Origin: Cryptosporangium arvum DSM 44712
Lineage (GTDB): Bacteria > Actinomycetota > Actinomycetes > Mycobacteriales > Cryptosporangiaceae
Length of the DNA: 64,000 nucleotides
Reading direction: 5' to 3'
Assembly (NCBI RefSeq): GCF_000585375.1
Contig: NZ_KK073874.1
Location: forward strand, 7,909,913 to 7,973,912
The position numbers and the translations under genes are program-made. Positions 1-64,000 of this stretch are shown one piece after another (the first letter of the stretch is position 1; the number at the start of each line of letters is the position of its first letter). The notes under the pieces were generated by a model that searched no databases, had not been told where the DNA came from, and saw nothing but the letters and a program-made list of their open reading frames with translations.

Positions 1-1
1 G

Positions 2-709
2 GTGCTCGGCAACTCCATCGGCACCAACCAGGGCCTGTGGGCACCGCTGATCCCGACGTTCGCCCAGCGCTTCCGGGTGCTGGCGGTCGAGACGCGGGGC
101 CACGGCGGGTCCGAGGTGCTGCCCGGCCCGTACTCGCTCGCCGACCTGGGCGGGGATTTCCTCGCGGTGTTCGACGAGCTGGGGCTGGCGAGGGTGCGCT
201 ACGCCGGGCTGTCGATCGGCGGGATGATCGGCATGTGGCTGGCGTCGCACGCGCCGGAGCGCGTCGAGAAGCTCGCGCTGGTGTGCACGTCGGCGTACCT
301 GCCGCCGGCGACCGGCTGGATCTCGCGGGCGGAGACGGTCCGGGCCGAGGGCACCGGGGCGATCGCGGAGCTGGCGGCCGGGCGGTGGTTCACCGAGGGC
401 TTCCGGGAGCGTTCCCCGGACCGGGTGAAGGCCGCGATCGCGATGCTCGAGGCCACCTCGGACGAGGGTTACGCCGGGTGCTGCGAGGCGATCGCGGGGA
501 TGGACCTGCGCCCCGACCTGCACCGCATCACCGCCGACACGCTGGTGATCGCCGGTGCCGACGACCCGGCGACCCCGCCGTCGCACAGCCAGGCGATCGT
601 GTCGTCGGTGCGCGGCGCCCACCTGCAGATCGTGCCGGACGCGTCGCACCTGGCGACGCTGGAGCAGCCGGACACGATCGCCTCACTGATCATGGGAGCC
701 CTGGCGTGA
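2..709 (+). CDS. pcaD: 3-oxoadipate enol-lactonase, 5' end cut by window
   Basis: Alpha/beta hydrolase that hydrolyses 3-oxoadipate enol-lactone to 3-oxoadipate in the protocatechuate branch of the beta-ketoadipate pathway, in the cytoplasm. The nucleophile elbow GLSIGG is near residue 70, the acid in the GADDPATP segment and the catalytic His in DASH near the C-terminus. The in-frame GTG at 2 is only the window edge; the family normally has about 25 more N-terminal residues, so the gene is partial. It overlaps the next gene by four bases (GTGA), so the two are translationally coupled, and that neighbour confirms the pathway. Confidence 0.88.
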   Translation: MLGNSIGTNQGLWAPLIPTFAQRFRVLAVETRGHGGSEVLPGPYSLADLGGDFLAVFDELGLARVRYAGLSIGGMIGMWLASHAPERVEKLALVCTSAYLPPATGWISRAETVRAEGTGAIAELAAGRWFTEGFRERSPDRVKAAIAMLEATSDEGYAGCCEAIAGMDLRPDLHRITADTLVIAGADDPATPPSHSQAIVSSVRGAHLQIVPDASHLATLEQPDTIASLIMGALA

Positions 710-1083
710 ACGACGCCGACCGGCACGCCGCCGGGATGACGGTCCGGCGGGAAGTGCTCGGCGACGCGCACGTCGACCGGGCCACCGCGAACACCACCGA
801 CTTCACCGCCGACTTCCAGGACTTCATCACCCGCTACGCGTGGGGCGAGATCTGGACGCGCGACGGGCTCGACCGGAAGACACGCAGCTGCATGACGCTG
901 TCGCTGCTGGTCGCGCTCCGGGCCGAGAACGAGATCCCGATGCACGTCCGCGCGGCCCGGCGCAACGGCCTGACGCCGGACGAGATCAAGGAAGTGTTCC
1001 TGCACGCGGCGGTGTACGCCGGTGTCCCGGCGGCGAACTCGGCGTTCGCGCTCGCGCAGAAGGTGCTGGCCGAGGAGGAATGA
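706..1083 (+). CDS. pcaC: 4-carboxymuconolactone decarboxylase
   Basis: Decarboxylates 4-carboxymuconolactone to the enol-lactone used by PcaD. The 125-residue length is that of a stand-alone PcaC. The AhpD/CMD core is visible as the ARRNGLTPDEIKEVFLHAAVYAG region with the family pattern of a helix, then a His- and Ala-rich stretch. The GTG start at 706 overlaps the pcaD stop, which is why it was chosen over longer in-frame extensions that run back through pcaD. It is the last gene of the visible pca operon and converges on the IclR regulator 7 bases downstream. Confidence 0.92.
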   Translation: MNDADRHAAGMTVRREVLGDAHVDRATANTTDFTADFQDFITRYAWGEIWTRDGLDRKTRSCMTLSLLVALRAENEIPMHVRAARRNGLTPDEIKEVFLHAAVYAGVPAANSAFALAQKVLAEEE

Positions 1084-1090
1084 CGTGCCG

Positions 1091-1828
1091 CTACCGCGTG
1101 CGCGAGATACCACGCGCGGCGGCGCGCACGGCCGGCGCGAGGCCCAGGCGGTCGGCGCCTTCGCTGCGGACGACCACCGAGAGCGCGGCGATCACCCCCT
1201 CGTCACCGTCGGGGTCGAAGATCGGCGCCGCCACCGAGAGCGATTCCGGGTCGACGAGGCGGTCGCACACCGCGATCCCGGTGCGGCGGACCTCGGCGAG
1301 GATCGTGCGCAGGCGCCTCGGATCGGTGACCGTGTCCTTGGTGAACGACTTGAGCGGCTGCGCGAGCACCTCGTCCTGGAACTCCGGCGGCGCGTGGGCG
1401 AGCAGCACCTGCCCGACGCCGGTCGCGTGCAACGGCAGCCGCCCGCCGACGCGCGAGAGGATGTTCACCGCGTGCCGGCCGGTGATCCGCTCCACGTACA
1501 CGGCCTCGTGCCCGTCGCGCACGGCCAGCTGGACGTTCTCGTGCGTGACCTCGTACAGGTCCTCCAGGAACGGCAGGGCCCGCTCACGCAGCCCGAGCCC
1601 GCGCGGCGCCAGCGACGCGACCTCCCAGAGCCGCAGCCCGATGCGGTAGCGACCGGCCTCGTCGCGCTCCAGCGCCCCCCAGTCGGCGAGCTCGCCGACC
1701 AGCCGGTGCGCGGTGGTGAGCGGCAACCCGGCGCGACGACCGATCTCGGAGAGCGTCAGCCGCGGCTGCTGGGCCGTGAACGCGGCGAGGATCCCCAGCG
1801 CCTTGCTGGTCACCGAGGGTGTGGGCAT
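1091..1828 (-). CDS. IclR-family regulator, probable pca regulator
   Basis: Transcription factor of 245 residues. The N-terminal winged HTH lies at about residues 5-65 (ALGILAAF...LTLSEIGRRAGLPLTTAHRLV), followed by the IclR effector-binding domain with conserved ARVGGRLPLHATG-like and DPESLSVAAPIFDPDG segments. The ATG at 1828 places MPTPSVTSKAL at the start, as in relatives; the 26 residues upstream look non-coding. IclR proteins of the PcaR/PobR type control protocatechuate genes, and its position tail-to-tail with pcaDC suggests that role. The specific ligand is inference. Confidence 0.82.
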   Translation of the reverse strand: MPTPSVTSKALGILAAFTAQQPRLTLSEIGRRAGLPLTTAHRLVGELADWGALERDEAGRYRIGLRLWEVASLAPRGLGLRERALPFLEDLYEVTHENVQLAVRDGHEAVYVERITGRHAVNILSRVGGRLPLHATGVGQVLLAHAPPEFQDEVLAQPLKSFTKDTVTDPRRLRTILAEVRRTGIAVCDRLVDPESLSVAAPIFDPDGDEGVIAALSVVVRSEGADRLGLAPAVRAAARGISRTR

Positions 1829-1934
1829 ACCTGTGATTGTCGCCTCGATTCCCGCGCACCGGAATCTGGTGCCGGGACTCCCGGTTCGGCCGAGTAGTTG
1901 ATCCATACACCATTAATCGTTCGAGGAGTCGTGC

Positions 1935-2498
1935 ATGTCCAGGCTGCAGATCATCGTCGCCAGCACCCGTCCGGGCCGGGTCGGCCTCCCCGTCGGCCAG
2001 TGGGTCGAGGCCGCGGCCGGCAAGCACGGCGGCTTCGACGAGGTCGACCTCACCGACCTCGCCGAGCTCGACCTGCCGCTGATGGACGAGCCGAACCACC
2101 CCCGGCTCGCGCGCTACACCAAGGACCACACCAAGGAGTGGGCCGCCCGCGTCGGCGCCGCGGACGCGTACGTCTTCGTGCTGGCCGAGTACAACCACAG
2201 CTACACGGCCGGCGTGAAGAACGCGATCGACTACCTGCACAACGAGTGGCGGTACAAGCCGGCCGGGCTGGTCAGCTACGGCGGCGTGTCGGCCGGTCTG
2301 CGCGCGGCGCAGGCGTTCAAGCCGGTCCTGCTCTCGCTGAAGGTCGTGCCGATCGTGGAGGGCGTCATGATCCCGTTCGTCGGTCAGTTCCTCGACGACG
2401 AGCGCGTCTTCACGCCGAACGAGATGGTCGAGACGTCCGCCACCGCGATGCTCGACGAGCTGGGCCGCTGGAGCGGCGCGCTGACCTCGCTGCGGTGA
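1935..2498 (+). CDS. NAD(P)H-dependent FMN reductase family protein
   Basis: Flavodoxin-like reductase of 187 residues. It has the STRPGR phosphate-binding loop near residue 10 and the AEYNHSYTAGVKNAIDYL segment typical of NADPH-dependent FMN or azo/quinone reductases near residue 85. An AGGAG Shine-Dalgarno lies seven bases before the ATG at 1935. It is divergent from the IclR gene with about 105 bases between starts, so the regulator may also control it. The physiological acceptor (FMN, quinone or other) cannot be read from the sequence. Confidence 0.82.
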   Translation: MSRLQIIVASTRPGRVGLPVGQWVEAAAGKHGGFDEVDLTDLAELDLPLMDEPNHPRLARYTKDHTKEWAARVGAADAYVFVLAEYNHSYTAGVKNAIDYLHNEWRYKPAGLVSYGGVSAGLRAAQAFKPVLLSLKVVPIVEGVMIPFVGQFLDDERVFTPNEMVETSATAMLDELGRWSGALTSLR

Positions 2499-2569
2499 CG
2501 CGGGAGGGCGCGGCGCGCCACGGTACGCCGCGCCCGTTATTGGCGGGAATACGTCTTTTACACTAAAGC

Positions 2570-4294
2570 GTGGCTAATCACGGAACATCCACCTCGAACG
2601 AGCTGACCCACCGGCAGATCGTCACGATTCTGATCGGACTCATGCTCGGGATGTTCCTGAGCGCACTCGATCAGACCGTGGTGGCCACCGCGATCCGCAC
2701 GATCGCCGACGACCTGGACGGCTTCGACCTCCAGGCCTGGGCGACCACCGCGTTCCTGATCACGTCCACGATCGTGACGCCGCTCTACGGCAAGCTCTCC
2801 GACATCTACGGGCGCAAACCGCTGTTCGTGACCGCGATCGTGCTGTTCCTGATCGGCTCGCTGCTCTGCGGCACCGCGTCGTCGATGTACGAGCTCGCGG
2901 CCTACCGGGCGGTCCAGGGAATGGGCGCCGGCGGGCTGATGTCGCTGGCGTTCGCGATCATCGGCGACATCGTGCCGCCCCGGGAGCGCTCGAAGTACCA
3001 GGGCTACTTCATGGCGGTGTTCGGCACCTCGAGCGTGCTCGGGCCGGTGATCGGCGGGTTCTTCGCCGGAGCGGACTCCGTGCTGGGCGCGGCCGGGTGG
3101 CGCTGGATCTTCTGGGTGAACCTGCCGATCGGCGCCGTCGCGCTCGTCGTCGTCTACCGGTTCCTGCACGTCCCGCACTCGCCGCGCGACCACCGGATCG
3201 ACTGGCCGGGGGCGCTGGCCCTCGTGCTCGCGCTGGTGCCGCTGCTCACCGTCGCCGAGCAGGGCCGGGAGTGGGGCTGGGGCTCGGGGCGCGCGATCGG
3301 CTGCTACGTCGTCGGCGTGATCGGCACCGCGCTGTTCCTGCTGGCCGAACGCCGGTACGGGGACGAGGCCCTGCTCCCGCTGCGGATGTTCCGCGGGCGG
3401 ACGTACGCGGTGGGCTCGGCCGGCAGCCTGATCATCGGCATGGGCATGTTCGGCGCGATGGCACTGCTCCCGCAGTACCTGCAGATCGTCAAGGGCTCCT
3501 CGCCGACGATGGGCGGCCTGCAAATGCTGCCGCTGGTGGTCGGCATCATGAGCGCGGCCGCCGTCTCCGGGACGATCATCACCCGCACCGGGCGCTACAA
3601 GATCTTCCCGCTGATCGGCAGCGTGCTGATGGCGGTCGCGCTGCTGCTGTTCTCACGCATCGGCGCGGACACACCGCTGTGGCAGACGATGCTGATCATG
3701 GCCACGTTCGGCGCCGGGCTCGGCGTCAACATGCAGCCGGTGATCCTCGCCGTGCAGAACGCCGTCGACCCGCGCGACATGGGGGTCGCGACGGCCGCGG
3801 TCACGTTCTTCCGCCAGATGGGCGGCACGCTCGGCACCGCGGTGTTCCTGTCGGTGCTGTTCACCGGCCTCACCAGGGACATCGGTACGCGGGTCGCGGA
3901 GGCGTCGCAGACCGCGGAGTACCGGGCCGCTCTCGCCGCCCACCCCGAGCAGGCCGCCACGCTCCAGGCCGCGAACAGCGGTTCGCTCTCCGACACGTCG
4001 TTCATCAACACGCTGGACGCCGTGCTCGCCCACCCGTTCAAGGTCGGCTTCTCCGACGCGATGAGCACGGTGTTCCTGCTGGCGGCGGCGATCATGGTGA
4101 TCGGCGCGGTCGTCATGTGGATGCTGCCCGAGCTGCCGCTGCGCAGCCAGAGCGGCCTGCAGGCCCGCGCGGCCGCCGAGAGCGCCCCGGCCGCCCCGGC
4201 CGCTGCCGTCGACCTGGACGACAGCGACCTCGACCTGAACGACCCGGACCTGCGTGAGCTCAACGACGAGACGTCGCGGCCTAGGTCGTCGTGA
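2570..4294 (+). CDS. MFS drug:H+ antiporter, DHA2 (EmrB/QacA-type)
   Basis: Membrane exporter of 574 residues, the usual size for 14-helix DHA2 proteins. Motif D1 (LDQTVVATAIRTIADDL) is in helix 1, motif A (GKLSDIYGRKP) lies between helices 2 and 3, and motif C (GTSSVLGPVIGG) is in helix 5. The tail after residue 520 is hydrophilic, rich in Ala, Pro and Asp. The GTG start at 2570 sits seven bases after a TACACTAAAG stretch and may be leaderless. The 3' end overlaps the convergent transpeptidase gene by 14 bases. Substrate range is unknown. Confidence 0.88.
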   Translation: MANHGTSTSNELTHRQIVTILIGLMLGMFLSALDQTVVATAIRTIADDLDGFDLQAWATTAFLITSTIVTPLYGKLSDIYGRKPLFVTAIVLFLIGSLLCGTASSMYELAAYRAVQGMGAGGLMSLAFAIIGDIVPPRERSKYQGYFMAVFGTSSVLGPVIGGFFAGADSVLGAAGWRWIFWVNLPIGAVALVVVYRFLHVPHSPRDHRIDWPGALALVLALVPLLTVAEQGREWGWGSGRAIGCYVVGVIGTALFLLAERRYGDEALLPLRMFRGRTYAVGSAGSLIIGMGMFGAMALLPQYLQIVKGSSPTMGGLQMLPLVVGIMSAAAVSGTIITRTGRYKIFPLIGSVLMAVALLLFSRIGADTPLWQTMLIMATFGAGLGVNMQPVILAVQNAVDPRDMGVATAAVTFFRQMGGTLGTAVFLSVLFTGLTRDIGTRVAEASQTAEYRAALAAHPEQAATLQAANSGSLSDTSFINTLDAVLAHPFKVGFSDAMSTVFLLAAAIMVIGAVVMWMLPELPLRSQSGLQARAAAESAPAAPAAAVDLDDSDLDLNDPDLRELNDETSRPRSS

Positions 4295-5534
4295 CCGCGC
4301 CGGTCTTGGAGTGCGTCAGCCAGTCCTCGAAGTCGAGCGTCCAGTCGCTGTACCCGTTGCCGAGCTCGACCGTCGTCTCGGTGTTCTTGACCGTGACCGG
4401 GTCGCCGACCTGCAGCCGCTCGTAGAGCCAGATCGCGTTCGCCTCGGACACGTTGATGCAGCCGTGCGAGACGTTCTCCTTGCCCTGCTGCTCCACCGAC
4501 CACGGCGCCGAGTGAATGAACTCGCCGCCCCAGGTGAGCCGCATCGGGTACTCGACCTTGGTGCGGTAACCGTCGGGCGAGTCGACCGCCAGGCCGTAGG
4601 TCGACGAGTCGAACATCGCCTCGCGACGCTTGTCGATGACGACCATCGTGCCGCTGCTCGACGGGTACTTCGGCTTGCCCAGGCTGATCGGCATCGACCT
4701 CACGACCTCGCCACCCTCGGACACCTTCATCGTGTGCGTCGAGGAGTCGGCCACCAGCCGCCGGTTGGTGCCGATCTTGAAGTCGATCGTCATGTCGGTG
4801 CGGCCCCAGACGCCGTCGGCGACCGGCCGGCCCGCGCTGTCGACCGTGACGTGGACCTTGCTGCCCGCGGCCCAGTACTCCGACGGCCGGAAGTGCAGTT
4901 CGGTGGAGCTGACCCAGCCCCACGCGCCGGTCGTCGGCGGCTCCGAGCTGACCTTCAGCATCTTCTCGTACGCGGTGCGCGCCGCGTCGCTCTTCACCGA
5001 GCGGCTCAGCTTCAACACGATCGGCATGCCGACGCCGTAGCTCTTGTTGTCGCCGAGCGGGCTCGACGCGCGGACCGAGCTGTCCGCACCCGGCGTCGGG
5101 ACCGTCGCGAACTTCGAGGTCAGCGGCGCGCCGCCTCCGGTCGTCGTGACCGAGACGGTGTAGGTGGCGCCGAACGAGAGCTTGCCCTTGCTCGCCCAGC
5201 TGCGCTTGTCCGCGCCGACCTCGCCCTCGACCGCGTCACCCTTGTCGGACTTCACCGACACGGCGGTGATCGTGTCCTTGTCGATCGAGAGCGTGATCGG
5301 GTCCGTCGGCGGGACCGCGGTCGCGTCCGCGGCCGGCTTCACGGTGAGCTTCGGACCGTCGGGCGAGGGGGACGTCGTCGGGTCGGCGCCGTTGCCGCTG
5401 CCGCTGCCGCCGTCTCCGCTACCCGAACCGGAGCAGCCGGCCACCAGAAGAGCGGTCGCGAGCAACGCGACCAGCAGGATCAGACGGCCCCGGACGCCGC
5501 GGGGGCCGGCGCCAGGGAGGACGGGGGGAGTCAC
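4281..5534 (-). CDS. L,D-transpeptidase lipoprotein with Ig-like domains
   Basis: Cell-wall enzyme expected to make 3-3 cross-links in peptidoglycan outside the membrane. From the GTG at 5534 (GGAG seven bases upstream) it is 417 residues: a basic N-terminus, a hydrophobic stretch and the lipobox LLVAGC, then a Gly/Ser linker, two Ig-like domains (YkuD-associated type) and the YkuD catalytic domain with SHGCINVS, whose Cys is the nucleophile. The size and domain order match mycobacterial LdtMt2-type enzymes. Longer in-frame starts upstream would bury the signal peptide. Confidence 0.88.
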   Translation of the reverse strand: MTPPVLPGAGPRGVRGRLILLVALLATALLVAGCSGSGSGDGGSGSGNGADPTTSPSPDGPKLTVKPAADATAVPPTDPITLSIDKDTITAVSVKSDKGDAVEGEVGADKRSWASKGKLSFGATYTVSVTTTGGGAPLTSKFATVPTPGADSSVRASSPLGDNKSYGVGMPIVLKLSRSVKSDAARTAYEKMLKVSSEPPTTGAWGWVSSTELHFRPSEYWAAGSKVHVTVDSAGRPVADGVWGRTDMTIDFKIGTNRRLVADSSTHTMKVSEGGEVVRSMPISLGKPKYPSSSGTMVVIDKRREAMFDSSTYGLAVDSPDGYRTKVEYPMRLTWGGEFIHSAPWSVEQQGKENVSHGCINVSEANAIWLYERLQVGDPVTVKNTETTVELGNGYSDWTLDFEDWLTHSKTGAVTTT

Positions 5535-5773
5535 GAGCAGCTCCGGGGAGAGACGGTGCGCCGCAGGACGACCTGGGGCGCGATCAGCCGCTCCATCGTG
5601 CCTCAAGATTTCAAGTCTGAAGGATGAGGCCGACCCGGGCGGTCGAAGGTGGTTAATAAGCTTCAGTTAACGCTAGTTGTGGTCCAGGCTAAGGCACGCC
5701 CCGGCGACCCTTTGTCCGGTGTACCCCTCCGCCGAAGAGACGGAGATTTCCGGCCGGACCGCGTGCAACCAAT

Positions 5774-8188
5774 TCACTCCGGTGGACCGTCGGGCCCACC
5801 GCGGGCCGCCAGCACGATCTTGGCGTCGTCGGGGTCGAGCGGCGGATAGAAGAAGAAGCCCTGGGCCCCGTGGCAGCCGAGTTTCATCAGCTCAGCGCGT
5901 TGCTGAGCGGTCTCGACGCCCTCGGCGATCGCGCGCAGGCCCAGCGTGTGGGCCAGCCCGACGGTCATCCGGACCACCGCTTCGGCCTGGCGGGAGCTCT
6001 CCATCGCGATCACGAACTGCCGGTCGATCTTGATCTCGTCCACGGTGACGCGCGCCACCGAGGTGAGCGACGAGAACCCGGTGCCGAAATCGTCCAGGGA
6101 GAGCCGCACGCCTCGGTCGCGTAGCGCGGTGAGCACCTCGTCGACGACCTCGAGCTCGCTCATCATCGCGGTCTCGGTGATCTCCAACACCAAACGGTCC
6201 GGCGGCACGTCGAACTCGGCCAGCAGGCGGCTGACCTCGTCGGGCAGGTCGCGATCGAGCAGCGACCGCGCCGAGAGGTTCACCGCGACCGGCGCGTCGA
6301 TGCCGTCGTCGAGCCAGGTGCGGTAGGTGCCCAGGGCCAGTTCGAAGACCCGCCGGGTCAGCGGCGCGATCAGGTCGGTGTGCTCCAGGTCCGGGATGAA
6401 GGACGCCGGGCTCAGCATCCCCCGGCGGGGATGGCGCCAGCGCACCAGCACCTCGGCGCCGAGCGGCTTGCCGGCGACGAGGTCGACGCTGGGCTGCAGC
6501 TGGATGATGATCTGGTCGTCGGCCGCGAGGGCGGCCTGCATCTCGGAGGCCAACGCCAGCCGGTCGACGCTCGCGGTGTCGCGCTCGGCGTCGAACTCCA
6601 GCAGCTGGACGCCGCCCGCCTTGGCGCGGAACATCGCCGAGTCCGCCCGGCGCAGCAGCTCGACCGTGTCGCAGCCGCCGGTCTCCACCGCGACGATCCC
6701 GGCGGTGGCCTCGATCGAGAGCTCCACCCCGTCGACGACGAGCGGGCCGCCGAGCGCACCGAGGAGCGTCTCGGCCCGGGCGTGCGCGTGCGCCGACGCC
6801 GCGCCCTGACTGGCCTGCCCGGGCATCAGCAGCGCGAACTCGTCGCCGTGCAGCCGCGCGAGCGTCTCCCCCGGCGCCACCCGGACCCGGAGCCGCTCGG
6901 CGACGACACGCAGCAGGTCGTCACCGGCCTCGTGCCCGAGCGTGTCGTTGACCTGGCGGAAGTGGTCGAGGTCGAGCAGGAGCAGGGCGACCGTGCCGTG
7001 TCCGCTGGTCAGCACCGCGTTGCCCTCGGCCATCAGGCAGGCGCGGTTGGCCAGGCCGGTCAGCGCGTCCTGCGTCGCGAGGTCGTGCAGCTGCTGGTGG
7101 ACGTACGCGTTCTGCATGGTGCCGGCCAGCGCGCTTCCCAGCGTGGCCAGCGCGAGCTGCTCGCGCTCGGGCAGCCGCACCTGCGAGCGGAAGCACAGCC
7201 GCAGCTCGCCGAACGAGGGACCGGAGCCGTTGACGAGCGAGACCGGGAACATCGTCTGCTCGGGGCGGTAGAGGCCGGGCTTGCCCTGCCAGATCTCGCC
7301 GGCGGCGTCACCGCGGGTGAGTACCGCGTCGCCGTTGGCCCGCTTCCACTCGACCTCGACGACGTCGGCGCCGAAGAGTTTGGCCGACTCGACGATGGCA
7401 GTCCGTAACACTGCGTCGATATCGAGGTGACCCATTTCCTGTGTGGCCGCGGACAGCCGCTGCCACATCCGGCGCTCGATCCGGGTGCGGACCCGGCCGG
7501 CGAAGCCTTCGATCAGCAGCCAGAGCACCGGCGGGAGAACCACGAGTAGATAAGGCGCGTAGCGGGCGACCGCGAGAATGAGCGCGCCGATCGCCAGATT
7601 GAGCAGGAGTCCGAGCGCGCGGGTGCCGACACCTTCGAAGACGACGGAGCGGAACGTGTCACCGCGCGAGAACGCGACCGCCGCCGCACAGGCCAGCTCG
7701 CTCACCACCGCGGAGATCGCGGCCATCGCGGTCAGCGCGAGCGCTCCGCGCCAGCTGATCGGATCGGGTTGCGCACCGGCGATCGCCACCATGGCGGTCG
7801 CGGCCGCACTGACTCCGACAATTGTCGTGGCGACGTTGAACCAGGCTTTGACCGGATCGAATCGCTTCCAGGCCATCGCGCCGGCGGTGCCGATCGCAGC
7901 GGTCAGGACGGTCCAGCCGGGCGGCAGCAAAACCAGCCCGACGATGAGAACGGCCTCGCCCCAGTCGACGAGGATGCCGCTGCCGCCGATGTAGCGGCGC
8001 ACGATCCAGATCCGGCTGATCGCCACCATCAGGGTGACGAGCGGGACGGCCCACCAGTCGGTGCCGGGCGCGGGCAATGTGAGCGCGACCCCGGCAATAC
8101 AGACCGCCGCCAATACGGTCATACCCGTGATCAAGGCGCGAAGACGACTGGGAAGTGACAGTCGCTGGGCGCTGATAACCGCGTCCAC
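5774..8188 (-). CDS. Membrane GGDEF-EAL protein (cyclic di-GMP turnover)
   Basis: Protein of 804 residues from the GTG at 8188, which follows a strong GGGAGG Shine-Dalgarno. Roughly residues 20-225 form about eight membrane helices (MASE-like sensor), then a GAF-like linker, a GGDEF domain and an EAL domain. The GGDEF signature reads RLHGDEF, so the first Gly of GGDEF is His. The EAL domain reads EVLVRW in place of EALVRW but keeps NLSARS, LEITE, DDFGTG, KIDR, EGVE and QGFFF. I infer a likely phosphodiesterase with a weakened or regulatory cyclase domain. It lies about 185 bases downstream of, and on the same strand as, the heptapeptide array. Confidence 0.88.
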   Translation of the reverse strand: MDAVISAQRLSLPSRLRALITGMTVLAAVCIAGVALTLPAPGTDWWAVPLVTLMVAISRIWIVRRYIGGSGILVDWGEAVLIVGLVLLPPGWTVLTAAIGTAGAMAWKRFDPVKAWFNVATTIVGVSAAATAMVAIAGAQPDPISWRGALALTAMAAISAVVSELACAAAVAFSRGDTFRSVVFEGVGTRALGLLLNLAIGALILAVARYAPYLLVVLPPVLWLLIEGFAGRVRTRIERRMWQRLSAATQEMGHLDIDAVLRTAIVESAKLFGADVVEVEWKRANGDAVLTRGDAAGEIWQGKPGLYRPEQTMFPVSLVNGSGPSFGELRLCFRSQVRLPEREQLALATLGSALAGTMQNAYVHQQLHDLATQDALTGLANRACLMAEGNAVLTSGHGTVALLLLDLDHFRQVNDTLGHEAGDDLLRVVAERLRVRVAPGETLARLHGDEFALLMPGQASQGAASAHAHARAETLLGALGGPLVVDGVELSIEATAGIVAVETGGCDTVELLRRADSAMFRAKAGGVQLLEFDAERDTASVDRLALASEMQAALAADDQIIIQLQPSVDLVAGKPLGAEVLVRWRHPRRGMLSPASFIPDLEHTDLIAPLTRRVFELALGTYRTWLDDGIDAPVAVNLSARSLLDRDLPDEVSRLLAEFDVPPDRLVLEITETAMMSELEVVDEVLTALRDRGVRLSLDDFGTGFSSLTSVARVTVDEIKIDRQFVIAMESSRQAEAVVRMTVGLAHTLGLRAIAEGVETAQQRAELMKLGCHGAQGFFFYPPLDPDDAKIVLAARGGPDGPPE

Positions 8189-8373
8189 GCCGCCTCCCTC
8201 GATCTCGCCGACGCGACCGATACGGCCGCGCAAGCACGATCCTCTCCGACGGAGGGCGGTGCGTCACGGGTTATGGAGCGATAGATGGGTGAGCTTCAAC
8301 CACTCACGTTCGTAGAGCCCTTCCGGGCATCAATTTATGAGCCGTCAATGACCGAACGGCTACGCTGCGCAGT

Positions 8374-8397
8374 TTAGCCCCAGGTGGCGCCACGCAT
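8374..8397 (-). CDS. Heptapeptide gene, copy 7, last (MRGATWG)
   Basis: ATG with AAGGGAG seven bases upstream; codons CGT GGC GCC ACC TGG GGC, and the only TAA stop. It is the copy nearest the GGDEF-EAL gene. The gap to that gene (8189-8373) contains no further copy and only a weak GCCC/GGGC hairpin. Confidence 0.75.
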   Translation of the reverse strand: MRGATWG

Positions 8398-8441
8398 CAC
8401 GCAACTCCCTTCTGGATGCAATTCCCTACCGCGGTCGGCGC

Positions 8442-8465
8442 TCAGCCCCAGGTCGCACCACGCAT
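8442..8465 (-). CDS. Heptapeptide gene, copy 6 (MRGATWG)
   Basis: ATG with GGAGGG seven bases upstream; codons CGT GGT GCG ACC TGG GGC, stop TGA. Confidence 0.75.
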   Translation of the reverse strand: MRGATWG

Positions 8466-8523
8466 TGCGGTTCCCTCCATTCCCACCAGTAACGAATTTC
8501 CACTCCGACCACAAAGGGGGCAA

Positions 8524-8547
8524 TCAGCCCCAGGTCGCACCGCGCAT
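8524..8547 (-). CDS. Heptapeptide gene, copy 5 (MRGATWG)
   Basis: ATG with AGGAGG nine bases upstream, the best Shine-Dalgarno of the array; codons CGC GGT GCG ACC TGG GGC, stop TGA. Confidence 0.75.
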   Translation of the reverse strand: MRGATWG

Positions 8548-8599
8548 CGTCGAGCACCTCCTCTCGCCCTTCACTGCACTCGCCGTCCGTTCGTTCGGT

Positions 8600-8623
8600 T
8601 CAGCCCCACGTAGCGCCTCGCAT
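8600..8623 (-). CDS. Heptapeptide gene, copy 4 (MRGATWG)
   Basis: ATG with AAGGGCGG six bases upstream; codons CGA GGC GCT ACG TGG GGC, stop TGA. This copy uses rare codons for a high-GC genome (CGA, GCT) without changing the peptide. Confidence 0.75.
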   Translation of the reverse strand: MRGATWG

Positions 8624-8668
8624 CGCACACCGCCCTTCGGATCCCGTACCGCTGTCCACATCCGACCG

Positions 8669-8692
8669 TCAGCCCCACGTCGCGCCGCGCAC
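8669..8692 (-). CDS. Heptapeptide gene, copy 3 (GTG start)
   Basis: The only copy starting with GTG; GGAGG lies six bases upstream. Codons CGC GGC GCG ACG TGG GGC, stop TGA. The change ATG to GTG still gives formyl-methionine at the start. Confidence 0.75.
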   Translation of the reverse strand: MRGATWG

Positions 8693-8738
8693 GGTCCACC
8701 TCCGATCGTGAGCACCTGATCCGGCACATCGGACAAAC

Positions 8739-8762
8739 TCAGCCCCAAGTTGCTCCACGCAT
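8739..8762 (-). CDS. Heptapeptide gene, copy 2 (MRGATWG)
   Basis: ATG preceded by AAGGGAGG nine bases upstream; codons CGT GGA GCA ACT TGG GGC, stop TGA. The spacer before it is 58 bases and distinctly AT-rich. Confidence 0.75.
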   Translation of the reverse strand: MRGATWG

Positions 8763-8820
8763 CACTAAACACCTCCCTTCACTTCAGTCCAACCATTCCC
8801 ACTATTCATTTTGATTAAAT

Positions 8821-8844
8821 TCAGCCCCACGTTGCGCCGCGCAT
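8821..8844 (-). CDS. Heptapeptide gene, copy 1 (MRGATWG)
   Basis: First copy in transcription order. The ATG is preceded by AGGAAGGGG eight bases upstream, with codons CGC GGC GCA ACG TGG GGC and stop TGA. It also lies in frame at the end of an 86-codon GTG-started frame reaching back to 9081, which has no visible Shine-Dalgarno, so the internal ATG is preferred. Confidence 0.75.
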   Translation of the reverse strand: MRGATWG

Positions 8845-9218
8845 CGCCACCACCCCTTCCTGGAGTTCCCCGACTCGGGTCGAAACCACACCGATCCGTA
8901 CACGTTCGGTTACGGAAACAAGAAATTGATGTTCTGCGCGTATCGGCATCCGAACACGAGACAACGCAACCAGAATTATCCGGCCGCAAATCTCGCCCGC
9001 ACTTTCCGGGCTCACTTCGAGATTTGATCTCGGATCGCGATATGCCGAACGTAGTGGCGTTATCGCAATGGGTGAAGACACTCAATGGCTACCAAAGAAT
9101 GTGCGTTCGCCCGCTAGTCGAAAACGGTATAAAACGCTACCGCAAGTGATACTGCGCGTACCTATCCACGTGCGACGAGTTACTAGTCGACGTTCTCGGA
9201 ACGGCGACACACGATAAC
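8845..9218 (-). other. AT-richer upstream region of the heptapeptide array
   Basis: About 370 bases between the terminator of the mca operon and the first heptapeptide gene, visibly less GC-rich than the flanking genes. Short overlapping frames exist on both strands but none has a Shine-Dalgarno or recognisable product. It presumably holds the array promoter. A TATACC hexamer near 9126-9131 (minus strand) could be a -10 element, but no matching -35 is clear. Confidence 0.35.
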
Positions 9219-9245
9219 GGCGCGGATACAGAATGCGTCCGCGCC
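9219..9245 (-). terminator. Hairpin terminator after the mca operon
   Basis: Perfect 8-bp stem GGCGCGGA/TCCGCGCC with an 11-base loop, followed on the minus strand by GTTATCGTGT. It lies about 110 bases beyond the stop of the small membrane gene and separates that operon from the heptapeptide array. Confidence 0.5.
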
Positions 9246-9353
9246 GTGCCAATCGTAGATTACTCTCCGTGCTCGGAGAAGGGAAGTCGGGGTCCCTGCG
9301 GCGCGCCGGGGTCCTGGCGCGCCGCTACGTCGACTGTTCGGTACGGAGAGTGG

Positions 9354-9674
9354 TCAGCTCTCGGTGGTGCTCCGCTTCACGACGGGCTCGGCCGCAGCCG
9401 GTTCCGCCGAGGCCTCGTCGGCCTTCTCCGCGGTACCCGCAGACTCGGCCGGCGTGGCCGGTGCGGCAGACGCGGCCGGCGCGGCCGCGCGGTCGGACTT
9501 CTCGGCCGGGAACGACGCGGGTAGCCGCTTGATCCGCGCGGTCATGTTGCGCCACAGCAGGATCGTCGCGATCGCCAGCAGCGCGACGACCGCCAATGCC
9601 AGCGGCCCCGCACCGGCACCCTCCCGGGTGTCTCCGAAGTTGTTCGCCGCCTCGACGACCGTTTCCAGCGTCAT
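9354..9674 (-). CDS. Small single-span membrane protein downstream of mca
   Basis: Protein of 106 residues with one membrane helix at about residues 24-42 (LALAVVALLAIATILLW) followed by a short basic stretch and a tail rich in Ala, Glu, Pro and Lys that is probably cytoplasmic and disordered. The ATG overlaps the mca stop by four bases (ATGA), so it is coupled to mca. Small proteins of this build accompany mca in related actinomycetes. I know no demonstrated function. Confidence 0.72.
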   Translation of the reverse strand: MTLETVVEAANNFGDTREGAGAGPLALAVVALLAIATILLWRNMTARIKRLPASFPAEKSDRAAAPAASAAPATPAESAGTAEKADEASAEPAAAEPVVKRSTTES

Positions 9675-10558
9675 CGTGCCTTCACCGCCTCGCGTACTCC
9701 TGCGAACAGATCATCTTCCGGCCGCTCGCTCTCGACCGCCGAGCGGGCCAACTCGTAGTCCTCGGTGGGCCAGACCTCCCGCTGGACCTCCAGCGGGACG
9801 CCGAACCAGCGCCCGTTCGGGTCGACCTGGGTGGCGTGCGCGCGCAGCGCGTCGTCACGGAGGCCGAAGTACTCACCACAGTTGATCCGCGTGGTGATGC
9901 GGTCCCCGGGGTCCGGCCGGTCGTCCGGCCAGTTCTGCAGCCACTCCTCGTAGGGCGACTCCAGACCGGCGGCCTTCATCGCCTCGTCCAGCTTCAGCAC
10001 CCGGGCCTTGGAGAAGCTCATGTGGTAGTAGAGCTTCAGCGGCTGCCAGGGCTCGCCCTGCTCGACGTACCGCTCGGGGTCGCCGGCCGCCTCGTAGGCC
10101 TCGACCGACACCCGGTGGCACATGATGTGGTCGGGGTGCGGGTACCCGCCGTTCTCGTCGTAGGTGAGGATCACGTGCGGACGGAACTCACGCACGAGGC
10201 GCACCAGGGGCGCGGCGGCCACTTCGAGCGGCTGGGTCGCGAAGCAGCCCTCGGGTAGCGGCGGCAGCGGATCGCCCTCCGGGAGGCCGGAGTCCACGAA
10301 GCCCAGCCACGCCTGGTCGACGCCGAGGATCGCGCGCGCGTTCGCCATCTCCTCGCGGCGCAGGTCGCTGAGGTTCGCCCAGACCTCGGGCCGGTCCATC
10401 TGGGGGTTGAGCACGGAGCCCCGCTCGCCACCGGTGCACGTGGCGACGAGGACCGAGACCCCGTCACGCACGTAACGGGCCATGGTGGCGGCCCCCTTGC
10501 TCGACTCGTCGTCCGGATGGGCGTGCACGGCCATCAGCCGGAGTTGCTCGTCGGACAC
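9671..10558 (-). CDS. mca: Mycothiol S-conjugate amidase
   Basis: Zinc-dependent amidase that cleaves mycothiol S-conjugates to a mercapturic acid and GlcN-inositol, a detoxification step found in mycothiol-producing actinobacteria. The 295-residue protein has the LmbE/PIG-L motif AVHAHPDDE at residues 10-18, the HPDH zinc motif near 146, and the Mca-like segment ATCTGGERGSVLNP. The GTG at 10558 is chosen because GGGAG lies nine bases upstream and VSDEQLRLMAVHAH matches family N-termini; another in-frame GTG is at 10576. Confidence 0.93.
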   Translation of the reverse strand: MSDEQLRLMAVHAHPDDESSKGAATMARYVRDGVSVLVATCTGGERGSVLNPQMDRPEVWANLSDLRREEMANARAILGVDQAWLGFVDSGLPEGDPLPPLPEGCFATQPLEVAAAPLVRLVREFRPHVILTYDENGGYPHPDHIMCHRVSVEAYEAAGDPERYVEQGEPWQPLKLYYHMSFSKARVLKLDEAMKAAGLESPYEEWLQNWPDDRPDPGDRITTRINCGEYFGLRDDALRAHATQVDPNGRWFGVPLEVQREVWPTEDYELARSAVESERPEDDLFAGVREAVKAR

Positions 10559-10685
10559 GCGCCGGATCTCCCTCACCTAGGTGTCAGCCCGTCGGGATAC
10601 GTTGCTGCGTAGCTGACAGATGAATTGTCCACGACCGGCGGTGCCGCTGTGACAGCGGCTCACCGGCCCCGATAGCGGAGCGCTC

Positions 10686-11087
10686 GTGACGGCACCCGTA
10701 TTTCCTCCCGGCCGCTACGGTCGTCGGCGTAGCCGGCGCGCCTACCCCCGTTGGCTGGTCCCGGCGCTGGTGGGAGCCGTGATGGTGGCGGGCCTGACGA
10801 TCGCCGGAAAGCTCTACTCCACCTACGGCGACGACCACGTGGAAGGTCGCGTGCTCCGGTACTCGGTGGTCTCCGACCGCGAGGTCCGGATCGAGTTCGA
10901 GATCTCCGGGTCCCGGGAGACGCCGATGAAGTGCGCGGTGCGCTCGCGGGGGGAGGACGGCTCCGAAGTGGGCCGCACCGAGCTGACGGTTCCGGAGGGT
11001 GACTCCGTGGTCACTCGAACCGTTACTCTGGCCACCTCGCAGCGAGCGGTGAGCGGCGAGTCCGGCGGGTGCGCCCCCGCCGGGTGA
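10686..11087 (+). CDS. DUF4307 membrane protein
   Basis: Protein of 133 residues: a basic N-terminus, one membrane helix at about residues 24-42 (LVPALVGAVMVAGLTIAGKLY) and an extracytoplasmic beta-rich domain with EIEFEISGSRETPMKCAVRSR-like content. DUF4307 proteins are regularly found beside mca and greA in actinobacteria, as here, and have no established role. It is divergent from mca and starts with GTG. Confidence 0.8.
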   Translation: MTAPVFPPGRYGRRRSRRAYPRWLVPALVGAVMVAGLTIAGKLYSTYGDDHVEGRVLRYSVVSDREVRIEFEISGSRETPMKCAVRSRGEDGSEVGRTELTVPEGDSVVTRTVTLATSQRAVSGESGGCAPAG

Positions 11088-11235
11088 ACCGGCCGTCACC
11101 CCCGTCCGTGTACCGCGGGGAGGGGGCAACTGTGCCCAACCGATCCCCCGAACGTCCGAGATGCGCGTCGGACAGCGGGGTCGCATCCGGACATCACCCT
11201 CGCCGTCGGCAGGATCCCGGGGTTCCCTGGGATCC

Positions 11236-12300
11236 ATGGGAGGCAGTGAGTCGCGTCGCCGTTCGCGGCACTCGGTCGCGCAGACGGACCCGCTGTACTG
11301 GGCCCGGGCTCGCGCGGCCGCACAGGACCCGTTCGGCCGACCGGTCGACCGGGACGCCATCGACCCGGATGCCACCACCGAGGAGTTTCCGTCGATCGCT
11401 CCGGAGTGGTCGGGGCGGCTGCCGCTGCCCGCGCCCGTGGACCTGCCCGTCCGACGGCCCTGGTCCGGCGAGGACGCCACCACCGACTCGCTCCCCGCGA
11501 TCCGTACCGACGACGCGGCGACGACCGTCGACCTGCCCGCCGTACCGTCCGACGCCGAGACCGTCGACCACCGCGACCGTCCACTGGCGCTGGTACCGCG
11601 CTCCTACAGTTCCGGGCGCTCGTCGCTCGCCCGGCGCGGCTACACCGGGCGGCACCGTCCGCCACCGGCCCCGTCGCCCACCCGGCTCGGGCTGTCCACG
11701 GTGGGGATGACGGTCGCGGTCGGCGTCCTGGGCGTGACGCTCGCGATGCTGCACGCCCAACCGAACGACCAGGCCGACCGCGCCGCCCCGCCACTGTCCG
11801 CCGTCTCGCCGACCGGCCCACCCGACGCCGGCGGCGCGGAAGCCGCCGAGCCGCGGCCGACGCCGGGCCCGGACGGGAAGCTCATCCCCCGGCCCGGTGC
11901 GACCCCGAGCACCGGCCCGGCCGCCACCTCCGGAGCGAGCAGCCCTCGTGTCGGCCGGCCCGCGGTCGCCCCGGGAGCACCGGGCGCCGACGACGGTGGC
12001 TCCGACGACGACTCCGGTGACGAGGGCGCCACGACCGGGGAGCAGCCGGCCGCGCCCGCCACCCCGCGCTCGGGCGGCCGTCCGACCCGGACCCGCCAGC
12101 CCGGAACCGTCGCCCGGCCGACGCCGCGCACGAGCCCGCGGTGCGCGACGGGCCGCACCAACGCCCTCGCGGACGACCCGTCCGCGAGCACGGGCGCTCC
12201 GACGCCGGCCGACCCCGACGAGACGTCGCCCGAGTCGTCAGAGCCCACCGACGAGGCCACCGAGGGCACGAGCCCCAGCGCCCCCGCCGGAGCGTGCTGA
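11236..12300 (+). CDS. Proline/threonine-rich single-span membrane protein, unknown
   Basis: Protein of 354 residues that I do not recognise. Residues 1-140 are hydrophilic and mixed charge, about 153-173 form one membrane helix (LSTVGMTVAVGVLGVTLAML), and the rest is a low-complexity Ala/Pro/Thr/Ser/Gly-rich region probably outside the cell, ending in Cys. The ATG at 11236 is preferred because upstream in-frame sequence is Arg/Ser-rich and unlike a protein start. The region is strongly GC3-biased, which supports coding. It may be a cell-wall spanning linker protein. Confidence 0.6.
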   Translation: MGGSESRRRSRHSVAQTDPLYWARARAAAQDPFGRPVDRDAIDPDATTEEFPSIAPEWSGRLPLPAPVDLPVRRPWSGEDATTDSLPAIRTDDAATTVDLPAVPSDAETVDHRDRPLALVPRSYSSGRSSLARRGYTGRHRPPPAPSPTRLGLSTVGMTVAVGVLGVTLAMLHAQPNDQADRAAPPLSAVSPTGPPDAGGAEAAEPRPTPGPDGKLIPRPGATPSTGPAATSGASSPRVGRPAVAPGAPGADDGGSDDDSGDEGATTGEQPAAPATPRSGGRPTRTRQPGTVARPTPRTSPRCATGRTNALADDPSASTGAPTPADPDETSPESSEPTDEATEGTSPSAPAGAC

Positions 12301-12428
12301 CCGGGGCGGATCCCGTCCGGGCACTTCGAACCGCGCCGATCGTTGAATCAAACGGCGAGGAGATGTCATCCTGGACGTCCGGCCGCCCGGGGGCGTCCTC
12401 CCCGAGGCGACGAGAGGGGCAGTTGAAC

Positions 12429-12518
12429 GTGGTGAGAGAGATGAGCGGCGATCACGCCCGGACACGCCGAAAAGGCCTGTGTCCGCGGCGGGGATGCCGT
12501 CGGCTCGCAGCCCGCTGA
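12429..12518 (+). CDS. Possible 29-residue basic small protein upstream of greA
   Basis: GTG-started frame with GAGGGG nine bases upstream, encoding a very basic peptide with two Cys (KGLCPRRGCRRL). It sits in the 350-base region before greA. It could be a leader peptide or chance; the support is only the Shine-Dalgarno and the position. Confidence 0.25.
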   Translation: MVREMSGDHARTRRKGLCPRRGCRRLAAR

Positions 12519-12651
12519 TGTTTACGGCTGAGTAACCGCGCGACTGCATAGGGTTCCCCGACCCCGGCCCCGAAGAGACCATCCGGGCTATCCTTTTGGT
12601 TTCCCCGTAGTGCGAAATACCGATCTATCCATTGACCCCCGAGGAGCACCC

Positions 12652-13152
12652 GTGTCTACGACCGATGAGGCGCGCGCAACCTGGCTCACACAGGAGGCGT
12701 TCGACCGGCTGAAGGCCGAGCTCGAGGAGCTCAAGACGAACCGTCCCGTGATCGCGGCGGAGATCAACGCGCGGCGCGAGGAGGGTGACCTCAAGGAGAA
12801 CGGCGGTTACCACGCCGCCAAAGAGGAGCAGGGCAAGCAGGAGGGCCGGATCCGGCAGCTCGAGGACCTCCTCCGCAGCGCGCGCGTCGGCGAGGCGCCC
12901 ACCACGGCGACCGTCGTCGTGCCCGGCACGGTGATCACCGTTCACTTCGACGACGACCCGGACGACGCCGAGACGTTCCTGCTCGGCTCCCGCGAGATCT
13001 CGTCGACCACCGACCTGACGGTGTACTCCCCCGAGTCGGCGCTCGGTGCGGCGATCCTGGACCACAAGCCGGGCGACAAGGTGTCCTACGAGGCGCCGAA
13101 CGGTCGCACGATCAACGTCACGATCGCCAACCTCGAGCCGTTCGCGGGCTGA
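12652..13152 (+). CDS. greA: Transcription elongation factor GreA
   Basis: Cleavage factor that rescues backtracked RNA polymerase. The 166-residue protein has the N-terminal coiled coil at about residues 12-80 with the acidic tip segment ARREEGDLKENGGYHAAKEEQG (catalytic Asp/Glu at the loop), then the FKBP-like C-terminal domain with SPESALGAAILDHKPGD. The GTG at 12652 has GAGGAG six bases upstream; the longer ATG frame from 12610 lacks this. This gene, DUF4307 and mca form a conserved actinobacterial neighbourhood. Confidence 0.95.
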   Translation: MSTTDEARATWLTQEAFDRLKAELEELKTNRPVIAAEINARREEGDLKENGGYHAAKEEQGKQEGRIRQLEDLLRSARVGEAPTTATVVVPGTVITVHFDDDPDDAETFLLGSREISSTTDLTVYSPESALGAAILDHKPGDKVSYEAPNGRTINVTIANLEPFAG

Positions 13153-13174
13153 GCCCCGGCTGCGGGCCGCGCGG

Positions 13175-14413
13175 CTACTCCACCGAGTAGCCCGCGGCCC
13201 GCAGTGCGTTCACCGTCCGGTGCGAGTGGTCCGGCCCGTCCGTCTCGACGGTCAGCGACACCTCGACCTCGCCGACCCGCAGCGCGGCGTCGTGCCGTAC
13301 GTGGGCGATGTCGAGGACGTTCGCCCGCTGCTTGGCCAGGGCGCCGAGCAGGCCGGCCAGCATTCCCGGCCGGTCGGCGAACCGCACGGTGAGGTCCAGG
13401 TACCGCCCGGCCGCGCCCATCCCGTGCTCGATCACCCGCAGGAGCAGCAGCGGGTCGATGTTGCCGCCCGACAGCACCACCACGACCGGCGCGGCGAACG
13501 CCTCCGGCTCGGCCAGCACCGCGGCCAGCGCCGCCGCACCGGCCGGTTCGACCACCATCTTGGCCCGCTCCAGGCTGAACAGCAGGGCCTGCGAGAGCTG
13601 CTCCTCGGAGACCGAGCGCACCTCGTCCACCTGGGCGGCGATGTGCGCGAACGTCAGATCGCCCGGACGGCCGACCGCGATGCCGTCGGCCATCGTGCGC
13701 ATCCCGTCGAGCGTCACCGGATGCCCCGCCGCCAGCGACACCCGCACCGCCGCGGCTCCGGCGGCCTGCACGCCCACCAGCCGGACGTCCGGCCGCTCCG
13801 CGCGCAGCACGGTCGCGATGCCGGCCACCAGCCCGCCGCCCCCGGTCGGGACGACGACCGTCCGCACGTCCGGGTACTGCTCCAGGATCTCCAGCCCGAC
13901 GGTCCCCTGGCCGGCGACGACGTCCGGGTGGTCGAACGGGTGCACGTAGACCGCGCCCCGGTCGCGGGCGAACGCGGTGGCCGCGGCCATCGCATCCTCG
14001 ATGGTGGCGCCGACCAACTCCACCGTGGCGCCGTACTCGCGGGTGGCCGCCACCTTCGGCAGCGAAGCCCCGACCGGCATGAACACGGTGGCGTGCGTGC
14101 CGACCGCCCGAGCCGCCAGCGCGACGCCCTGCGCGTGGTTGCCCGCGCTGGCCGCGACCACCCCACCGGCCCGCTCCTCCGGGGAGAGCCTGGCCAGCCG
14201 CAGGTAGGCGCCGCGCAGCTTGAACGACCCCGCGTGCTGCAAGTTCTCGCACTTGAACAGCACCGGGCCGCCGACGAGCCCGCGCAGCGGCTGGCACTCC
14301 TCCAGCGGCGTCCGGCGCACCACTCCGGCCCCCGCCAGCACCTCCTGGGCGGCTCGGACATCGGACAGCGTCACCAGATCGGGTGGGGTGACGACAGCGT
14401 CCACGCTCGGCAT
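13175..14413 (-). CDS. ilvA: Threonine ammonia-lyase with C-terminal ACT domain
   Basis: PLP enzyme that converts threonine to 2-oxobutyrate, feeding isoleucine synthesis or threonine breakdown. The 412-residue protein has the Schiff-base Lys in GSFKLRGA near residue 55, SAGNHAQG, the Gly-rich phosphate loop TGGGGLVAG, and SGGNIDP. The final 80 residues form an ACT-like domain (LTVRFADRPGMLAGLLGAL), as in the short catabolic/allosteric type. The ATG at 14413 (MPSVDAV) is preferred over 14449. It converges on greA. Confidence 0.92.
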   Translation of the reverse strand: MPSVDAVVTPPDLVTLSDVRAAQEVLAGAGVVRRTPLEECQPLRGLVGGPVLFKCENLQHAGSFKLRGAYLRLARLSPEERAGGVVAASAGNHAQGVALAARAVGTHATVFMPVGASLPKVAATREYGATVELVGATIEDAMAAATAFARDRGAVYVHPFDHPDVVAGQGTVGLEILEQYPDVRTVVVPTGGGGLVAGIATVLRAERPDVRLVGVQAAGAAAVRVSLAAGHPVTLDGMRTMADGIAVGRPGDLTFAHIAAQVDEVRSVSEEQLSQALLFSLERAKMVVEPAGAAALAAVLAEPEAFAAPVVVVLSGGNIDPLLLLRVIEHGMGAAGRYLDLTVRFADRPGMLAGLLGALAKQRANVLDIAHVRHDAALRVGEVEVSLTVETDGPDHSHRTVNALRAAGYSVE

Positions 14414-14573
14414 GCGGAGAATCGTGCCAGGGCTCCGATTCCGGACCACTCTTGGGTGGCCGGGGCGACGGGAGGACAGAAACGGTGGTTACGCTGGCCC
14501 GCGCCGGGGTGGTTACGAATTCGCTGGGCGGGTAGTGCCGGTGCAAGTGAGAGCCGACGGGCAGGAGAAGACA

Positions 14574-14597
14574 GTGCGTGCTGCGGGGCGGCCTTGA
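14574..14597 (+). CDS. Seven-codon leader ORF coupled to the MEDS gene
   Basis: GTG at 14574 with AGGAG seven bases upstream reads VRAAGRP and stops at a TGA whose TTGA overlaps the TTG start of the MEDS/HATPase gene. The downstream gene has no Shine-Dalgarno of its own close to that TTG, so translation may enter through this mini-ORF. It is not related in sequence to the MRGATWG peptides. Confidence 0.4.
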   Translation: MRAAGRP

Positions 14598-15556
14598 CCG
14601 CGGCACAGATCGACGGTGACCCTTCGCCCGACGCGGGCCCCGTGCTCGGCCACCAAGCGTTGATCTACTCCTCCTCCGACGAGTTGACCGCCTGCGGGGC
14701 GGACTTCCTGCGACAGGGCATCGAGCGGGGCGACACCGTCGTGCTGGCCGTCCCGGACGCGGCCGGGCTGGTCGCCGCGCTCGGCACGCACGCCGACCGG
14801 GTCGACGTCGTGGACGATCGGGTCTGGCATCGCATCCCGGCCTGGACGATCGGCGGGTACGCCCGCCGCACCGAGCGCGCCGCCCGCAAGAAGCAGCGCC
14901 TGCGGGTGCTGACCGAGATCCGTTGGGACGAGCCGTCGGCCATCGGCGAGTGGCAGTGTTACGAGGCCGTGCTCAACACGGCGCTCGCCGGCCTTCCGGT
15001 GGACCTGTGCTGCGCGTACGACGCGCAAGGGCTCGCCGAGGACGTCGTGGACGCGGCCCGGCGCACCCACCCGTCGACGCTCGGGCCGGACGGCGTCGCG
15101 CCGTCGGACCACTTCGTCCCGGCGGTCGAGTTCCTCGCCTCCGGCCCGGAGACGCCCCGCCTGCCGGTGCCGTCCGACGCGCTGCGGGTCGAGTTCGGCG
15201 CCGCCGAGATCCCCTCGGTGCGTCAGACCGCGCTGCGCTGGGCCCGCGACGGCGGCATGAACGAGGACGACGCGAGCGAGTTCCTGATCGCGATCTACGA
15301 GATCGCCAGCAACGCGGTCGAGCACGGGGGCGGCCGGGGCGTCGGCCGGTTCTGGTCCGGGGCCGACCGGCTGTTCTGCGACATCTGGAGCGCCCAGCAC
15401 ATCGCCGACCCGCTGGTGGCCGGGTTCCGCCCGCCGGGCACCGCGCAGGAGCGCGGCCGCGGGCTCTGGCTCGCCCGTCAGATCTGCGAACAGGTGACGA
15501 TTTACAACAACGGTGGCGCAACCGTGCAATTGGCGCGCTCGGTCGAGTCGCGCTGA
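14594..15556 (+). CDS. MEDS-domain sensor with RsbW-like ATPase domain
   Basis: Regulatory protein of 320 residues. Residues about 18-185 form a MEDS domain (HQALIYSSSDEL...GDTVVLAVPDAAG), found in actinobacterial dimethyl-sulfide/methane-linked sensors. Residues about 200-320 form a HATPase_c_2 fold with AIYEIASNAVEHGGG (N box) and ERGRGLWLARQICEQV (G box), as in RsbW-type anti-sigma kinases. I infer a switch kinase or anti-sigma protein of the SigB/SigF type. The start is uncertain: TTG at 14594 or GTG at 14642. Confidence 0.78.
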   Translation: MTAAQIDGDPSPDAGPVLGHQALIYSSSDELTACGADFLRQGIERGDTVVLAVPDAAGLVAALGTHADRVDVVDDRVWHRIPAWTIGGYARRTERAARKKQRLRVLTEIRWDEPSAIGEWQCYEAVLNTALAGLPVDLCCAYDAQGLAEDVVDAARRTHPSTLGPDGVAPSDHFVPAVEFLASGPETPRLPVPSDALRVEFGAAEIPSVRQTALRWARDGGMNEDDASEFLIAIYEIASNAVEHGGGRGVGRFWSGADRLFCDIWSAQHIADPLVAGFRPPGTAQERGRGLWLARQICEQVTIYNNGGATVQLARSVESR

Positions 15557-15597
15557 TCCACCTCGCCACCCACGGGATTCCGACGTAGCGTCGGACT

Positions 15598-17052
15598 GTG
15601 ACGCGTGATGCCTCGGCGGCCGAGGCGGCAGCCCGGCCCGAACCCACCACTCTTGGCGCCCTCCGGGACGCCGGGACCCCCTACCGCGGTGTGAAAGCCG
15701 AAATCCGGCACAACCTGCTGGCCCGGCTCCGCGCCGGCGAGCCTTCCGTCCCCGGAATCCTGGGATTCGACGACACCGTCCTCCCCGAGTTGGAGCGAGC
15801 GCTGCTCGCCGGCCACGACCTCGTGCTCCTCGGTGAGCGCGGCCAGGGCAAGACCCGCCTGATCCGGTCGTTGATCTCCCTGCTCGACGAGTGGACCCCG
15901 GTGATCGCCGGTTCCGAACTCAACGACCACCCGTTCGCGCCGATCAGCGTGTACGGCCAGAACCTCGTCGCCGAACTCGGCGACGCGACGCCGGTCGAGT
16001 GGCTGCACCGCTCGCTCCGGTTCGGCGAGAAGCTCGCCACCCCCGACACCTCCGTCGGCGACCTGATCGGCGACGTCGACCCGATCAAGGTGGCCGAAGG
16101 TCGCACGCTCGGCGACCCGGAGACCATCCACTACGGCCTAATCCCCCGCACCAACCGCGGCATCGTCGCCGTGAACGAGCTGCCCGACCTGGCCGAACGC
16201 ATCCAGGTGGCGCTGCTCAACGTGCTCGAGGAGCGCGACATCCAGGTCCGCGGCTACACGCTGCGCCTGCCGCTCGACCTCCTCGTGGTCGCCAGCGCGA
16301 ACCCCGAGGACTACACCAACCGCGGCCGGATCATCACCCCGCTCAAGGACCGGTTCGGGGCCGAGATCCGCACCCACTACCCGCTGGACCTCCCCGGCGA
16401 GCTGGCCGTCATCGAGCAGGAAGCACTGGTCAGCTGGCCGGACGAGCAGCTCGGCGACCCGGTCGTGCCCGACCACCTGCGCGAGATCATCGGCCGCTTC
16501 ACCCGCGAGGTCCGGGAGGCCCCCCAGGTCGACCAGCGGTCGGGCGTCTCGGCCCGGTTCGCGATCGCCGCGCTGGAGACGGTGGCCGCCTCGGCGGTCC
16601 GGCGGGCCGCGAAGACCGGCGAGACGCCGGTGGCCCGGGTCAGCGATCTGCCGTCGGTGGTTCCGGCCAGCCGCGGCAAGGTCGAGTTCGCCGACCTCTC
16701 CGGCGACCTGGAGGACGGCCGCGAGCTGGAGATCCTCGATCACCTGCTGCGCCGGTCGATCGCCCGGACGTTCCGGCGTTACCTGGCCGGCGTCGACCTC
16801 TCCGGTCTGCAGGCCAAGTTCGAGGGCGGCAGCACGGTGATGGCCGGCGAGAACGTGGCCGCGGCCGACCTGCTGCACCAGCTGGGCACGGTGCCCGGCC
16901 TGGCCCAGATCCTCGAGCGCGTCGGAGTGCCGGACGGGGCGGAGTCGCCCGGTCTCGCCGCGGCCGCGCTGGAATTCGCGATGGAAGGGCTCCACCTCAA
17001 CCGCCGGCTGGCCAAGGACGTGGCCGAAGGTCAGACCCTCTACGGCTCCTGA
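15598..17052 (+). CDS. MoxR-like AAA+ ATPase
   Basis: Chaperone-type ATPase of 484 residues related to MoxR and magnesium-chelatase subunit I. Walker A is GERGQGKTRL near residue 80, with a GIVAVNELPDLAERIQ Walker B region near 190 and sensor-1 Asn in LLVVASANPEDYTNRG. The C-terminal 180 residues are a helical lid. It is followed after ten bases by the VWA-domain gene, and MoxR-VWA pairs act together in metal insertion or remodelling. The client here is unknown. It starts with GTG. Confidence 0.87.
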   Translation: MTRDASAAEAAARPEPTTLGALRDAGTPYRGVKAEIRHNLLARLRAGEPSVPGILGFDDTVLPELERALLAGHDLVLLGERGQGKTRLIRSLISLLDEWTPVIAGSELNDHPFAPISVYGQNLVAELGDATPVEWLHRSLRFGEKLATPDTSVGDLIGDVDPIKVAEGRTLGDPETIHYGLIPRTNRGIVAVNELPDLAERIQVALLNVLEERDIQVRGYTLRLPLDLLVVASANPEDYTNRGRIITPLKDRFGAEIRTHYPLDLPGELAVIEQEALVSWPDEQLGDPVVPDHLREIIGRFTREVREAPQVDQRSGVSARFAIAALETVAASAVRRAAKTGETPVARVSDLPSVVPASRGKVEFADLSGDLEDGRELEILDHLLRRSIARTFRRYLAGVDLSGLQAKFEGGSTVMAGENVAAADLLHQLGTVPGLAQILERVGVPDGAESPGLAAAALEFAMEGLHLNRRLAKDVAEGQTLYGS

Positions 17053-17062
17053 GGGGGCTCAC

Positions 17063-19069
17063 ATGAGCGCTGAACCACTGGAACCCCCACCCCCGCCGCG
17101 CCGACGTGGCGGTTACCGGTACGGCCGCTGGTCGGGCGGCGCCGACCCGCTGGCACCGCCGTTCGACGTCCGCGAGGCGCTGGACGGCATCGGCGACGAC
17201 ATCCTGTCCGGCTCCACCCCGGCCGACGCGCTGCGCCGGCTGCTGCAGCGCGGCCGCGACGGGCTGAACGGCCTCGACGACCTGCGCCGGCGCCTGCGCA
17301 AGCGGCGGGAGCAGCTGCGCCGGTCCGGACGCCTGGACGGCACCCTGGACCAGGTCCGGGAGTTGCTCGACCAGGCGCTCGAGTCGGAGAAGCGTGCGTT
17401 GTTCGCCGACCCCGACGACATGGCGCGCTTCGAGGAAGCCGAGTTGGACGCCCTGCCGGACGAGACCGCAAGCGCCGTGCGCGCGTTGGCCGACCGGCAG
17501 TGGCGCTCCCCCGAGGCGGCGCAGAAGTACCAGGAGATCCAGGACCTCCTGCGCCGTGAGGTGCTCGACTCCCAGTTCGCCGGCATGAAGAACGCACTGC
17601 AGAACGCGTCGCCGGAGGACATGGCGCGGGTCCGGGACATGATGGCGGACCTGAACGACCTGCTGTCGAAGCACGCCCGGGGAGAGGCCGGGCAGCAGGA
17701 TCTCGACCAGTTCCTCGACAAACACGGCGAGTTCTTCCCGGAGCGGCCGAACAGCATCGACGAGTTGATCGACCAGTTGGCCCGCCGGGCCGCCGCTTCG
17801 CAGCGCATGATGGACGGTCTCACCGCCGACCAGCGCGCCGAGCTGGGCGACCTGATGGACCAGATGCTCGGCGGCGACATCGGGCTCTCGGCCGAGATGG
17901 AGCGGCTCAACCAGCAGCTGCGCGCGGCCCGGCCCGACCTGCGCTGGGGCGGCGACCCGCGGATGCAGGGCCAGGAAGGCATGGGCATGGGCGACGCCAC
18001 GAGCGCGGTCGCCGAACTGTCCGACGTCGAGTCGCTCGACCGGCAACTCGGTCAGCAGTACGCCGGAGCCGGCTTGGACGACGTCGACGAAGAGCTGGTG
18101 CAGCGGGCGCTGGGGCGGGAAGCCGTCGACGACCTCAACAACCTCCGGCGGATCGAACGGGAGCTGTCCCGGCAGGGCTGGCTGCAGAACCGCAACGGCC
18201 AGCTCGAGCTGGCGCCGAAGGCGCTGCGACGGCTGGGCGCGACCGCGCTGAAGCGGGTGTTCGCGCAGCTGCACGACGGTCCGCGTGGCGACCACGACAT
18301 CGCCGACGCCGGGGCCGCCGGTGAACTCACCGGCAGCAGCCGGATCTGGCAGTTCGGCGACACCCAGCCGCTGGACGTGGTGCGCACGGTGCGCAACGCG
18401 GTGCTGCGCACGGGCCCGACCTCGGACGGCGTTCGGCTCACGGTCGACGACTTCGAGGTCGTGGAGACCGAGCGGCGGTCGCGGGCCGCGGTGGCGCTGC
18501 TCGTCGACCTGTCGTACTCGATGGAGCTCAACGGCACATGGGGCGCGGCGAAGTCGACCGCGCTGGCGCTGCACCACCTGGTGACGACGCGCTACCCGCA
18601 GGACTCGATCGAGCTGATCGGGTTCAGCCAGTACGCGCGGCCGCTGCGCCCGGCCGAGCTGGCCGGGTTGGACTTCGACCCGGTGCAGGGCACGAACCTG
18701 CAGCACGCGCTGATGCTGGCGCGGCGGCACCTGACCCGGCACTCGGACGCCGAGCCGATCCTGCTCGTCGTCACCGACGGTGAGCCGACCGCGCACCTGG
18801 AGCGCGACGGCGAGGCGGTGTTCATGTGGCCGCCGATGCCCGAGACGCTCGCGCTGACGTTGGCCGAGGTCGACCGGGCCACCCGGGCCGGCGTCGCGAT
18901 CAACGTGTTCATGCTGGGTGAGGACCCGCGGCTGGTCGACTTCATGACCGAGGTGGCCCGCCGCAACGGCGGCCGGATCTTCACGTCCGACGCCGACAAC
19001 CTCGGCGAGTACGTGGTCCGGGACTTCCTGGCCCGCCGCACCGCGATCGCCTCCGGCCGACGCCGCTAG
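17063..19069 (+). CDS. VWA-domain protein partner of the MoxR ATPase
   Basis: Protein of 668 residues. The first 400 are largely helical and charged with coiled-coil stretches (DLRRRLRKRREQLRR, MERLNQQLRAARPDL). The last 200 form a von Willebrand A domain with the MIDAS motif DLSYSMELNG near residue 475, then a Thr/Asp MIDAS contribution in VVTDGEPT. It resembles CoxE/chelatase-D-type VWA partners of MoxR proteins. It is cotranscribed with the ATPase. The stop codon overlaps the convergent gene's stop (TAG/CTA at 19066-19069). Confidence 0.85.
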   Translation: MSAEPLEPPPPPRRRGGYRYGRWSGGADPLAPPFDVREALDGIGDDILSGSTPADALRRLLQRGRDGLNGLDDLRRRLRKRREQLRRSGRLDGTLDQVRELLDQALESEKRALFADPDDMARFEEAELDALPDETASAVRALADRQWRSPEAAQKYQEIQDLLRREVLDSQFAGMKNALQNASPEDMARVRDMMADLNDLLSKHARGEAGQQDLDQFLDKHGEFFPERPNSIDELIDQLARRAAASQRMMDGLTADQRAELGDLMDQMLGGDIGLSAEMERLNQQLRAARPDLRWGGDPRMQGQEGMGMGDATSAVAELSDVESLDRQLGQQYAGAGLDDVDEELVQRALGREAVDDLNNLRRIERELSRQGWLQNRNGQLELAPKALRRLGATALKRVFAQLHDGPRGDHDIADAGAAGELTGSSRIWQFGDTQPLDVVRTVRNAVLRTGPTSDGVRLTVDDFEVVETERRSRAAVALLVDLSYSMELNGTWGAAKSTALALHHLVTTRYPQDSIELIGFSQYARPLRPAELAGLDFDPVQGTNLQHALMLARRHLTRHSDAEPILLVVTDGEPTAHLERDGEAVFMWPPMPETLALTLAEVDRATRAGVAINVFMLGEDPRLVDFMTEVARRNGGRIFTSDADNLGEYVVRDFLARRTAIASGRRR

Positions 19070-19587
19070 AGGGTCAGCACCTCGATGTTGCAGATGTACC
19101 AACCGTTGGTCTCCAAGGCCTGAAGGCGCATCGGGAACGGCCGGTTCGTCGTCTCCCGGGTGCGTGTGTCGGCCACCACGAAGGTGACCCCGACGTCCAG
19201 CTCGACCTCGGTCGAACTGCGTCGGGTCTCCTTCGTGACGTTCCAGTCGATGGTCCGGAGTTCCTGGCCGACGTCGACCAGGCCGCGGTTGAACTCACGC
19301 AGCGTCGCGCCCGCCTGCGAGCGCTTCGACTCGCACAGGGCCTGCTCGAACTCGTTGATGCTGTTCTGCGACATGCTGCGCAGCAGCTGATCCGCCGCGG
19401 CCTTCGGCGTCTCCGGCCCCCGGTCACCGGTGCGGTAGACGAACACCCCGGTGACCGTGCAGACGACCGCCGACATCATCAGGGCGAGTAGCCCGAACAG
19501 CACGAAGCGACGCTTCCGCCGTTTCCGCCGACGCTCCCAGCTACGGCTGCGAGTCGTCAGCTCCGGCGGCGGGGGCGCAGGGAGCAT
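19066..19587 (-). CDS. Single-span membrane protein, NTF2-like or unknown extracellular domain
   Basis: Protein of 173 residues with AGGAGG six bases before the ATG at 19587. It has a Pro-rich start, a very basic stretch (ERRRKRRKRR), one membrane helix at about 28-50, then a 120-residue outer domain. That domain (ETPKAAADQLLRSM...NSINEFEQALCESKRSQ...) resembles DUF4878/Rv0361-type secreted domains with an NTF2-like fold. No motif gives a function. Confidence 0.7.
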   Translation of the reverse strand: MLPAPPPPELTTRSRSWERRRKRRKRRFVLFGLLALMMSAVVCTVTGVFVYRTGDRGPETPKAAADQLLRSMSQNSINEFEQALCESKRSQAGATLREFNRGLVDVGQELRTIDWNVTKETRRSSTEVELDVGVTFVVADTRTRETTNRPFPMRLQALETNGWYICNIEVLTL

Positions 19588-19665
19588 CGACCCTCCTTCG
19601 TGAGCGTCGTTCACAGTAATGGCGCCGGACGCATCGTGTCCCACACACCGGGGTAGAACTGTGCC

Positions 19666-20217
19666 ATGACGAAGTTCGTGTTGACGCTGCACGTGCTCTC
19701 GGCCGTGTTCCTCATCGGACCGATGGCGATCGCTCCGATGATGGGGATGCGAGCCATCCGGAAGCACGACGCGCGCGGCGTCCACGAAGCCGCCCGCACC
19801 ACGACGCTCTACACGCTGCTGTCGCTCGTCGTCGCGGCGCTGGGCTTCGTGCTGATCGGCGTCAGCAACGGTCGTTGGTCGTTCGGCGACGCCTGGGTCA
19901 CGATCTCGATCACGCTGTACGTGATCGCGCTGCTGCTCGGCATCGGCGTGGTCGCGCCGGGGCTGACCGGCGCCGCGCGGCTGCTCGACGCGTCAACGCC
20001 GCTCCCCGCGACGCCGGTGACGCCGATGACGCCGGTGACCGAGTCCGACACCGCGGTGGAGACTCCGGAACCGGCGGGCACCGACACCGCGACGATCGAC
20101 GTCGAGACCCGCCGGAAGGTCGACGCCGCCTACGGGCGGGTCGCGGCCTCCAGCGGCATCGTCGCGCTGCTGCTCATCATCATCGTGATCTTCATGGTCG
20201 TGCGACCGTTCCGGTGA
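19666..20217 (+). CDS. DUF2269-type integral membrane protein
   Basis: Membrane protein of 183 residues with four predicted helices: about 3-22, 45-65, 70-92 and 160-180. The N-terminus MTKFVLTLHVLSAVFLIGP is typical of DUF2269 or related predicted membrane families. A Pro/Thr-rich loop (about residues 105-140) separates helices 3 and 4. It is divergent from the preceding gene and overlaps the convergent amidase by 26 bases. The function is unknown. Confidence 0.7.
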   Translation: MTKFVLTLHVLSAVFLIGPMAIAPMMGMRAIRKHDARGVHEAARTTTLYTLLSLVVAALGFVLIGVSNGRWSFGDAWVTISITLYVIALLLGIGVVAPGLTGAARLLDASTPLPATPVTPMTPVTESDTAVETPEPAGTDTATIDVETRRKVDAAYGRVAASSGIVALLLIIIVIFMVVRPFR

Positions 20218-21526
20218 CGCCCTCCGGGTGCCGCGCCCAGGACAGCTGAGCGGCAGCGCCCAGCAGCAGGCCTTCGCTCCCCGGTGGCCCGACCAGCTGA
20301 ACCGACGCCGGGACGCCGTCCGCACGCACCCCGGCGGGTACCGCGAGCGCCGGGAACCCGGCGAGGTTCCACATCCCCGGGTACGGGGCCAGCCGCGTGG
20401 ACATCTGCGCGTTCGGCCACCAGGGCTTCGCCGACCACGCCTCGGCCCGCGCCGGCGCCGTGGCCAGCACCGGCATCACCAGCAGGTCGACGTCGTCGAA
20501 GAACGCCAACGCCTGGTCGCGCCACCGGTCGCGCTTGCGCTGGTCGGCCAGACCGGCGCGGAGCGCGGCGCGGCCGGCTGCGACGTGCGTGCGGGTGCGG
20601 GGCTGGAGCTTCGACTCGTCGAGGTTGGCCGGAAGCTCCGCGGCGACCGCGCCGGTCCAGAAGGCACCGGCGAGGGTCTGGAGGCTCACCGGAATCTTCG
20701 GGTTACGTGCGAACGTGGAGTGGCCGGCCAGCGCGAACGCCCGGCCGACGCGGTGCAGGCCGTCGCGGGTCTCCCGGTCCGGCTGGGCGAACACCACCGG
20801 GGAACGGGAGGAGATCGCGATCCGCAGCGTCTTCTGCCGGGGCGTGATCTCCCGGCCCGCCATCACGCTGAGGCCGAGCGCCACGTCGTCGACCGTGGTG
20901 GCCAGGACACCGTGCTCGGACAGGCCCAGCCAGCCTTCCCCGTCGGCGTGCGGCGTGACCCCGGCGCCGGGCTTGAGGCCGAGGACGCCGCAGCACGCGG
21001 CCGGGATGCGGATCGAGCCCATGCCGTCGCTGCCGTGGGCGAGCGGAACCATGCCCGATGCCACCGCCGCACCGGCGCCGCCGGAGGAGCCGCCGGCGCT
21101 GTAGCTCGGGTTCCACGGGCTGCGCGCGACACCATCGGGGTCGTCGCTGGTGGGGAAGATGCAGAGTTCGGGCACCCGGGTGAGGCCGACGACCACCGCG
21201 CCGGCCGCACGCCAGCGCTGGACCAGCGGGTGGTCCGCTGTCGCCGGGGCGGCCGAGGTCGCGAGCGAGCCGTCCTTTCGGACTTCGCCGGTGACCTCGA
21301 CGTGGTCCTTGATCGCGACCGGTACGCCGGCCAGCGGGCCCTGGTCTCTCCGCTCGTCGACGGCGTCGGCTTCGGCCAGCGCCTCGGCTCGCCGGACGCG
21401 CCGGAACGCGCCGTACTTCGGGTCGACCCGCTCGATGTGCTCCAGGTGCTGCTGGACCAGTTCGCGCGCCGTCGTGCGTCCTTCGCGGACCGCGGCGGCC
21501 ATCTCGGTGGCGGTCGCTCCGATCAT
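20192..21526 (-). CDS. Amidase-signature family amidase
   Basis: Ser-cisSer-Lys hydrolase of 444 residues. The catalytic Lys is in AIKDHVEV near residue 73, the cis-Ser in the SAGGSSGGAGAAVASG signature near 145, and the nucleophile in GSDGMGSIRIPA near 168. Family members hydrolyse simple amides, acylated amino acids or, as GatA homologues, aminoacyl-tRNA intermediates. The lack of gatB/gatC neighbours argues against GatA. The start overlaps the metB stop by four bases, so it is coupled to metB. The substrate is unknown. Confidence 0.85.
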   Translation of the reverse strand: MIGATATEMAAAVREGRTTARELVQQHLEHIERVDPKYGAFRRVRRAEALAEADAVDERRDQGPLAGVPVAIKDHVEVTGEVRKDGSLATSAAPATADHPLVQRWRAAGAVVVGLTRVPELCIFPTSDDPDGVARSPWNPSYSAGGSSGGAGAAVASGMVPLAHGSDGMGSIRIPAACCGVLGLKPGAGVTPHADGEGWLGLSEHGVLATTVDDVALGLSVMAGREITPRQKTLRIAISSRSPVVFAQPDRETRDGLHRVGRAFALAGHSTFARNPKIPVSLQTLAGAFWTGAVAAELPANLDESKLQPRTRTHVAAGRAALRAGLADQRKRDRWRDQALAFFDDVDLLVMPVLATAPARAEAWSAKPWWPNAQMSTRLAPYPGMWNLAGFPALAVPAGVRADGVPASVQLVGPPGSEGLLLGAAAQLSWARHPEGVTGTVARP

Positions 21527-22662
21527 GCGAGTGCCTGGAGGAGGTCCCCGATCAGGTCATCGACGTTCTCGATGCCGACCGACAGGCGGACCAGGTCGTC
21601 GGGCACCTCCAGCGGCGAACCGGCCACGCTCTGGTGCGTCATCCGGCCGGGGTGCTCGATCAGCGACTCGACCCCGCCGAGCGACTCGGCCAGCGTGAAG
21701 AGCTGCGTCTTCGCGACGACCTCGAGCGCGGTCTCGACGCCGCCGTGCAGGCGGATACCGACCATGCCCCCGAACCGGCGCATCTGCTTGGCGGCCGTCT
21801 CGTGGCCGGGGTGCTCGGGCAGGCCCGGGTAGAGCACGCTCTTCACCGCGGCGTGGCTGGCCAGCACCTCGACGATGCGCTCGGCGTTGTCGGAGTGCCG
21901 GTCCATGCGCACGCCGAGCGTCTTGATACCGCGCAGCGTCAGCCAGGAGTCGAACGGGCCGGCGACCGCGCCGACCGCGTTCTGGTGGTAGCCGATCTTC
22001 TCGGCCAGCTCGGCGTCCTTGACCACGACGGCACCGCCGACGACGTCGGAGTGGCCGCCCATGTACTTGGTCGTGGAGTGCACGACCACGTCCGCCCCGA
22101 GCGCGAGCGGCTGCTGCAGGTAGGGCGACGCGAACGTGTTGTCGACGACGAGCAGCGCGCCCGCCTCGTGCGCGATGCCCGCCAGCGCGGCGATGTCGGC
22201 GATGCCGAGCAGCGGGTTCGTCGGCGTCTCGCACCAGAGCACCGCGGTCTCCGGGCGGAGCGCGGAGCGCACGGCGTCCAGATCCGACAGGTCGACCGAG
22301 GTGTGGCTGATGCCCCAGTTGGAGAGCACCCCGGCGATGAGGCGGTAGCTGCCGCCGTACGCGTCGCCGGGCATGAGCACGTGCGCGCCGGGCCGGGTGA
22401 CGCTACGCAGCAGCGTGTCCTCGGCCGCGAGCCCGGACGCGAACGCGAAGCCCTTCAGCCCACCCTCCAGCGCGGCCAGGCACTCCTCCAGCGTCTGGCG
22501 CGTGGGGTTGCCGCTGCGGGCGTACTCGAAGCCGCCGCGCAGGCCGCCGACGCCGTCCTGCTTGAACGTGGACGACAGGTGGAGCGGCGGAACGACCGCG
22601 CCGGTGCTGGGATCGGGGTCCTGACCGGCGTGGATGGCGAGCGTCTCGAAGGCGTGGGTCAT
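21523..22662 (-). CDS. metB: Cystathionine gamma-synthase
   Basis: PLP enzyme of 379 residues in the trans-sulfuration route, joining O-acyl-homoserine and cysteine to give cystathionine (some actinobacterial members also work as gamma-lyases). The PLP Lys lies in [17 protein letters not shown] near residue 200. The N-terminal [20 protein letters not shown] and C-terminal [17 protein letters not shown] segments are diagnostic of MetB over MetZ/MetY. It forms an operon with the downstream amidase by ATGA overlap. Confidence 0.9.
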
Positions 22663-22671
22663 GTTCTGATG

Positions 22672-23331
22672 CTAGGCCGCTGCGGGGAGTTGGCCGTCGT
22701 CGGATGATCCGGCTGTGGACAACGTCGCGCCGCTGGGGACCGTGAGCAACGGCAGGGTCAGGTGCACGACGGGGCCGATGCTGACCGCGTAGAGCACGGT
22801 GCCGATGCCCACCGTGCCGCCGAGCAGCCAGCCGATGCCCAGCACGGCGACCTCGATCCCGGTGCGGATGATGCGGATCGATCCGCCGGTCTTCGCGACC
22901 AGACCGGTCATGAGGCCGTCCCGCGGACCGGGGCCGAGCCCCGCGCCGATGTAGCAGCCTCCGGCGATGCCGTTGAGCACGATCGCCGCGATCATGAACG
23001 TCCACCGGCCGGGCAGCCACGTCATCGTGGGGAGCAACCACAGGCTCGCGTCGACCGCCAAGCCGATCACGACGACGTTGCTGAGCGTGCCGAGCCCCGG
23101 CCGTTGCCGCAGGGGGATCCAGAGCAACAGCACGGCCGCGCCGACGACGATCGTCACGGTGCCGAACGACCAGGGGACGTGGGACGCGATGCCCTGGTGG
23201 AACACGTCCCAGGGGTCGAGGCCGAGATCCGCGCGGATCATCAGGGCCATCGAGAAGCCGTAGAGCGCGAGCCCGACGTAGAGCTGAACGAGGCGGCGAA
23301 CCCGGCGATCGGGCGGTAGGAGACTGTTCAC
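22672..23331 (-). CDS. YczE-like (YczE/YyaS/YitT) membrane protein
   Basis: Integral membrane protein of 219 residues with five to six helices. It has the YczE-type N-terminus RRLVQLYVGLALYGFSMALMIRADLGLDPWDVFHQG and the conserved GAGLGPGPRDGLMTGL loop. Such proteins are almost always divergent from a MocR-type regulator (YczR), as here, and the regulator probably controls it. The transported or sensed molecule is not known. The GTG at 23331 was chosen because upstream sequence enters the shared operator region. Confidence 0.82.
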   Translation of the reverse strand: MNSLLPPDRRVRRLVQLYVGLALYGFSMALMIRADLGLDPWDVFHQGIASHVPWSFGTVTIVVGAAVLLLWIPLRQRPGLGTLSNVVVIGLAVDASLWLLPTMTWLPGRWTFMIAAIVLNGIAGGCYIGAGLGPGPRDGLMTGLVAKTGGSIRIIRTGIEVAVLGIGWLLGGTVGIGTVLYAVSIGPVVHLTLPLLTVPSGATLSTAGSSDDGQLPAAA

Positions 23332-23348
23332 GGGCTCTACGGTTACCC

Positions 23349-23370
23349 CTATTGGCCTTCTATCCAATAG
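23349..23370. promoter_or_regulatory. Inverted-repeat operator between yczE-like and MocR genes
   Basis: CTATTGG, eight bases, CCAATAG: a perfect 7-bp inverted repeat in the 61-base divergent intergenic region. Overlapping it is a wider pair CTATCC (23360-23365) and GGATAG (23380-23385). MocR dimers usually bind repeated half-sites in the promoter they share with their target, so this is the probable binding region. The assignment is inference from symmetry and position. Confidence 0.55.
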
Positions 23371-23392
23371 CCAATTTTGGGATAGTGGACTG

Positions 23393-24805
23393 GTGACGAC
23401 CGACCGCAGAGTCAACGGCACACATCTGGTCCGCCTCCTGGGTGATTGGCGGACCGGGCCGCTGCCGACCGCGTACGCCGGGCTGGCCAGCCGTCTGCGC
23501 CTGTTGATCCTGGACGGCCGGGTGCCGCTGCACACCCGGATTCCCGCGGAGCGGGAACTCGCCGACGCCCTCGGGGTGTCGCGCACCACCGTCGCGGCGG
23601 CGTACGAGCGGCTCCGTTCGGACGGGTTCCTGGTCAGCCGTCGCGGCTCGGGCACGTGGACCCATCTCCCTCCGGCCGGCGTTTCGGCCGCCGGCCCGGT
23701 CGCGACGCTGGGGGAAGGCCTGCTGGACCTGGCGCACGCCGCGGCGCCCGCACCGGAGGAGTACCTGCACGCGGCGGCCGAGTCCGCGGTCACTCAGCTG
23801 GCCCGCTTCCTGCCGACGCACGGCTACGACCCGCTCGGGTTGGCCGAGCTGCGGAGCGCGATCGCCGAGCGGTACACCGCACGCGGCGCGCGGACGACCC
23901 CGGACCAGATCCTGGTGACCGGCGGGGCGCACCACGCGTTCGCGCTGGCCCTGCGCGCGCTGACGTCGCCGGGCGACCGGATCGTCGTCGAGCACCCGAC
24001 GTACCCGAACGCGCTGGAAGCCATCCGCTGGGCCGGGTGCCGCCCGGTGCCGGTGCCGTTCGGGCCGGACGGCTGGGACCTGGAGATGCTGGACGCGACG
24101 ATCCGGCACTCCACGCCGCGGGTCGTCTACCTGGTGCCCGACTTTCAGAACCCGACCGGTTTCTACATGTCCGCCGCGGACCGCGCCGCGGTGGTGGAGA
24201 TGGCCGTGCGGTCCGGGACCACGCTGGTGCTCGACGAGACCGTGGCCGAGGTCTGGCTGGACCACTCGCCGGTGACGCCGGTGGGCCTGGACTCGGTGGT
24301 GACCACCGGTTCGACGAGCAAGTCGTTCTGGGGCGGGCTGCGCGTCGGCTGGCTGCGTGCCACCCCGGCCATGGTGCGGCGGGTGGGCGCGGCCCGCGCG
24401 TCGATGGATCTCTCCAGCCCGATCCTGGAGCAGCTGATGGCGGCCGCGCTGGTTCCGCGGACCGCGGAGGTCATGGAGGTACGGCGCTCCTGGCTCCGGG
24501 ACGCGCGGGCCCGGCTGCGGTCCCGGCTCGCGGTCCAGCTGCCCACCTGGCGGTTGAACGCGCCGACCGGCGGGCTGGCGTTCTGGGTCGACCTCGGCGC
24601 GCCGGTCTCCTCGTCGCTCGCGATCGCGGCCGAACGGCACGGGGTGGCCCTGGCCGCCGGGCCACGGTTCGGGCTCGACGGCGCGTTCGAGCGCTACGTC
24701 CGCCTGCCCTACACGCTCGAGCCGTCGTCGTCGGACGAGGCGGTCGACCGGCTGGCGTCGGCGTTCCGCTCGGTGGAGGATCTACCGTTGCGGGGCGTGA
24801 CCTGA
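23393..24805 (+). CDS. MocR-type GntR regulator with aminotransferase fold (YczR-like)
   Basis: Regulator of 470 residues. The GntR winged helix is at about residues 20-85 (IPAERELADALGVSRTTVAAAYERLRSDGFLVSRRGSGTW). Residues about 110-460 form a class I aminotransferase-like domain with the PLP Lys expected in TGSTSKSFWGGLRVGW near 310. MocR proteins sense PLP or an amino-PLP adduct. The linked YczE-like gene defines the YczR subgroup. The GTG at 23393 has a possible -10 (GATAGT) nine bases upstream and is probably leaderless. Confidence 0.88.
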   Translation: MTTDRRVNGTHLVRLLGDWRTGPLPTAYAGLASRLRLLILDGRVPLHTRIPAERELADALGVSRTTVAAAYERLRSDGFLVSRRGSGTWTHLPPAGVSAAGPVATLGEGLLDLAHAAAPAPEEYLHAAAESAVTQLARFLPTHGYDPLGLAELRSAIAERYTARGARTTPDQILVTGGAHHAFALALRALTSPGDRIVVEHPTYPNALEAIRWAGCRPVPVPFGPDGWDLEMLDATIRHSTPRVVYLVPDFQNPTGFYMSAADRAAVVEMAVRSGTTLVLDETVAEVWLDHSPVTPVGLDSVVTTGSTSKSFWGGLRVGWLRATPAMVRRVGAARASMDLSSPILEQLMAAALVPRTAEVMEVRRSWLRDARARLRSRLAVQLPTWRLNAPTGGLAFWVDLGAPVSSSLAIAAERHGVALAAGPRFGLDGAFERYVRLPYTLEPSSSDEAVDRLASAFRSVEDLPLRGVT

Positions 24806-24895
24806 GTTCTCCGCCGGAACACCGGGCCGGGTTACGGTGTTGAGCTGGACGTGGGCCGGGCCGCCCGGTTCACTTCAATCGCAGGAGGCGAAACC

Positions 24896-25591
24896 ATGCT
24901 GTTCGGCCGCAGCAAGTCCGAGCTGATCGCCGCGGAGAACGCACTCCCCGGCCGGGCGCAGCCGCTGCCGGTCGCCGCCCGCCACACCGTCCTCGACACC
25001 CCCCTGACCGGCCCCTGGCCGGAGGGCTACGAGACCGCCGTCTTCGGAATGGGCTGTTTCTGGGGTGCCGAGCGCATCTTCTGGCGGATTCCCGGCGTCT
25101 ACTCCACCTCGGTCGGCTACGCGGGCGGATACACGCCCAACGCGACGTACGAGGAGGTCTGCTCGGGCCTGACCGGGCACGCCGAGGTCGTTCTCGTCGT
25201 CTACGACCCCGCCAAGGTCTCGTACGAGACGCTGCTCAAGGCGTTCTGGGAGAACCACGACCCGACGCAGGGCATGCGGCAGGGCAACGACCGAGGCACC
25301 CAGTACCGCTCGGCGATCTACACCACGACCGACGCACAGGCCGCCACCGCGAAGGCGAGCCTGGAGGCCTTCCAGCCGGTAGCGACGGCGGGCGGCTTCG
25401 GCACGATCACCACCGAGATCGCCCCGCTCGGCGACTACTTCTACGCCGAGGACTACCACCAGCAGTATTTGTCGCCGTCGAAGAACCCGAACGGGTACTG
25501 CAACCACGGGCCGAACGGGCTGTCGTGCCCGATCGGGATCGGCAACGTGCCGGCCCAAACCTCGGTAGAGGTTCCCGGCGCCACGCACTGA
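24896..25591 (+). CDS. msrA: Peptide methionine sulfoxide reductase A
   Basis: Reduces S-methionine sulfoxide in proteins and free methionine. The 231-residue protein has the catalytic Cys54 in GMGCFWGAE and C-terminal resolving Cys residues in [12 protein letters not shown]. The ATG at 24896 has AGGAGG seven bases upstream. The final 46 codons (from residue 186, DYHQQY) are the segment that recurs four times downstream. This copy reads [10 protein letters not shown] where two of the others read [10 protein letters not shown], suggesting that the copies come from different msrA alleles. Confidence 0.95.
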
Positions 25592-25609
25592 CACTTCGCA
25601 TGACGAGGG

Positions 25610-25634
25610 GCGGTCCGGCGTCACGCCGGGCCGC
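25610..25634 (+). terminator. msrA terminator hairpin
   Basis: An 11-bp stem GCGGTCCGGCG/CGCCGGGCCGC with one G-T pair and a three-base loop, followed by TTAGTTT, 19 bases after the msrA stop. A similar hairpin follows two of the downstream msrA 3' copies. Confidence 0.7.
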
Positions 25635-25761
25635 TTAGTTTGCGTGAGTCGTCCGCGTATCCGCTAGCCATTTCTGAGCCCTGTTCACTGGCGCGGTGAT
25701 CCTCGAACGCCCCCTCGCTTCGCCCTCGGCCAACCTGTACATCTCTCTGTATAGTTTGGCT

Positions 25762-26073
25762 ATGGCGCTGCTTCATGATCCGCATCAAGTAAGCGTGACC
25801 GAGGCCGCTCAGCGCGGCGTCGCAGGTCTGGTCGCCGAGGCCGAAGCCGGCGCGGACGTGGTCGTGACGCGACGGCATCAGCCGGTGGCCGTCCTCGTGA
25901 GTTTCCAGCGGCTCGAGCAGATCGACACGGTGCTCTCCGACCTGCACGACCTGGCGCTTGTCCTCGCCCGCTCCGCGACCGACACCGGCCACCGCACATC
26001 GATCGACGACGTGCTCACCGCCTTCGGCCATACCCGTGAATCGCTGGCAGCCTCCGGGGACGACGAGCACTGA
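25762..26073 (+). CDS. Phd/YefM-type antitoxin
   Basis: Antitoxin of 103 residues. The N-terminal half has the Phd/YefM fold: a short strand, then VSVTEAAQRGVAGLVAEAEAGADVVVTRRHQPVAVLVSFQRLEQI. The C-terminal half would bind and block the toxin encoded seven bases downstream. A TATAGT -10 hexamer at 25750-25755 lies six bases before the ATG, so the transcript is probably leaderless and autoregulated by the complex. The local sequence is cassette-like, lying between msrA and its first tail copy. Confidence 0.82.
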   Translation: MALLHDPHQVSVTEAAQRGVAGLVAEAEAGADVVVTRRHQPVAVLVSFQRLEQIDTVLSDLHDLALVLARSATDTGHRTSIDDVLTAFGHTRESLAASGDDEH

Positions 26074-26080
26074 CGACCCG

Positions 26081-26605
26081 ATGGCCGACATCATTTTCAC
26101 CGACGACGCGCTCGATGACCTTCGCCGGATCGGCCCCGACGCCGTCCCGAAGGTGCTCAGAAAGATCCTGCTGCTGGCAGACGACGCGGAAGCCGGCTAC
26201 CCCCTCGGCGGGGACCTGACCGGATTCCGGAAACTGGTCGTCGGTCGGAACACCTGGCGAGTCGTCTACCGCGTCACAGCCGACAAGACGATCGAAATCT
26301 GCGAGATCTGGGCGATCGGCGCCCGCGCCGACGCAGAGGTGTACCGCGAAGCCACGACTCGTCTTCAACGCGCGTCGGAAGCGAAGCCCCACCTCGTCCC
26401 GCTCGTGCAGGTTGTCGACAAGCTGGGCAAGGTCGCCAACGAGCTCATCCTGGAGCAGTCACCATCGCGGGAGCCGGTGCCGGACTGGCTGGCAGCACGT
26501 TTGATCCACACCGTCGGGCTGCCCCGTGAAGAGGTGGCCGCGCTCGACCTCCAACAGGCTGTCGACCTATGGACGGAACACATGTCCCGCCCGCAAGGGT
26601 CCTGA
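26081..26605 (+). CDS. RelE/ParE-superfamily toxin with extra C-terminal domain
   Basis: Toxin of 174 residues. Residues 1-90 match the RelE/ParE fold: DIIFTDDALDDLRRIG, GGDLTGFRKLVVGRNTWRVVYRV and EICEIWAIGARADAEVY. RelE-type members cleave mRNA on the ribosome; ParE-type members poison gyrase, and the subtype is unclear. Most family members stop near 90-100 residues; this one carries about 75 further residues (HLVPLVQVVDKLGKVANELI...EHMSRPQGS) of helical character. It starts seven bases after the antitoxin stop and forms an operon with it. Confidence 0.8.
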   Translation: MADIIFTDDALDDLRRIGPDAVPKVLRKILLLADDAEAGYPLGGDLTGFRKLVVGRNTWRVVYRVTADKTIEICEIWAIGARADAEVYREATTRLQRASEAKPHLVPLVQVVDKLGKVANELILEQSPSREPVPDWLAARLIHTVGLPREEVAALDLQQAVDLWTEHMSRPQGS

Positions 26606-26637
26606 AGAGCATCTGGCGAAATGCACATCGCTGAGAC

Positions 26638-26778
26638 GACTACCACCAGCAGTACCTCTCGGACGCCAAGAACCCGAACGGCTACTGCAACCACGGCCCC
26701 AACGGGCTCAGCTGCCCCATTGGTATCGGGAACGTGCCGGCTCAGACCTCCGTCGAGGTCCCGGGCGCAGCGCACTGA
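26638..26778 (+). pseudogene. msrA 3' end, copy 2
   Basis: An open 46-codon segment homologous to the last 46 codons of msrA, including both C-terminal Cys, with [10 protein letters not shown] and ending VPGAAH. It has no start. The homology begins abruptly at the GAC TAC CAC CAG (DYHQQY) point. The same boundary is seen in copy 5. Confidence 0.85.
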
Positions 26779-26808
26779 CGCGGTGAGGCACTAGCACCGA
26801 GCGCGACA

Positions 26809-26840
26809 CGGGCGGTCTGGCTACCCAGCCGGGCTGCCCG
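26809..26840 (+). terminator. Terminator hairpin after msrA tail copy 2
   Basis: A 13-bp stem containing three G-T pairs (starting CGGGCGGTCTGG) with a six-base loop, 30 bases after the tail's stop. It resembles the hairpin after intact msrA, so the duplicated unit includes the terminator. Confidence 0.5.
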
Positions 26841-26843
26841 TAC

Positions 26844-27260
26844 TCAATCCGGAAGCAACCTGAGGCGCTGACCCTTCGGCAGATGGCGCGGCGCCACCAC
26901 GCTGAAGTCGCGCCGGTCGAGCGCTGCGACCTCGCGAAGGTCCAGGCGCTCGGCAAGCGCGACGACGCAAGCGTCCACCGCTTGTAAGCGGAGGGATGCA
27001 TAGGTGCTGAGAAGCTCCGACATTCGCCGGTAGCCGTAGGGCGAGACCTCCACGACTCGCAACCGTCCTCGGCGATCGCGGCGCAAAGTCAGCCGCCAGC
27101 CCTTGACTCCCCCGCCGTCGCGGATCGGCCAGCTCCGTCACCGCGAGCGACGGGACGACGAGCCTCGTCCAGTTCTCGACGAGGAAGCGAGAGCATCGCT
27201 CGTGGTTGTCGTCGCCTCATTGAGGGCCGCGACCAGCGGCCCCGTATCGCAGAGGATCAC
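26844..27260 (-). pseudogene. Broken VapC-type PIN toxin
   Basis: The N-terminus VILCDTGPLVAALNE (first PIN Asp) begins at a GTG at 27260. A one-base deletion after about codon 15 shifts the frame; the next frame reads ERCSRFLVENWTRLVVPSLAVTELAD. A further disruption leads to an intact C-terminus GRLRVVEVSPYGYRRMSELLSTYASL...VDACVVALAERLDLREVAALDRRDFSVV ending at 26844. The protein would have been about 138 residues. It overlaps its broken antitoxin gene by four bases. Confidence 0.75.
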
Positions 27261-27439
27261 GCCGAGGCCGCTCCGCCAGCCTGCTGCTCCTGCGGATACG
27301 CCAGATACTTGTCGTGGTTCTGCGCAAGATCTGCAGGGCCACGCAGCGAACCCACCAGCCGGGCAAGATGCCGGGGCAAGATTCGCCGCTTCGCGGACTC
27401 CTCGTCGTCCTACTCCCGCGAGTCTGGTTGGTCTGCCAT
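27257..27439 (-). pseudogene. Broken antitoxin gene paired with vapC remnant
   Basis: A 61-codon frame from the ATG at 27439 (MADQPDSRE) is interrupted by an in-frame TAG at codon 10, then continues DDEESAKRRILPRHLARLVGSLRGPADLAQNHDKYLAYPQEQ to a TGA overlapping the vapC GTG. The build and overlap are those of a short antitoxin; a single nonsense mutation inactivates it. Confidence 0.6.
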
Positions 27440-27708
27440 ACGTGGAGTGTAAGCGCCGGTCATCACGTTCCCAGCTGCCGAACTTCGACCTGTGGACAAC
27501 CTGCTCGCTCACGGTGCCGTACTCGTGTACCCGCATCAATCACGCGACGAAGCTAGATGCACGAGCCCGCTACCTCCATGCCGCGGGGAGCGCACCTGAG
27601 CCCTTCGGCATCGGCCCCGACCGACGTCCCTCTAAATTTCGCCGGTGCCGCATAGTCGCAGCCTGTCAACGTATGCCGAGTCGACGCGGCCCGGTCTCTT
27701 ACCCGTCG

Positions 27709-27790
27709 CCCAACGGGGCTCAACTGCCCGATCGGGATCGGGAACGTCCCGGCTCAGACCTCGGTAGAGGTCCCGGGCGCAGCACACTGA
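27709..27790 (+). pseudogene. msrA 3' end, copy 3 (degraded)
   Basis: Matches the last 27 or so codons of msrA (PNGL...[21 protein letters not shown]). One extra G after AACGGG breaks the frame, so it is read in two frames. The 5' part of the tail unit is missing. Confidence 0.8.
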
Positions 27791-27813
27791 CGGTCTAGCA
27801 CTTCACCCAGCGG

Positions 27814-27839
27814 CGGGCGGTCCGGATACGGGCCGCCCG
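27814..27839 (+). terminator. Terminator hairpin after msrA tail copy 3
   Basis: An 11-bp stem CGGGCGGTCCG/CGGGCCGCCCG with one G-T pair and a GATA loop, 23 bases after the tail stop. It is close in sequence to the hairpin after intact msrA. Confidence 0.6.
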
Positions 27840-27890
27840 TTCGCTGTCCACAGGATGTTTCGGCGGCTGGCTTCGCCCGGCACTCCGCGC

Positions 27891-28280
27891 CTAACCTGGT
27901 TCGCACGAGCGCCGAACGAGATGAGCTTCGCCGCCTCGTCGAAGAGATACCCGAAGAAGTCGGCGCGGCGCTCGCCGATCTGCGCCGCCGTTTGCGCCCA
28001 GTTAGCAACCGTCCCTGGCCGCCGGCTTTTTCGGTGCCGGAACGTCGCGCCGACCTGGCGTCACCCGCCGAGTTGACAAAATCCTAGCCGAGGGCTTCGG
28101 CCGCTCGTGATCATCTGCGACACCGGCCCGCTTGTGGCCGCTGCACTCTCCGACGATCCCGACCATCGTTCCTGTACTGAACTCCTCACCGGCATGCGTC
28201 TCGCCGGTCGTCGGCTGCTCGGCCCGCGATAGTCGTCGCCGAGGTCGGATGTCTCCTTGTGCGAGAGTCCGGACCTCGCC
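27891..28280 (+). pseudogene. Relic of a second VapB-VapC pair
   Basis: The first half reads AERDELRRLVEEIPEEVGAALADLRRRLRPVSNRPWPPAF (antitoxin-like). After a frame change, KILAEGFGRS ends at a TGA overlapping a GTG at 28107. From there VIICDTGPLVAAALSDDPDHRSCTELLTGMRLAGRRLLG is a PIN-toxin N-terminus that stops early; IVVAEVGCLLVRESG continues in another frame until the next msrA tail. No intact start remains for the antitoxin. Confidence 0.6.
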
Positions 28281-28375
28281 GTCCAAGATCCCGCACGGGT
28301 ACTGCAACCACGAGTTGGACGGGCTGCCGTGTTCGATCGGCATCGGCGCCATGCCGGCACGCGACCTCGATCGCC
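28281..28375 (+). pseudogene. msrA 3' end, copy 4 (degraded)
   Basis: Reads KIPHGYCNHELDGLPCSIGIGAMPARDLDR, clearly derived from [30 protein letters not shown] with many substitutions. No msrA-like stop remains. It is the most diverged copy and so probably the oldest. Confidence 0.75.
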
Positions 28376-28475
28376 GGCAGGAGGTCCGATCAGCGCGGAC
28401 GGGGCGGCGGCCGTTGCCTGCAGTGAGGTCGCCCAAAAGAGCGACTTTGCGCCGTCGACGGCCAACTGTCGCGGG

Positions 28476-28538
28476 GACCCCGAGCGATGCTTCCGAGTCC
28501 TCATCAGGAACTGGACCAGACTGGTCGTTCCGTCGCTC
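28476..28538 (+). pseudogene. Third PIN-toxin fragment
   Basis: DPERCFRVLIRNWTRLVVPSL matches the HERCSRFLVENWTRLVVPSL segment of the broken toxin at 26844-27260, on the opposite strand. Only about 21 codons can be recognised. The surrounding 28376-28681 holds nothing else I can support. Confidence 0.5.
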
Positions 28539-28681
28539 GGTGAGGATTTCCACAGTAACAAGGGTGTGGGTTGCTGAACGAACTCGGCGGCAATCCGCAT
28601 GACCCGGAGACAACCGGACGAAATAGCGTCCTTTCGCGCGCAACTCAACTGCGGTGATGACGGCGAAAGGTAAGCACAGCG

Positions 28682-30877
28682 GTGGGCAGGAAAAGCCTGA
28701 CAGCACGGGTAGCCCTCTGGAGCGCACGGCATTCATGGACGGCGATCGCACTCTGGATGGCGTTCGTCGCACTCGCGGTCGTGGTGGGGCACACCGTCGG
28801 CACGAATACGCTGCGGGACGACGAGACCGGCGTCGGGGAATCCGGACTCGTCAGCCGGATCGTGGCTTCCGGGAATTTTCCCGAGAAACCTGAGGAGAAC
28901 ATCCTCGTCACCGCCCGAAACGGTCCGCTCAATGCGGAGGTCGCACGCGCGGCGGTCAGCGACCTGACCGAAGGAATGCGGTCGCTTCCGCAGACGGAAT
29001 CGGTCGGCGAGCCCATTGCATCGGCCGATCGACAAGCCGTGCTCGTTCCGGTGGTGATGACCGGAGACACGGAGACCGCTGACCAACGCGTCGATCCGCT
29101 TTTGTCGGTCAGCGCACGGGTGGAGGCAGACCACCCCTCTCTCCGCATCGAGCAGGTCGGTACCGGATCCACGGCGAAGGGACTGACCGAGACACTGGGT
29201 GAGGACTTCGCTCGGGCCGAATTCGTGAGCGTTCCGCTGACACTGTTGATCCTGCTCGCGGTCTTCGGTGCACTCGTCGCGGCCAGCGTGCCGGTTGTCG
29301 TCGCGCTCACCTCGGTCGGCGCAGCGATCGGCCTGTCCTCGCTGGCTTCCCAAGTGCTTCCCGCGACCAGTGTCGTGAGCAGCGTCATCCTTCTGATGGG
29401 GATGGCGGTCGGCGTCGATTACTCGCTCTTCTATCTCTCGCGCCAGCGGGAGGAGCTACGGAACGGCGCATCGCGTCCAGATGCCGTTCGAATCGCTGCC
29501 GAAACGTCGGGGCATACGGTCGTGGTCTCGGGTGTCACTGTGATCGTCGCGATGGCCGGGCTCTACCTCGCCGGTCAGGCGACGTTCACTTCGCTGGCCA
29601 CTGGTTCGATCATCGTGGTGGCCGTCGCGGTGCTCGCTTCACTCACGGTGGTACCTGCCCTACTCGCGACGCTGGGCGGATCGGTCGATCGGCTCCGGGT
29701 ACCGGTGCTTTGGCGACTGTCCGCGCGAGCGGGTGAGCCCCGTATCTGGCCGCGACTGCTTCTACCGTCGCTGCGCCACCCCGCGGTGACGTTGGTCTTG
29801 TCGGTCGGACTACTGCTTCTGCTCGCTGCCCCTGCACTGAGCATGAAACTGAAGCAGCCGGGCGCGGACGATCTGCCGCGGGACATCCCGGCGGTGCAGG
29901 CGTTGGATCACCTGAGCGAAGCGTTTCCGAGCGAGGGCACGACGCACGTGGTGGCCGTTCGTGCGCCCGCCGGCGAGGCGCCGGACGTCCGTGCCGGTCT
30001 GCTGCTTCTGGCAGAGCGAGTCCGGGCCAACGGCTTGTTCGCCCATGATCGTGAGCCCGATCTCGAGGCCTCCGGCGACGATCGTGTGCACGTACTCACA
30101 GTGGGCACGCCGTTCGGCTCACGGAGTGAGCAAGCGGCCACGTCGCTGCGGTTACTGCGCTCCTGGCTACCGGAGGTGCTCGCAGGAACGACGGATGTCG
30201 AACTCGGAGTCGGAGGGAAAGTCGGGCAGAGCCTCGACTTCACCGATCACTTGGAGCAGCGTGCGCCGTGGGTGTTCGGATTTGTACTGACGCTGACTTT
30301 TCTCGCGATGTTCTGGGCTTTTCGCTCGCCCGCGATCGCCCTCACCGCCGTGGTCCTGAACCTGCTGTCGGCCGCCGCGGCATTCGGAGTGCTGGTCGGC
30401 GTGTTCCAGTACTCCTGGGCCGAATCGGCCTTGGACTTTTACTCGTCAGGTGCAGTCGTGTCCTGGCTCCCGCTTTTCCTCTTCGCCGTTCTGTTCGGAC
30501 TGTCGATGGACTACCACGTGTTCGTGGTCGGCCGGATTAGAGAAGCTGCCGCTGCGCAACTGCCGCTCCGAGCCGCGATCGCTCAGGGAATCACCCGATC
30601 CGCGGGAGTCGTCACCAGCGCCGCGGTCGTGATGGTCGGTGTGTTCTCGATTTTCGGAACGCTCAGCCTGATCGAGTTCAAGCAACTCGGCGTCGGACTG
30701 GCCGCCGCGATCCTGATCGACGCCGTCGTGATCCGGGTGCTCGTGCTCCCGGCCGCGATGGCACTGCTCGGACCATGGAATTGGTGGCCAGGACGCCTTT
30801 CCGCCGTTGCGGTGGGTCGCGGACCCGCACTCGGCGACGAGGTTACCCAGACGCTGCCGATTCGGCTTCCGCGCTGA
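28682..30877 (+). CDS. MMPL-family (RND) transporter
   Basis: Membrane transporter of 731 residues, the usual size for actinobacterial MMPL/HAE2 proteins, which export lipids or small molecules using the proton gradient. There are two repeats, each with a large outer loop and about six helices. The conserved Asp-Tyr of helix 4 is in GMAVGVDYSLFYLSR, with the second-half equivalent GLSMDYHVFVVGRIRE. The GTG at 28682 begins MGRKSLTARVALWSARHSW. Codon use is less GC3-biased than neighbouring housekeeping genes, and it lies between msrA tail copies, so it was probably acquired. Confidence 0.87.
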   Translation: MGRKSLTARVALWSARHSWTAIALWMAFVALAVVVGHTVGTNTLRDDETGVGESGLVSRIVASGNFPEKPEENILVTARNGPLNAEVARAAVSDLTEGMRSLPQTESVGEPIASADRQAVLVPVVMTGDTETADQRVDPLLSVSARVEADHPSLRIEQVGTGSTAKGLTETLGEDFARAEFVSVPLTLLILLAVFGALVAASVPVVVALTSVGAAIGLSSLASQVLPATSVVSSVILLMGMAVGVDYSLFYLSRQREELRNGASRPDAVRIAAETSGHTVVVSGVTVIVAMAGLYLAGQATFTSLATGSIIVVAVAVLASLTVVPALLATLGGSVDRLRVPVLWRLSARAGEPRIWPRLLLPSLRHPAVTLVLSVGLLLLLAAPALSMKLKQPGADDLPRDIPAVQALDHLSEAFPSEGTTHVVAVRAPAGEAPDVRAGLLLLAERVRANGLFAHDREPDLEASGDDRVHVLTVGTPFGSRSEQAATSLRLLRSWLPEVLAGTTDVELGVGGKVGQSLDFTDHLEQRAPWVFGFVLTLTFLAMFWAFRSPAIALTAVVLNLLSAAAAFGVLVGVFQYSWAESALDFYSSGAVVSWLPLFLFAVLFGLSMDYHVFVVGRIREAAAAQLPLRAAIAQGITRSAGVVTSAAVVMVGVFSIFGTLSLIEFKQLGVGLAAAILIDAVVIRVLVLPAAMALLGPWNWWPGRLSAVAVGRGPALGDEVTQTLPIRLPR

Positions 30878-30901
30878 CCCACCGAATATGCACGCGGCCG
30901 G

Positions 30902-31045
30902 GACGACTTTCACCAGCAGTACCTCTCGGACGCCAAGAACCCGAACGGCTACTGCAACCACGGCCCGAACGGGCTCTCGTGCCCCATCGGGATCGGCAAC
31001 ATGCCCGCGCAGACCTCCATCGAGGCCCCGGGCGCCGCGCACTGA
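30902..31045 (+). pseudogene. msrA 3' end, copy 5
   Basis: An open 47-codon segment [21 protein letters not shown]...SIEAPGAAH with a normal stop. It starts at the same point as copy 2 and is well preserved, so it is recent. The IS pair begins eight bases after its stop, probably splitting it from its terminator. Confidence 0.85.
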
Positions 31046-31073
31046 CGCGGCTAGGGCCTGTTTGAAAAGCTGG

Positions 31074-31526
31074 TCACCGTAGCCATTCGTTGATCGCGGC
31101 GATGTGCAGCGTCGTGAGAAAGCGGACGGCGAGTTTGTCGTAGCGAGTCGCGACCGCCCGGTAGCGCTTGAGGCGGTTGATCCCGCACTCGACCGCGTGG
31201 CGCTGCTTGTAGGTCTCGGCGTTGAACGTCGGTGGGCGGCCGCCGGCGCTGCCGCGACGTCGGCGGTGGGCCAACCGGTCGGCTGGTTCGGGGATGGTGG
31301 CGCGGATTCCGCGTCGGCGCAGGTAGACGCGGTTGGCGCGGGATCCGTAGGCCTTATCGGCTAGGACCCGCGCCGGCCGTGTCCTGGGCCTGCCGACTCG
31401 ACCGGGGACACCGATCGCGTCGATCACCGGCTGGAACTGCGGCGCGTCTCCGGCCTGCCCGGCGGTGACCAGCAGCGACAGCGGACGCTGTCCGCCCTCG
31501 GCCGCGAGATGGATCTTGGTGCTCAA
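31074..31526 (-). CDS. IS5-family transposase, second frame
   Basis: The C-terminal 150 residues with the second catalytic Asp in VLADKAYGS and the Glu in [20 protein letters not shown]. The TTG at 31526 overlaps the first frame's stop, but frameshifting is the expected route to a full-length product. Both catalytic halves look intact, so the element may be active. Confidence 0.8.
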
Positions 31527-31945
31527 CCCGCCGCGTGACCGTCCCAGACCATGGTCGTTGGGCTCTGCGGTGCACCCTCCCGGCGGTTGTTTCTGATCGA
31601 CCCCCTTTTACGGGCGCCCGCGGCGTGCTGGTGAGCCCGGACCACGGTGGAGTCGACGGACACGTCCCAGGTGATCAGCCCCCGGGCCTGGGCGCGGGAC
31701 TGCAGATCGGACACGATGCGCGCCCAGGTCCCGTCCCGCTGCCAGTCCCGGAACAGCGCATACGCGGTCTCCCACGGCCCATACCGTTCGGGCAGGTCCC
31801 GCCACGGCGCCCCGGTCCTCACCCGCCACCGGATCCCATCAATGACCTGCCGCCGCGAACGCGGCGGCCGACCACCCGGCTTAGCCGACGGCAACACCGC
31901 CGACAAGACTTCCCACTCCGCATTCGTCAGATCACCACGAGCCAC
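31523..31945 (-). CDS. IS5-family transposase, first frame
   Basis: The N-terminal 140 residues of the transposase: DUF4096-type start [57 protein letters not shown] and the first catalytic Asp in [17 protein letters not shown]. It ends in TTGA, overlapping the second frame. A frameshift near 31555-31575 would restore the reading [13 protein letters not shown]. Confidence 0.8.
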
Positions 31946-31995
31946 GCATCACCCAACGAACGAAGCGCTTTTCAAACACGCCCTAGGGCCTGTCC

Positions 31996-32610
31996 TCAAA
32001 GCCAGAGGGTGAGGGTGGCGAGGTCGATCATGGCTTGGTACGACAGTGCGGTCTTGTCGTAGCGGGTGGCGATCGCGCGGAATTGTTTGAGCCGGTTGAA
32101 GCAGCGCTCGACGACGTTGCGGCGGCGGTAGGCGACCGCGTCGAAGGCTGGAGGTCTGCCGCCGGTTCGGCCGCGGCGTCGGCGGTGGGCCTGTTGATCG
32201 GCGCGTTCGGGGATCGTGGTGGGGATCGGCCGTCGGCGCAGGTAGGCGCGGATCGCGCGGCTGGAGTAGCCCTTGTCGGCAAGGATGCGGGCCGGGCGGG
32301 TCGCGGTGCGGCCCGGACCCGGCCGGGGAAACGACACGCCGGTAATGACGTCTTCGAACACGGTGCAGTCGTTGACGTTCCCGCCGGTCAGCATCACCGT
32401 GAGCGGCCGGCCGTGGCCGTCGCAGGCCAGATGCAGCTTCGTGGAGGGCCCGCCGCGGGAACGGCCGATGGCATGATCACCTGGCTCGGTCTGCCCGCCG
32501 TCCGGCCGGCAGGCCCCCCGCGCCCGGCGCCTGCGCCCGGCGAGCACCGGCCGCATGCTGATGAGCGCGCACGATGCTGGAATCGACCGACACCTCGCGA
32601 TCCAATTCAT
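31996..32610 (-). CDS. IS5-family transposase (copy B), second frame
   Basis: C-terminal part: HAIGRSRGGPSTKLHLACDGHG, the second Asp in ILADKGYSSRAIRAYLRR and the Glu in VERCFNRLKQFRAIATRYDKTALSYQAM. The reading frame is open upstream of 32510, but that part is antisense-like shadow of the first frame. No internal stop disrupts the core. Confidence 0.75.
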   Translation of the reverse strand: MNWIARCRSIPASCALISMRPVLAGRRRRARGACRPDGGQTEPGDHAIGRSRGGPSTKLHLACDGHGRPLTVMLTGGNVNDCTVFEDVITGVSFPRPGPGRTATRPARILADKGYSSRAIRAYLRRRPIPTTIPERADQQAHRRRRGRTGGRPPAFDAVAYRRRNVVERCFNRLKQFRAIATRYDKTALSYQAMIDLATLTLWL

Positions 32611-32878
32611 CGATCGCCTCGGCGATCACTCGCACCTGCCTCACCAGCAGCGTCAACGTGCCGTTACGAGACCACCGCCAGAATCGGTTGTAGACCGTCT
32701 TCCACGGCCCATACCGCTCCGGCAGACCCCGCCACGCAACACCGGTCTTGGCTTTGAACAACATCCCGTTGATCACCCGCCGGTCATCCACCCGCGGCCG
32801 ACCCGCAGCACCCGACCTCGGAAGTAACGCCGCGATCGCCTGCCACTGCTCATCAGTCAACTCATGCCGACGCACCAC
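32477..32878 (-). CDS. IS5-family transposase (copy B), first frame
   Basis: N-terminal part: [60 protein letters not shown] and the first Asp in [21 protein letters not shown], then out-of-frame sequence. The frame has to shift before about 32500 to reach the DDE core. Confidence 0.78.
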   Translation of the reverse strand: MVRRHELTDEQWQAIAALLPRSGAAGRPRVDDRRVINGMLFKAKTGVAWRGLPERYGPWKTVYNRFWRWSRNGTLTLLVRQVRVIAEAIDELDREVSVDSSIVRAHQHAAGARRAQAPGAGGLPAGRRADRAR

Positions 32879-33001
32879 GAACCAGCATCCAACCAGCTAC
32901 GCACCGCGCTCAGCAGCACCCACTCTGAGGACAGGCCCTAGCGGCGGGGACAGGGCTAGCGGCGGGCTGCGAGGTCAGGGGCGGCGAGGTCAGGGCGGGC
33001 G

Positions 33002-33018
33002 GCGGGCGGACCGCCCGC
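33002..33018. terminator. Hairpin between IS copy B and the CPBP gene
   Basis: A perfect 7-bp stem GCGGGCG/CGCCCGC with a GAC loop, followed on the plus strand by GTTTC. It lies immediately past the CPBP stop on the minus strand. It may be the displaced terminator of msrA tail copy 5 or that of the CPBP gene. Confidence 0.4.
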
Positions 33019-33021
33019 GTT

Positions 33022-33852
33022 TCACCGAGGTCGGTGGCGCCACCACACGGCGACCGCTCCCGCGGTGACCAGCAACAGGAGAAGCCTCAGCCACAATCCG
33101 CCGCTGCCCGGAACCGGCACGAGTTCATCAGTGAGGTTCCAGGCGGCGTGCATCACGATCGCCGCCAGGACACCACCGCGCAGGCGTTCGGTCACGAACA
33201 GCATGAGGTAGGTGAGTGGGAGGAGCGAAAGGAAGAACACCAAGCCGTACTGGGTGAACAAGCCGTCGTCGTGCTGGCCGGTGCCGGGCACGAAGAACAG
33301 CGGGACGTGCCACAGGCCCCAGGCGGCTCCCAGCACCACAGTGGTCACGACCCGGCCGTGGAGCTGACGCAGGCGCGGCTGCACGTAGCCCCGCCAGCCG
33401 AACTCCTCCGCCACCGGACCGGCGAGCAATGTGTACACCAGCGCGATCACCGGACCACCGATGTCGGCGACCACCGGACCGGCGTGATCCGGGATCGCCG
33501 ACAAGTCGTTCAGGTTCAGCAGGATCGCCGCCCCCACCGGCGCTATCCCGCCCAGCAACACCGCCGCTACGGGCGCGCCGAACGACAAGCGCGAGCGCGG
33601 ACCAGGACGCACCTCTCTCCGGCGCCGCAACCACATGACCAGCGCGGCCAGCGAAGGGCCACTCGCCGCGAGGCCGAACACCAGCAGACCGAGACCCTCG
33701 TCGAGGTCCACCCCCTGCACACCCAGGAGCACCCACGGAACCCAGGTCAGCACCAGACACACGGCCGTGAATTCCAGTAAGCGCCGTCGGATCACGGTGC
33801 GTTCGACAAGATGGTGAGGGGCTGGTTCCGTCACCACATGCGACTCGGTCAT
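33022..33852 (-). CDS. CPBP-family intramembrane metalloprotease
   Basis: CAAX-protease/bacteriocin-processing family protein of 276 residues with seven to eight helices. Its motifs EEFGWRGY (motif 1), GAAWGLWHVPLFF (motif 2) and HAAWN (motif 3) supply the metal-binding Glu and His residues. AAGGTGGG lies ten bases before the ATG at 33852; the longer in-frame start is not supported. The substrate is unknown. It is just beyond the mobile region. Confidence 0.85.
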   Translation of the reverse strand: MTESHVVTEPAPHHLVERTVIRRRLLEFTAVCLVLTWVPWVLLGVQGVDLDEGLGLLVFGLAASGPSLAALVMWLRRRREVRPGPRSRLSFGAPVAAVLLGGIAPVGAAILLNLNDLSAIPDHAGPVVADIGGPVIALVYTLLAGPVAEEFGWRGYVQPRLRQLHGRVVTTVVLGAAWGLWHVPLFFVPGTGQHDDGLFTQYGLVFFLSLLPLTYLMLFVTERLRGGVLAAIVMHAAWNLTDELVPVPGSGGLWLRLLLLLVTAGAVAVWWRHRPR

Positions 33853-33963
33853 TGAAGCCCACCTTCCCGGCAACGCGGGCGGAGGGTTCCACCGCGCACA
33901 GCGAGTCTGGGCGGTGCCGGGCTGCTCGCGCGTCACCCTGAACGGGTAGGCGCCGGCAATACT

Positions 33964-34833
33964 TCAGAGCGACCGGTCGGTCCCCAGCTTCGCTGGGTTC
34001 ACGACGAGGTTCAGCTCGACGATTCGGCCCTCCGCGAGCTCCACGCCGAGGACGCCGAGCTCCACGCCGAGGACGCCGAGTTCCGCGTCGTCCGAAGAAA
34101 GACGGAAGCCGAGGCCGCCCGCTACCGGAACCGGTAGCAGCCGGACGCCGGCGTACCGGCGGAGCAGCCCGGAGACCAGAGCCTGCACCCGCGCCGGGCC
34201 GTGCACCGGCACCCGCGCGGCGGGCACCGTGCCACCGCCGTCCGAGCGGAACACCACTCGCGGATCGAGCAGACCGACGAGTTCGGACAGGTCACCGTCG
34301 ACGCTGGCCGCGGCGAACGCGTCGAGCACCCGCTGATGCTCCGCCCGTGACACCGAGGTCCGCGCCGGTGCGCCCGCGCGTACCCGCCGGCGTGCCCGCG
34401 ACGCGAGTTGCCGGCACGCCTCCGGGGTGCGGCCGACGACCGCCGCGAGCCGCTCGAAGTCCATGCCGAACGCGTCGTGGAGCACGAACGCCACCCGCTC
34501 GGCCGGTGACAGCGTCTCGAGCACCAGCAGCACGGCGGTGCGCACCGAATCGCGCAGCGCGACGGCGTCGCCGAGGTCGGTGTCGTCGTAGCCGACGAGT
34601 GGGTCGGGCAGCCAGGTGCCCACGTAGTTCTCCCGGCGCGCGCGGGCCGACCCGAGCATGTCCAGACAGATCCGGGAGACGACGGTGGTGAGCCAGGCAC
34701 GCGGGTTGTCCGGTGCGGCCTTCTGCAGCCGCACGTACGCCTCCTGCACGGCGTCCTCGGCGTCGGCGGCGCTGCCCAGCAACCGGTACGCGACGGCGAA
34801 CAGGTACCGACGGTCCTCCGGCCACCCGTCCAT
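33964..34833 (-). CDS. SigJ-like ECF sigma factor with SnoaL-like C-terminal domain
   Basis: Sigma factor of 289 residues. Region 2 is at about 15-75 (RRYLFAVAYRLLGSAADAEDAVQEAYVRL), region 4 at about 110-160 (LSPAERVAFVLHDAFGMDFERLAAVVGRTPEACRQLASRARRRV), then a SnoaL/NTF2-like domain of about 115 residues, as in the ECF41/SigJ groups, where it regulates the core. Near the C-terminus a 21-bp in-frame duplication (34036-34077) gives LGVLGVE twice. Its ATG at 34833 is 34 bases from the divergent flavoprotein gene, a usual ECF41-type partner arrangement. Confidence 0.87.
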   Translation of the reverse strand: MDGWPEDRRYLFAVAYRLLGSAADAEDAVQEAYVRLQKAAPDNPRAWLTTVVSRICLDMLGSARARRENYVGTWLPDPLVGYDDTDLGDAVALRDSVRTAVLLVLETLSPAERVAFVLHDAFGMDFERLAAVVGRTPEACRQLASRARRRVRAGAPARTSVSRAEHQRVLDAFAAASVDGDLSELVGLLDPRVVFRSDGGGTVPAARVPVHGPARVQALVSGLLRRYAGVRLLPVPVAGGLGFRLSSDDAELGVLGVELGVLGVELAEGRIVELNLVVNPAKLGTDRSL

Positions 34834-34867
34834 GTCACGCGATTGTGCCCTACGTCGTCGCCTGGTC

Positions 34868-36022
34868 ATGGAGACCATCACTGTCGTCGGTGGCGGGTTC
34901 GCGGGGCTCGTCGCCGCCATCACCAGCGCGGAAGCCGGCGCTCGCGTCCGGCTGCTGGAAGCCCACCGGACGCTCGGCGGGAGGGCCCGCGCCACCGCTC
35001 CGCCGTACGTCGCGCACGACGGACCGCACGTGCTCTACGGCGACGGGCCGTGGTGGCGCTGGCTCGCGCACCGCGACCTGATCGGCGCGCACACCGCGAT
35101 GCCGCTGCGCGGGCTGGCCGGTTTCCGGTTCCGTCACGGAGGCCGGCTACGTCGGACGCCTCCCGCCGCGTTACTGCCGATTCTGACGCGACGACGACGC
35201 CGGTCGCCGGTCGACCAGGACTTCCGCACCTGGATGCGCGAACAGCACGGCGACGCGGTCGCGGCGGCGGCGTCGATGCTGATGGGGGTGGCCACGTTCG
35301 ACGCCGACCCCGGGCGTCTGTCGGCCGCGTTCGTCTGGCCGCGCCTGCGACGGGTCACCGCGCCGATTCCGGCCGCCCGGTACGTGCTCGGTGGCTGGAA
35401 CGGGCTCGTCGACCGGCTCGCCGACCACGCCCGCGCGCTCGGCGTCACGATCGAGACCGGCGCCAGGGTGACCGAGCTTCCCGCTCCCCCCGTCGTCGTC
35501 GCGACCTCGCTGGACGCGGCGTCCACACTGCTCGGTGCGCCGCTGCTGCCACGCGTCGAGAGCGGACGAACGCTGCTGTTCGACGTGGCGGTGCGCGTCG
35601 CGCGACGCGAGCCGTTCGTCGTCTCCGACCTCGACCAGGCCGGGTGGCTGGAGCGGTACACGCTGCCCGACCCCGGCCTGGCGCCGCGCGGCGAGTCCCT
35701 GTTCCAAGCTCAGCTCCCGCTGCACCACGACGAAACGAAGGCCGACGGAACGGTGCGCCTTCAGGCCTTCGTGGACGACGCCCTGCCGGGTTGGCGGGAG
35801 CGGGTCACCTGGCAGCGGGACGCGATCGCGAACCGTCGCACCGGCGCCCTCGATCTGCCCGGCCACACCTGGCGCGACCGCCCGGCCATCGACCGCGGCG
35901 ACGGCGTTTTCCTGGCGGGTGACCAGGTGGCCGCGCCCGGCCTTCTCAGCGAGGTGTCCTACGCCAGCGGGGTGGCGGCAGCCGAGCTAGCCCTCGGCCG
36001 GCCCGCCGGCGTCGCCTGGTGA
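34868..36022 (+). CDS. FAD-dependent oxidoreductase (phytoene desaturase-like)
   Basis: Flavoprotein of 384 residues with the dinucleotide-binding motif VVGGGFAGLVAAITSAEAG at residues 6-24 and LLEAHRTLGGRARA, the adenosine and ring-binding segments of the amine-oxidase/phytoene-desaturase superfamily. GVFLAGDQVAAPGLLSEVS near the C-terminus is the second FAD segment. The gene is divergent from the SigJ-like factor, and sigma factors of that group typically drive an adjacent redox gene. The substrate is unknown. The tail overlaps the convergent DinB gene by 36 bases. Confidence 0.83.
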   Translation: METITVVGGGFAGLVAAITSAEAGARVRLLEAHRTLGGRARATAPPYVAHDGPHVLYGDGPWWRWLAHRDLIGAHTAMPLRGLAGFRFRHGGRLRRTPPAALLPILTRRRRRSPVDQDFRTWMREQHGDAVAAAASMLMGVATFDADPGRLSAAFVWPRLRRVTAPIPAARYVLGGWNGLVDRLADHARALGVTIETGARVTELPAPPVVVATSLDAASTLLGAPLLPRVESGRTLLFDVAVRVARREPFVVSDLDQAGWLERYTLPDPGLAPRGESLFQAQLPLHHDETKADGTVRLQAFVDDALPGWRERVTWQRDAIANRRTGALDLPGHTWRDRPAIDRGDGVFLAGDQVAAPGLLSEVSYASGVAAAELALGRPAGVAW

Positions 36023-36733
36023 CGGCTGGGCCTCGACCAGGTCCAGGTCTCGGACGCAGAAGTTGTGGTGTTCGAAGGTCTCGTTGAGCACCGTGCGCAG
36101 GCACTGGCGCACCGAGCGGCCTCGGGCGTAGGGCGGCCAGACGTCGTCGTCGGGTATCGGGGCCGGCGCGTCGAGCTGCGCCGGGGTGACCTCGTCGAGC
36201 CAGGCCTCGACCTCGGCGGCCTGGGCGTCACGCACGCTCACGATCTCGTCGAAGCCTGGATCGGCCGCGAGGTCGAGCCCGTGCGCTCCGTGGTAGGGCT
36301 CGACGGTCGTGCCGAGGCCCATCGGCGTGAACAGGTCGGTCGAGCCCAGGCAGCAGCGGCGGAACCACGAGTCGTGGACGAAGACCAGGTGGCGCATCGT
36401 CTCGGCCGCCGACCACTCGTCGTTCACGCTGCGGCGCTCGATGCCCGGCGTGCGGCCGATCCGCTCGACCGTGGCGGCCCAGCCGGAGCGGAGCCGACGC
36501 GCGGCCTCACGCAGATCGGCCGGGTCGTCCGAGCGGATCAGCACCCGCACCGGATGACGCCGGTCGAGCTCGGCCTCGACGTACCCGGTGACCTCGACTC
36601 CGTTCACCACGAGGTTGTCCACGAGCCCGTCGATCACGGCATCCTGCATGACGACGCCGATCAGGCGAGCCTCGGTCAGGTCGCACTCGCGGAACTCCGC
36701 ACCACGCAGGTCTTCGTCGACGTACCGCGTCAT
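35987..36733 (-). CDS. DinB-family protein with pentapeptide-like N-terminus
   Basis: Protein of 248 residues. Residues 8-60 show pentapeptide-like repeats (LRGAEFRECDLTEARLIGVVMQDAVIDG); residues about 85-240 form a DinB-like four-helix bundle with metal-ligand type His residues in ETMRHLVFVHDSWF and LNETFEHHNFCVRDL. Family members act as thiol transferases or have unknown roles. The ATG at 36733 is likely; the frame stays open to 36904 but that part is low complexity. A relic or small ORF lies in between. Confidence 0.75.
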   Translation of the reverse strand: MTRYVDEDLRGAEFRECDLTEARLIGVVMQDAVIDGLVDNLVVNGVEVTGYVEAELDRRHPVRVLIRSDDPADLREAARRLRSGWAATVERIGRTPGIERRSVNDEWSAAETMRHLVFVHDSWFRRCCLGSTDLFTPMGLGTTVEPYHGAHGLDLAADPGFDEIVSVRDAQAAEVEAWLDEVTPAQLDAPAPIPDDDVWPPYARGRSVRQCLRTVLNETFEHHNFCVRDLDLVEAQPSPGDAGGPAEG

Positions 36734-36776
36734 GCTCCGCATGGTAGGACCGGCAGCAACCGGGTCTCCAGGGCCC

Positions 36777-36902
36777 TCAACCCGCCAGGTGATCGATGAG
36801 GCGGCCGAAGATCCGGCTGCGCCAACCACCGTCCATGATCGCGCGGGCGAGCTGCTGGTGGGCGTCGTCCGGATCGAAACCGCGACGTGGATGGCGTCGT
36901 TC
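36777..36902 (-). pseudogene. Possible remnant between ArsR and DinB genes
   Basis: In one frame the minus strand reads RRGFDPDDAHQQLARAIMDGGWRSRIFGRLIDHLAG to a stop at 36777, which looks protein-like. The only start (ATG overlapping the arsR stop at 36904) is in a different frame, so this may be the end of a frameshifted small gene formerly coupled to arsR. Confidence 0.25.
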
Positions 36903-37200
36903 ATGGGCTTTGCTCCTCCAGGTAGGTGCGCAGGCCGGTGAGCTTCGACCGCCAGAACCGCTCGTACGGGGCGAGCCAGCTCTGCAGCTCGCGCAGCGGG
37001 TCGGGGGTCACCGCGTAGATCCGGTGGCGGCCCTGCCTGCTCTCGGTGACCAGCTCGGCGTCCAGCAGGACTTTGAGATGTTCGGAGACGCTGGGCCGGG
37101 CCATGTCGAAGTGCTCGGCGATCTCCTGGACCGGCCGCGGGCCGTCGAGGAGCAGATCGAGCACGTCCCGGCGAGTGGGGTTCGCCAACGCGGCGAACAC
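36901..37200 (-). CDS. ArsR-family transcriptional regulator
   Basis: Winged-helix repressor of 99 residues: FAALANPTRRDVLDLLLDGPRPVQEIAEHFDMARPSVSEHLKVLLDAELVTESRQGRHRIYAV. No metal-binding ELCVCDL motif is visible, so it is probably not a metal sensor; it resembles the YczB/SRPBCC-linked subgroup. The GTG at 37200 lies 16 bases after the SDR stop; longer starts would overlap the SDR gene. It is probably cotranscribed with the SDR gene. Confidence 0.8.
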   Translation of the reverse strand: MFAALANPTRRDVLDLLLDGPRPVQEIAEHFDMARPSVSEHLKVLLDAELVTESRQGRHRIYAVTPDPLRELQSWLAPYERFWRSKLTGLRTYLEEQSP

Positions 37201-37216
37201 CGAACGCTGGCGGCCC

Positions 37217-38059
37217 TCAGGAGAAGTGCGGACGCAGGTCGGCGGCCAGAACCCGGTCGAGGACACGATCGGGGAGGGCGCGGGACAGCCGGCTCATCAG
37301 GGCGGCGTCGCGGCCGATCGTGTAGCGGGTGCGTGGCCTGCGCTCGGTCACGGCTTTGGCGACGATCTTCGCGGCGTCCTCCGCCGACTTGCCGGCCTTC
37401 GTGAAGGCGGCCGAGTGGGACACGATCGCACGCACCAGGGGGCCGTAGCGTTCGCGCTGCTCGGGCGTCATGTCCGCGGCCAGCCGGTTCGCGACGGCCG
37501 TGCCCCGGCTATTCATCTCCGTCCGGACGCCGCCGGGCTCCACGACGACGACCTCCACTCCGTGCGGTGCCAGCTCCCGGCGCAGCGCGTCGCTCACCGC
37601 CTCCAGAGCGAACTTCGTTCCGGCGTAGGCGCCGTAGGTGGGCAGGGCGAGCTTCCCGCCGATCGAGCTGATGTTGACGACCCGGCCGTTGCCGCGCAGA
37701 AGGGCGGGCAGCAGCGCCTGGGTCACGGCGATGTGGCCGAACAGGTTGACCTCGAACTGGTGGCGCCATTCGTCCAGCGGAAGGGCTTCAACCGGTGCGT
37801 TCACGGCGATGCCGGCGTTGTTGACCAGGGCCTTGACCGGGGCCTCGCCGACACGGGCGGCCAGCGACCCGATCTGCACCGGATCGGTGATGTCCAGGAT
37901 CACCGGCTCGACGTTCCGGCCCTCGACGTTCGGCGCGTCTTGTTCGCGCCGAACGCCGGCGAGCACGTGATAGCCCCGGCCGGCCAGCGCGCGCACGGTG
38001 GCGGCGCCGATTCCGGTGGAGGCGCCCGTTACGACAGCAATTTCAGATGACGTTGTCAC
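37217..38059 (-). CDS. Short-chain dehydrogenase/reductase
   Basis: Classical SDR of 280 residues. It has TGASTGIG cofactor loop at 11-18, NNAG near 89, catalytic Ser in NISSIGG near 138, and YAGTK (Tyr and Lys) near 152. The Arg after the first strand (GVRREQ) suggests NADP(H) preference. The GTG start at 38059 is divergent from a TetR gene with an operator between them, so it is probably repressed by that TetR. The substrate is not predictable. Confidence 0.88.
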   Translation of the reverse strand: MTTSSEIAVVTGASTGIGAATVRALAGRGYHVLAGVRREQDAPNVEGRNVEPVILDITDPVQIGSLAARVGEAPVKALVNNAGIAVNAPVEALPLDEWRHQFEVNLFGHIAVTQALLPALLRGNGRVVNISSIGGKLALPTYGAYAGTKFALEAVSDALRRELAPHGVEVVVVEPGGVRTEMNSRGTAVANRLAADMTPEQRERYGPLVRAIVSHSAAFTKAGKSAEDAAKIVAKAVTERRPRTRYTIGRDAALMSRLSRALPDRVLDRVLAADLRPHFS

Positions 38060-38082
38060 CCGAACTACGGTAGGCCGGTTGA

Positions 38083-38097
38083 GTTGACGCTGTCAAC
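38083..38097. promoter_or_regulatory. TetR operator between SDR and TetR genes
   Basis: A perfect inverted repeat GTTGAC-GCT-GTCAAC in the 53-base divergent gap. It lies just before TAGAAT (38100-38105), a good -10 for the TetR gene seven bases ahead of its ATG (leaderless), and so would block that promoter when bound. Confidence 0.6.
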
Positions 38098-38112
38098 AGT
38101 AGAATCGACGTC

Positions 38113-38688
38113 ATGGTCAGCCGTGAGGAGTCCGCCGCCTCCACCCGCCGTGCGCTGCTCGACGCCGCCGCGGCGCTGCTCGGTGCCGGCGGCGTCGAGG
38201 CGGTCACGTTGCGCGAGGTAGGCGCGCGGGCCGGGGTGAGTCGCGGAGCGCCGTACCGGCACTTCGCCGACAAGGAGAGCCTGCTCACCGCGATCGCGAG
38301 CGAGGCGTGGGAGCGGGTGGGGACGGACGTGTCCGTGTTGCGCACGTCGCCGGAGCTCTCGGCGTCGGAGAAGCTGCGTGCCGCGCTCAGCGGGCTGATC
38401 GCGGTCGGCCGCGAGCAGCCTCACCTGTACCGCCTGATGTTCACCCAGCCCAGCGGCGATCCGACCGCGGTGGTCCGGGCGGCGGGGCGCAGCCAGGACG
38501 AGTTCCTGGCGATCGTCGCCGAGCTGGTCGGGGAGCAGGATGCCCGCCGTTACGGCGCGCTGCTGATGGCGAGCGTGCACGGCGTCACCAGCATGGAGGT
38601 CAGCGGCCACCTGACGAAAGAGAAGTGGGGCACGTCCGCCGAGGAACTCATCGAGATGCTCGTCGGGATGGTGGCGGCCGAGCGCTAG
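38113..38688 (+). CDS. TetR-family regulator
   Basis: Repressor of 191 residues. The HTH region is TRRALLDAAAALLGAGGVEAVTLREVGARAGVSRGAPYRHFADKESLLTAIASEAW (about 11-65), followed by a helical ligand-binding domain of the TetR_C type found in AcrR-like proteins. It is divergent from the SDR gene and probably controls it and itself through the 15-bp palindrome at 38083. Confidence 0.87.
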   Translation: MVSREESAASTRRALLDAAAALLGAGGVEAVTLREVGARAGVSRGAPYRHFADKESLLTAIASEAWERVGTDVSVLRTSPELSASEKLRAALSGLIAVGREQPHLYRLMFTQPSGDPTAVVRAAGRSQDEFLAIVAELVGEQDARRYGALLMASVHGVTSMEVSGHLTKEKWGTSAEELIEMLVGMVAAER

Positions 38689-38698
38689 ATGGCCTGCG

Positions 38699-39166
38699 CT
38701 AGGTGCTTTGCGCTCGGTAGATGGCGGCCTGGTCGCGGTCGGCGGATGCCTGGCGGCGGTCCCGGACGGCCGCGGCCCGATCGTCGGCCGCGGCCTCCCG
38801 GTCGTCGGCCGCCGCGCTCCGATCACGCGTCGCCTGACGTCGCGCCTCGCGGAGTTCGTGCAGTTCCTGGCGGATCATGACGCGGTCCTGGGCGTTCCGG
38901 TCCCGGTCAGCGGTGGCCGATTGCTGCTCGACGTCTTGCGCGCCCTCGGCGGCGATCCGGTCGCGTTCGGCCGCGGCCGCCAGCAGGCCCTCGATGTGGC
39001 GCGCGGCGTCCATCCGGGTCAGCTCACGCCCCACAGCTACCTCGTCACGGTTGGTCGCGGCCTCGTCGCGGGCGGAGGCATTCGCGTCACGCTGATCGGC
39101 GGCCGAGTCACGATCGCTGGCGGCTCGGTCGCTGGTGTCGGCCTGGGTGTCTCGTCGGTACCTCAT
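38699..39166 (-). CDS. Asp/Arg-repeat coiled-coil protein, unknown
   Basis: Protein of 155 residues made almost wholly of ARDxAA/DRDxxA-type repeats (DRAASDRDSAADQRDANASARDEAATNRDEVA and similar), which predicts a long highly charged helix or coiled coil. AAGGA lies nine bases before the ATG at 39166. Similar DR-rich helices occur in front of diguanylate cyclase domains in actinomycetes, but no such domain follows here. It has no membrane segment. The function is unknown. Confidence 0.6.
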   Translation of the reverse strand: MRYRRDTQADTSDRAASDRDSAADQRDANASARDEAATNRDEVAVGRELTRMDAARHIEGLLAAAAERDRIAAEGAQDVEQQSATADRDRNAQDRVMIRQELHELREARRQATRDRSAAADDREAAADDRAAAVRDRRQASADRDQAAIYRAQST

Positions 39167-39270
39167 CGCGCACTGTCCTTCGTGAAACGACGGGCGCCCA
39201 TCGTAAAGGGGTCGGAGGGTGTACGGCACACGGTGGCCGATGCGCCCGCCCCCGTGGGCCGGGGTGGCGG

Positions 39271-39537
39271 GTGTCCTCGCCCCACGTCGTCACCGACATG
39301 ACCGACGCGGAACAGGCGGTGATGGCGGAGCACACCGAGTACTGGAAAGGCCTGCTGGCCGACGGGGTCGCGGTGTGCTTCGGCGCGGTACTGGATCCGG
39401 CCGGCCCGTACGGTTTGGCCGTGGTGGAGGTCGTCGATCACGCTCAGATCGAACGAATCGCCGCCGACGACCCGGCTGTCCGCGCCGGACTGACCGCCGA
39501 GGCCCACCCGATGCCCGGTGGCTTCGTCCGCGCTTGA
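39271..39537 (+). CDS. YCII-related (DGPF) domain protein, short
   Basis: Protein of 88 residues: MTDAEQAVMAEHTEYWKGLLADGVAVCFGAVLDPAGPYGLAVVEVVDHAQIERIAADDPAVRAGL, matching YCII-like ferredoxin-fold proteins. Relatives carry another 10-15 residues with the first beta strand (often MKYF...). The GTG at 39271 gives only VSSPHVVTD before the conserved part, so the first strand is altered or lost. The function is unknown. Confidence 0.65.
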   Translation: MSSPHVVTDMTDAEQAVMAEHTEYWKGLLADGVAVCFGAVLDPAGPYGLAVVEVVDHAQIERIAADDPAVRAGLTAEAHPMPGGFVRA

Positions 39538-39775
39538 CGCTCGCGCCTCCGGGGCGCGACGAGCGGGTCTTCTCGGGGGCATGAACGGGACGTCGAGGAT
39601 CGACTGGGCCGAGGCCGATGACGGCAACGGAGGAGCCGCGGACCGACGCCCACACCCGGCGCCGTGATCACGCGCGCGGCGTCCACGCTCGGTGGAGATG
39701 CCAGTTGATACCTGATTACTCCGGTACATGCGTGTTGGATTCGCGCCCGAACTGTCCGGCATCTACTGTCTGACC

Positions 39776-40057
39776 ATGACTGATTCAGACGTTGGTTCCA
39801 GTGTGCCGACGCTGGTCACGATCCGCTTGGACAGTGTGCAGGTGAGGGAACTGCGCCGCTGGGCGACAGTGGGAGGCCGGAGTCTGGAAGACACCGTCCT
39901 CGCCGCCGTGGACGAATACATCACGCCGGTGACGACCGGGACGCACGGGACTCCTCCGGAGTTCGTCGACGCGGAGCCCGAACGTTCGGACCCCCGCGTG
40001 CTGACGCCGGCGCCCGCACCCAAGGGACCGCCGCATCTCCGGCTCCTGTCCGACTGA
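39776..40057 (+). CDS. Small protein with ribbon-helix-helix-like region
   Basis: Protein of 93 residues. TLVTIRLDSVQVRELRRWATVGGRSLEDTVLAAVDEYI (about 10-48) looks like a strand followed by two helices, as in ribbon-helix-helix DNA-binding proteins; the remainder is Pro-rich and probably disordered. There is no partner toxin next to it. The assignment to RHH rests on pattern only. The region 39538-39775 before it has nothing I can name. Confidence 0.45.
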   Translation: MTDSDVGSSVPTLVTIRLDSVQVRELRRWATVGGRSLEDTVLAAVDEYITPVTTGTHGTPPEFVDAEPERSDPRVLTPAPAPKGPPHLRLLSD

Positions 40058-40065
40058 TGGACCGG

Positions 40066-40737
40066 TCAGGGCTGGTAGCAGGCGTCCACGTCGCCCCGGT
40101 GGAGGACGTGGTCGGGCTCGGCCGTTTTCGGGTCCAGGCGGATGTCGTATTCGACGCCGTCCGAGCGGTGGAGTCGGAGCGTCGACTCGCTCGTCCATCC
40201 CAGGCGGGCCACGCTCCGGCCGCCGTTGCCGTCCTGGCAGCCCACGAGATGCTCACGGCTGCGCCACCCGTCGTGGAAACGGACGAGAATCAACTGGGCC
40301 GGGCCCTGGAGCTTCTGCCAGCGGGTGATGCGGGCCGCGTAGCGCCCGCCGGGTGAGTCGTACTCGACGCTCTCGCGGCCGCCGGTCGGCAGCCCGGGTC
40401 CGGACGACAGCGGCGTGCCGAGCGCGCTCGCGAAGCCGGCGAGCAGCGCCGCGATGCCCAGCGCTCCGAACCGGAGGAAACGCTGCCGGGACGCGGCCGC
40501 CGAGCCGACCAGCAGGACGACGACGCCGCCCGCGGCGAGCAGCACCGGATGCTCGAAGATCCGGTTGAGCACCGCGTAGTGCCCGGGGTTGACGACCCAC
40601 GCCGAGCCGATCAGCACGGCCAGCACACCCTGCGCCGCGGCGATCAGCAGCACGGCGCCGACGAAGACCAGTAGCCCGGGGACGACGCGCCGTATGCGGA
40701 TACCTAACCGCAGGCGCGCAAGCCATTCTGGACGCAT
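40066..40737 (-). CDS. Membrane protein with outer beta-domain, unknown
   Basis: Protein of 223 residues with three helices (about 17-45, 57-80 and 88-106), then a 110-residue hydrophilic domain with a single Cys pair (GCQDG and DACYQP). I do not recognise the family. The ATG at 40737 overlaps the divergent HxlR start (the two start codons share bases in GCATGC), so one of the two starts is probably further in; GTG at 40686 is an alternative here. Confidence 0.6.
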   Translation of the reverse strand: MRPEWLARLRLGIRIRRVVPGLLVFVGAVLLIAAAQGVLAVLIGSAWVVNPGHYAVLNRIFEHPVLLAAGGVVVLLVGSAAASRQRFLRFGALGIAALLAGFASALGTPLSSGPGLPTGGRESVEYDSPGGRYAARITRWQKLQGPAQLILVRFHDGWRSREHLVGCQDGNGGRSVARLGWTSESTLRLHRSDGVEYDIRLDPKTAEPDHVLHRGDVDACYQP

Positions 40738-41125
40738 GCCCCTCCCGACCCCGGTTCCCGCAGCGGAGTACGAGGCGTGCCCGGTCACCGACGTGCTGCG
40801 GCGGTTGAGCGACAAGTGGACGCTGCTGGTGCTCACCCTGCTGGGCCAGCGCCCGTATCACTACAACGAGTTGCACCGCGCGATCGAGGGCGTCAGCCGG
40901 CGCATGCTGACCCGCACGCTGCGCGCGCTGGAGACCGACGGCCTGGTCGCGCGCGAGGTCTTCCCGACCGTGCCGCCGACGGTCGAGTACCGCCTGACGC
41001 CGCTCGGCGTCTCGTTCCTCGGGCCGATCGGCTCGGTGGCCCAGTGGGCGGTCGCACACGGCGCGGAGATCGACGCGGCGCGCAGGCGCGGCGGATTGAC
41101 TCCGGCAGCGTCCAGAGGAGACTGA
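40736..41125 (+). CDS. HxlR-family transcriptional regulator
   Basis: Winged-helix regulator of 129 residues with the HxlR pattern CPVTDVLRRLSDKWTLLVLTLLGQRPYHYNELHRAIEGVSRRMLTRTLRALETDGLVAREV and the conserved Cys near the N-terminus (EYEACPV) that can act as a redox or electrophile sensor. Five bases separate it from the SepF-like gene, so the two are cotranscribed. Confidence 0.85.
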   Translation: MPLPTPVPAAEYEACPVTDVLRRLSDKWTLLVLTLLGQRPYHYNELHRAIEGVSRRMLTRTLRALETDGLVAREVFPTVPPTVEYRLTPLGVSFLGPIGSVAQWAVAHGAEIDAARRRGGLTPAASRGD

Positions 41126-41129
41126 TGCG

Positions 41130-41375
41130 GTGGTCAAGACGCTGCGTCCGCAGAACTACAACGAGGTCTTCTACGTCGGCGACTGGTTCCGCTGCGGCAC
41201 CCCGGTTGTGATGGATCTGAGCGAGTTCGACGAGTCCGACGCGATGCCGCTCGTCGACTTCGCCACCGGCCTGGTGGTGGGGTGCGGCGGAGCGATGGAG
41301 AAGATCGCGCCGCGCCTGTTCCTGCTGCTCCCGGAAGACATGGTCAACGCCGCTAGGGCTTCGACGCCGCACTGA
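41130..41375 (+). CDS. SepF-like small protein
   Basis: Protein of 81 residues matching the SepF core: VKTLRPQNYNE, GDWFRCGTPVVMDLSEFDESDAMPLVDFATGLVVGCGGAMEKIAPRLFLLLPEDM. Cell-division SepF has an N-terminal membrane helix and linker; both are absent here, so it is a truncated paralogue and not the Z-ring anchor itself. GTG at 41130 with AGAGGAG ten bases upstream. The 3' end overlaps the convergent MarR gene by 23 bases. Its pairing with an HxlR regulator is unusual. Confidence 0.75.
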   Translation: MVKTLRPQNYNEVFYVGDWFRCGTPVVMDLSEFDESDAMPLVDFATGLVVGCGGAMEKIAPRLFLLLPEDMVNAARASTPH

Positions 41376-41775
41376 GCCGTCGCAGCGCGTCGACGAACAC
41401 CGCTCGCTGGTCGGGCGGCAGTACCTCGAGCAGCCGTTCCTCCTCGACCCGGATCGCGGCCTGCACCGCGTTGCGGAGGCGGCGCCCCTCCGGGGTGATC
41501 GTGAGGACACGGGCCCGCCGGTCACCCGGTGCCGGACGGCGCTCGATCAAACCGGCCGACTGCAGGTCGTCGAGCACGGCGATGAGCCGTGTCTTGTCGG
41601 CGTTTATCGCCTCGGCCAGCGCGGCCTGGGTGTGGACCGGCTGGTCGTCGAGGCTCGAGAGCACCGCGTAACCCCACATCGAGAGCTCGTGCTCGCGCAG
41701 GATCGGCAGCTCCATCGCGACGAGCGTCCGGCCGATCGGCCCCATCATCGCCGCCAGGTCCGGCCGTGCCTCCAT
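41353..41775 (-). CDS. MarR-family regulator
   Basis: Regulator of 140 residues with the MarR winged helix: MWGYAVLSSLDDQPVHTQAALAEAINADKTRLIAVLDDLQSAGLIERRPAPGDRRARVLTITPEGRRL. Basic wing residues DRRAR are intact. It is divergent from the TIGR03086 gene and probably represses it through the direct repeats between them. Confidence 0.87.
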   Translation of the reverse strand: MEARPDLAAMMGPIGRTLVAMELPILREHELSMWGYAVLSSLDDQPVHTQAALAEAINADKTRLIAVLDDLQSAGLIERRPAPGDRRARVLTITPEGRRLRNAVQAAIRVEEERLLEVLPPDQRAVFVDALRRLSAASKP

Positions 41776-41798
41776 GCCGTGAAGATACCGCTTGACAA

Positions 41799-41832
41799 AT
41801 CATAAGCACCTGCACATCGTAAGCACATGCAT
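41799..41832. promoter_or_regulatory. Tandem 17-bp repeats between MarR and TIGR03086 genes
   Basis: Two adjacent 17-bp units, beginning ATCATAAGCACC and ATCGTAAGCACA, match at 14 of 17 positions. A TTGACA hexamer at 41792-41797 lies just upstream and the second unit covers the ATG at 41827, so binding here would block a leaderless promoter. Probable MarR site. Confidence 0.5.
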
Positions 41833-42420
41833 ACTGATTTGACAGACCTCCGCGACCTCGACGCCCGCGCCGTCGCGCTCAGCGCGCGCATCGTCGACAC
41901 GATCACGCCGGACGACCTCGGGCGTCCGACGCCGTGCACCGGCTGGACCGTGGCCGACCTGATGCGACACCTGATCGCCCAGCACCACGGTTTCGCCGCG
42001 GCCACCCGGGGCGGCAGCGACTGGGAGCTGCCCACGCTCGACGACGATCTGGCGACCCAGTACCGGAAGGCGTCCGACGAGGTCGTCGCCGCGTTCGCCA
42101 GCGTCGACGACCCGGACCAGCCGCTCGTCATCCCGGACTTCGGAGCGCGACCCACGCCCGCGCACTTCGCGATCACGGCCCACGCCGTGGACTACCTGGT
42201 GCACGCCTGGGACGTCGCGGCCGCGCTGGGACAGCCGTTCGCCCCGGAGAACGACCTGGTCGACGCCCTGCTGCCGATCGTGCTCTCGCTTCCCGACGAC
42301 GAGCGACGCACCGAGCCCGGCAGCCCGTTCGCTCCGAGCCTTCCCCAGACCCCGGGCGCCCCGGCCGTCGATCAACTCCTCCGCGCCCTGGGCCGCGACC
42401 CCTACTGGCTCCCGAGCTGA
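41827..42420 (+). CDS. TIGR03086-family (DinB/mycothiol maleylpyruvate isomerase-like) protein
   Basis: Protein of 197 residues of the metal-binding TIGR03086 group: TPDDLGRPTPCTGWTVADLMRHLIAQHHGF with the first His ligand, and AHAVDYLVHAWDVAAALG with the others. Related enzymes use mycothiol as cofactor, which fits the presence of mca in this genome. The reaction is unknown. The ATG at 41827 lies inside the putative MarR site. Confidence 0.8.
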   Translation: MHTDLTDLRDLDARAVALSARIVDTITPDDLGRPTPCTGWTVADLMRHLIAQHHGFAAATRGGSDWELPTLDDDLATQYRKASDEVVAAFASVDDPDQPLVIPDFGARPTPAHFAITAHAVDYLVHAWDVAAALGQPFAPENDLVDALLPIVLSLPDDERRTEPGSPFAPSLPQTPGAPAVDQLLRALGRDPYWLPS

Positions 42421-42459
42421 CGCGCCCGCAGTCACACGCTCCCGAGCCGACCCCGGGCG

Positions 42460-42975
42460 CTAGCTCGCGACCCGGCCGCGGTGGCGGCGTACCGCGTCCC
42501 GATTCGCGCACGCCGGTGAGCAGTACCGCTGACGGCCGGTGCGGCTCACGTCGGCGAACGGGCGATCGCACTCCGCCACCGCGCACCGCCCCAGCCGGTG
42601 CATCCCCCGTCCGGTCAGATGCAGGGCCGTGCCGACGCCGATCAACGCGCGCAACACCCCGGCCAGCGGCAGCTCCGCGGCCCGGTAGTGCACGTGCCAG
42701 CCGTCCGAAGCGTGGTTGGTCAGCCGCGGATACGCCGACGCGGCCGCCAGCAGCACGTTCAGCCGCGCGGCCCGGGTCTCGTCGTCGGGTGCGTCCACCA
42801 CGCCGAGCCAGTCGGTCAGGAACGCACGCACGTCCGCCAGGTCGACGTCGCCCGCGGGCACCTCGACGCCGGCCGCGCGGCAGCGCGCGACCAGGTCGGC
42901 CGCGGTCGCCGGGAAGTCGACGGCCAGTGCGATCGCGAATCGCACCGGATCTTCGCCGTAAGGGTTGATGTGCAC
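42460..42975 (-). CDS. CGNR zinc-finger (ABATE-domain) regulator
   Basis: Putative stress-activated transcription factor of 171 residues. The N-terminal ABATE domain starts HINPYGEDPVRFAIALAVDF; the C-terminal zinc finger is GRCAVAECDRPFADVSRTGRQRYCSPACANRDAVRRHR with four Cys and the CxNR signature. GTG at 42975 gives the family N-terminus; ATG at 43002 is the alternative but would overlap the start of the divergent small gene. Confidence 0.83.
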   Translation of the reverse strand: MHINPYGEDPVRFAIALAVDFPATAADLVARCRAAGVEVPAGDVDLADVRAFLTDWLGVVDAPDDETRAARLNVLLAAASAYPRLTNHASDGWHVHYRAAELPLAGVLRALIGVGTALHLTGRGMHRLGRCAVAECDRPFADVSRTGRQRYCSPACANRDAVRRHRGRVAS

Positions 42976-43000
42976 AAGACCATTACAGCACGCTCGAGCC

Positions 43001-43168
43001 ATGACGCACTTCTGGAAGACGATCTCGAGCCACCCCACCAGCGAGGGCCGCGTCCACTACCAACGGTGTGCCTGCGGGCGCTGGCGGGTGACCCGCGAGG
43101 CTCAGATCCAGGAGTCGAACCACATCCGCGAGTGCCAGGAGTCGTACGTCATCTGCTCGCCGGTGTAG
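43001..43168 (+). CDS. Small zinc-ribbon-like protein
   Basis: Protein of 55 residues beginning MTHFWKTISSHPTSEGRVHYQRCACGRWRV. The HFWKT...EGxVxYxRCxCGRW pattern is a recurrent small actinobacterial protein. The last 25 codons run antisense into the Pmt gene by 67 bases and look non-native, so the original stop may have been lost. The function is unknown. Confidence 0.5.
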   Translation: MTHFWKTISSHPTSEGRVHYQRCACGRWRVTREAQIQESNHIRECQESYVICSPV

Positions 43169-44637
43169 ATCGGGTAGAAGTACGCGAACGTCGCCGCGAT
43201 GACCACCAGGTACGTCGCGACCGCCACGGCCCCCACCAGACGTCGGTCGCGGTCGTCGACGTTCGCCACCAGCCCGGGCACGGCGGAGCGTCCGGACCCC
43301 AGCACCATCCCCAGCGCGAGCGTCACCGCCAGGACGAGGAACGGCAGCGCCGGCAGCGTGTAGAAGTAGAACATCGTGCGGGTCGGGTAGAACGTCCACG
43401 GCACGATGCCGGCGCCGACGCTCATCAGGAGGATCGCGCCGGCACGCCAGTCGCGCCCGGCCAGCCAGCGCCAGCCGATCATCACCAGCGCCGGGATGAA
43501 CGACCACCAGAGCAGCGGCGTGCCCAGCGCCAGCACCTCGGCCGAACAGTTGTCGCTGCCGCAGCCGGGGTCGCTGGAGTAGTAGTACGCCACCGGCCGG
43601 CCGAGCAGCAGCCAGCTCCACGGCGTCGATTGGTAGTCGTGCTTGGCGTGCAAGCCGGTGTGGAACTCGTACGCGTGGACGTGGTACTCCCACAGGTTCC
43701 CGATCGACGCCGGCAGCCACGACGGGCCCGGCCACGGGTCGCCGTTGCGGTTCCAGCCGTTGTCGGAGAGGAACCAGCCGGTCCACGTCGACAGGTACAC
43801 CGCGAGCACGACGACACCGAAGACGACGACCCAGCCGGCCTCGCGCACGAACGTGTCGCGCACCGGGCGCAGCACCCCGGCGCTGCGCCGGGCCTGCACG
43901 CACCACCAGAGCGTGACCGCCACCAGCGCGACGATGTACCAGGTGGCGCTCCACTTGACGCCGAGCGCGCACCCGGCGGCCACCGCCGTCGCCAGCCGCC
44001 ACCAGGGCACCCGGGATCCGGAACCGCCGGACAGGTCGTCCCCGGCCTCGGCCCGGTGCAACAGCCACGACCGTGTCGAGTCCCGGTCACGCAGGGCGAA
44101 GCCGAACGCGAGCAGCAGGAAGAACATCAGGTAGATGTCGAGCAGCGCGACCCGGCTCATCACGAAGTGCAGGCCGTCCAGCGCGAGCAGCAGCCCGGCG
44201 ACGCAGCCGAGCAGCGTCGAGCCGAACATGCGACGCGCGATCCGCGCCAGCAGCAGCACCGAGAGCGCACCGATGACCGCGGCCGAGATCCGCCAGCCCA
44301 GCGCGTTGTAGCCGAAGAGCTGCTCGCCGCCGGCGATCAGCCATTTGCCCAGCGGCGGGTGGACGACGTACCCGGCGCCGGTGCCTTCCTTATCCCGCTC
44401 GACGCCGAACATCAGCAGGTCGTGGGCTTCCTTGGCGTAGTAGACCTCGTCGAAGATCTTCTCGCCCGGCTTGTCCAACCCGACCAGCCGCAGGATCAGC
44501 GCGAGGAGCGCGACTCCCCCGGTCCACAGCCACGAGGCCGCCTGATCGGTCGGCAGCCCGTCGGCCAACCGATGACGCAGGGAGGGCCGAGCCCGCTTCT
44601 CGGCACTCGACGGGGACAACGTTTCGGTCACGGCCAC
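43102..44637 (-). CDS. pmt: Protein O-mannosyltransferase (PMT family)
   Basis: Membrane glycosyltransferase of 511 residues that moves mannose from polyprenyl-phosphomannose to Ser/Thr of secreted proteins during Sec export. The GT39 start is DKPGEKIFDEVYYAKEAHDLL, with the catalytic Asp-Glu pair in the first outer loop. It has about eleven helices, HPPLGKWLIAGGEQLFGYNALGWR, and the C-terminal MTYDSWHSRMWFDSWI. The GTG at 44637 sits seven bases after TACGAT and is probably leaderless. Confidence 0.9.
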   Translation of the reverse strand: MAVTETLSPSSAEKRARPSLRHRLADGLPTDQAASWLWTGGVALLALILRLVGLDKPGEKIFDEVYYAKEAHDLLMFGVERDKEGTGAGYVVHPPLGKWLIAGGEQLFGYNALGWRISAAVIGALSVLLLARIARRMFGSTLLGCVAGLLLALDGLHFVMSRVALLDIYLMFFLLLAFGFALRDRDSTRSWLLHRAEAGDDLSGGSGSRVPWWRLATAVAAGCALGVKWSATWYIVALVAVTLWWCVQARRSAGVLRPVRDTFVREAGWVVVFGVVVLAVYLSTWTGWFLSDNGWNRNGDPWPGPSWLPASIGNLWEYHVHAYEFHTGLHAKHDYQSTPWSWLLLGRPVAYYYSSDPGCGSDNCSAEVLALGTPLLWWSFIPALVMIGWRWLAGRDWRAGAILLMSVGAGIVPWTFYPTRTMFYFYTLPALPFLVLAVTLALGMVLGSGRSAVPGLVANVDDRDRRLVGAVAVATYLVVIAATFAYFYPIYTGEQMTYDSWHSRMWFDSWI

Positions 44638-44790
44638 GCGAGTGATCGTAGGCGCCGGGAACCAGGGAGACGCGTATGGACCGGACAGTGCGGGTAACTC
44701 ACAGCGTGTTGAACTCAACGCAGCGGTGTGGTCACTAGGAGGTATCCGGTACCTTCTCGGTGAGCAACGGCAGGCCGGAAGGACGGTGCC

Positions 44791-45468
44791 ATGCAGCGAA
44801 GGATCGGCTTAGCGACGTTGCTCTCCGCGGTGTTGATCGTGCTCGCGTTACCGGGTAGCGCGCTCGCCGCCCCGGTCGCCGGGGTCAACGCACAGGACCA
44901 GTCTTTCCTCCGCGGTGCCCACCAGGCCCACCTCGCCGCCGTCGCCGCGGCCCGTATCGGCCTGCGCAAGGGCAACCAGGAGACGCGCGACCTGGCCAAC
45001 CAGTGGCTCACCGACCACTCCCGCCTCGACAACCAGCTGCGGCCGGTGGCCAAGAAGCTCGGCGTCGACCTGCCGGCCCGCCCCGACGCCACGCAGCAGG
45101 CGATGCTCAACCGGTACGAGCAGACCAGCGGCCCCGCGTTCGACGGCCTCTGGGTGTCCACGCAGCGGCAGGCCCAGGCGTCACTGCGCCGCCAGGTCGA
45201 AGCCGAGCTGACCGGCGGCCAGAACGAAGAGGTGCAGACGCTGGCCCGGCAGACGTCACCGGTGGTGGCCAAGCACGCGGAAGCGCTCGACGACAACGCA
45301 CCCGCGGTGGGTGCCGCGCCGGGTCAGGTCGATGCCGGACGGGGTATCTCCCCGGGGAACCGCCCGGTCATCGCCGGTACGCTCGCTGCGGTCGGCGTCG
45401 CCTTCCTGCTCGGATCCGCCTGGTCGTGGCGTCGTCGGAGCATCCTTCGCCAGAGTGGACAGCCCTAG
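44791..45468 (+). CDS. DUF4142 secreted/membrane protein
   Basis: Protein of 225 residues. Residues 1-26 form a signal peptide (IGLATLLSAVLIVLALPGSALAAP), residues about 35-165 a DUF4142 ferritin-like helical domain (DQSFLRGAHQAHLAAVAAARIGLRKGNQETRDLANQWLTDHSRLDNQL), and residues about 190-212 a C-terminal helix followed by RRR. GGAAGGA lies before the ATG. Two bases separate its stop from the sortase start, so it may be a sortase substrate or partner, though no LPXTG-type motif is visible. Confidence 0.78.
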   Translation: MQRRIGLATLLSAVLIVLALPGSALAAPVAGVNAQDQSFLRGAHQAHLAAVAAARIGLRKGNQETRDLANQWLTDHSRLDNQLRPVAKKLGVDLPARPDATQQAMLNRYEQTSGPAFDGLWVSTQRQAQASLRRQVEAELTGGQNEEVQTLARQTSPVVAKHAEALDDNAPAVGAAPGQVDAGRGISPGNRPVIAGTLAAVGVAFLLGSAWSWRRRSILRQSGQP

Positions 45469-45470
45469 GC

Positions 45471-46238
45471 ATGAGCGAGCCCCGGCGGTTCCTGTTACCA
45501 AACCGTCGGAAATTCAGCCTTCCCGCTCCCGACCGATCGAGCCGCTGGCCCGCCTACGCCGGTCTGGCGACCGGCATCGTGTGCCTCGCCGCCGCCGCGA
45601 TCTACGCGTTGCTGCCGCCGCCGGCCCCGGACCTGCCGAGCGAGGTGGGGGTGGTGCCGGGTGAGTCCGCCCAGGCCGCCCCGAAGAGCCCCAGCCCGGG
45701 AAGGCCGAGCACGAGCCCGCGCAGCGTCGGTCCGCCGAGTCCCTCGACGGCCAAGCCGACCGGGAAGCTCACGGTGCCGCCAGACCCCGCGGTCGCCCGG
45801 CCCCGTCGCCTGAAGATCCCGGTGCTCGACGTCGACGCGGTCGTCGACTCGGAGATCGTCAACACGGTCGGTGGCCTGAGCCTGCCCGACGACCCCCGTC
45901 GCGTCGGCTGGTGGTCGGCCGGCGCCGGCCCGGGCTCGACGTTCGGGTCGGTGATCCTCGCGGGCCACGTCGACGACCGCGACCTGGGACGCGGAGCCCT
46001 CTACGACATCGGGAAGCTCTCGGTCGGCGATCTGATCTGGGTGGACAGCACCGCCGGGCGGCGCGCGTATCGCGTGGCCGCCCGGCGGGTCTACCAAAAG
46101 GCGAAACTCCCCGGCGACGTGTTCGCTCAGGGAGTTCCGGAACGCCTCGTGCTCGTCACCTGCACCAGCCCGTACGACCGGAAGACCCAGTCGTACGAGG
46201 CCAATGTCGTGGTGTACGCGTCACCCGCAACGGGGTGA
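45471..46238 (+). CDS. Class E/F-like sortase
   Basis: Transpeptidase-fold protein of 255 residues with one N-terminal membrane helix (about 27-48) and a Pro/Ser-rich linker. The sortase barrel follows: RLKIPVLDVDAVVDSEIV, catalytic His in VILAGHVDDRD near residue 168 and Cys in LVTCTSPYDRKTQSYEANVVV near 235. In class E/F enzymes the Cys, His and a downstream Arg act together; the Arg is probably that in YDRK, which is less certain. It attaches or processes surface proteins. Confidence 0.82.
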   Translation: MSEPRRFLLPNRRKFSLPAPDRSSRWPAYAGLATGIVCLAAAAIYALLPPPAPDLPSEVGVVPGESAQAAPKSPSPGRPSTSPRSVGPPSPSTAKPTGKLTVPPDPAVARPRRLKIPVLDVDAVVDSEIVNTVGGLSLPDDPRRVGWWSAGAGPGSTFGSVILAGHVDDRDLGRGALYDIGKLSVGDLIWVDSTAGRRAYRVAARRVYQKAKLPGDVFAQGVPERLVLVTCTSPYDRKTQSYEANVVVYASPATG

Positions 46239-46239
46239 C

Positions 46240-47061
46240 TCAGGACTTGCGGTACCGCGCGTCGAAGAAGCAGTAGACGCCGTAGCAGATGAAGCCGAGC
46301 GCGACGAGCCAGAGCAGGATGCTGCCGAACGGCTGGTCGGCGATCGTCTTCATCGCACCGTCCAGGCCGGAAGCCTTCTCCTTGTCGAAGCTGACCGCCG
46401 CGGCGATCACCAGGCCACCGACGACCGCGTAGGCGACGCCGACCGCCATGTAACCGATCTGCCCGGTGCGCTCGGCGGCCTTCCGCGACTTCGCGTCGGC
46501 GTGCGAGAGGTCCAGGTCCTCGCGGAACTTCTTCTTCCAGCCGTGCCACACCACGAACGCGGAGCCGACGACGATCGCCAGCCCGACGATGATGACGAGG
46601 CCACGCCCGAACGGGGCTTCGAGCAGTTTGCCGGTGAACGACTGGGTCTTGCTGCCGTGCTGCGGGTTGCCCATCGCGAACTTGGCCGCGGTGAACGCCA
46701 GGAAGCCGAAGATCGCCGCCTCGAGGGCGCTCGTGAGGCGCTTCTTCAGCCGCTTGTCACCGGCGTTCGCGTGGCCCCAGACCGCCTCCGCGATCTGCCA
46801 GATCGTCAGCGCGACCAGGCCGATCGTGACGATCCACAGCACCGCCTGACCGAACGGCTTCTCCGCGACCTGCGAGAGAGCGCCGTTCTTGTTGGCCTCC
46901 TCGCCACTGTCACCGGTCGCGACCTGGATCGCCAGGAACGCGATCAGCAGGTTCACCACCCCGTACGCAACCAGCCCGACACGACCGATCTTGGTGATCC
47001 AGTCGCTACGGGCGGCGCGGCGTGCGGTGTTACTTGCTCCGCTCACCGAGGGGGCAGTCAT
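46240..47061 (-). CDS. DUF1206 membrane protein
   Basis: Protein of 273 residues with three copies of the DUF1206 unit, each two helices: about 20-90, 105-180 and 195-265 (RVGLVAYGVVNLLIAFLAIQ..., AIFGFLAFTAAKFAMG..., GYMAVGVAYAVVGGLVIAAA...). The family is of unknown function. The ATG at 47061 is the first start after non-coding sequence. It converges on the sortase with one base between stops. Confidence 0.85.
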   Translation of the reverse strand: MTAPSVSGASNTARRAARSDWITKIGRVGLVAYGVVNLLIAFLAIQVATGDSGEEANKNGALSQVAEKPFGQAVLWIVTIGLVALTIWQIAEAVWGHANAGDKRLKKRLTSALEAAIFGFLAFTAAKFAMGNPQHGSKTQSFTGKLLEAPFGRGLVIIVGLAIVVGSAFVVWHGWKKKFREDLDLSHADAKSRKAAERTGQIGYMAVGVAYAVVGGLVIAAAVSFDKEKASGLDGAMKTIADQPFGSILLWLVALGFICYGVYCFFDARYRKS

Positions 47062-47099
47062 GGGGGCCTCCAGATTGATGCTGTTAAACGCCTGGCCTA

Positions 47100-48152
47100 T
47101 CAGTCGCCACTGGATGCTTGCGTCAAACCAGCATCTGAGATCGGCGGCGTTTCGTTCAGCTGGCCCACCAGCTCTTCGAGCAGATCCTCCAGCGCGACGA
47201 CGGCGGTTCCGTTGACCAGGCCGAGGTGCGCGCCGTCGCGACGCAGGGCCTCGACCGCGTCGGCGAGGGGCGCGTCGTCGTCGATCTCGGGCATCGTCCG
47301 CATCAGCCGGTCCGGTAGCGGCCGGTCGAGCTCGTCCGGCCGGGCCTCCAACAGGTCCTTGGCGTGGACGTAGCCGGTGAAGCCGTCCGGCCCCCGCACC
47401 GGGAACCGCGAATAGCCCGACGAGGCCACCAGCTGTTCCACCTCGCGCACGGTCGCGCCCTCGGGCACCACCCGGAGCCGGTCGTCGCCCAGCGCCACGT
47501 CGGCCGCGGTGCGTGCCTCGGTCGACAACGCCCTGGTCAACCGCTGCTCGGCGTCGGCGTCCAGGAAACCCTCGGCCCGCGACTCGGCGACCAGCTCGGT
47601 CAGGTCCTCGGTGTTGTACACGGTGTCCAATTCGTCCCGGGGCGTGATCCCGAACAACTTGAGGACGCCGTTCGCCGTCGCGTTCAGGCTGACGACGATC
47701 GGGCGGGTGAGCCGGCACCAGGTCACCATCGGCGGCCCGAGCAGGAGCGCCGCCCGCACCGGACCGGCCAGCGAGATGTTCTTCGGCACCAGTTCGCCCA
47801 GCACCAGGTGCAGGTACGACACGATCGACAGCGCGATCACGAACGCGATCGGGTGCAGCATGCCCTCGGGCACGTGCACCAGCTCCAGCGGCGCCTCGAT
47901 CAGGTGCGCGATCGCCGGTTCGCCGGCCGCGCCGAGCCCCAGCGAACAGAGCGAGATGCCCAGCTGCGCACCGGCGAGCATCAGCGAGAGGTGTTCCACG
48001 CCGTAGAGCGCGGTCTTGGCCGCACGGGAGCCGCGCGCCGCCCGCGGTTCGAGCTGGTCGCGTCGCGTGGTCACGAGCGCGAACTCGGCCCCGACGAAGA
48101 ACGCGTTGCCCAGCAGCAGGGCGAACGTCAGGAAGACGAGAGCAACGTCCAC
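47100..48152 (-). CDS. CNNM/HlyC-type protein (DUF21 and CBS), lacks CorC domain
   Basis: Protein of 350 residues. The DUF21/CNNM membrane domain is at about 1-185 (FFVGAEFALVTTRRDQL, LSLCSLGLGAAGEPAIA, LVLGELVPKNISLA), with a CBS pair at about 210-330. The CorC_HlyC domain found at the C-terminus of longer members is absent. CNNM/CorC proteins are linked to Mg2+/Co2+ export or homeostasis. It starts one base after the stop of the upstream paralogue; the two are an operon and may form a heterodimer. Confidence 0.85.
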   Translation of the reverse strand: MDVALVFLTFALLLGNAFFVGAEFALVTTRRDQLEPRAARGSRAAKTALYGVEHLSLMLAGAQLGISLCSLGLGAAGEPAIAHLIEAPLELVHVPEGMLHPIAFVIALSIVSYLHLVLGELVPKNISLAGPVRAALLLGPPMVTWCRLTRPIVVSLNATANGVLKLFGITPRDELDTVYNTEDLTELVAESRAEGFLDADAEQRLTRALSTEARTAADVALGDDRLRVVPEGATVREVEQLVASSGYSRFPVRGPDGFTGYVHAKDLLEARPDELDRPLPDRLMRTMPEIDDDAPLADAVEALRRDGAHLGLVNGTAVVALEDLLEELVGQLNETPPISDAGLTQASSGD

Positions 48153-48153
48153 G

Positions 48154-49485
48154 TCAGTCGTCCTCTCGCGGTTCGGTCTCGGTCCGGCGCAGGCGGATCG
48201 CCGCGATCCGGTGGGCGTCCATCTCGTCGACGATCAGTTCCCACTCGGCGGGGTCGATCGCGTCCTCCACCGTCACCGTGTCGCCGACCCCGGGCACCTT
48301 GCCCGCTCGGTCAAGGAAGAGCCCGGCCAGCGTCTCGTAGGGCCCGGAAGGGACGTTGAAGCAGATCCGGGCGGCCGCGGCGTCGTCGCGGAGCAGCCCG
48401 GAGACCCGCCAGTGGTCGTCGCCGAGCTTCACGATGTCGGGCTCCGGTGGCCGGTCGTGCTCGTCGCGCACCTCCCCCACGAGCTCTTCGATCAGGTCTT
48501 CGAGCGTCACCACGCCGGCCAGGCCGCCGTACTCGTCGATCACCGCGGCCGCCTGCAGCGGCTCGCGACGCAGCTGGCCGAGCGCCTCGTCCAGCTCGAG
48601 CGTCTCCGGCAGCACGCCGAACGGCTCGATCACCTCCCGGATCGACGTGCGCTCCCGTTCCTCGTCCGGAAAGCGGAAAACTGCTTTCACGTGGACGACG
48701 CCGAGCAGGTTGTCGAGCTGGTGCTCGAAGACCGGGAACCGGGAGAAGCCGGTCTTGCGTGATGCGCGGGCCAGGTCGGCGACCGTGCTGTGCGCCGAGA
48801 GGGCCTTCACCCGGGTTCGGGGGGTGAGCACGTCGGCCACCGTGCGGTCGTCGAACACGAGCGAACGGCGGACCAGCCGGGCCGTGCCCTCGGCCAGCGC
48901 GCCCTGCTCGGCCGACGCCCGGATGAGCCCGCTCAGCTCGGCCCGGGAGCGCCCGGCACCCAACTCGTCCTGCGGTTCGATGCCCAGGCGCCGGATCACC
49001 CAGTTCGCCGAGCCGTTCAGCACCAGGATCAGCGGCCTGCAGGCCGAGCTGAACGCCCGCTGGATCGGCGCGACGAGGTGCGCGGTGCGCAGCGGCTCGG
49101 AGACCGCGGCGTTCTTGGGCACCAGCTCGCCGAACACCGTCTGCACGGCGGTCGCCAGGATCAACGCGACCACGTAGGACGCGCTGCCCGCCATGCCCTC
49201 GGGCACGCCGGCGGCCTCGAGCGCCGGGTCGATGAGCGTGCCGATCGCGGGTTCGGCCAGGTAGCCGAGGATCAGCGACGACACGGTGATGCCCAGCTGC
49301 GAACCGGACAGCTGGAACGAGAGCGTCCGGAGCGCGGCGAGAACCCTCTTGTCGCGCTCGCTCCCGCCGTCGGCGAGACGCTGGACGCGGGGACGGTCGA
49401 GGCTGGTGAGGGAAAACTCGGCGGCGACGAACACGGCGTTCGCGACCAGGAAGACGAGGACTGCGACGAGTGCGAGCGCCGTCAC
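48154..49485 (-). CDS. CNNM/HlyC-type protein with CorC_HlyC domain
   Basis: Protein of 443 residues. The DUF21 domain is at about 1-195 (ANAVFVAAEFSLTSLDRPRVQRLADGG, VFGELVPKNAAVSEPLR), the CBS pair at about 215-335 (LTPRTRVKALSAHSTVADL, AAVIDEYGGLAGVVTLEDLIEELVGEVRDEHD), and CorC_HlyC at about 350-430. The EELVGEVRDEHD signature is complete. It is the first gene of a two-gene operon with the shorter paralogue. Metal-ion export is inferred from the family. Confidence 0.87.
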   Translation of the reverse strand: MTALALVAVLVFLVANAVFVAAEFSLTSLDRPRVQRLADGGSERDKRVLAALRTLSFQLSGSQLGITVSSLILGYLAEPAIGTLIDPALEAAGVPEGMAGSASYVVALILATAVQTVFGELVPKNAAVSEPLRTAHLVAPIQRAFSSACRPLILVLNGSANWVIRRLGIEPQDELGAGRSRAELSGLIRASAEQGALAEGTARLVRRSLVFDDRTVADVLTPRTRVKALSAHSTVADLARASRKTGFSRFPVFEHQLDNLLGVVHVKAVFRFPDEERERTSIREVIEPFGVLPETLELDEALGQLRREPLQAAAVIDEYGGLAGVVTLEDLIEELVGEVRDEHDRPPEPDIVKLGDDHWRVSGLLRDDAAAARICFNVPSGPYETLAGLFLDRAGKVPGVGDTVTVEDAIDPAEWELIVDEMDAHRIAAIRLRRTETEPREDD

Positions 49486-49613
49486 CGTTCGGATCTACCG
49501 AATCGAGAAAGCTGGAGGTGACTCATGGGGAGCAGTGTTGCCGGACGAAGGTTGGTCCACACCTGGGTCAGGGTTCCCTGTCGACATGTCGCTCGGCCTG
49601 AGAAGATTGCGCC

Positions 49614-50372
49614 GTGGCCGCTGTCAGTTCGTTCTCCGATCGAGGGGGCAACCCGCAGGACGTGTTCGTCCGGCTCGGCGTCGCGCTGCCCGGACTCGAC
49701 CTCCTTTTCCGCACGGGCACCGGTGTACCGGTCTGGGCGTACCCCGCCGAAGCCGGCGAGGGCTTCGACCACTGGCTGCGGTTACGGCGGCTGCACGAGC
49801 GCACGGGCCTCTACCCGTTCCTGGTCGGCCCCGGCGACGAGACCGCTGATCTGGCCTACATGGCCGAGAACGACAGCGACCCCACCGCCGTCGAACGAGG
49901 CCTGGCGATGGACGCCGCGCGCCGTCTCGCCGAGCTGGCCGACGCCCAGAACACGATGTCGATCGACGAAGTCTTCCTGAACCCCGATCTCGACGCCCAG
50001 CCCAGCCCCGAGCCGGAGTTCGTGTGGGACAAGCAGGAGACGCTCGTCGGGCTCATCCCGGCCCGGGCCGGTTACGAGGTGCCGGGCCTGCTCTCCTGGC
50101 AGGGCGCGGTGAACTGCGACATCGACGGCGCGGACCACGTCGCGATCCTCAAGCGCTGGCACGACCTGCACGGCGCTCAGCTCGTCACGCTCTCGTTCGA
50201 CATGCTGGAACTGCTGGTGCCGACGCCCCCGATGGACCCCCGCGAGGCGGCGACGACCGCGGTCGAGCAGTACGCGTACTGCCCCGACGCCGTCGACCAG
50301 GGCGTCGGCTCACTGGCCGCCCTGGCCGCCGGCCAGGTACGCAGCCCGAGCTGGTACTTCTGGTGGGACTAG
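49614..50372 (+). CDS. DUF4253 protein
   Basis: Protein of 252 residues with the DUF4253 C-terminal half: AILKRWHDLHGAQLVTLSFDMLELLVPTPPMDPREAATTAVEQYAYCPDAVDQG...SPSWYFWWD. The N-terminus has an acidic mixed domain. It is cytoplasmic and the function is unknown. It starts with GTG and overlaps the convergent TetR gene by four bases at the stops. Confidence 0.82.
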   Translation: MAAVSSFSDRGGNPQDVFVRLGVALPGLDLLFRTGTGVPVWAYPAEAGEGFDHWLRLRRLHERTGLYPFLVGPGDETADLAYMAENDSDPTAVERGLAMDAARRLAELADAQNTMSIDEVFLNPDLDAQPSPEPEFVWDKQETLVGLIPARAGYEVPGLLSWQGAVNCDIDGADHVAILKRWHDLHGAQLVTLSFDMLELLVPTPPMDPREAATTAVEQYAYCPDAVDQGVGSLAALAAGQVRSPSWYFWWD

Positions 50373-50956
50373 GGGCGTAGGCGCCCGCCGGTCTTCGGCG
50401 TCCGGGCGACCAGGCCGTCGAGGATGAGGCTCAGCCCCGCCTCGAAGGCGGACTCGTGGTCGATGAGGGGGAAGTCGGCGTCGGGGTCCGGCTCGCCGGC
50501 GACGTCGGCCTGTTCTTCGAGGACGCAGCCGACCGTGAAGCGACCGGCGGCGAGCATCGCCATCTGCGCGTCGAGCTCCGGTACGCCGGCGTTCGTGAGG
50601 AACGTCATCTTGTGCGCGATCCGGTCGCGGTCGGCGGGGCCGGGCAGTCCTCCGGCGTGCAGGCGGGCTCCGTCGCGGCGACGCAGGAGCGTTCGGCGGA
50701 AGCTGCGCATGTTGTCCAGGAACCACTCCCGCCAGTCGTCGGCGGGCCGGGGGAGCCGCGCGGTCGCGTGCGGCGCCATCGCCGCCTCGGCCATGGCCGC
50801 CAGCAAGTCCTCCTTCCTGCGGAAATGGAAGTAGAGCGACGGCTGCTGGATGCCCAGCCGCCGGGCCAGCAAGCGTGTGCTCATGCCGTCCAGCCCGACC
50901 TCGTCGAGTAGATCGAGCGCTTCGGCGACGACCGTCTGCCGGTCCACTTTTCCCAC
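50369..50956 (-). CDS. TetR repressor, TetR_C class
   Basis: Repressor of 195 residues. The HTH is VDRQTVVAEALDLLDEVGLDGMSTRLLARRLGIQQPSLYFHFRRKEDLLAAMAEAAM (about 4-60), very like classical tetracycline repressors (recognition helix QQPSLYFHFRRK). The C-terminal part is of the TetR_C type. It is divergent from a TetX-like monooxygenase with two tetO-like palindromes between, so drug-induced control of that enzyme is likely. Confidence 0.87.
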   Translation of the reverse strand: MGKVDRQTVVAEALDLLDEVGLDGMSTRLLARRLGIQQPSLYFHFRRKEDLLAAMAEAAMAPHATARLPRPADDWREWFLDNMRSFRRTLLRRRDGARLHAGGLPGPADRDRIAHKMTFLTNAGVPELDAQMAMLAAGRFTVGCVLEEQADVAGEPDPDADFPLIDHESAFEAGLSLILDGLVARTPKTGGRLRP

Positions 50957-50964
50957 CTTGACAA

Positions 50965-50979
50965 CCTATCGCTGATAGG
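50965..50979. promoter_or_regulatory. tetO-like operator 1
   Basis: CCTATCGCTGATAGG, a perfect 6-3-6 palindrome that closely matches the tet operator core. It fills the spacer after a TTGACA hexamer (50958-50963), the position of an operator that blocks the monooxygenase promoter. Confidence 0.7.
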
Positions 50980-50996
50980 CGACTCTCCTCAAGCAC

Positions 50997-51009
50997 CTAT
51001 CAGTGATAG
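50997..51009. promoter_or_regulatory. tetO-like operator 2
   Basis: CTATCAGTGATAG, identical to the core of the classical tetO2 operator, 17 bases after operator 1. It lies between the expected transcription start and the AGGG Shine-Dalgarno of the monooxygenase. Confidence 0.75.
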
Positions 51010-51022
51010 TCGGAGGGATGCC

Positions 51023-52252
51023 ATGACGAAGCTGCGTGTGCTCATCGCCGGAGCCGGGGTGACCGGGGAAGCGCTGGCGTTCTGGCTGTCGAGAGGCGGC
51101 CACCACGTCGTCGTCGCGGAGCGCTCCCCCGAGCTGCGCGCTTACGGCGCCCAGGTGGATCTGCGAGGCCAGGGAATCGACGCGGCGAAGGCCATGGGGC
51201 TGCTGGACCGCATCGCGGAGCACCTCGTCGACGAACCGGGGGTGGCGTTCGTCGACCGGAACGGCCGGACGCGGGGCACGATCATGGCGAACACGTCCGG
51301 CACCGGGCGGCAGACGCTGACCTCGGAGTACGAGATCATGCGCGGCGATCTCGTCCAGCTGCTGCACGACGCGAACGGCGAGGGCGTCGACTACCGCTTC
51401 GGCGTGGGCGTCGACGGCTTCGACCAGGACGAGCGCGGAGTGACCGCGCGCTTCTCCGACGGCTCGGCCGAGGACTTCGACCTGCTCGTCGGCGCCGACG
51501 GGCAAGGGTCACGCCTGCGTCGCGCCGTGGTCCCCGACGATCGCGACCCGTACCGGCACATCGGGATCCACATGGCGTACTGGTTCGTCCCGCGCATCGC
51601 CTCCGACGGACGCATCCGGGACACCTACCTCGCCCCGCGGGGTCGTCAGATCATGCGTCGCAGCCACAACGCGACCGAGACCCAGGCGTACTTCGTCCAG
51701 CGCGACAGCTCCCCGGACTTCTCGGCGATCCACCGTCGCCCCACCGCCGACCAGCAGGCGTTCTGGGCCGACCGCTTCCGCGACGCCGGCTGGCAGGCCC
51801 AGCGTTTCATCGACGGCATGCCGGACAGCCCGTTCTTCTACTCCCAGGAGGTCGTGCAGGTCCGGATCGACCGCTGGTCCCGGGGCCGGGTGGTGCTCGC
51901 CGGTGACGCCGCGCACTGCGCGTCGCCCTACAGCGGCATGGGCATCTCCGGTGGCCTCGTCGGCGCCTACGTCCTGGCCGGACAGCTCAACCGTCGCGCC
52001 GACGACCTGCCGACGGCGCTGGCGAACTACGAGACCGAGCTGCGGCCGTTCGTCGACGAGATCCAGGGCACCGTGAACCCGAGGATCCTGAACCTGGCCA
52101 TGCCGGCGAAGCAGGTCGGGATCGACCTCTTGCTCGGCGTGACCGGCCTGGCCACGGCGCTGCGCATCCCGGAGCTGGTGGCACGCTTCGCCACCGAGGA
52201 CCGGGGCGGCGGCTGGCGGCTGCCGCCGAGCCCGGTGCCGCCGCGAGGATGA
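51023..52252 (+). CDS. FAD-dependent monooxygenase, TetX-like
   Basis: Class A flavin monooxygenase of 409 residues: GxGxxG motif LIAGAGVTGEALAFWLSRGG at 8-27, ERSPELRAYGAQVDLRGQG, the DG motif DLLVGADGQGSRLRRAV near 155 and the GD motif GRVVLAGDAAHCASPYSGMGISGG near 290. The architecture and the TetR/tetO control point to tetracycline or aromatic polyketide hydroxylation. Resistance is inference; biosynthetic tailoring enzymes share these motifs. CGGAGGG lies before the ATG at 51023. Confidence 0.85.
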   Translation: MTKLRVLIAGAGVTGEALAFWLSRGGHHVVVAERSPELRAYGAQVDLRGQGIDAAKAMGLLDRIAEHLVDEPGVAFVDRNGRTRGTIMANTSGTGRQTLTSEYEIMRGDLVQLLHDANGEGVDYRFGVGVDGFDQDERGVTARFSDGSAEDFDLLVGADGQGSRLRRAVVPDDRDPYRHIGIHMAYWFVPRIASDGRIRDTYLAPRGRQIMRRSHNATETQAYFVQRDSSPDFSAIHRRPTADQQAFWADRFRDAGWQAQRFIDGMPDSPFFYSQEVVQVRIDRWSRGRVVLAGDAAHCASPYSGMGISGGLVGAYVLAGQLNRRADDLPTALANYETELRPFVDEIQGTVNPRILNLAMPAKQVGIDLLLGVTGLATALRIPELVARFATEDRGGGWRLPPSPVPPRG

Positions 52253-52256
52253 GCCG

Positions 52257-52601
52257 TCAGCCGGCTTCGCGGTAGCGGTAGCGGCGCCGGAGGTTCCACC
52301 AGGTCATCAGCGGATCCAGGGCGGCGAGCACGTTGGGGAACGTCCGGTCCCAGGGCAGGATCTCGTCGACGGGGAGTACCCGCCATTCGTCGGAGTGCAG
52401 CCAGGTGAGCTCGCCGACCAGCACCGCGGAACCCCGGGAGGGGCCCCGGTCGCGGTGCGGGCCGTAGAGCAGCCAGCGGTCGTGGGCGACGCGGAGCGTC
52501 ATCCAGCCGGGCGGGAGGTACTGGGCGAAGGTGTCGGTCGGCGGGGCTGACTGATCGAGGCTGGGCGTTTCACGGCCCACAGCGAGCGAGTCGACGTCCA
52601 T
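52257..52601 (-). CDS. Conserved-type hypothetical protein, 114 residues
   Basis: Soluble protein not recognised: DTFAQYLPPGWMTLRVAHDRWLLYGPHRDRGPSRGSAVLVGELTWLHSDEWRVLPVDEILPWDRTFPNVLAALDPLMTWWNLRRRYRYREAG. Many aromatics and Trp suggest a folded domain. The ATG at 52601 (MDVDSLAVG) is favoured. It converges on the monooxygenase with four bases between stops. Confidence 0.55.
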   Translation of the reverse strand: MDVDSLAVGRETPSLDQSAPPTDTFAQYLPPGWMTLRVAHDRWLLYGPHRDRGPSRGSAVLVGELTWLHSDEWRVLPVDEILPWDRTFPNVLAALDPLMTWWNLRRRYRYREAG

Positions 52602-52676
52602 GCCCGTAAATACGGACGCCGAGAGTTTTCGGATCGACCGGGATGCAATTCCCATCCAGCGTTGGCATGCTCGCGC

Positions 52677-54059
52677 TTACTGGTCCAGCCAGTCGAGGAT
52701 GACCGCGGCGGTCCAGGACTGGCGGCGGCTGCCCAGCGCCTCGCCGGTCAGCGGCTCGTAGTACTCGGAGAACGCGCCGTCGCCGACGAGTTTGAGCGTC
52801 TCGGCCCGCAGGGTCCGCGCCTCGGCGGCGTGGCCGTGGCGGGCATGCGCCCACCCGAACAACCAAGACACCACCGGCCACTGGGGGCCACGCCAGTACT
52901 CACGCGACTTGAAGCCCGCGGAGTCCGGCGACACCGTCGGCGGCACCTTCGCGACCAGGTCCGGGTGCCCGGCCCAGCGCGGCCCGTGCAGCGTCGCGAT
53001 CAGCGCGGCCTCGGCGTCGGCATCGAGACCGCCACAGATCAACGGCGCGAAACCGGCGAGGGTCTCGACGTCGATCCAGCGCCCGGTGCGCCGGTCGAAG
53101 TCCCGGGCGAGTCCGGTCTCCGGCGAGCACGACGCGGCGACGGCGGCACGCGACCGGGCCGCCCAGCCGCGCAGGTCGGCGACCTGGGCCGCAGGCATCC
53201 CGAACTCGGCGCCCAGGTCGGCGAGCACGTCCGAGGCCACCGCGAAGATCGCACTGACGAGTACGTCGGCGACCAGGAAGCTGCACGTCTCGTACACCTT
53301 CACCGGGTCGTAGGAGACGCGGCGCATCTCCTCGATCAGCCAAAGATAACGGTCGTACTCCAGGTCGGTGGGCCGCTCGGCGCCGTCGCGCACCAGCTCG
53401 CGGTCGAGCCGGACGTACGGCGGCAGGTCGGAGCCGGGGACGACGGCCGAGTACGGCTGGTCCCAGCGCGGCGAGTTGTCCATGCCGGACTCCCAGCCGT
53501 GCACGACCGCGACGAGGCCGGTGCCCTCCGGGTCGCGGTAGCGCGCCAGCCAGGCGTGCCAGCGGTAGAGCGAGTCCCAGGAGTCGAGGACCAGCTTCTC
53601 CCCGGCCGCCCGGTCCTCGTCGGAGCCCCGGCGGGCCACCTCGAGAATGCGGCCGACCGCGATCGAGTGCACGGGCGGCTGGCAGATGCCCGACGTCAGC
53701 GGCGCGTTCGGCGCGGACGCGGACAGTTCCGCGGTGCCCCAGCGCCCGGGGCCCGGGAAGTAGCCACCACGGTCGCCGTAGACGATGTGCGGGATCATGC
53801 CGTCGGCCCACTGCGCGGCCAGGAGCGTGCGGATCTCCTGCCCCGCGCGCTCGATGCCCAGGTGCGCCAGGCCGATCGAGATGAACGCGGCGTCCCAGCT
53901 CCACATGTGCGGGTAGAGCGCCGGCGCGGCGGTCACCATCGTGCCGATGTCGTTGCTGCGCAGCACGTCGGCTGCTTCCATCGCCAGGTCGGCGACTCCG
54001 CAGCCGCGACGGTTCCGGACAGGCAACAGGGCAGGCAGGGCAGAAGGCCCGGCGGTCAT
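52677..54059 (-). CDS. ggh: GH63-like glycosidase, probable glucosylglycerate hydrolase
   Basis: (Alpha/alpha)6-barrel glycosidase of 460 residues close in size and motifs to mycobacterial glucosylglycerate hydrolase (about 446 residues), which releases glucose and glycerate from the compatible solute made under nitrogen starvation. Visible: YPHMWSWDAAFISIGLAHLG (substrate loop and catalytic Asp region), HGWESGMDNSPRWD, SREYWRGPQWPVVSW and SEYYEPLTGEALG (Glu region). It is cytoplasmic with no signal peptide. The ATG at 54059 is favoured over upstream frames. Mannosylglycerate activity is also possible. Confidence 0.82.
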   Translation of the reverse strand: MTAGPSALPALLPVRNRRGCGVADLAMEAADVLRSNDIGTMVTAAPALYPHMWSWDAAFISIGLAHLGIERAGQEIRTLLAAQWADGMIPHIVYGDRGGYFPGPGRWGTAELSASAPNAPLTSGICQPPVHSIAVGRILEVARRGSDEDRAAGEKLVLDSWDSLYRWHAWLARYRDPEGTGLVAVVHGWESGMDNSPRWDQPYSAVVPGSDLPPYVRLDRELVRDGAERPTDLEYDRYLWLIEEMRRVSYDPVKVYETCSFLVADVLVSAIFAVASDVLADLGAEFGMPAAQVADLRGWAARSRAAVAASCSPETGLARDFDRRTGRWIDVETLAGFAPLICGGLDADAEAALIATLHGPRWAGHPDLVAKVPPTVSPDSAGFKSREYWRGPQWPVVSWLFGWAHARHGHAAEARTLRAETLKLVGDGAFSEYYEPLTGEALGSRRQSWTAAVILDWLDQ

Positions 54060-54456
54060 GACGGTCTCCAACGCGACTAATCGTTCGGTGGGCACACCGG
54101 CCGGCCCGGCACACGGTGATGCGTGCGGCAGGCACAGGGCGCCAGGCGTCAACAACGACGCCACGGCCGGATGGTCGGGGGGCCCACCGGCGGTAGCCGG
54201 CTGCGGATGGAGCCACTCCCTTGCGTCGACCCCTCGAGCCACCTGGTTGACACGTGGTGTTCGCGGTCGAGCAACAAGAACGTTACAGAGTTTGATGAGC
54301 AGGCGGTATCGCGGCGCGGTCCGTCAGCAGGTCGGACCGCGTCAGCCTTTCGCCGTCAGAGTTCGTCCGGGTGGTCATCACCGCAGGACGCTCCGGCAGT
54401 GTCGACGATTCGCCGCGGCCTGGCATGGCGGCGCCGTGGTATTGACGTGGCGGAGA
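54060..54456. other. Intergenic region without recognised gene
   Basis: About 400 bases between the start of the glycosidase gene and the end of the small membrane gene upstream. Open frames on both strands are shadows without Shine-Dalgarno or family signal; no repeat, hairpin terminator or RNA gene was recognised. It presumably holds the glycosidase promoter. Confidence 0.4.
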
Positions 54457-54831
54457 TCACGCTCGCTCCACCCCTCGGATTCCACGGAGTGGACCGAGCT
54501 TGCCTCGCACCGGAGCGCTGATCAGCACCGTTACCGTCGTTGCGACGGCGATCACGTGCGCGGCGACCCAGTCGCGGTGGTCGGCCGCCACACCGGCGTC
54601 GATCACCTGCTTCACGCAGAACGCTTCGTAGGCGGTGATCGCCAGCAGCAACAGCCACGGCACGGCATTCGCGCCGCGCCAGAGCCGGTAGAGCAGGAAG
54701 GCCTGCAGCAGGTAGGTCAGCAGGCCGACCGGCGAGTCGCCGGCGTCGGACACGTAGTACGCGTACGTGTCGACCACGAGCACGCCGAGCAGCAGCGTGC
54801 CGGGGCGCCGGAGCACCGTTCCCATGGTCAT
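54457..54831 (-). CDS. Small four-helix membrane protein, unknown
   Basis: Protein of 124 residues with about four helices (LLLGVLVVDTYAYYV, GLLTYLLQAFLLYRLW, WLLLLAITAYEAFCV, WVAAHVIAVATTVTVLI). The ATG at 54831 begins MTMGTVLRRPGTLL. It is not similar to any family I can name. It stands alone between the glycosidase and the kinase. Confidence 0.6.
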   Translation of the reverse strand: MTMGTVLRRPGTLLLGVLVVDTYAYYVSDAGDSPVGLLTYLLQAFLLYRLWRGANAVPWLLLLAITAYEAFCVKQVIDAGVAADHRDWVAAHVIAVATTVTVLISAPVRGKLGPLRGIRGVERA

Positions 54832-54886
54832 ACCGTGCCTATCGGGGCGTAACCGGTGCTTCGGAGGAAACCCCGGGGCCGGCTCC

Positions 54887-55852
54887 CTAAATCAACCCGT
54901 CCAGCCACCGAAGCGCCGCACGCGCCTCGGCGAGCTGGAACGCCCGCACCTCGGGGGCGTACCACGGCGCCGGTTCCAACCCCACCGTCACCAGGAACCC
55001 GGCCAGCGCCGCCACCGTCGCGGTGATCGTCGCCGGGGCGACGTCCCGGGTCAGCGGATGGGTACGGACGATCTCCGCGACGTCGAACGCGGGCGCGCTC
55101 GCGGCGACGCCCGGGAGCAGGAACACCAGATCCAGCCAGGGCGCCCCGACGCACGCGGACGGCCAGTCGACGAACCACACCCGCTCCTCGGTGAGCAGGA
55201 TGTTGTCGGCACGCAGGTCGCCGTGGAGCAGCGTGTCGCCGTCGGCACGCACCGACCAGCCGGCCTCCAGACGGGCGAACCGCTCGAGGTCGAAGTCGTG
55301 GTCGGGGAACGCCGCCCGTGCGGCCTCGGCCGCGGCCGGGTTGCTCGCGAGGTGGCGCCAGCCGGTCAGGTCGGCGGCCCAGTCGGTGACGAACCGCGGT
55401 TCGCCCAGCGGGGCCGGTGTGGTCGCCGCCGCGCACGTGGTCAGCGCCTCGAGGACCCGCTCCAGCTCGTCGGCGGTCCAGGGCAGCACCGGCGGTCGAC
55501 CGTCGACGTCGGTGCAGGCCAGCGCGGCCCAGCGCCCGTCGTCGTAGAACCCGAGCAGGCGCGGCGCCGGCGTGTCCGGCCCGAGCGCGTCCAGCACCCG
55601 CGCTTCGCGGCGGAGTTTCTCGACGTCGGACGGGCCGCGGTGCACACCGGCGGCCTTCAGGAAGGCCCGCCGTCCGTCGGCGAGGCGCACCCGCGACGCC
55701 AGGCCCGGGGTGAGCCCGAGCGGAACACTCACCGCCTCGGCGACCGGGGCCCCGAGCACGTGCTCGATCCCCGACCGCACCGCTCCCGGCAGCTCCGACC
55801 AGGTCGGACGGGGACGGCTCCGGCTGCCGGGACCGGTCGCGGGGATTTCCAC
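54887..55852 (-). CDS. APH/choline-kinase-like phosphotransferase
   Basis: Kinase-fold protein of 321 residues. The Gly-rich N-lobe gives Lys in GRRAFLKAAG near 65; the catalytic Brenner motif is LLHGDLRADNILLTEERVWFVDWPSACVGAPWLDLVFLLPG near 210-250, with the catalytic Asp in HGD and the metal Asp in VDWPS. Such proteins phosphorylate aminoglycosides, macrolides or small metabolites; nothing here fixes the substrate. It is divergent from the pentapeptide gene, 31 bases apart. Confidence 0.85.
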   Translation of the reverse strand: MEIPATGPGSRSRPRPTWSELPGAVRSGIEHVLGAPVAEAVSVPLGLTPGLASRVRLADGRRAFLKAAGVHRGPSDVEKLRREARVLDALGPDTPAPRLLGFYDDGRWAALACTDVDGRPPVLPWTADELERVLEALTTCAAATTPAPLGEPRFVTDWAADLTGWRHLASNPAAAEAARAAFPDHDFDLERFARLEAGWSVRADGDTLLHGDLRADNILLTEERVWFVDWPSACVGAPWLDLVFLLPGVAASAPAFDVAEIVRTHPLTRDVAPATITATVAALAGFLVTVGLEPAPWYAPEVRAFQLAEARAALRWLDGLI

Positions 55853-55883
55853 GGTGCCATTCTGGAGGAGCTACGGTTTCCCC

Positions 55884-56528
55884 GTGCCTCCGACCGGGAC
55901 CGCCCCCCGCCCACCCCAGCTGGATCTCGACCTCCTGGAACCCGCCGACGGGCCGATCGACGACGAGATCGACCTCTACCGCAACCACCTGACGGGCTCG
56001 TACGTCGGCGTGGCCGGGCGCGGCGAGATCGCCACCGTCTACGCCGACGGCGCCGACTTCACCGGCACCAAGTTCGAGCCGCTCGACGTGAGCGACGTGC
56101 GTATCGAGCGGTCGGACCTGGCCGGCGCCCGCTGGGAGGGAGTGTCGGCGCGGCGGCTGGAGATCGCCGACTCGCGGCTGGTCGGCTGGCGGCTGATCGC
56201 GACGTTCGCCGAGGACCTGCTGGTCACCGGCTCCCGCTGGGACAACGGCGGGTTGTACGTCCGCAGGGCCAAGGGCTCGATCGTGTTCCGCGACTGCACG
56301 TTCGCCGGCACGACGCTGCGCGGTGACCTCTCCGGGTTCGTGTTCGACAACTGCGACCTGGCCGGCGCGGAATTCGGCGCGGACGCGGCCCGCAAGTGCG
56401 ACCTGCGGAGCTCGCGCCTGGAGGGCGCCCGCGGCCTCACCACGCTGCGCGGCGCGCTCATCACGTCCGAGCAGGCCATCGGCCTGGCCGACGTCCTGGC
56501 CGCGGAGCTGGGCTTCACGATCTCGTAG
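55884..56528 (+). CDS. Pentapeptide-repeat protein
   Basis: Protein of 214 residues with right-handed helix repeats of A(D/N)LxX type: YADGADFTGTKFEPLDVSDVRIERSDLAGARWEGVSARRLEIADSRLVG and CTFAGTTLRGDLSGFVFDNCDLAGAEFGADAARKCDLRSSRLEGARGL. Some relatives shield DNA gyrase from quinolones; most have no known role. The GTG at 55884 follows TACGGT by eight bases and is probably leaderless. The frame is open upstream but antisense to the kinase. Confidence 0.82.
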   Translation: MPPTGTAPRPPQLDLDLLEPADGPIDDEIDLYRNHLTGSYVGVAGRGEIATVYADGADFTGTKFEPLDVSDVRIERSDLAGARWEGVSARRLEIADSRLVGWRLIATFAEDLLVTGSRWDNGGLYVRRAKGSIVFRDCTFAGTTLRGDLSGFVFDNCDLAGAEFGADAARKCDLRSSRLEGARGLTTLRGALITSEQAIGLADVLAAELGFTIS

Positions 56529-56551
56529 CGGCCGTATGGGAAAGTAACTCG

Positions 56552-57391
56552 GTGACATCGGAGCGGCAGCGGCTCATCATCGGCGAGGCCGTCGAGGTCG
56601 AGCTGCCGGTCGCGCGGCTCGCGACGAGGGCGACCGCGGTCGCGATCGACGCGTTCCTCCAGATCGTCATCCTGTTCGCGCTCAACATCGCGCTCGCGCA
56701 GGCGGCGATCGAGGCGAACATCGCGGTGCAGGCCACGCTGTCGATCCTGACCCTGGTGTTCGTGTTCGTGGTCTGGCCGGTCGCGTTCGAGACGTTCACA
56801 CGTGGACGCAGCCCGGGGAAGTTCGCGCTCGGGCTGCGCGTGGTGCGTGACGACGGCGGTCCGATCCGGTTCCGACACGCGCTGACCCGCGGTCTGATCG
56901 GCGTCGCGGTGGAGTGGCCCGGCCTGTTGCTGGCGCCGCTGACCTGGATCTTCGGATCGGCCTGCATTTTGTTCACGGCCAGGGCCAAACGGCTGGGCGA
57001 TCTCGCCGCCGGCACGATCGTCCTGGTCGAACGGCTACCCGATCTGAGCCGCACGCCGATCGTGATGCCGCCCGAGCTGGCGCAATGGGCCCGGGATCTC
57101 GACCTTACCGGCATCGACGACGCGCTGGCGATGACGCTCCGGCAGTTCCTGACCCGGGCGCAGGGCATGCGGGCCGAGGCCCGGGTGTCACTCGGGCGGC
57201 GGCTGGCCGACGAGATCTACCAGAGCACGACCCCTCCCCCGCCGCCGGGCACGCCCGCGTGGGCCTACCTCACCGCGGTACTGGCCGAGCGGCGGCGGCG
57301 GGAGGCCGAGCGGCTCGCGGCCCGGCGCGCGGTCGTCGCGCTCGGCGCACCGGGCCTGCCCGATCACCGGAACAGCGTTTCTCCCCAGTAA
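56552..57391 (+). CDS. RDD-family membrane protein
   Basis: Protein of 279 residues with three or four helices: LATRATAVAIDAFLQIVILFALNIAL (with the RDD-type Arg and Asp), LSILTLVFVFVVWPVAFE and a third near residue 130. The conserved TRGRSPGKFALGLRVVRDDGGPIRF and RLGDLAAGTIVLV segments follow. The C-terminal 100 residues are hydrophilic and helical (FLTRAQGMRAEARVSLGRRLADEIY). Some RDD proteins are Na+/H+ transporters or membrane-shaping proteins. The GTG start is 23 bases after the pentapeptide gene. The end overlaps efeB by 28 bases. Confidence 0.83.
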   Translation: MTSERQRLIIGEAVEVELPVARLATRATAVAIDAFLQIVILFALNIALAQAAIEANIAVQATLSILTLVFVFVVWPVAFETFTRGRSPGKFALGLRVVRDDGGPIRFRHALTRGLIGVAVEWPGLLLAPLTWIFGSACILFTARAKRLGDLAAGTIVLVERLPDLSRTPIVMPPELAQWARDLDLTGIDDALAMTLRQFLTRAQGMRAEARVSLGRRLADEIYQSTTPPPPPGTPAWAYLTAVLAERRRREAERLAARRAVVALGAPGLPDHRNSVSPQ

Positions 57392-58677
57392 CCGCCCCGT
57401 TCGACGCCCGGCGGGACGGCGTAGACCGCGCTGCCGACGTGCTTGACGTACTCGTTCATCGCGTCGGTACGGGCCAGGTTCTGCTGGATCGGGATGAACT
57501 GCTTACGCGGATCACGCTGGTAGGCGAGGAAGAACAACCCGGCGTCCAGGCGGCCCAGACCGTCCGAGCCGTCGACGAAGTTGTAGCCGCGGCGCAACAG
57601 CCGAGCCCCGTTGTTGAAGTCGGGGTGCGCCAGCCGGGTGTGCGCGTTCTCGGCGATGACCGGCTCGGACGCGCCGGTGACCGTGTCGAACTCGAATTCG
57701 TCGAACTCGGCCGCGCTCTCGTCGGGGCTGGTCGTGGGCGCCCCGGTGCCCTTGAAGCGGCCGAAGATCATCTGCTGCTCGTCCAGCGACGTGCGGTCCC
57801 ACGTCTCGATGTGCATCCGCATGCGACGGGCGACCAGGTAGGAGCCGTTGGCCATCCACGGTGCGCCGTCGGCTTCCGCGGCCCAGAGCTGCTCCTCGAG
57901 CAGCTTCGCGTCCTCAGCCTTGAGGTTGGCCGTGCCGTCCTTGAACCCGAACAGGTTACGCGGGGTGGCCTGGTCCCGGGACGTCGACGACGTACGGCCG
58001 AAGCCCAGCTGCGACCAGCGCACGGCCACCGCGCCGAACCCGATCCGGGCGAGGTTGCGCACGGCGTGCACGGCCACCTGGGGGTCGTGGGCGCAGGCCT
58101 GGATCGCGATGTCCCCGCCGGAGCGCGCCTCCTCCAGGTCGTCGCCGGGAAACGCCGGCAGGTCGACGAGCGCGGGCGGACGCCGTGACGTCAGCCCGAA
58201 ACGCTTGTCGAACAACGACGGGCCGAACCCGATCGTCAGCGTGAGCTGCGACGGGGGTAGCCCGAGCGCCTCGCCGGTGTCCGCGGGCGGCGCCTCGACG
58301 AGCCCGCCGAGGTCACCGGCCGGGTCACCGGCGGTCATCCGCTCCGCGGCCTTCGTCCATTCCCGCATCAAGTCGACGAGGTCGGCGCGGTTCTCGGTCG
58401 TGACGTCGAAGCTGACGAAGTGCAGGCGGTCCTGCGCCGGGGTCGTGATACCGGCCTGGTGCGTGCCGTGGAACGGCACCGAGCCGGCGGCGTCACCGCC
58501 GGACGAGCGCGCACCCGAGCGCGCGTCCGCGACCACGTACCCCCCGGCCGCGGCGGCCCCGAGGCCGGCGAGCCCGGCCGCGCCCGCGCCCAGCAACCGC
58601 CGCCGCGAGAACCCCCGCTTCTCGGTCGGAGCCTCGGCGGGGATCGCCGGAACTTCGCTCTCGGTGGACGCTTCCAT
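57364..58677 (-). CDS. efeB: Dye-decolorizing peroxidase EfeB, Tat-exported
   Basis: Haem peroxidase of 437 residues exported by the Tat pathway (twin-Arg motif GFSRRRLLGAG at about 22-32). Its DyP motif is NLFGFKDGTANL, and the proximal His is in ENAHTRLAHP. In the EfeUOB ferrous/ferric uptake system it oxidises or processes iron outside the membrane. The ATG at 58677 has GGGAGGG before it; an in-frame ATG lies at 58695. It is the third gene of the operon, 63 bases after efeO. Confidence 0.92.
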   Translation of the reverse strand: MEASTESEVPAIPAEAPTEKRGFSRRRLLGAGAAGLAGLGAAAAGGYVVADARSGARSSGGDAAGSVPFHGTHQAGITTPAQDRLHFVSFDVTTENRADLVDLMREWTKAAERMTAGDPAGDLGGLVEAPPADTGEALGLPPSQLTLTIGFGPSLFDKRFGLTSRRPPALVDLPAFPGDDLEEARSGGDIAIQACAHDPQVAVHAVRNLARIGFGAVAVRWSQLGFGRTSSTSRDQATPRNLFGFKDGTANLKAEDAKLLEEQLWAAEADGAPWMANGSYLVARRMRMHIETWDRTSLDEQQMIFGRFKGTGAPTTSPDESAAEFDEFEFDTVTGASEPVIAENAHTRLAHPDFNNGARLLRRGYNFVDGSDGLGRLDAGLFFLAYQRDPRKQFIPIQQNLARTDAMNEYVKHVGSAVYAVPPGVERGGYWGETLFR

Positions 58678-58740
58678 GCTCAGCCCTCCCATCACGTCTC
58701 GAGGGCACCCCGGTGTGCGACCGGGGCGCCCTCGAACGGC

Positions 58741-59889
58741 CTACTTCTGCGCGACGACCGCGGCGACCTTGCTCAGCGGCTCGCTCAACGCGTCGACCGC
58801 GGTCGCGAACGCCTTGATCTCGGCCGGGGTCAGCTCGGTGTAGAGCTTGAACCCGTCCTCGGTGGCCTGCGCGTCCAGCAACTTCTGCACCGCGCCGAAA
58901 CGGGTGTCGAGCTCCTTCACCAGCGCGGGGTCCCGGTCCTCCAGGGTCGGGCGCAGCGCCGCGATCGCGGCCTTCGAGCCCTCGACGTTGGCCTGGAAGT
59001 CCCACAGGTCGGTGTGCGAGTACCGGTCTTCCTCACCGGTGATCTTGCCGGTCGCCACCTCGTCGAGCAGGCCCTTCGCGCCGTTCGCCAGCTGCAGCGG
59101 CGACAGCTTCACCGAGTTGGACTTGGTGACGACCTCCTGGATGTCCTTCAGCAGCTGGTCGGCGAGCGCGCCGTCCTTCGAGACGTCCCCGGTGACCCAC
59201 AGGTCCTTCTCGATCCGGTGGAACCCGGTCCACTCGGTACCCGGCTCGACGTCGTTCTCGCGGGCGTCCGTGCGCGGGTCGAGGTCGCCGAAGCTCTCGG
59301 CCACCGGCTCGATCCGCTCCCAGTAGGTACGCGCGACCGGGAAGAGCGCCTTCGCCTTCGGGACGTCGTTGGCCTTCACCGCGTTCACGAACTCGGTGGT
59401 CTTGGTGATCAGCGCCGCGGTCTGGCTCTTCACGTAGCGCTGGTAGCTCGCGGTGGCCTCGGCGAGCTGCGCGTCGGTGCCGAGCGACTCGCTCGCGCCG
59501 GTGACCTTCAGCGCGGTGCGCAGACCGTTGCCCTTCATGCCGGGCTTGCAGGCGCCCTCGTACGAGCCGGCGGGCAGCTCGACGATCAGCTTGCGGGTCA
59601 GGCCGGGGCCGATGTTCTCGACCTCGCCCATGATCCGGTCGCCCTCGGCGTACACGTAGAACTCGGTGACCTTCGAACCGGTGTTCTTGATCTCGAACGT
59701 GCTGGTACCGGCGTCGAGCTCGGTCTGGTCGACCTTGCAGGACGAGTCGGTGGCCGCGACCGAGATCGGCCCCCCGCTCTTCCCGCCGGAAGCCTTGTCG
59801 TCGTCGGACGAACTGCAGCCGGCCGCACCGAGCAGCGTGGCGCCCGCGAGGGCCAGCGCGAACACGGTGGTGGGTCTGGACATGCGCAT
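58741..59889 (-). CDS. efeO: EfeO iron-uptake lipoprotein (cupredoxin plus imelysin domain)
   Basis: Extracytoplasmic protein of 382 residues. The signal peptide has lipobox LLGAAGC (Cys about 25); a cupredoxin-like domain is at about 40-130 (SSCKVDQTELDAGTSTFEIKNTG...YEGACKPGMKG); the M75/imelysin-like domain is at about 140-380 with the HxxE motif in WTGFHRIEKDLW. It binds iron for delivery to EfeU. It is preceded by efeU with 15 bases between. Confidence 0.92.
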   Translation of the reverse strand: MRMSRPTTVFALALAGATLLGAAGCSSSDDDKASGGKSGGPISVAATDSSCKVDQTELDAGTSTFEIKNTGSKVTEFYVYAEGDRIMGEVENIGPGLTRKLIVELPAGSYEGACKPGMKGNGLRTALKVTGASESLGTDAQLAEATASYQRYVKSQTAALITKTTEFVNAVKANDVPKAKALFPVARTYWERIEPVAESFGDLDPRTDARENDVEPGTEWTGFHRIEKDLWVTGDVSKDGALADQLLKDIQEVVTKSNSVKLSPLQLANGAKGLLDEVATGKITGEEDRYSHTDLWDFQANVEGSKAAIAALRPTLEDRDPALVKELDTRFGAVQKLLDAQATEDGFKLYTELTPAEIKAFATAVDALSEPLSKVAAVVAQK

Positions 59890-59904
59890 GTGGCGGTCTT
59901 TCTC

Positions 59905-60756
59905 TTAAGGGGTAGTGGTTACCGGCTCGGGCGTCTTCTCCGCGGGCTTGCTGCTCGGCCAGAGGAAGAAGGTGAGGACCGGGACCAGGTAGGCGACCCA
60001 GGCGACGGCCTGGAGCACGGTGGTCTGCGGCTGGAAGTTGAAGATGCCCTTGAGCAACGTGCCGTACCAGCTGTCCGGCGGGATCTGCGCGCTGACGTCG
60101 AACGCCAGCGTCTCCAGTCCGGGCAGGACGTCGGCTTCCTGCAGGTCGTGGAAGCCGTACGCGAAGATGCCTGCCGCGACGACGACGAGCAGCGCTCCGG
60201 TCCAGGTGAAGAACGTGGCGAGGTTGATGCGGACCGCGCCCTGGTAGAGCGCGAACGCCAGCGCGACCGCGATCGCAATGCCGACCAGGAAACCGAGCAG
60301 CGGCCCGGCCTCGCTGTCGGCCTGCTGGGCCGCGCTGAAGAAGAACAGCGTGGTCTCCAGGCCCTCGCGGGCCACCGCGAGGAAAGCCATCAGGGCGACC
60401 GCGCCGGCGCCCATCGCGATCGCCGCTTCGAGCCGGTCGGTGAGCTCGGCCTTCAGGTGCCGGGCCGTCCGGCGCATCCAGAAGATCATCCAGGTGACGA
60501 GCCCGACCGCGACGATCGAGAGGACACCGCCGGCCAACTCCTGCTGTTTGAACGTGTCGAGGCCGGTGACGGCGTACGTGAGCAGCGCACCGAACGCCAC
60601 CGACAGTACGACCGCGCCGGCCACCCCGGCCCAGACGAGCGGCAAGCGGTTGCGCCGCTCGGTCTTGACCAGGTACGCGACCAGGATGCTCACCACGAGT
60701 GCGGCTTCGAGCCCCTCGCGGAGCCCGATCAGAAGGTTCGGAAAGAAGTAATCCAA
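59905..60756 (-). CDS. efeU: EfeU/Ftr1-type iron permease
   Basis: Permease of 283 residues with seven helices and two REGLE iron-binding motifs: GLREGLEAALVVSILVAYL near residue 13 and AREGLETTLFFFSAAQQ near 140. It carries iron across the membrane in the EfeUOB system. It is the first gene of the operon, with an iron-box-like site about 40 bases upstream, so it is probably repressed by an IdeR/DtxR protein when iron is plentiful. Confidence 0.92.
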   Translation of the reverse strand: MDYFFPNLLIGLREGLEAALVVSILVAYLVKTERRNRLPLVWAGVAGAVVLSVAFGALLTYAVTGLDTFKQQELAGGVLSIVAVGLVTWMIFWMRRTARHLKAELTDRLEAAIAMGAGAVALMAFLAVAREGLETTLFFFSAAQQADSEAGPLLGFLVGIAIAVALAFALYQGAVRINLATFFTWTGALLVVVAAGIFAYGFHDLQEADVLPGLETLAFDVSAQIPPDSWYGTLLKGIFNFQPQTTVLQAVAWVAYLVPVLTFFLWPSSKPAEKTPEPVTTTP

Positions 60757-60796
60757 CGTCCGCTACCTTCCGTTGCGCTGTCTCGTTGAGCGCAGC

Positions 60797-60815
60797 AACG
60801 GTAAGCCTTACCTAA
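60797..60815 (-). promoter_or_regulatory. IdeR/DtxR-type iron box upstream of efeUOB
   Basis: On the minus strand this reads TTAGGTAAGGCTTACCGTT, matching about 14 of 19 positions of the actinobacterial IdeR consensus TTAGGTTAGGCTAACCTAA, with the 5' half-site nearly perfect. It ends 41 bases before the efeU start, where it would cover the promoter. Confidence 0.7.
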
Positions 60816-60891
60816 GGCGAACTCAACCGGGTAGCCCCTACCAATTGGATCACACAACTATGTGGACGGTAGGCGGCAACAAAACCGCAGG

Positions 60892-62163
60892 TCAGGACGA
60901 CCAGCTGGTGAGGTACGCGAGCTGAGTTTCGGTGAGGATGTCGAGAGTCACGTCGAGCGCGGCGAGTTTCAACCGCGCGATCTCCCGGTCGATGCCCGGT
61001 GGAACCTCCAGCACCGCAGCCGGGAGGACCCCGGGCTCGGTACGCAGCAGCCACTCCGCCGACAACGCCTGCATCCCGAACGCGATGTCCATCACGGCGG
61101 CGGGGTGGCCTTCCGCCCCGGCCAGGTTGGCGACCCGGCCCTCGGCGACGAGGAGCAGCCGCCGGCCGTCCTTCTGCACGTACTCGTCGACGTGCGGGCG
61201 CACCTCGACGTTGCGCGCGATCGCGTTCGCGGCCAGCCAGGCCACGTCGATCTCCAGGTCGAAGTGACCGGCGTTGGCCAGCACCGCGCCGTCCTTCATC
61301 AGCGCGAAGTGCTCGTCGCGGATGACGTCGCGGTTGCCGGTGACCGTGATGAACACGTCCCCGAGTGGCGCGGCCTCGGCCATCGTCAGCACCGCGTAGC
61401 CGCTGAGCGTGGCATCCAGGGCCCGGGCCGGATCGACCTCGGTGACGATGACCCGCGAGCCCAGGCCCGCGAGCCGCGCCGCGATGCCCTGGCCGACGTG
61501 CCCGAACCCGGCGACCACCACGTTCGCGCCCGCGAGCAAGGTGTTCGTGCTGCGCAGCAACGCGTCGATCGAGGACTGGGCGGTGCCGATGCGGTTGTCG
61601 ACGAGGTTCTTCGTCGGTGTGTCGGTGACCGCGACCACCGGGTACCGCAGCGCACCGGCCGACGCCATCGCGCGCAGCCGCACGACACCGCTGGTGGTCT
61701 CCTCGCAGCCGCCACGCAGGCCCGCGAGCAGGTCCTGGTAGTCGGTGTGGAGCGCGGTGGCCAGGTCGCAGGCGTCGTCGAGCACCAGTTCGGGCGCCCG
61801 GGCGAGCACCGCGTCGAGGTGCTCGCGGTAGGTGACCGAGTCCGAACGGTGGCGGGCGAACACGCTGACGCCGAACTCGGTGACCAGCGCGGCCGCGGTG
61901 TCGTCCTGCGTGGAGAGCGGGTTGGACGCGCAGAGCCGGATCTCCGCGCCGCCGGCCTGCAGCGTGCGAACCAGGTTGGCGGTCTCCGCGGTGATGTTCA
62001 GGCAGGCCGCGATGCGGACGCCCTCGAACGGACGCTGGGCGGCGAAGCGGTCACGGATCGCGCGCAGCACCGGCATCGAGCGGTCGGCCCACTCGATGCG
62101 GCTGTGCCCGTGCGCGGCGAGCCCGAGGTCGGCCACGTCGTACTGGACCCGAGGAGCACTCAC
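60892..62163 (-). CDS. S-adenosylhomocysteinase-like protein
   Basis: NAD-dependent enzyme of 423 residues related to SAH hydrolases of the archaeal/Thermotoga type. It has CLNITAETANLVRTLQAGGAEI, the DNRIGTAQSSIDALLR segment, the Rossmann motif VVVAGFGHVGQGIAARLAGLG near 225, and GHFDLEID. The C-terminus lacks the KPxxYRY ending of canonical bacterial AhcY, so it may hydrolyse a related nucleoside or serve as a second paralogue. The start overlaps the DUF2142 stop by four bases, so the two are coupled. Confidence 0.8.
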   Translation of the reverse strand: MSAPRVQYDVADLGLAAHGHSRIEWADRSMPVLRAIRDRFAAQRPFEGVRIAACLNITAETANLVRTLQAGGAEIRLCASNPLSTQDDTAAALVTEFGVSVFARHRSDSVTYREHLDAVLARAPELVLDDACDLATALHTDYQDLLAGLRGGCEETTSGVVRLRAMASAGALRYPVVAVTDTPTKNLVDNRIGTAQSSIDALLRSTNTLLAGANVVVAGFGHVGQGIAARLAGLGSRVIVTEVDPARALDATLSGYAVLTMAEAAPLGDVFITVTGNRDVIRDEHFALMKDGAVLANAGHFDLEIDVAWLAANAIARNVEVRPHVDEYVQKDGRRLLLVAEGRVANLAGAEGHPAAVMDIAFGMQALSAEWLLRTEPGVLPAAVLEVPPGIDREIARLKLAALDVTLDILTETQLAYLTSWSS

Positions 62164-63812
62164 GGAGCGACCGCTCCGTTGGGGAGCCGGGTCTCGGCCG
62201 CGGCCTGAGCCGGCGTCGCGGGCACGCTCGTCACCACGGGAGCGTCATCGGGCTGCACTGCACTGTGGGGCTGCACGGGGTCCAGCGTTTCATCCGGCGA
62301 CGCCCCGGGCGTAGTCGCCACCACCGCGTCGGTGGGCGTCATCCGCCGGACGAACCAGACCGAGAGGGCCGCGAGGGCCACGACACCGGCGATCTCGAGC
62401 AGCAGCGGGGCGAACGAGCCGAGTGGCGGCGTCCAGCTGCCGCTCAGCGGGTTGAGGCCGCGCCCCTGCCCGAACTGGAAGCGTGACTGCACCAGCAGCA
62501 GCGTCCAGACGTGCAGGACACCGGTGACCACGGCGACGCCCGGAACGATCCGGGCCACGCCGGTGGGGCCGAGCGCACGATCGAGCCGGCGCAGCGACAC
62601 GGCGGCCAGCACCAGGCCGACGCCGAACGGCATGATGTACCGGCCGTGCTGCGACCAGCCGATGTTGCGCAGGTAGAACAGCTCCAGCGCGATCAACGAC
62701 AGGAACGACGTGGCCAGCACCGCGAGCAGCACGAGCGCGTGCCGACGCTTGACGACCGCGAGCGCCGGGCCGACGAGCGCCGCGACCAGCAGGTACCAGG
62801 CGACGATCGTCCAGTTCGGCACCGTGGTCTCGCCATAGCCGAACTGGCCGACGATCTGGTTGACCCAGAACGTCATCCGGGTGAGCGAGAGCTGCCGCAG
62901 CGCGTCGGACCAGGGGATGTTCGCCGCGTCGTTGCCGATCGCGCCCTCGCTGTCGGACAGCCCGGAGAGCAGCATCCAGCCGATCGCGTACAGGCCGACG
63001 AACGCGCCGGTGCCGAGCACCCACCAGACGTCGTGCCTGCGCACCAGCGCCATCACCGCACCGCGACGGGCGAGCAGCAGGCAGGCCGCGACGATGAGCA
63101 CCAGGAAGACCGGGCCGAGCGCGCGCAGCACCAGCAGCAGCGAGCCGGTGATGCCGGCCAGCACGACCAGTTGGCGGGTGAACCGTTCGTCGAGCTCACC
63201 GGGGCGGGCCCGGAACAGCGTCAGCAGCGCCGACCAGAGCAGAACGCCGGCCGCGATCTCCCACCCGTTCGGGTTGATCGCGCCGTTGAGGTTCATCGCC
63301 ATCGGGGTGGCGACCACGACCAGGCCGGCGAGGAGCAGCGGACGACGGCGCCGGAACGCGATGAGCACCGCGGCGCCGAGCATCAGGGCGGCACCGAGCG
63401 CGGAGACCAGGCGCGCGCCGACGACGCCGGCGAAGTCGGGCGAGATGAGCAGGGGAAGGCCGACCGCCGCGTAGTACACCGGGTTGTACCGACCGGCGGC
63501 GCTGCCCACCCGGGTGGTGGACTCGTCGTCGGGCGCCGGCGTCTGGCAACTGGCCGGGGGACGGTCTTCGTCCTTGAACGTGCAGTCGATGTCGCCGGGG
63601 AGCAGGCTCTTCGGCACCTCGAACCAGGCCCCGCCGCCCCGGATCGCGTTCGTCGGCTCGGCGTAGACCTGCCCGCTGACGACGCCGTACGCACGGACGA
63701 GGTGCTGCGACTCGTCGTACGTGCCGTTGATCGGCAGGGCGGCAGCCCAGCCCGCGCTCATCAGGAAGAACGAGACGACCGCGACGAGGAGCACCCACCG
63801 GCCTCGAAACAC
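62160..63812 (-). CDS. DUF2142 membrane protein
   Basis: Membrane protein of 550 residues with about twelve helices and a glycosyltransferase-C-like layout. After the first helix comes an outer loop with NGTYDESQHLVRAYGVVSGQ and, further on, RYNPVYYAAVGLPLL. A middle NGAINPNGWEIAAGVLLW and a late NIGWSQHGRYIMPFG segment are typical of DUF2142. The family is linked to cell-surface polysaccharide genes. The last 60 residues are Pro/Ala-rich. It is upstream of and coupled to the SAHH-like gene. Confidence 0.83.
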   Translation of the reverse strand: MFRGRWVLLVAVVSFFLMSAGWAAALPINGTYDESQHLVRAYGVVSGQVYAEPTNAIRGGGAWFEVPKSLLPGDIDCTFKDEDRPPASCQTPAPDDESTTRVGSAAGRYNPVYYAAVGLPLLISPDFAGVVGARLVSALGAALMLGAAVLIAFRRRRPLLLAGLVVVATPMAMNLNGAINPNGWEIAAGVLLWSALLTLFRARPGELDERFTRQLVVLAGITGSLLLVLRALGPVFLVLIVAACLLLARRGAVMALVRRHDVWWVLGTGAFVGLYAIGWMLLSGLSDSEGAIGNDAANIPWSDALRQLSLTRMTFWVNQIVGQFGYGETTVPNWTIVAWYLLVAALVGPALAVVKRRHALVLLAVLATSFLSLIALELFYLRNIGWSQHGRYIMPFGVGLVLAAVSLRRLDRALGPTGVARIVPGVAVVTGVLHVWTLLLVQSRFQFGQGRGLNPLSGSWTPPLGSFAPLLLEIAGVVALAALSVWFVRRMTPTDAVVATTPGASPDETLDPVQPHSAVQPDDAPVVTSVPATPAQAAAETRLPNGAVAP

Positions 63813-64000
63813 GACCTCATCCTCCCCGGCGGAGAACCCCTGCCCCGCCTCGTCTCGGCCACCCTAGTGGTCGGGTGCGACAGTGCCGCGCCCGGCGCGG
63901 CCGGTCCGGGAGGTCGTCGTTCACTGAACCGATCCGCAGTGACCGACGGTCGAGGTCAGTCTTCGCTTTGATCCGCTTTTGCGGAGGTTCTCGCGGCCAA

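Follow-up and report, generated by a model that had tools for sequence, protein, structure and literature searches.

Tandem heptapeptide micro-genes beside membrane c-di-GMP genes look like part of an undescribed peptide signalling system in some actinobacteria

The window analysed here (the whole stretch of 64,000 nucleotides from Cryptosporangium arvum DSM 44712) contains an array of seven 24-base frames on its minus strand (8374-8844), each reading (M/V)RGATWG-stop. There is, in our estimate, an even chance that this array is the multi-copy leaderless peptide gene of a signalling module that comprises the peptide, an MFS exporter, and a membrane c-di-GMP receptor. The module looks like an undescribed peptide signalling system in some actinobacteria. 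Judged from sequence comparison, selection on the peptide and the linkage of the micro-genes to their neighbours are well supported, and the N-terminal domains of the neighbouring membrane proteins appear to be related. What an earlier note on this DNA had missed is the neighbouring membrane c-di-GMP gene, which is the key to the array and is found with micro-genes in many families.

That note had described seven minus-strand frames with one common peptide, and both the frames and the matches to a degenerate MRGATWG pattern bear this out (Table 1). The pattern has seven matches in the whole 9,195,993-base genome, all of them array units, and the reversed control pattern has none; the tandem form has 6 matches in the window against 0 in 100 shuffles. 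Within the window, the units do differ only at wobble positions (of Arg, Gly, Ala, and Thr), together with one GTG start and one TAA stop, just as had been read. The spacers measure 58, 46, 45, 52, 58, and 44 nt, in agreement with the range of 44-58 bases given before, and have indeed diverged, being 37% identical to one another. A purine-rich, Shine-Dalgarno (SD)-like stretch lies 5' of each unit, as claimed, although the claimed distance of 6-9 nt holds only roughly. Rfam gave one chance match only, away from the array (E 0.96), a promoter and terminator scan of the window gave nothing above shuffles, and a sigma-70 consensus was not found in the region 5' of the array (8845..9330). This region does contain blocks, for example CCGAACGTGTACGG, which is present in three species and nearly so in the fourth; these are perhaps regulator sites.

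Table 1. Features of the micro-gene locus in the window
Feature	Position	Strand	Basis or remark
Unit 1, MRGATWG	8821..8844	-	frame and degenerate pattern match
Unit 2, MRGATWG	8739..8762	-	frame and degenerate pattern match
Unit 3, MRGATWG, GTG start	8669..8692	-	frame and degenerate pattern match
Unit 4, MRGATWG	8600..8623	-	frame and degenerate pattern match
Unit 5, MRGATWG	8524..8547	-	frame and degenerate pattern match
Unit 6, MRGATWG	8442..8465	-	frame and degenerate pattern match
Unit 7, MRGATWG, TAA stop	8374..8397	-	frame and degenerate pattern match
Region 5' of array	8845..9330	-	blocks conserved in four species; presumed promoter/regulator sites
Stretch between array and partner gene	8189..8373	-	conserved in four species
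Partner gene, 804 aa	5774..8188	-	6-TM domain, GAF-like region, GGDEF, EAL; presumed receptor

The degenerate pattern occurs in all four genomes of the genus (7, 6, 6, and 7 matches, one with Ser for Arg) and has 0 matches in one other genome of the same family. Read unit by unit, each of the four congeneric species has seven units, and 25 of the 28 are MRGATWG. The exceptions are one MQGATWG and one MSGATWG in G001 and unit 7 of G002, in which the ATG is gone and translation from an in-frame GTG would give MSRGAIWG (here and below, G### stands for genomes, f## for families, and L### for loci, and G000 is the window genome). Spacer k is most similar to spacer k of the other species in 67 of 72 comparisons, which implies that the seven units are orthologous and that the array predates the split of the four species. 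Orthologous spacers are 66% identical on average, against 37% between spacers of the window array; the units are therefore old and not recently copied. Counted as minimum changes, codons 2-7 of units 1-6 have undergone at least 22 synonymous substitutions and 1 non-synonymous one in the four species (pN/pS 0.017); with unit 7 added, the numbers are 25 and 3 (pN/pS 0.046). Since this 22:1 excess of synonymous changes is found where orthologous spacers are only 66% identical, selection acts on the peptide, which the counts show to be under strong purifying selection. The earlier proposal of selection on a translated peptide thus gains from the congeners, where the random non-synonymous changes that would have spoken against it were looked for and the low ratio was found instead; the absence of non-synonymous differences is true inside the window and nearly, but not perfectly, so among the congeners.

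The partner gene lies 185 nt 3' of the array on the same strand and encodes an 804-aa membrane protein with GGDEF (Pfam E 4.7e-34) and EAL (E 2.2e-66) domains. Its EAL-type motifs are present, and its GGDEF motif reads HGDEF, so that the partner has the domains and catalytic motifs by which GGDEF/EAL enzymes are recognised, with this one variation. The motif is also HGDEF in G001 and G002, as in G000, but GGDEF in G003, and several other partners have no recognisable GGDEF motif yet retain EAL-type motifs. A partner homologue was found at E 1e-80 or better in 26 of 41 genomes searched (own included). Homologues that include the N-terminal part occur at 18 loci, and 13 of these, counted by hand, have a micro-gene with an SD and a penultimate Trp; at the other 5 loci of this window-partner type no micro-gene was seen. 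Those 5' of the homologue include MRGTHWG and MERGTHWG in G004, which belongs to the same family as the window, a single VERGDQWG in G008, ten units in G012 (MSLYGTHWG, MRFDGTHWG, and eight with QLDGTHWG), and six in G025 (MRFDSNGWG, four of start plus SNGWG, and MRDSNGWG). Across the units of G012 and of G025, variation is confined to the residues before the last five, which suggests that the C-terminal pentapeptide is the functional part.

With the MFS gene that adjoins the G012 array as bait, and without any peptide pattern, a search of 22 genomes led to MSNVTWR and three MNNVTWR in G020, to MSLQKIWS between the MFS and GGDEF-EAL genes in G016, to MRGSAWT and MRGSTWS in G116, and to a second locus in the window's own genome (L345:6893-7035, contig ~2347892-2348034) with MRGTDWE, MRITEWD, and MHGTDWD. 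The L345 micro-genes stand directly before the MFS gene and are divergent from the gene of an 825-aa NB-ARC/TPR protein. In G681 (L262:9897-12261), three MRIRR(D/E)xxWG units follow the MFS gene and VRKDYSWG precedes it, beside a BTAD/NB-ARC/TPR regulator; more degenerate-looking units lie near this L262 set. The NB-ARC/TPR protein near the L345 and G681 sets, where no GGDEF gene was seen, is perhaps another type of receptor. The MFS proteins themselves are near TIGR00900 (an H+ antiporter model, below its cut-off) and Mef-type models. G404 has four separate loci (L380, L381, L382, and L383) with different peptides, each beside its own TM-GGDEF-type gene.

The 54 distinct peptides so collected have 6-10 residues, and 38 of them have 7; that all 54 have a penultimate Trp is by construction because nearly all were found by requiring Trp there. 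Codons vary inside the constant cores of G012 (Thr as ACC/ACG/ACT, His as CAC/CAT) and G025 (Gly as GGA/GGC/GGT), units of the MRGNSWD arrays (G539, G521, G512) encode the same Ser by either AGC or TCC, and the NVTWR array of G020 uses TGA, TAA, and TAG stops. The core codons of the G176, G116, G423, and three of the G404 arrays are identical and so uninformative. The peptides differ among units in some sets (MRGTDWE/MRITEWD/MHGTDWD; MRGADWA/MRGADWC; G681), and in f15 species, the MRG[NST][DE]W core is mostly constant but followed by N, G, D, T, M, or L as the last residue, a variation that may be pherotype divergence or weak constraint.

Searches independent of the partner gave the same association. 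When two copies of TGGGGCTGA at the spacing of the array were required, 22 of 397 genomes from the order and 13 of 335 from the class gave matches; outside the genus, true arrays were recognised in G004, G012, G025, G176, G116, and G681, and a further match, G393, proved later to be a micro-gene locus. Among the matches listed from the same kind of pattern scan of viral contigs, there was no array. Matches to GGAG-spacer-MRGxxWx-stop, many of them chance rows, came from 37 of 180 genomes in the order and 26 of 168 in the class; rows that lacked a true stop or had a residue other than Arg at codon 2 were dropped, as were the four discovery arrays, and 41 loci were kept. A GGDEF or MFS homologue lies within 1.5 kb at 27 of these 41 loci, compared to 2 of 48 controls (Fisher p 1.8e-10), the controls being loci that earlier patterns had matched by chance, L222 and L232 included. 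One of the two positive controls is the true micro-gene locus of G393, and removing five overlapping or repeated controls leaves 2 of 43. The 14 loci with neither neighbour were kept in the denominator; three are at contig ends (G081, G109, G477), and the others are G161, G017, G148:C46, G545, G550, G536, G448, G551, G147, G039:C44, and G076:C5. The linkage of the micro-genes to GGDEF/MFS genes, in many families and in all orientations, is well supported. SD-preceded micro-frames with a penultimate Trp number 52 in 193,392 nt of partner-type loci and 30 in 165,012 nt of MFS loci, with 3 in 291,760 nt of controls, a count that is not the main test, since the compared loci overlap and include the discovery arrays. 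One of the three control frames (MRKGVEWG, L222) sits directly 5' of a GGDEF-EAL gene. Other GGDEF loci gave 0 such frames in 94,008 nt, which cover too little upstream sequence.

The orientation of the micro-genes bears on a reading in which they are cis-acting leaders, their translation, or stalling at Trp-x-stop, controlling the downstream GGDEF-EAL (or MFS) gene. Same-strand placement before the GGDEF-EAL gene (ARRANGEMENTS) was found in the window genus, G004, G008, G012, G025, G016, G030, G018, and G393; of the eleven f15 loci in the set of 41, nine have it too and two look like chance. This same-strand 5' position, the one expected of an attenuation leader, makes a role in cis conceivable in f5, f9, f13, and f15 as well as at the window locus, and some MFS genes likewise have micro-genes ahead of them. 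The codon beside the stop also fits such a leader: Gly7 is GGC in 27 of the 28 units of the genus, giving an unusually constant GGC-TGA, as against 19 of 28 for Gly3 (p 0.012). This is a nucleotide-level constraint that the peptide does not explain. However, the micro-genes are divergent from the GGDEF gene at 10 loci (G020, G176, four of G404, G539, G521, G512, G423; for G176 and G404:C137 the contig stops short of the partner's GGDEF domain, and the assignment is by similarity) and convergent with the GGDEF-EAL gene at 5 (G116, G088, G013, G074, G148:C91). At these 15 loci they cannot be a GGDEF leader. Moreover, a strong hairpin follows several arrays: after the last unit, 5 of 15 folded regions contain hairpins clearly below shuffles (G013 -46.4, G074 -47.7, G088 -40.8, G681 -36.6, G025 -30.0), with a T run behind the hairpin in G013 (TTTTT) and G681 (TTTT) only; in the other 10 (among them G116, G148, G539, and G012) no hairpin was clearly below shuffles. 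A peptide repeated up to ten times with synonymous changes is also beyond what one stalling site needs, and we consider control in cis very unlikely.

MFS homologues lie beside or within ~4 kb of the micro-genes at 19 loci by our own count, and GGDEF gene, micro-gene, and MFS gene occur together in f2, f9, f10, f13, f24, f34, and f43. Next to the array of the window genus and at the f15 loci, no MFS homologue was detected; as no MFS gene adjoins the window array, it has no exporter candidate there. Clustering of 226 ORFs from 31 loci in 12 families put a GGDEF group at 27 loci in 10 families, an MFS group at 14 loci in 9 families (an undercount), and NB-ARC/TPR-type proteins near 6 loci in 4 families. 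No other cluster occurs in more than two families, and no modifying enzyme recurs among these ORFs, the 31 loci being a chosen set and the simple ORF caller missing genes such as the MFS of G013, G016, G148, and G404:C407. The earlier observation that no modifying enzyme lies beside the array thus extends to the other loci, and the multi-copy minimal peptide gene then proposed is upheld by the seven units and by the arrays in relatives.

A signalling module could work as follows. The array would supply the diffusible part, a leaderless short peptide from mostly multi-copy genes. Reiterative translation is possible for frames of 2-8 codons, and the 7-codon mccA is translated in this way with a recycle number of 71 in vitro, according to the relevant parts of one source (PMC6495379). 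Each 24-base gene, with its own ribosome site and seven codons, would suit such reiterative translation, and several units per transcript would raise the peptide yield. The DHA3/Mef-type MFS protein would be the exporter, and the receptor would be the membrane protein, in which a 6-TM domain of ligand-binding type is fused to GGDEF or GGDEF-EAL and would change c-di-GMP. The C-terminal five residues, x-x-x-Trp-x, identical within most arrays and different between lineages, would be the specific part. Translation in vivo, MFS export, binding by the 6-TM domain, and control of c-di-GMP are steps that we infer.

The same MFS genes could instead serve a minimal RiPP or antimicrobial, its precursors modified by an enzyme encoded elsewhere and exported by the MFS protein, while the c-di-GMP protein would act in regulation or immunity. 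Tiny precursors do occur in multiple copies among the biarylitides, with up to six in one strain (PMC13417212, in part), the microcin C precursor has 7 codons (PMC6495379, in part), and one partner MFS has a weak match to an NCBIfam ryptide-export MFS model, at E 3.8e-4 and 19.6 bits where the cut-off is 575. This reading is nevertheless improbable: no enzyme family recurs in the clustering, done with a simple caller, and the peptides vary at nearly every position but Trp, itself part of most searches. It is likewise unlikely, if by a shade less so, that the peptide stays inside the cell and binds the GGDEF protein, the MFS protein, or the NB-ARC/TPR regulators without any cell-cell communication. 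Six to ten residues without an export signal would suit an intracellular regulator, as would the window array and the f15 loci, which lack an adjacent MFS gene, and the NB-ARC/TPR regulators near the 6 loci; the MFS genes of one family beside or near the micro-genes at 19 loci argue against it, and so does the partner's N-terminal domain. Of the three hypotheses offered before (a RiPP precursor, a signalling peptide, and a translation-linked sensor), the signalling peptide is the one that we infer to fit best, the first being without a recurrent enzyme and the last at odds with the 15 loci.

The partners probably have a common 6-TM N-terminal domain. Profile comparison with hhalign aligned the first group of partners with the GGDEF-only partners at 93.6% probability (E 2.1e-7) and with the f10 partners at 97.1% (E 5.1e-11); the latter two, compared directly, had no similarity (probability 0.1%), and the first group is their only link. 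A model of the window protein's residues 1-345 has pLDDT 79.2 and pTM 0.60, and the closest Foldseek matches were ECF S-components (RibU, FolT; TM-score by target 0.60-0.72, best E 0.028, none at E <=0.001), followed by GAF domains. A poor model of the second partner group (pLDDT 61.5) again had S-components as its highest-probability matches (0.5-0.63, E above 1), all its matches being at E 0.5 or more. A resemblance of the modelled 6-TM domain to ECF S-components is thus possible, though the E-values are weak. Proteins of the S-component type bind small ligands from outside, and even this weak resemblance is unfavourable to a peptide that stays in the cell. MASE9 matched weakly in 3 of 25 partner members (best E 0.0054), and the partner is of the same kind as membrane GGDEF/EAL proteins with MASE-type sensors. 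Taken further, the signalling reading would make this a new class of cell-cell communication, in which arrays of genes close to the minimum possible size yield leaderless peptides, about seven residues long and with Trp second to last, that stay unprocessed. A DHA3-type MFS protein would export them, membrane c-di-GMP enzymes would sense them directly by way of an S-component-like domain, and the C-terminal pentapeptide would define the pherotype; we advance this tentatively, as something that could well prove wrong. If it were true, a single genome could hold several private channels side by side, as with the four loci in G404 and the two in G000.

Among known systems, RRNPP pairs (Rap/Phr, PlcR/PapR, Rgg/SHP) resemble the present loci in having a short peptide gene beside a presumed receptor and lineage-specific peptides. 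They are described, in the part of the source that defines them, as an exported propeptide of 10-100 aa with a TPR receptor of 250-500 aa, in Bacillota (PMC10075063). Here, in contrast, leaderless genes of 6-10 codons, often in arrays, have a membrane GGDEF protein as their main partner. None of the 54 peptides is a 10-100 aa propeptide with an export signal, and instead of an adjacent 250-500 aa TPR receptor, the window has TM-GGDEF-EAL and the second own locus the 825-aa NB-ARC/TPR protein. A leaderless streptococcal system, reportedly a single gene in Bacillota with a cytosolic receptor and no c-di-GMP link, shares with the micro-genes, to judge by its title, a tiny unprocessed signalling peptide. 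That system is the secreted peptide signal of Do et al. 2017. MFS export is a feature of microcin C as well. MccA is like the window units in its seven codons and reiterative translation (PMC6495379, in part), whereas its C-terminus is nucleotide-modified by a dedicated enzyme; here none recurs and the last residue varies, and no adenylyltransferase gene was found among the window neighbours (Pfam) or in the recurrent clusters. The biarylitide genes (bytA) are also tiny bacterial peptide genes, with several copies in a few strains (PMC13417212, in part). Unlike the micro-genes, which are mostly of seven codons and usually have one Trp, they have five codons, an adjoining P450, and cross-linked aromatics. 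The units here are 24 bp and not 18 bp, and no P450 was found among the window neighbours scanned.

MRGATWG occurs in no paper of the open-licence literature searched, and for GTHWG, SNGWG, GATWG, RGHAWG, and NHIWG, no paper is by its title about such genes among the matches listed. Searches by topic found no comparable system among the papers listed from this literature, whose open-licence scope makes absence weak evidence. Actinobacterial quorum signals are described as typically small molecules in the pertinent part of one source (PMC10075063), and the quorum signals given for c-di-GMP enzymes in the available part of another are BDSF and AI-2, with "peptide" named there once, in a general statement (PMC8846402). 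The present loci indicate that 24-base genes can be conserved, repeated, and lineage-specific, and the search patterns used find more of them. To our knowledge, the signals of many membrane c-di-GMP enzymes are unknown. Because a peptide of known sequence adjoins a presumed receptor here, both questions are directly testable with synthetic heptapeptides.

On the 5' side of the array, the window (9354-10576) also holds the genes of a 106-aa membrane protein and a PIG-L family protein. A small protein and a PIG-L gene are found in the same order in G004 and G008.
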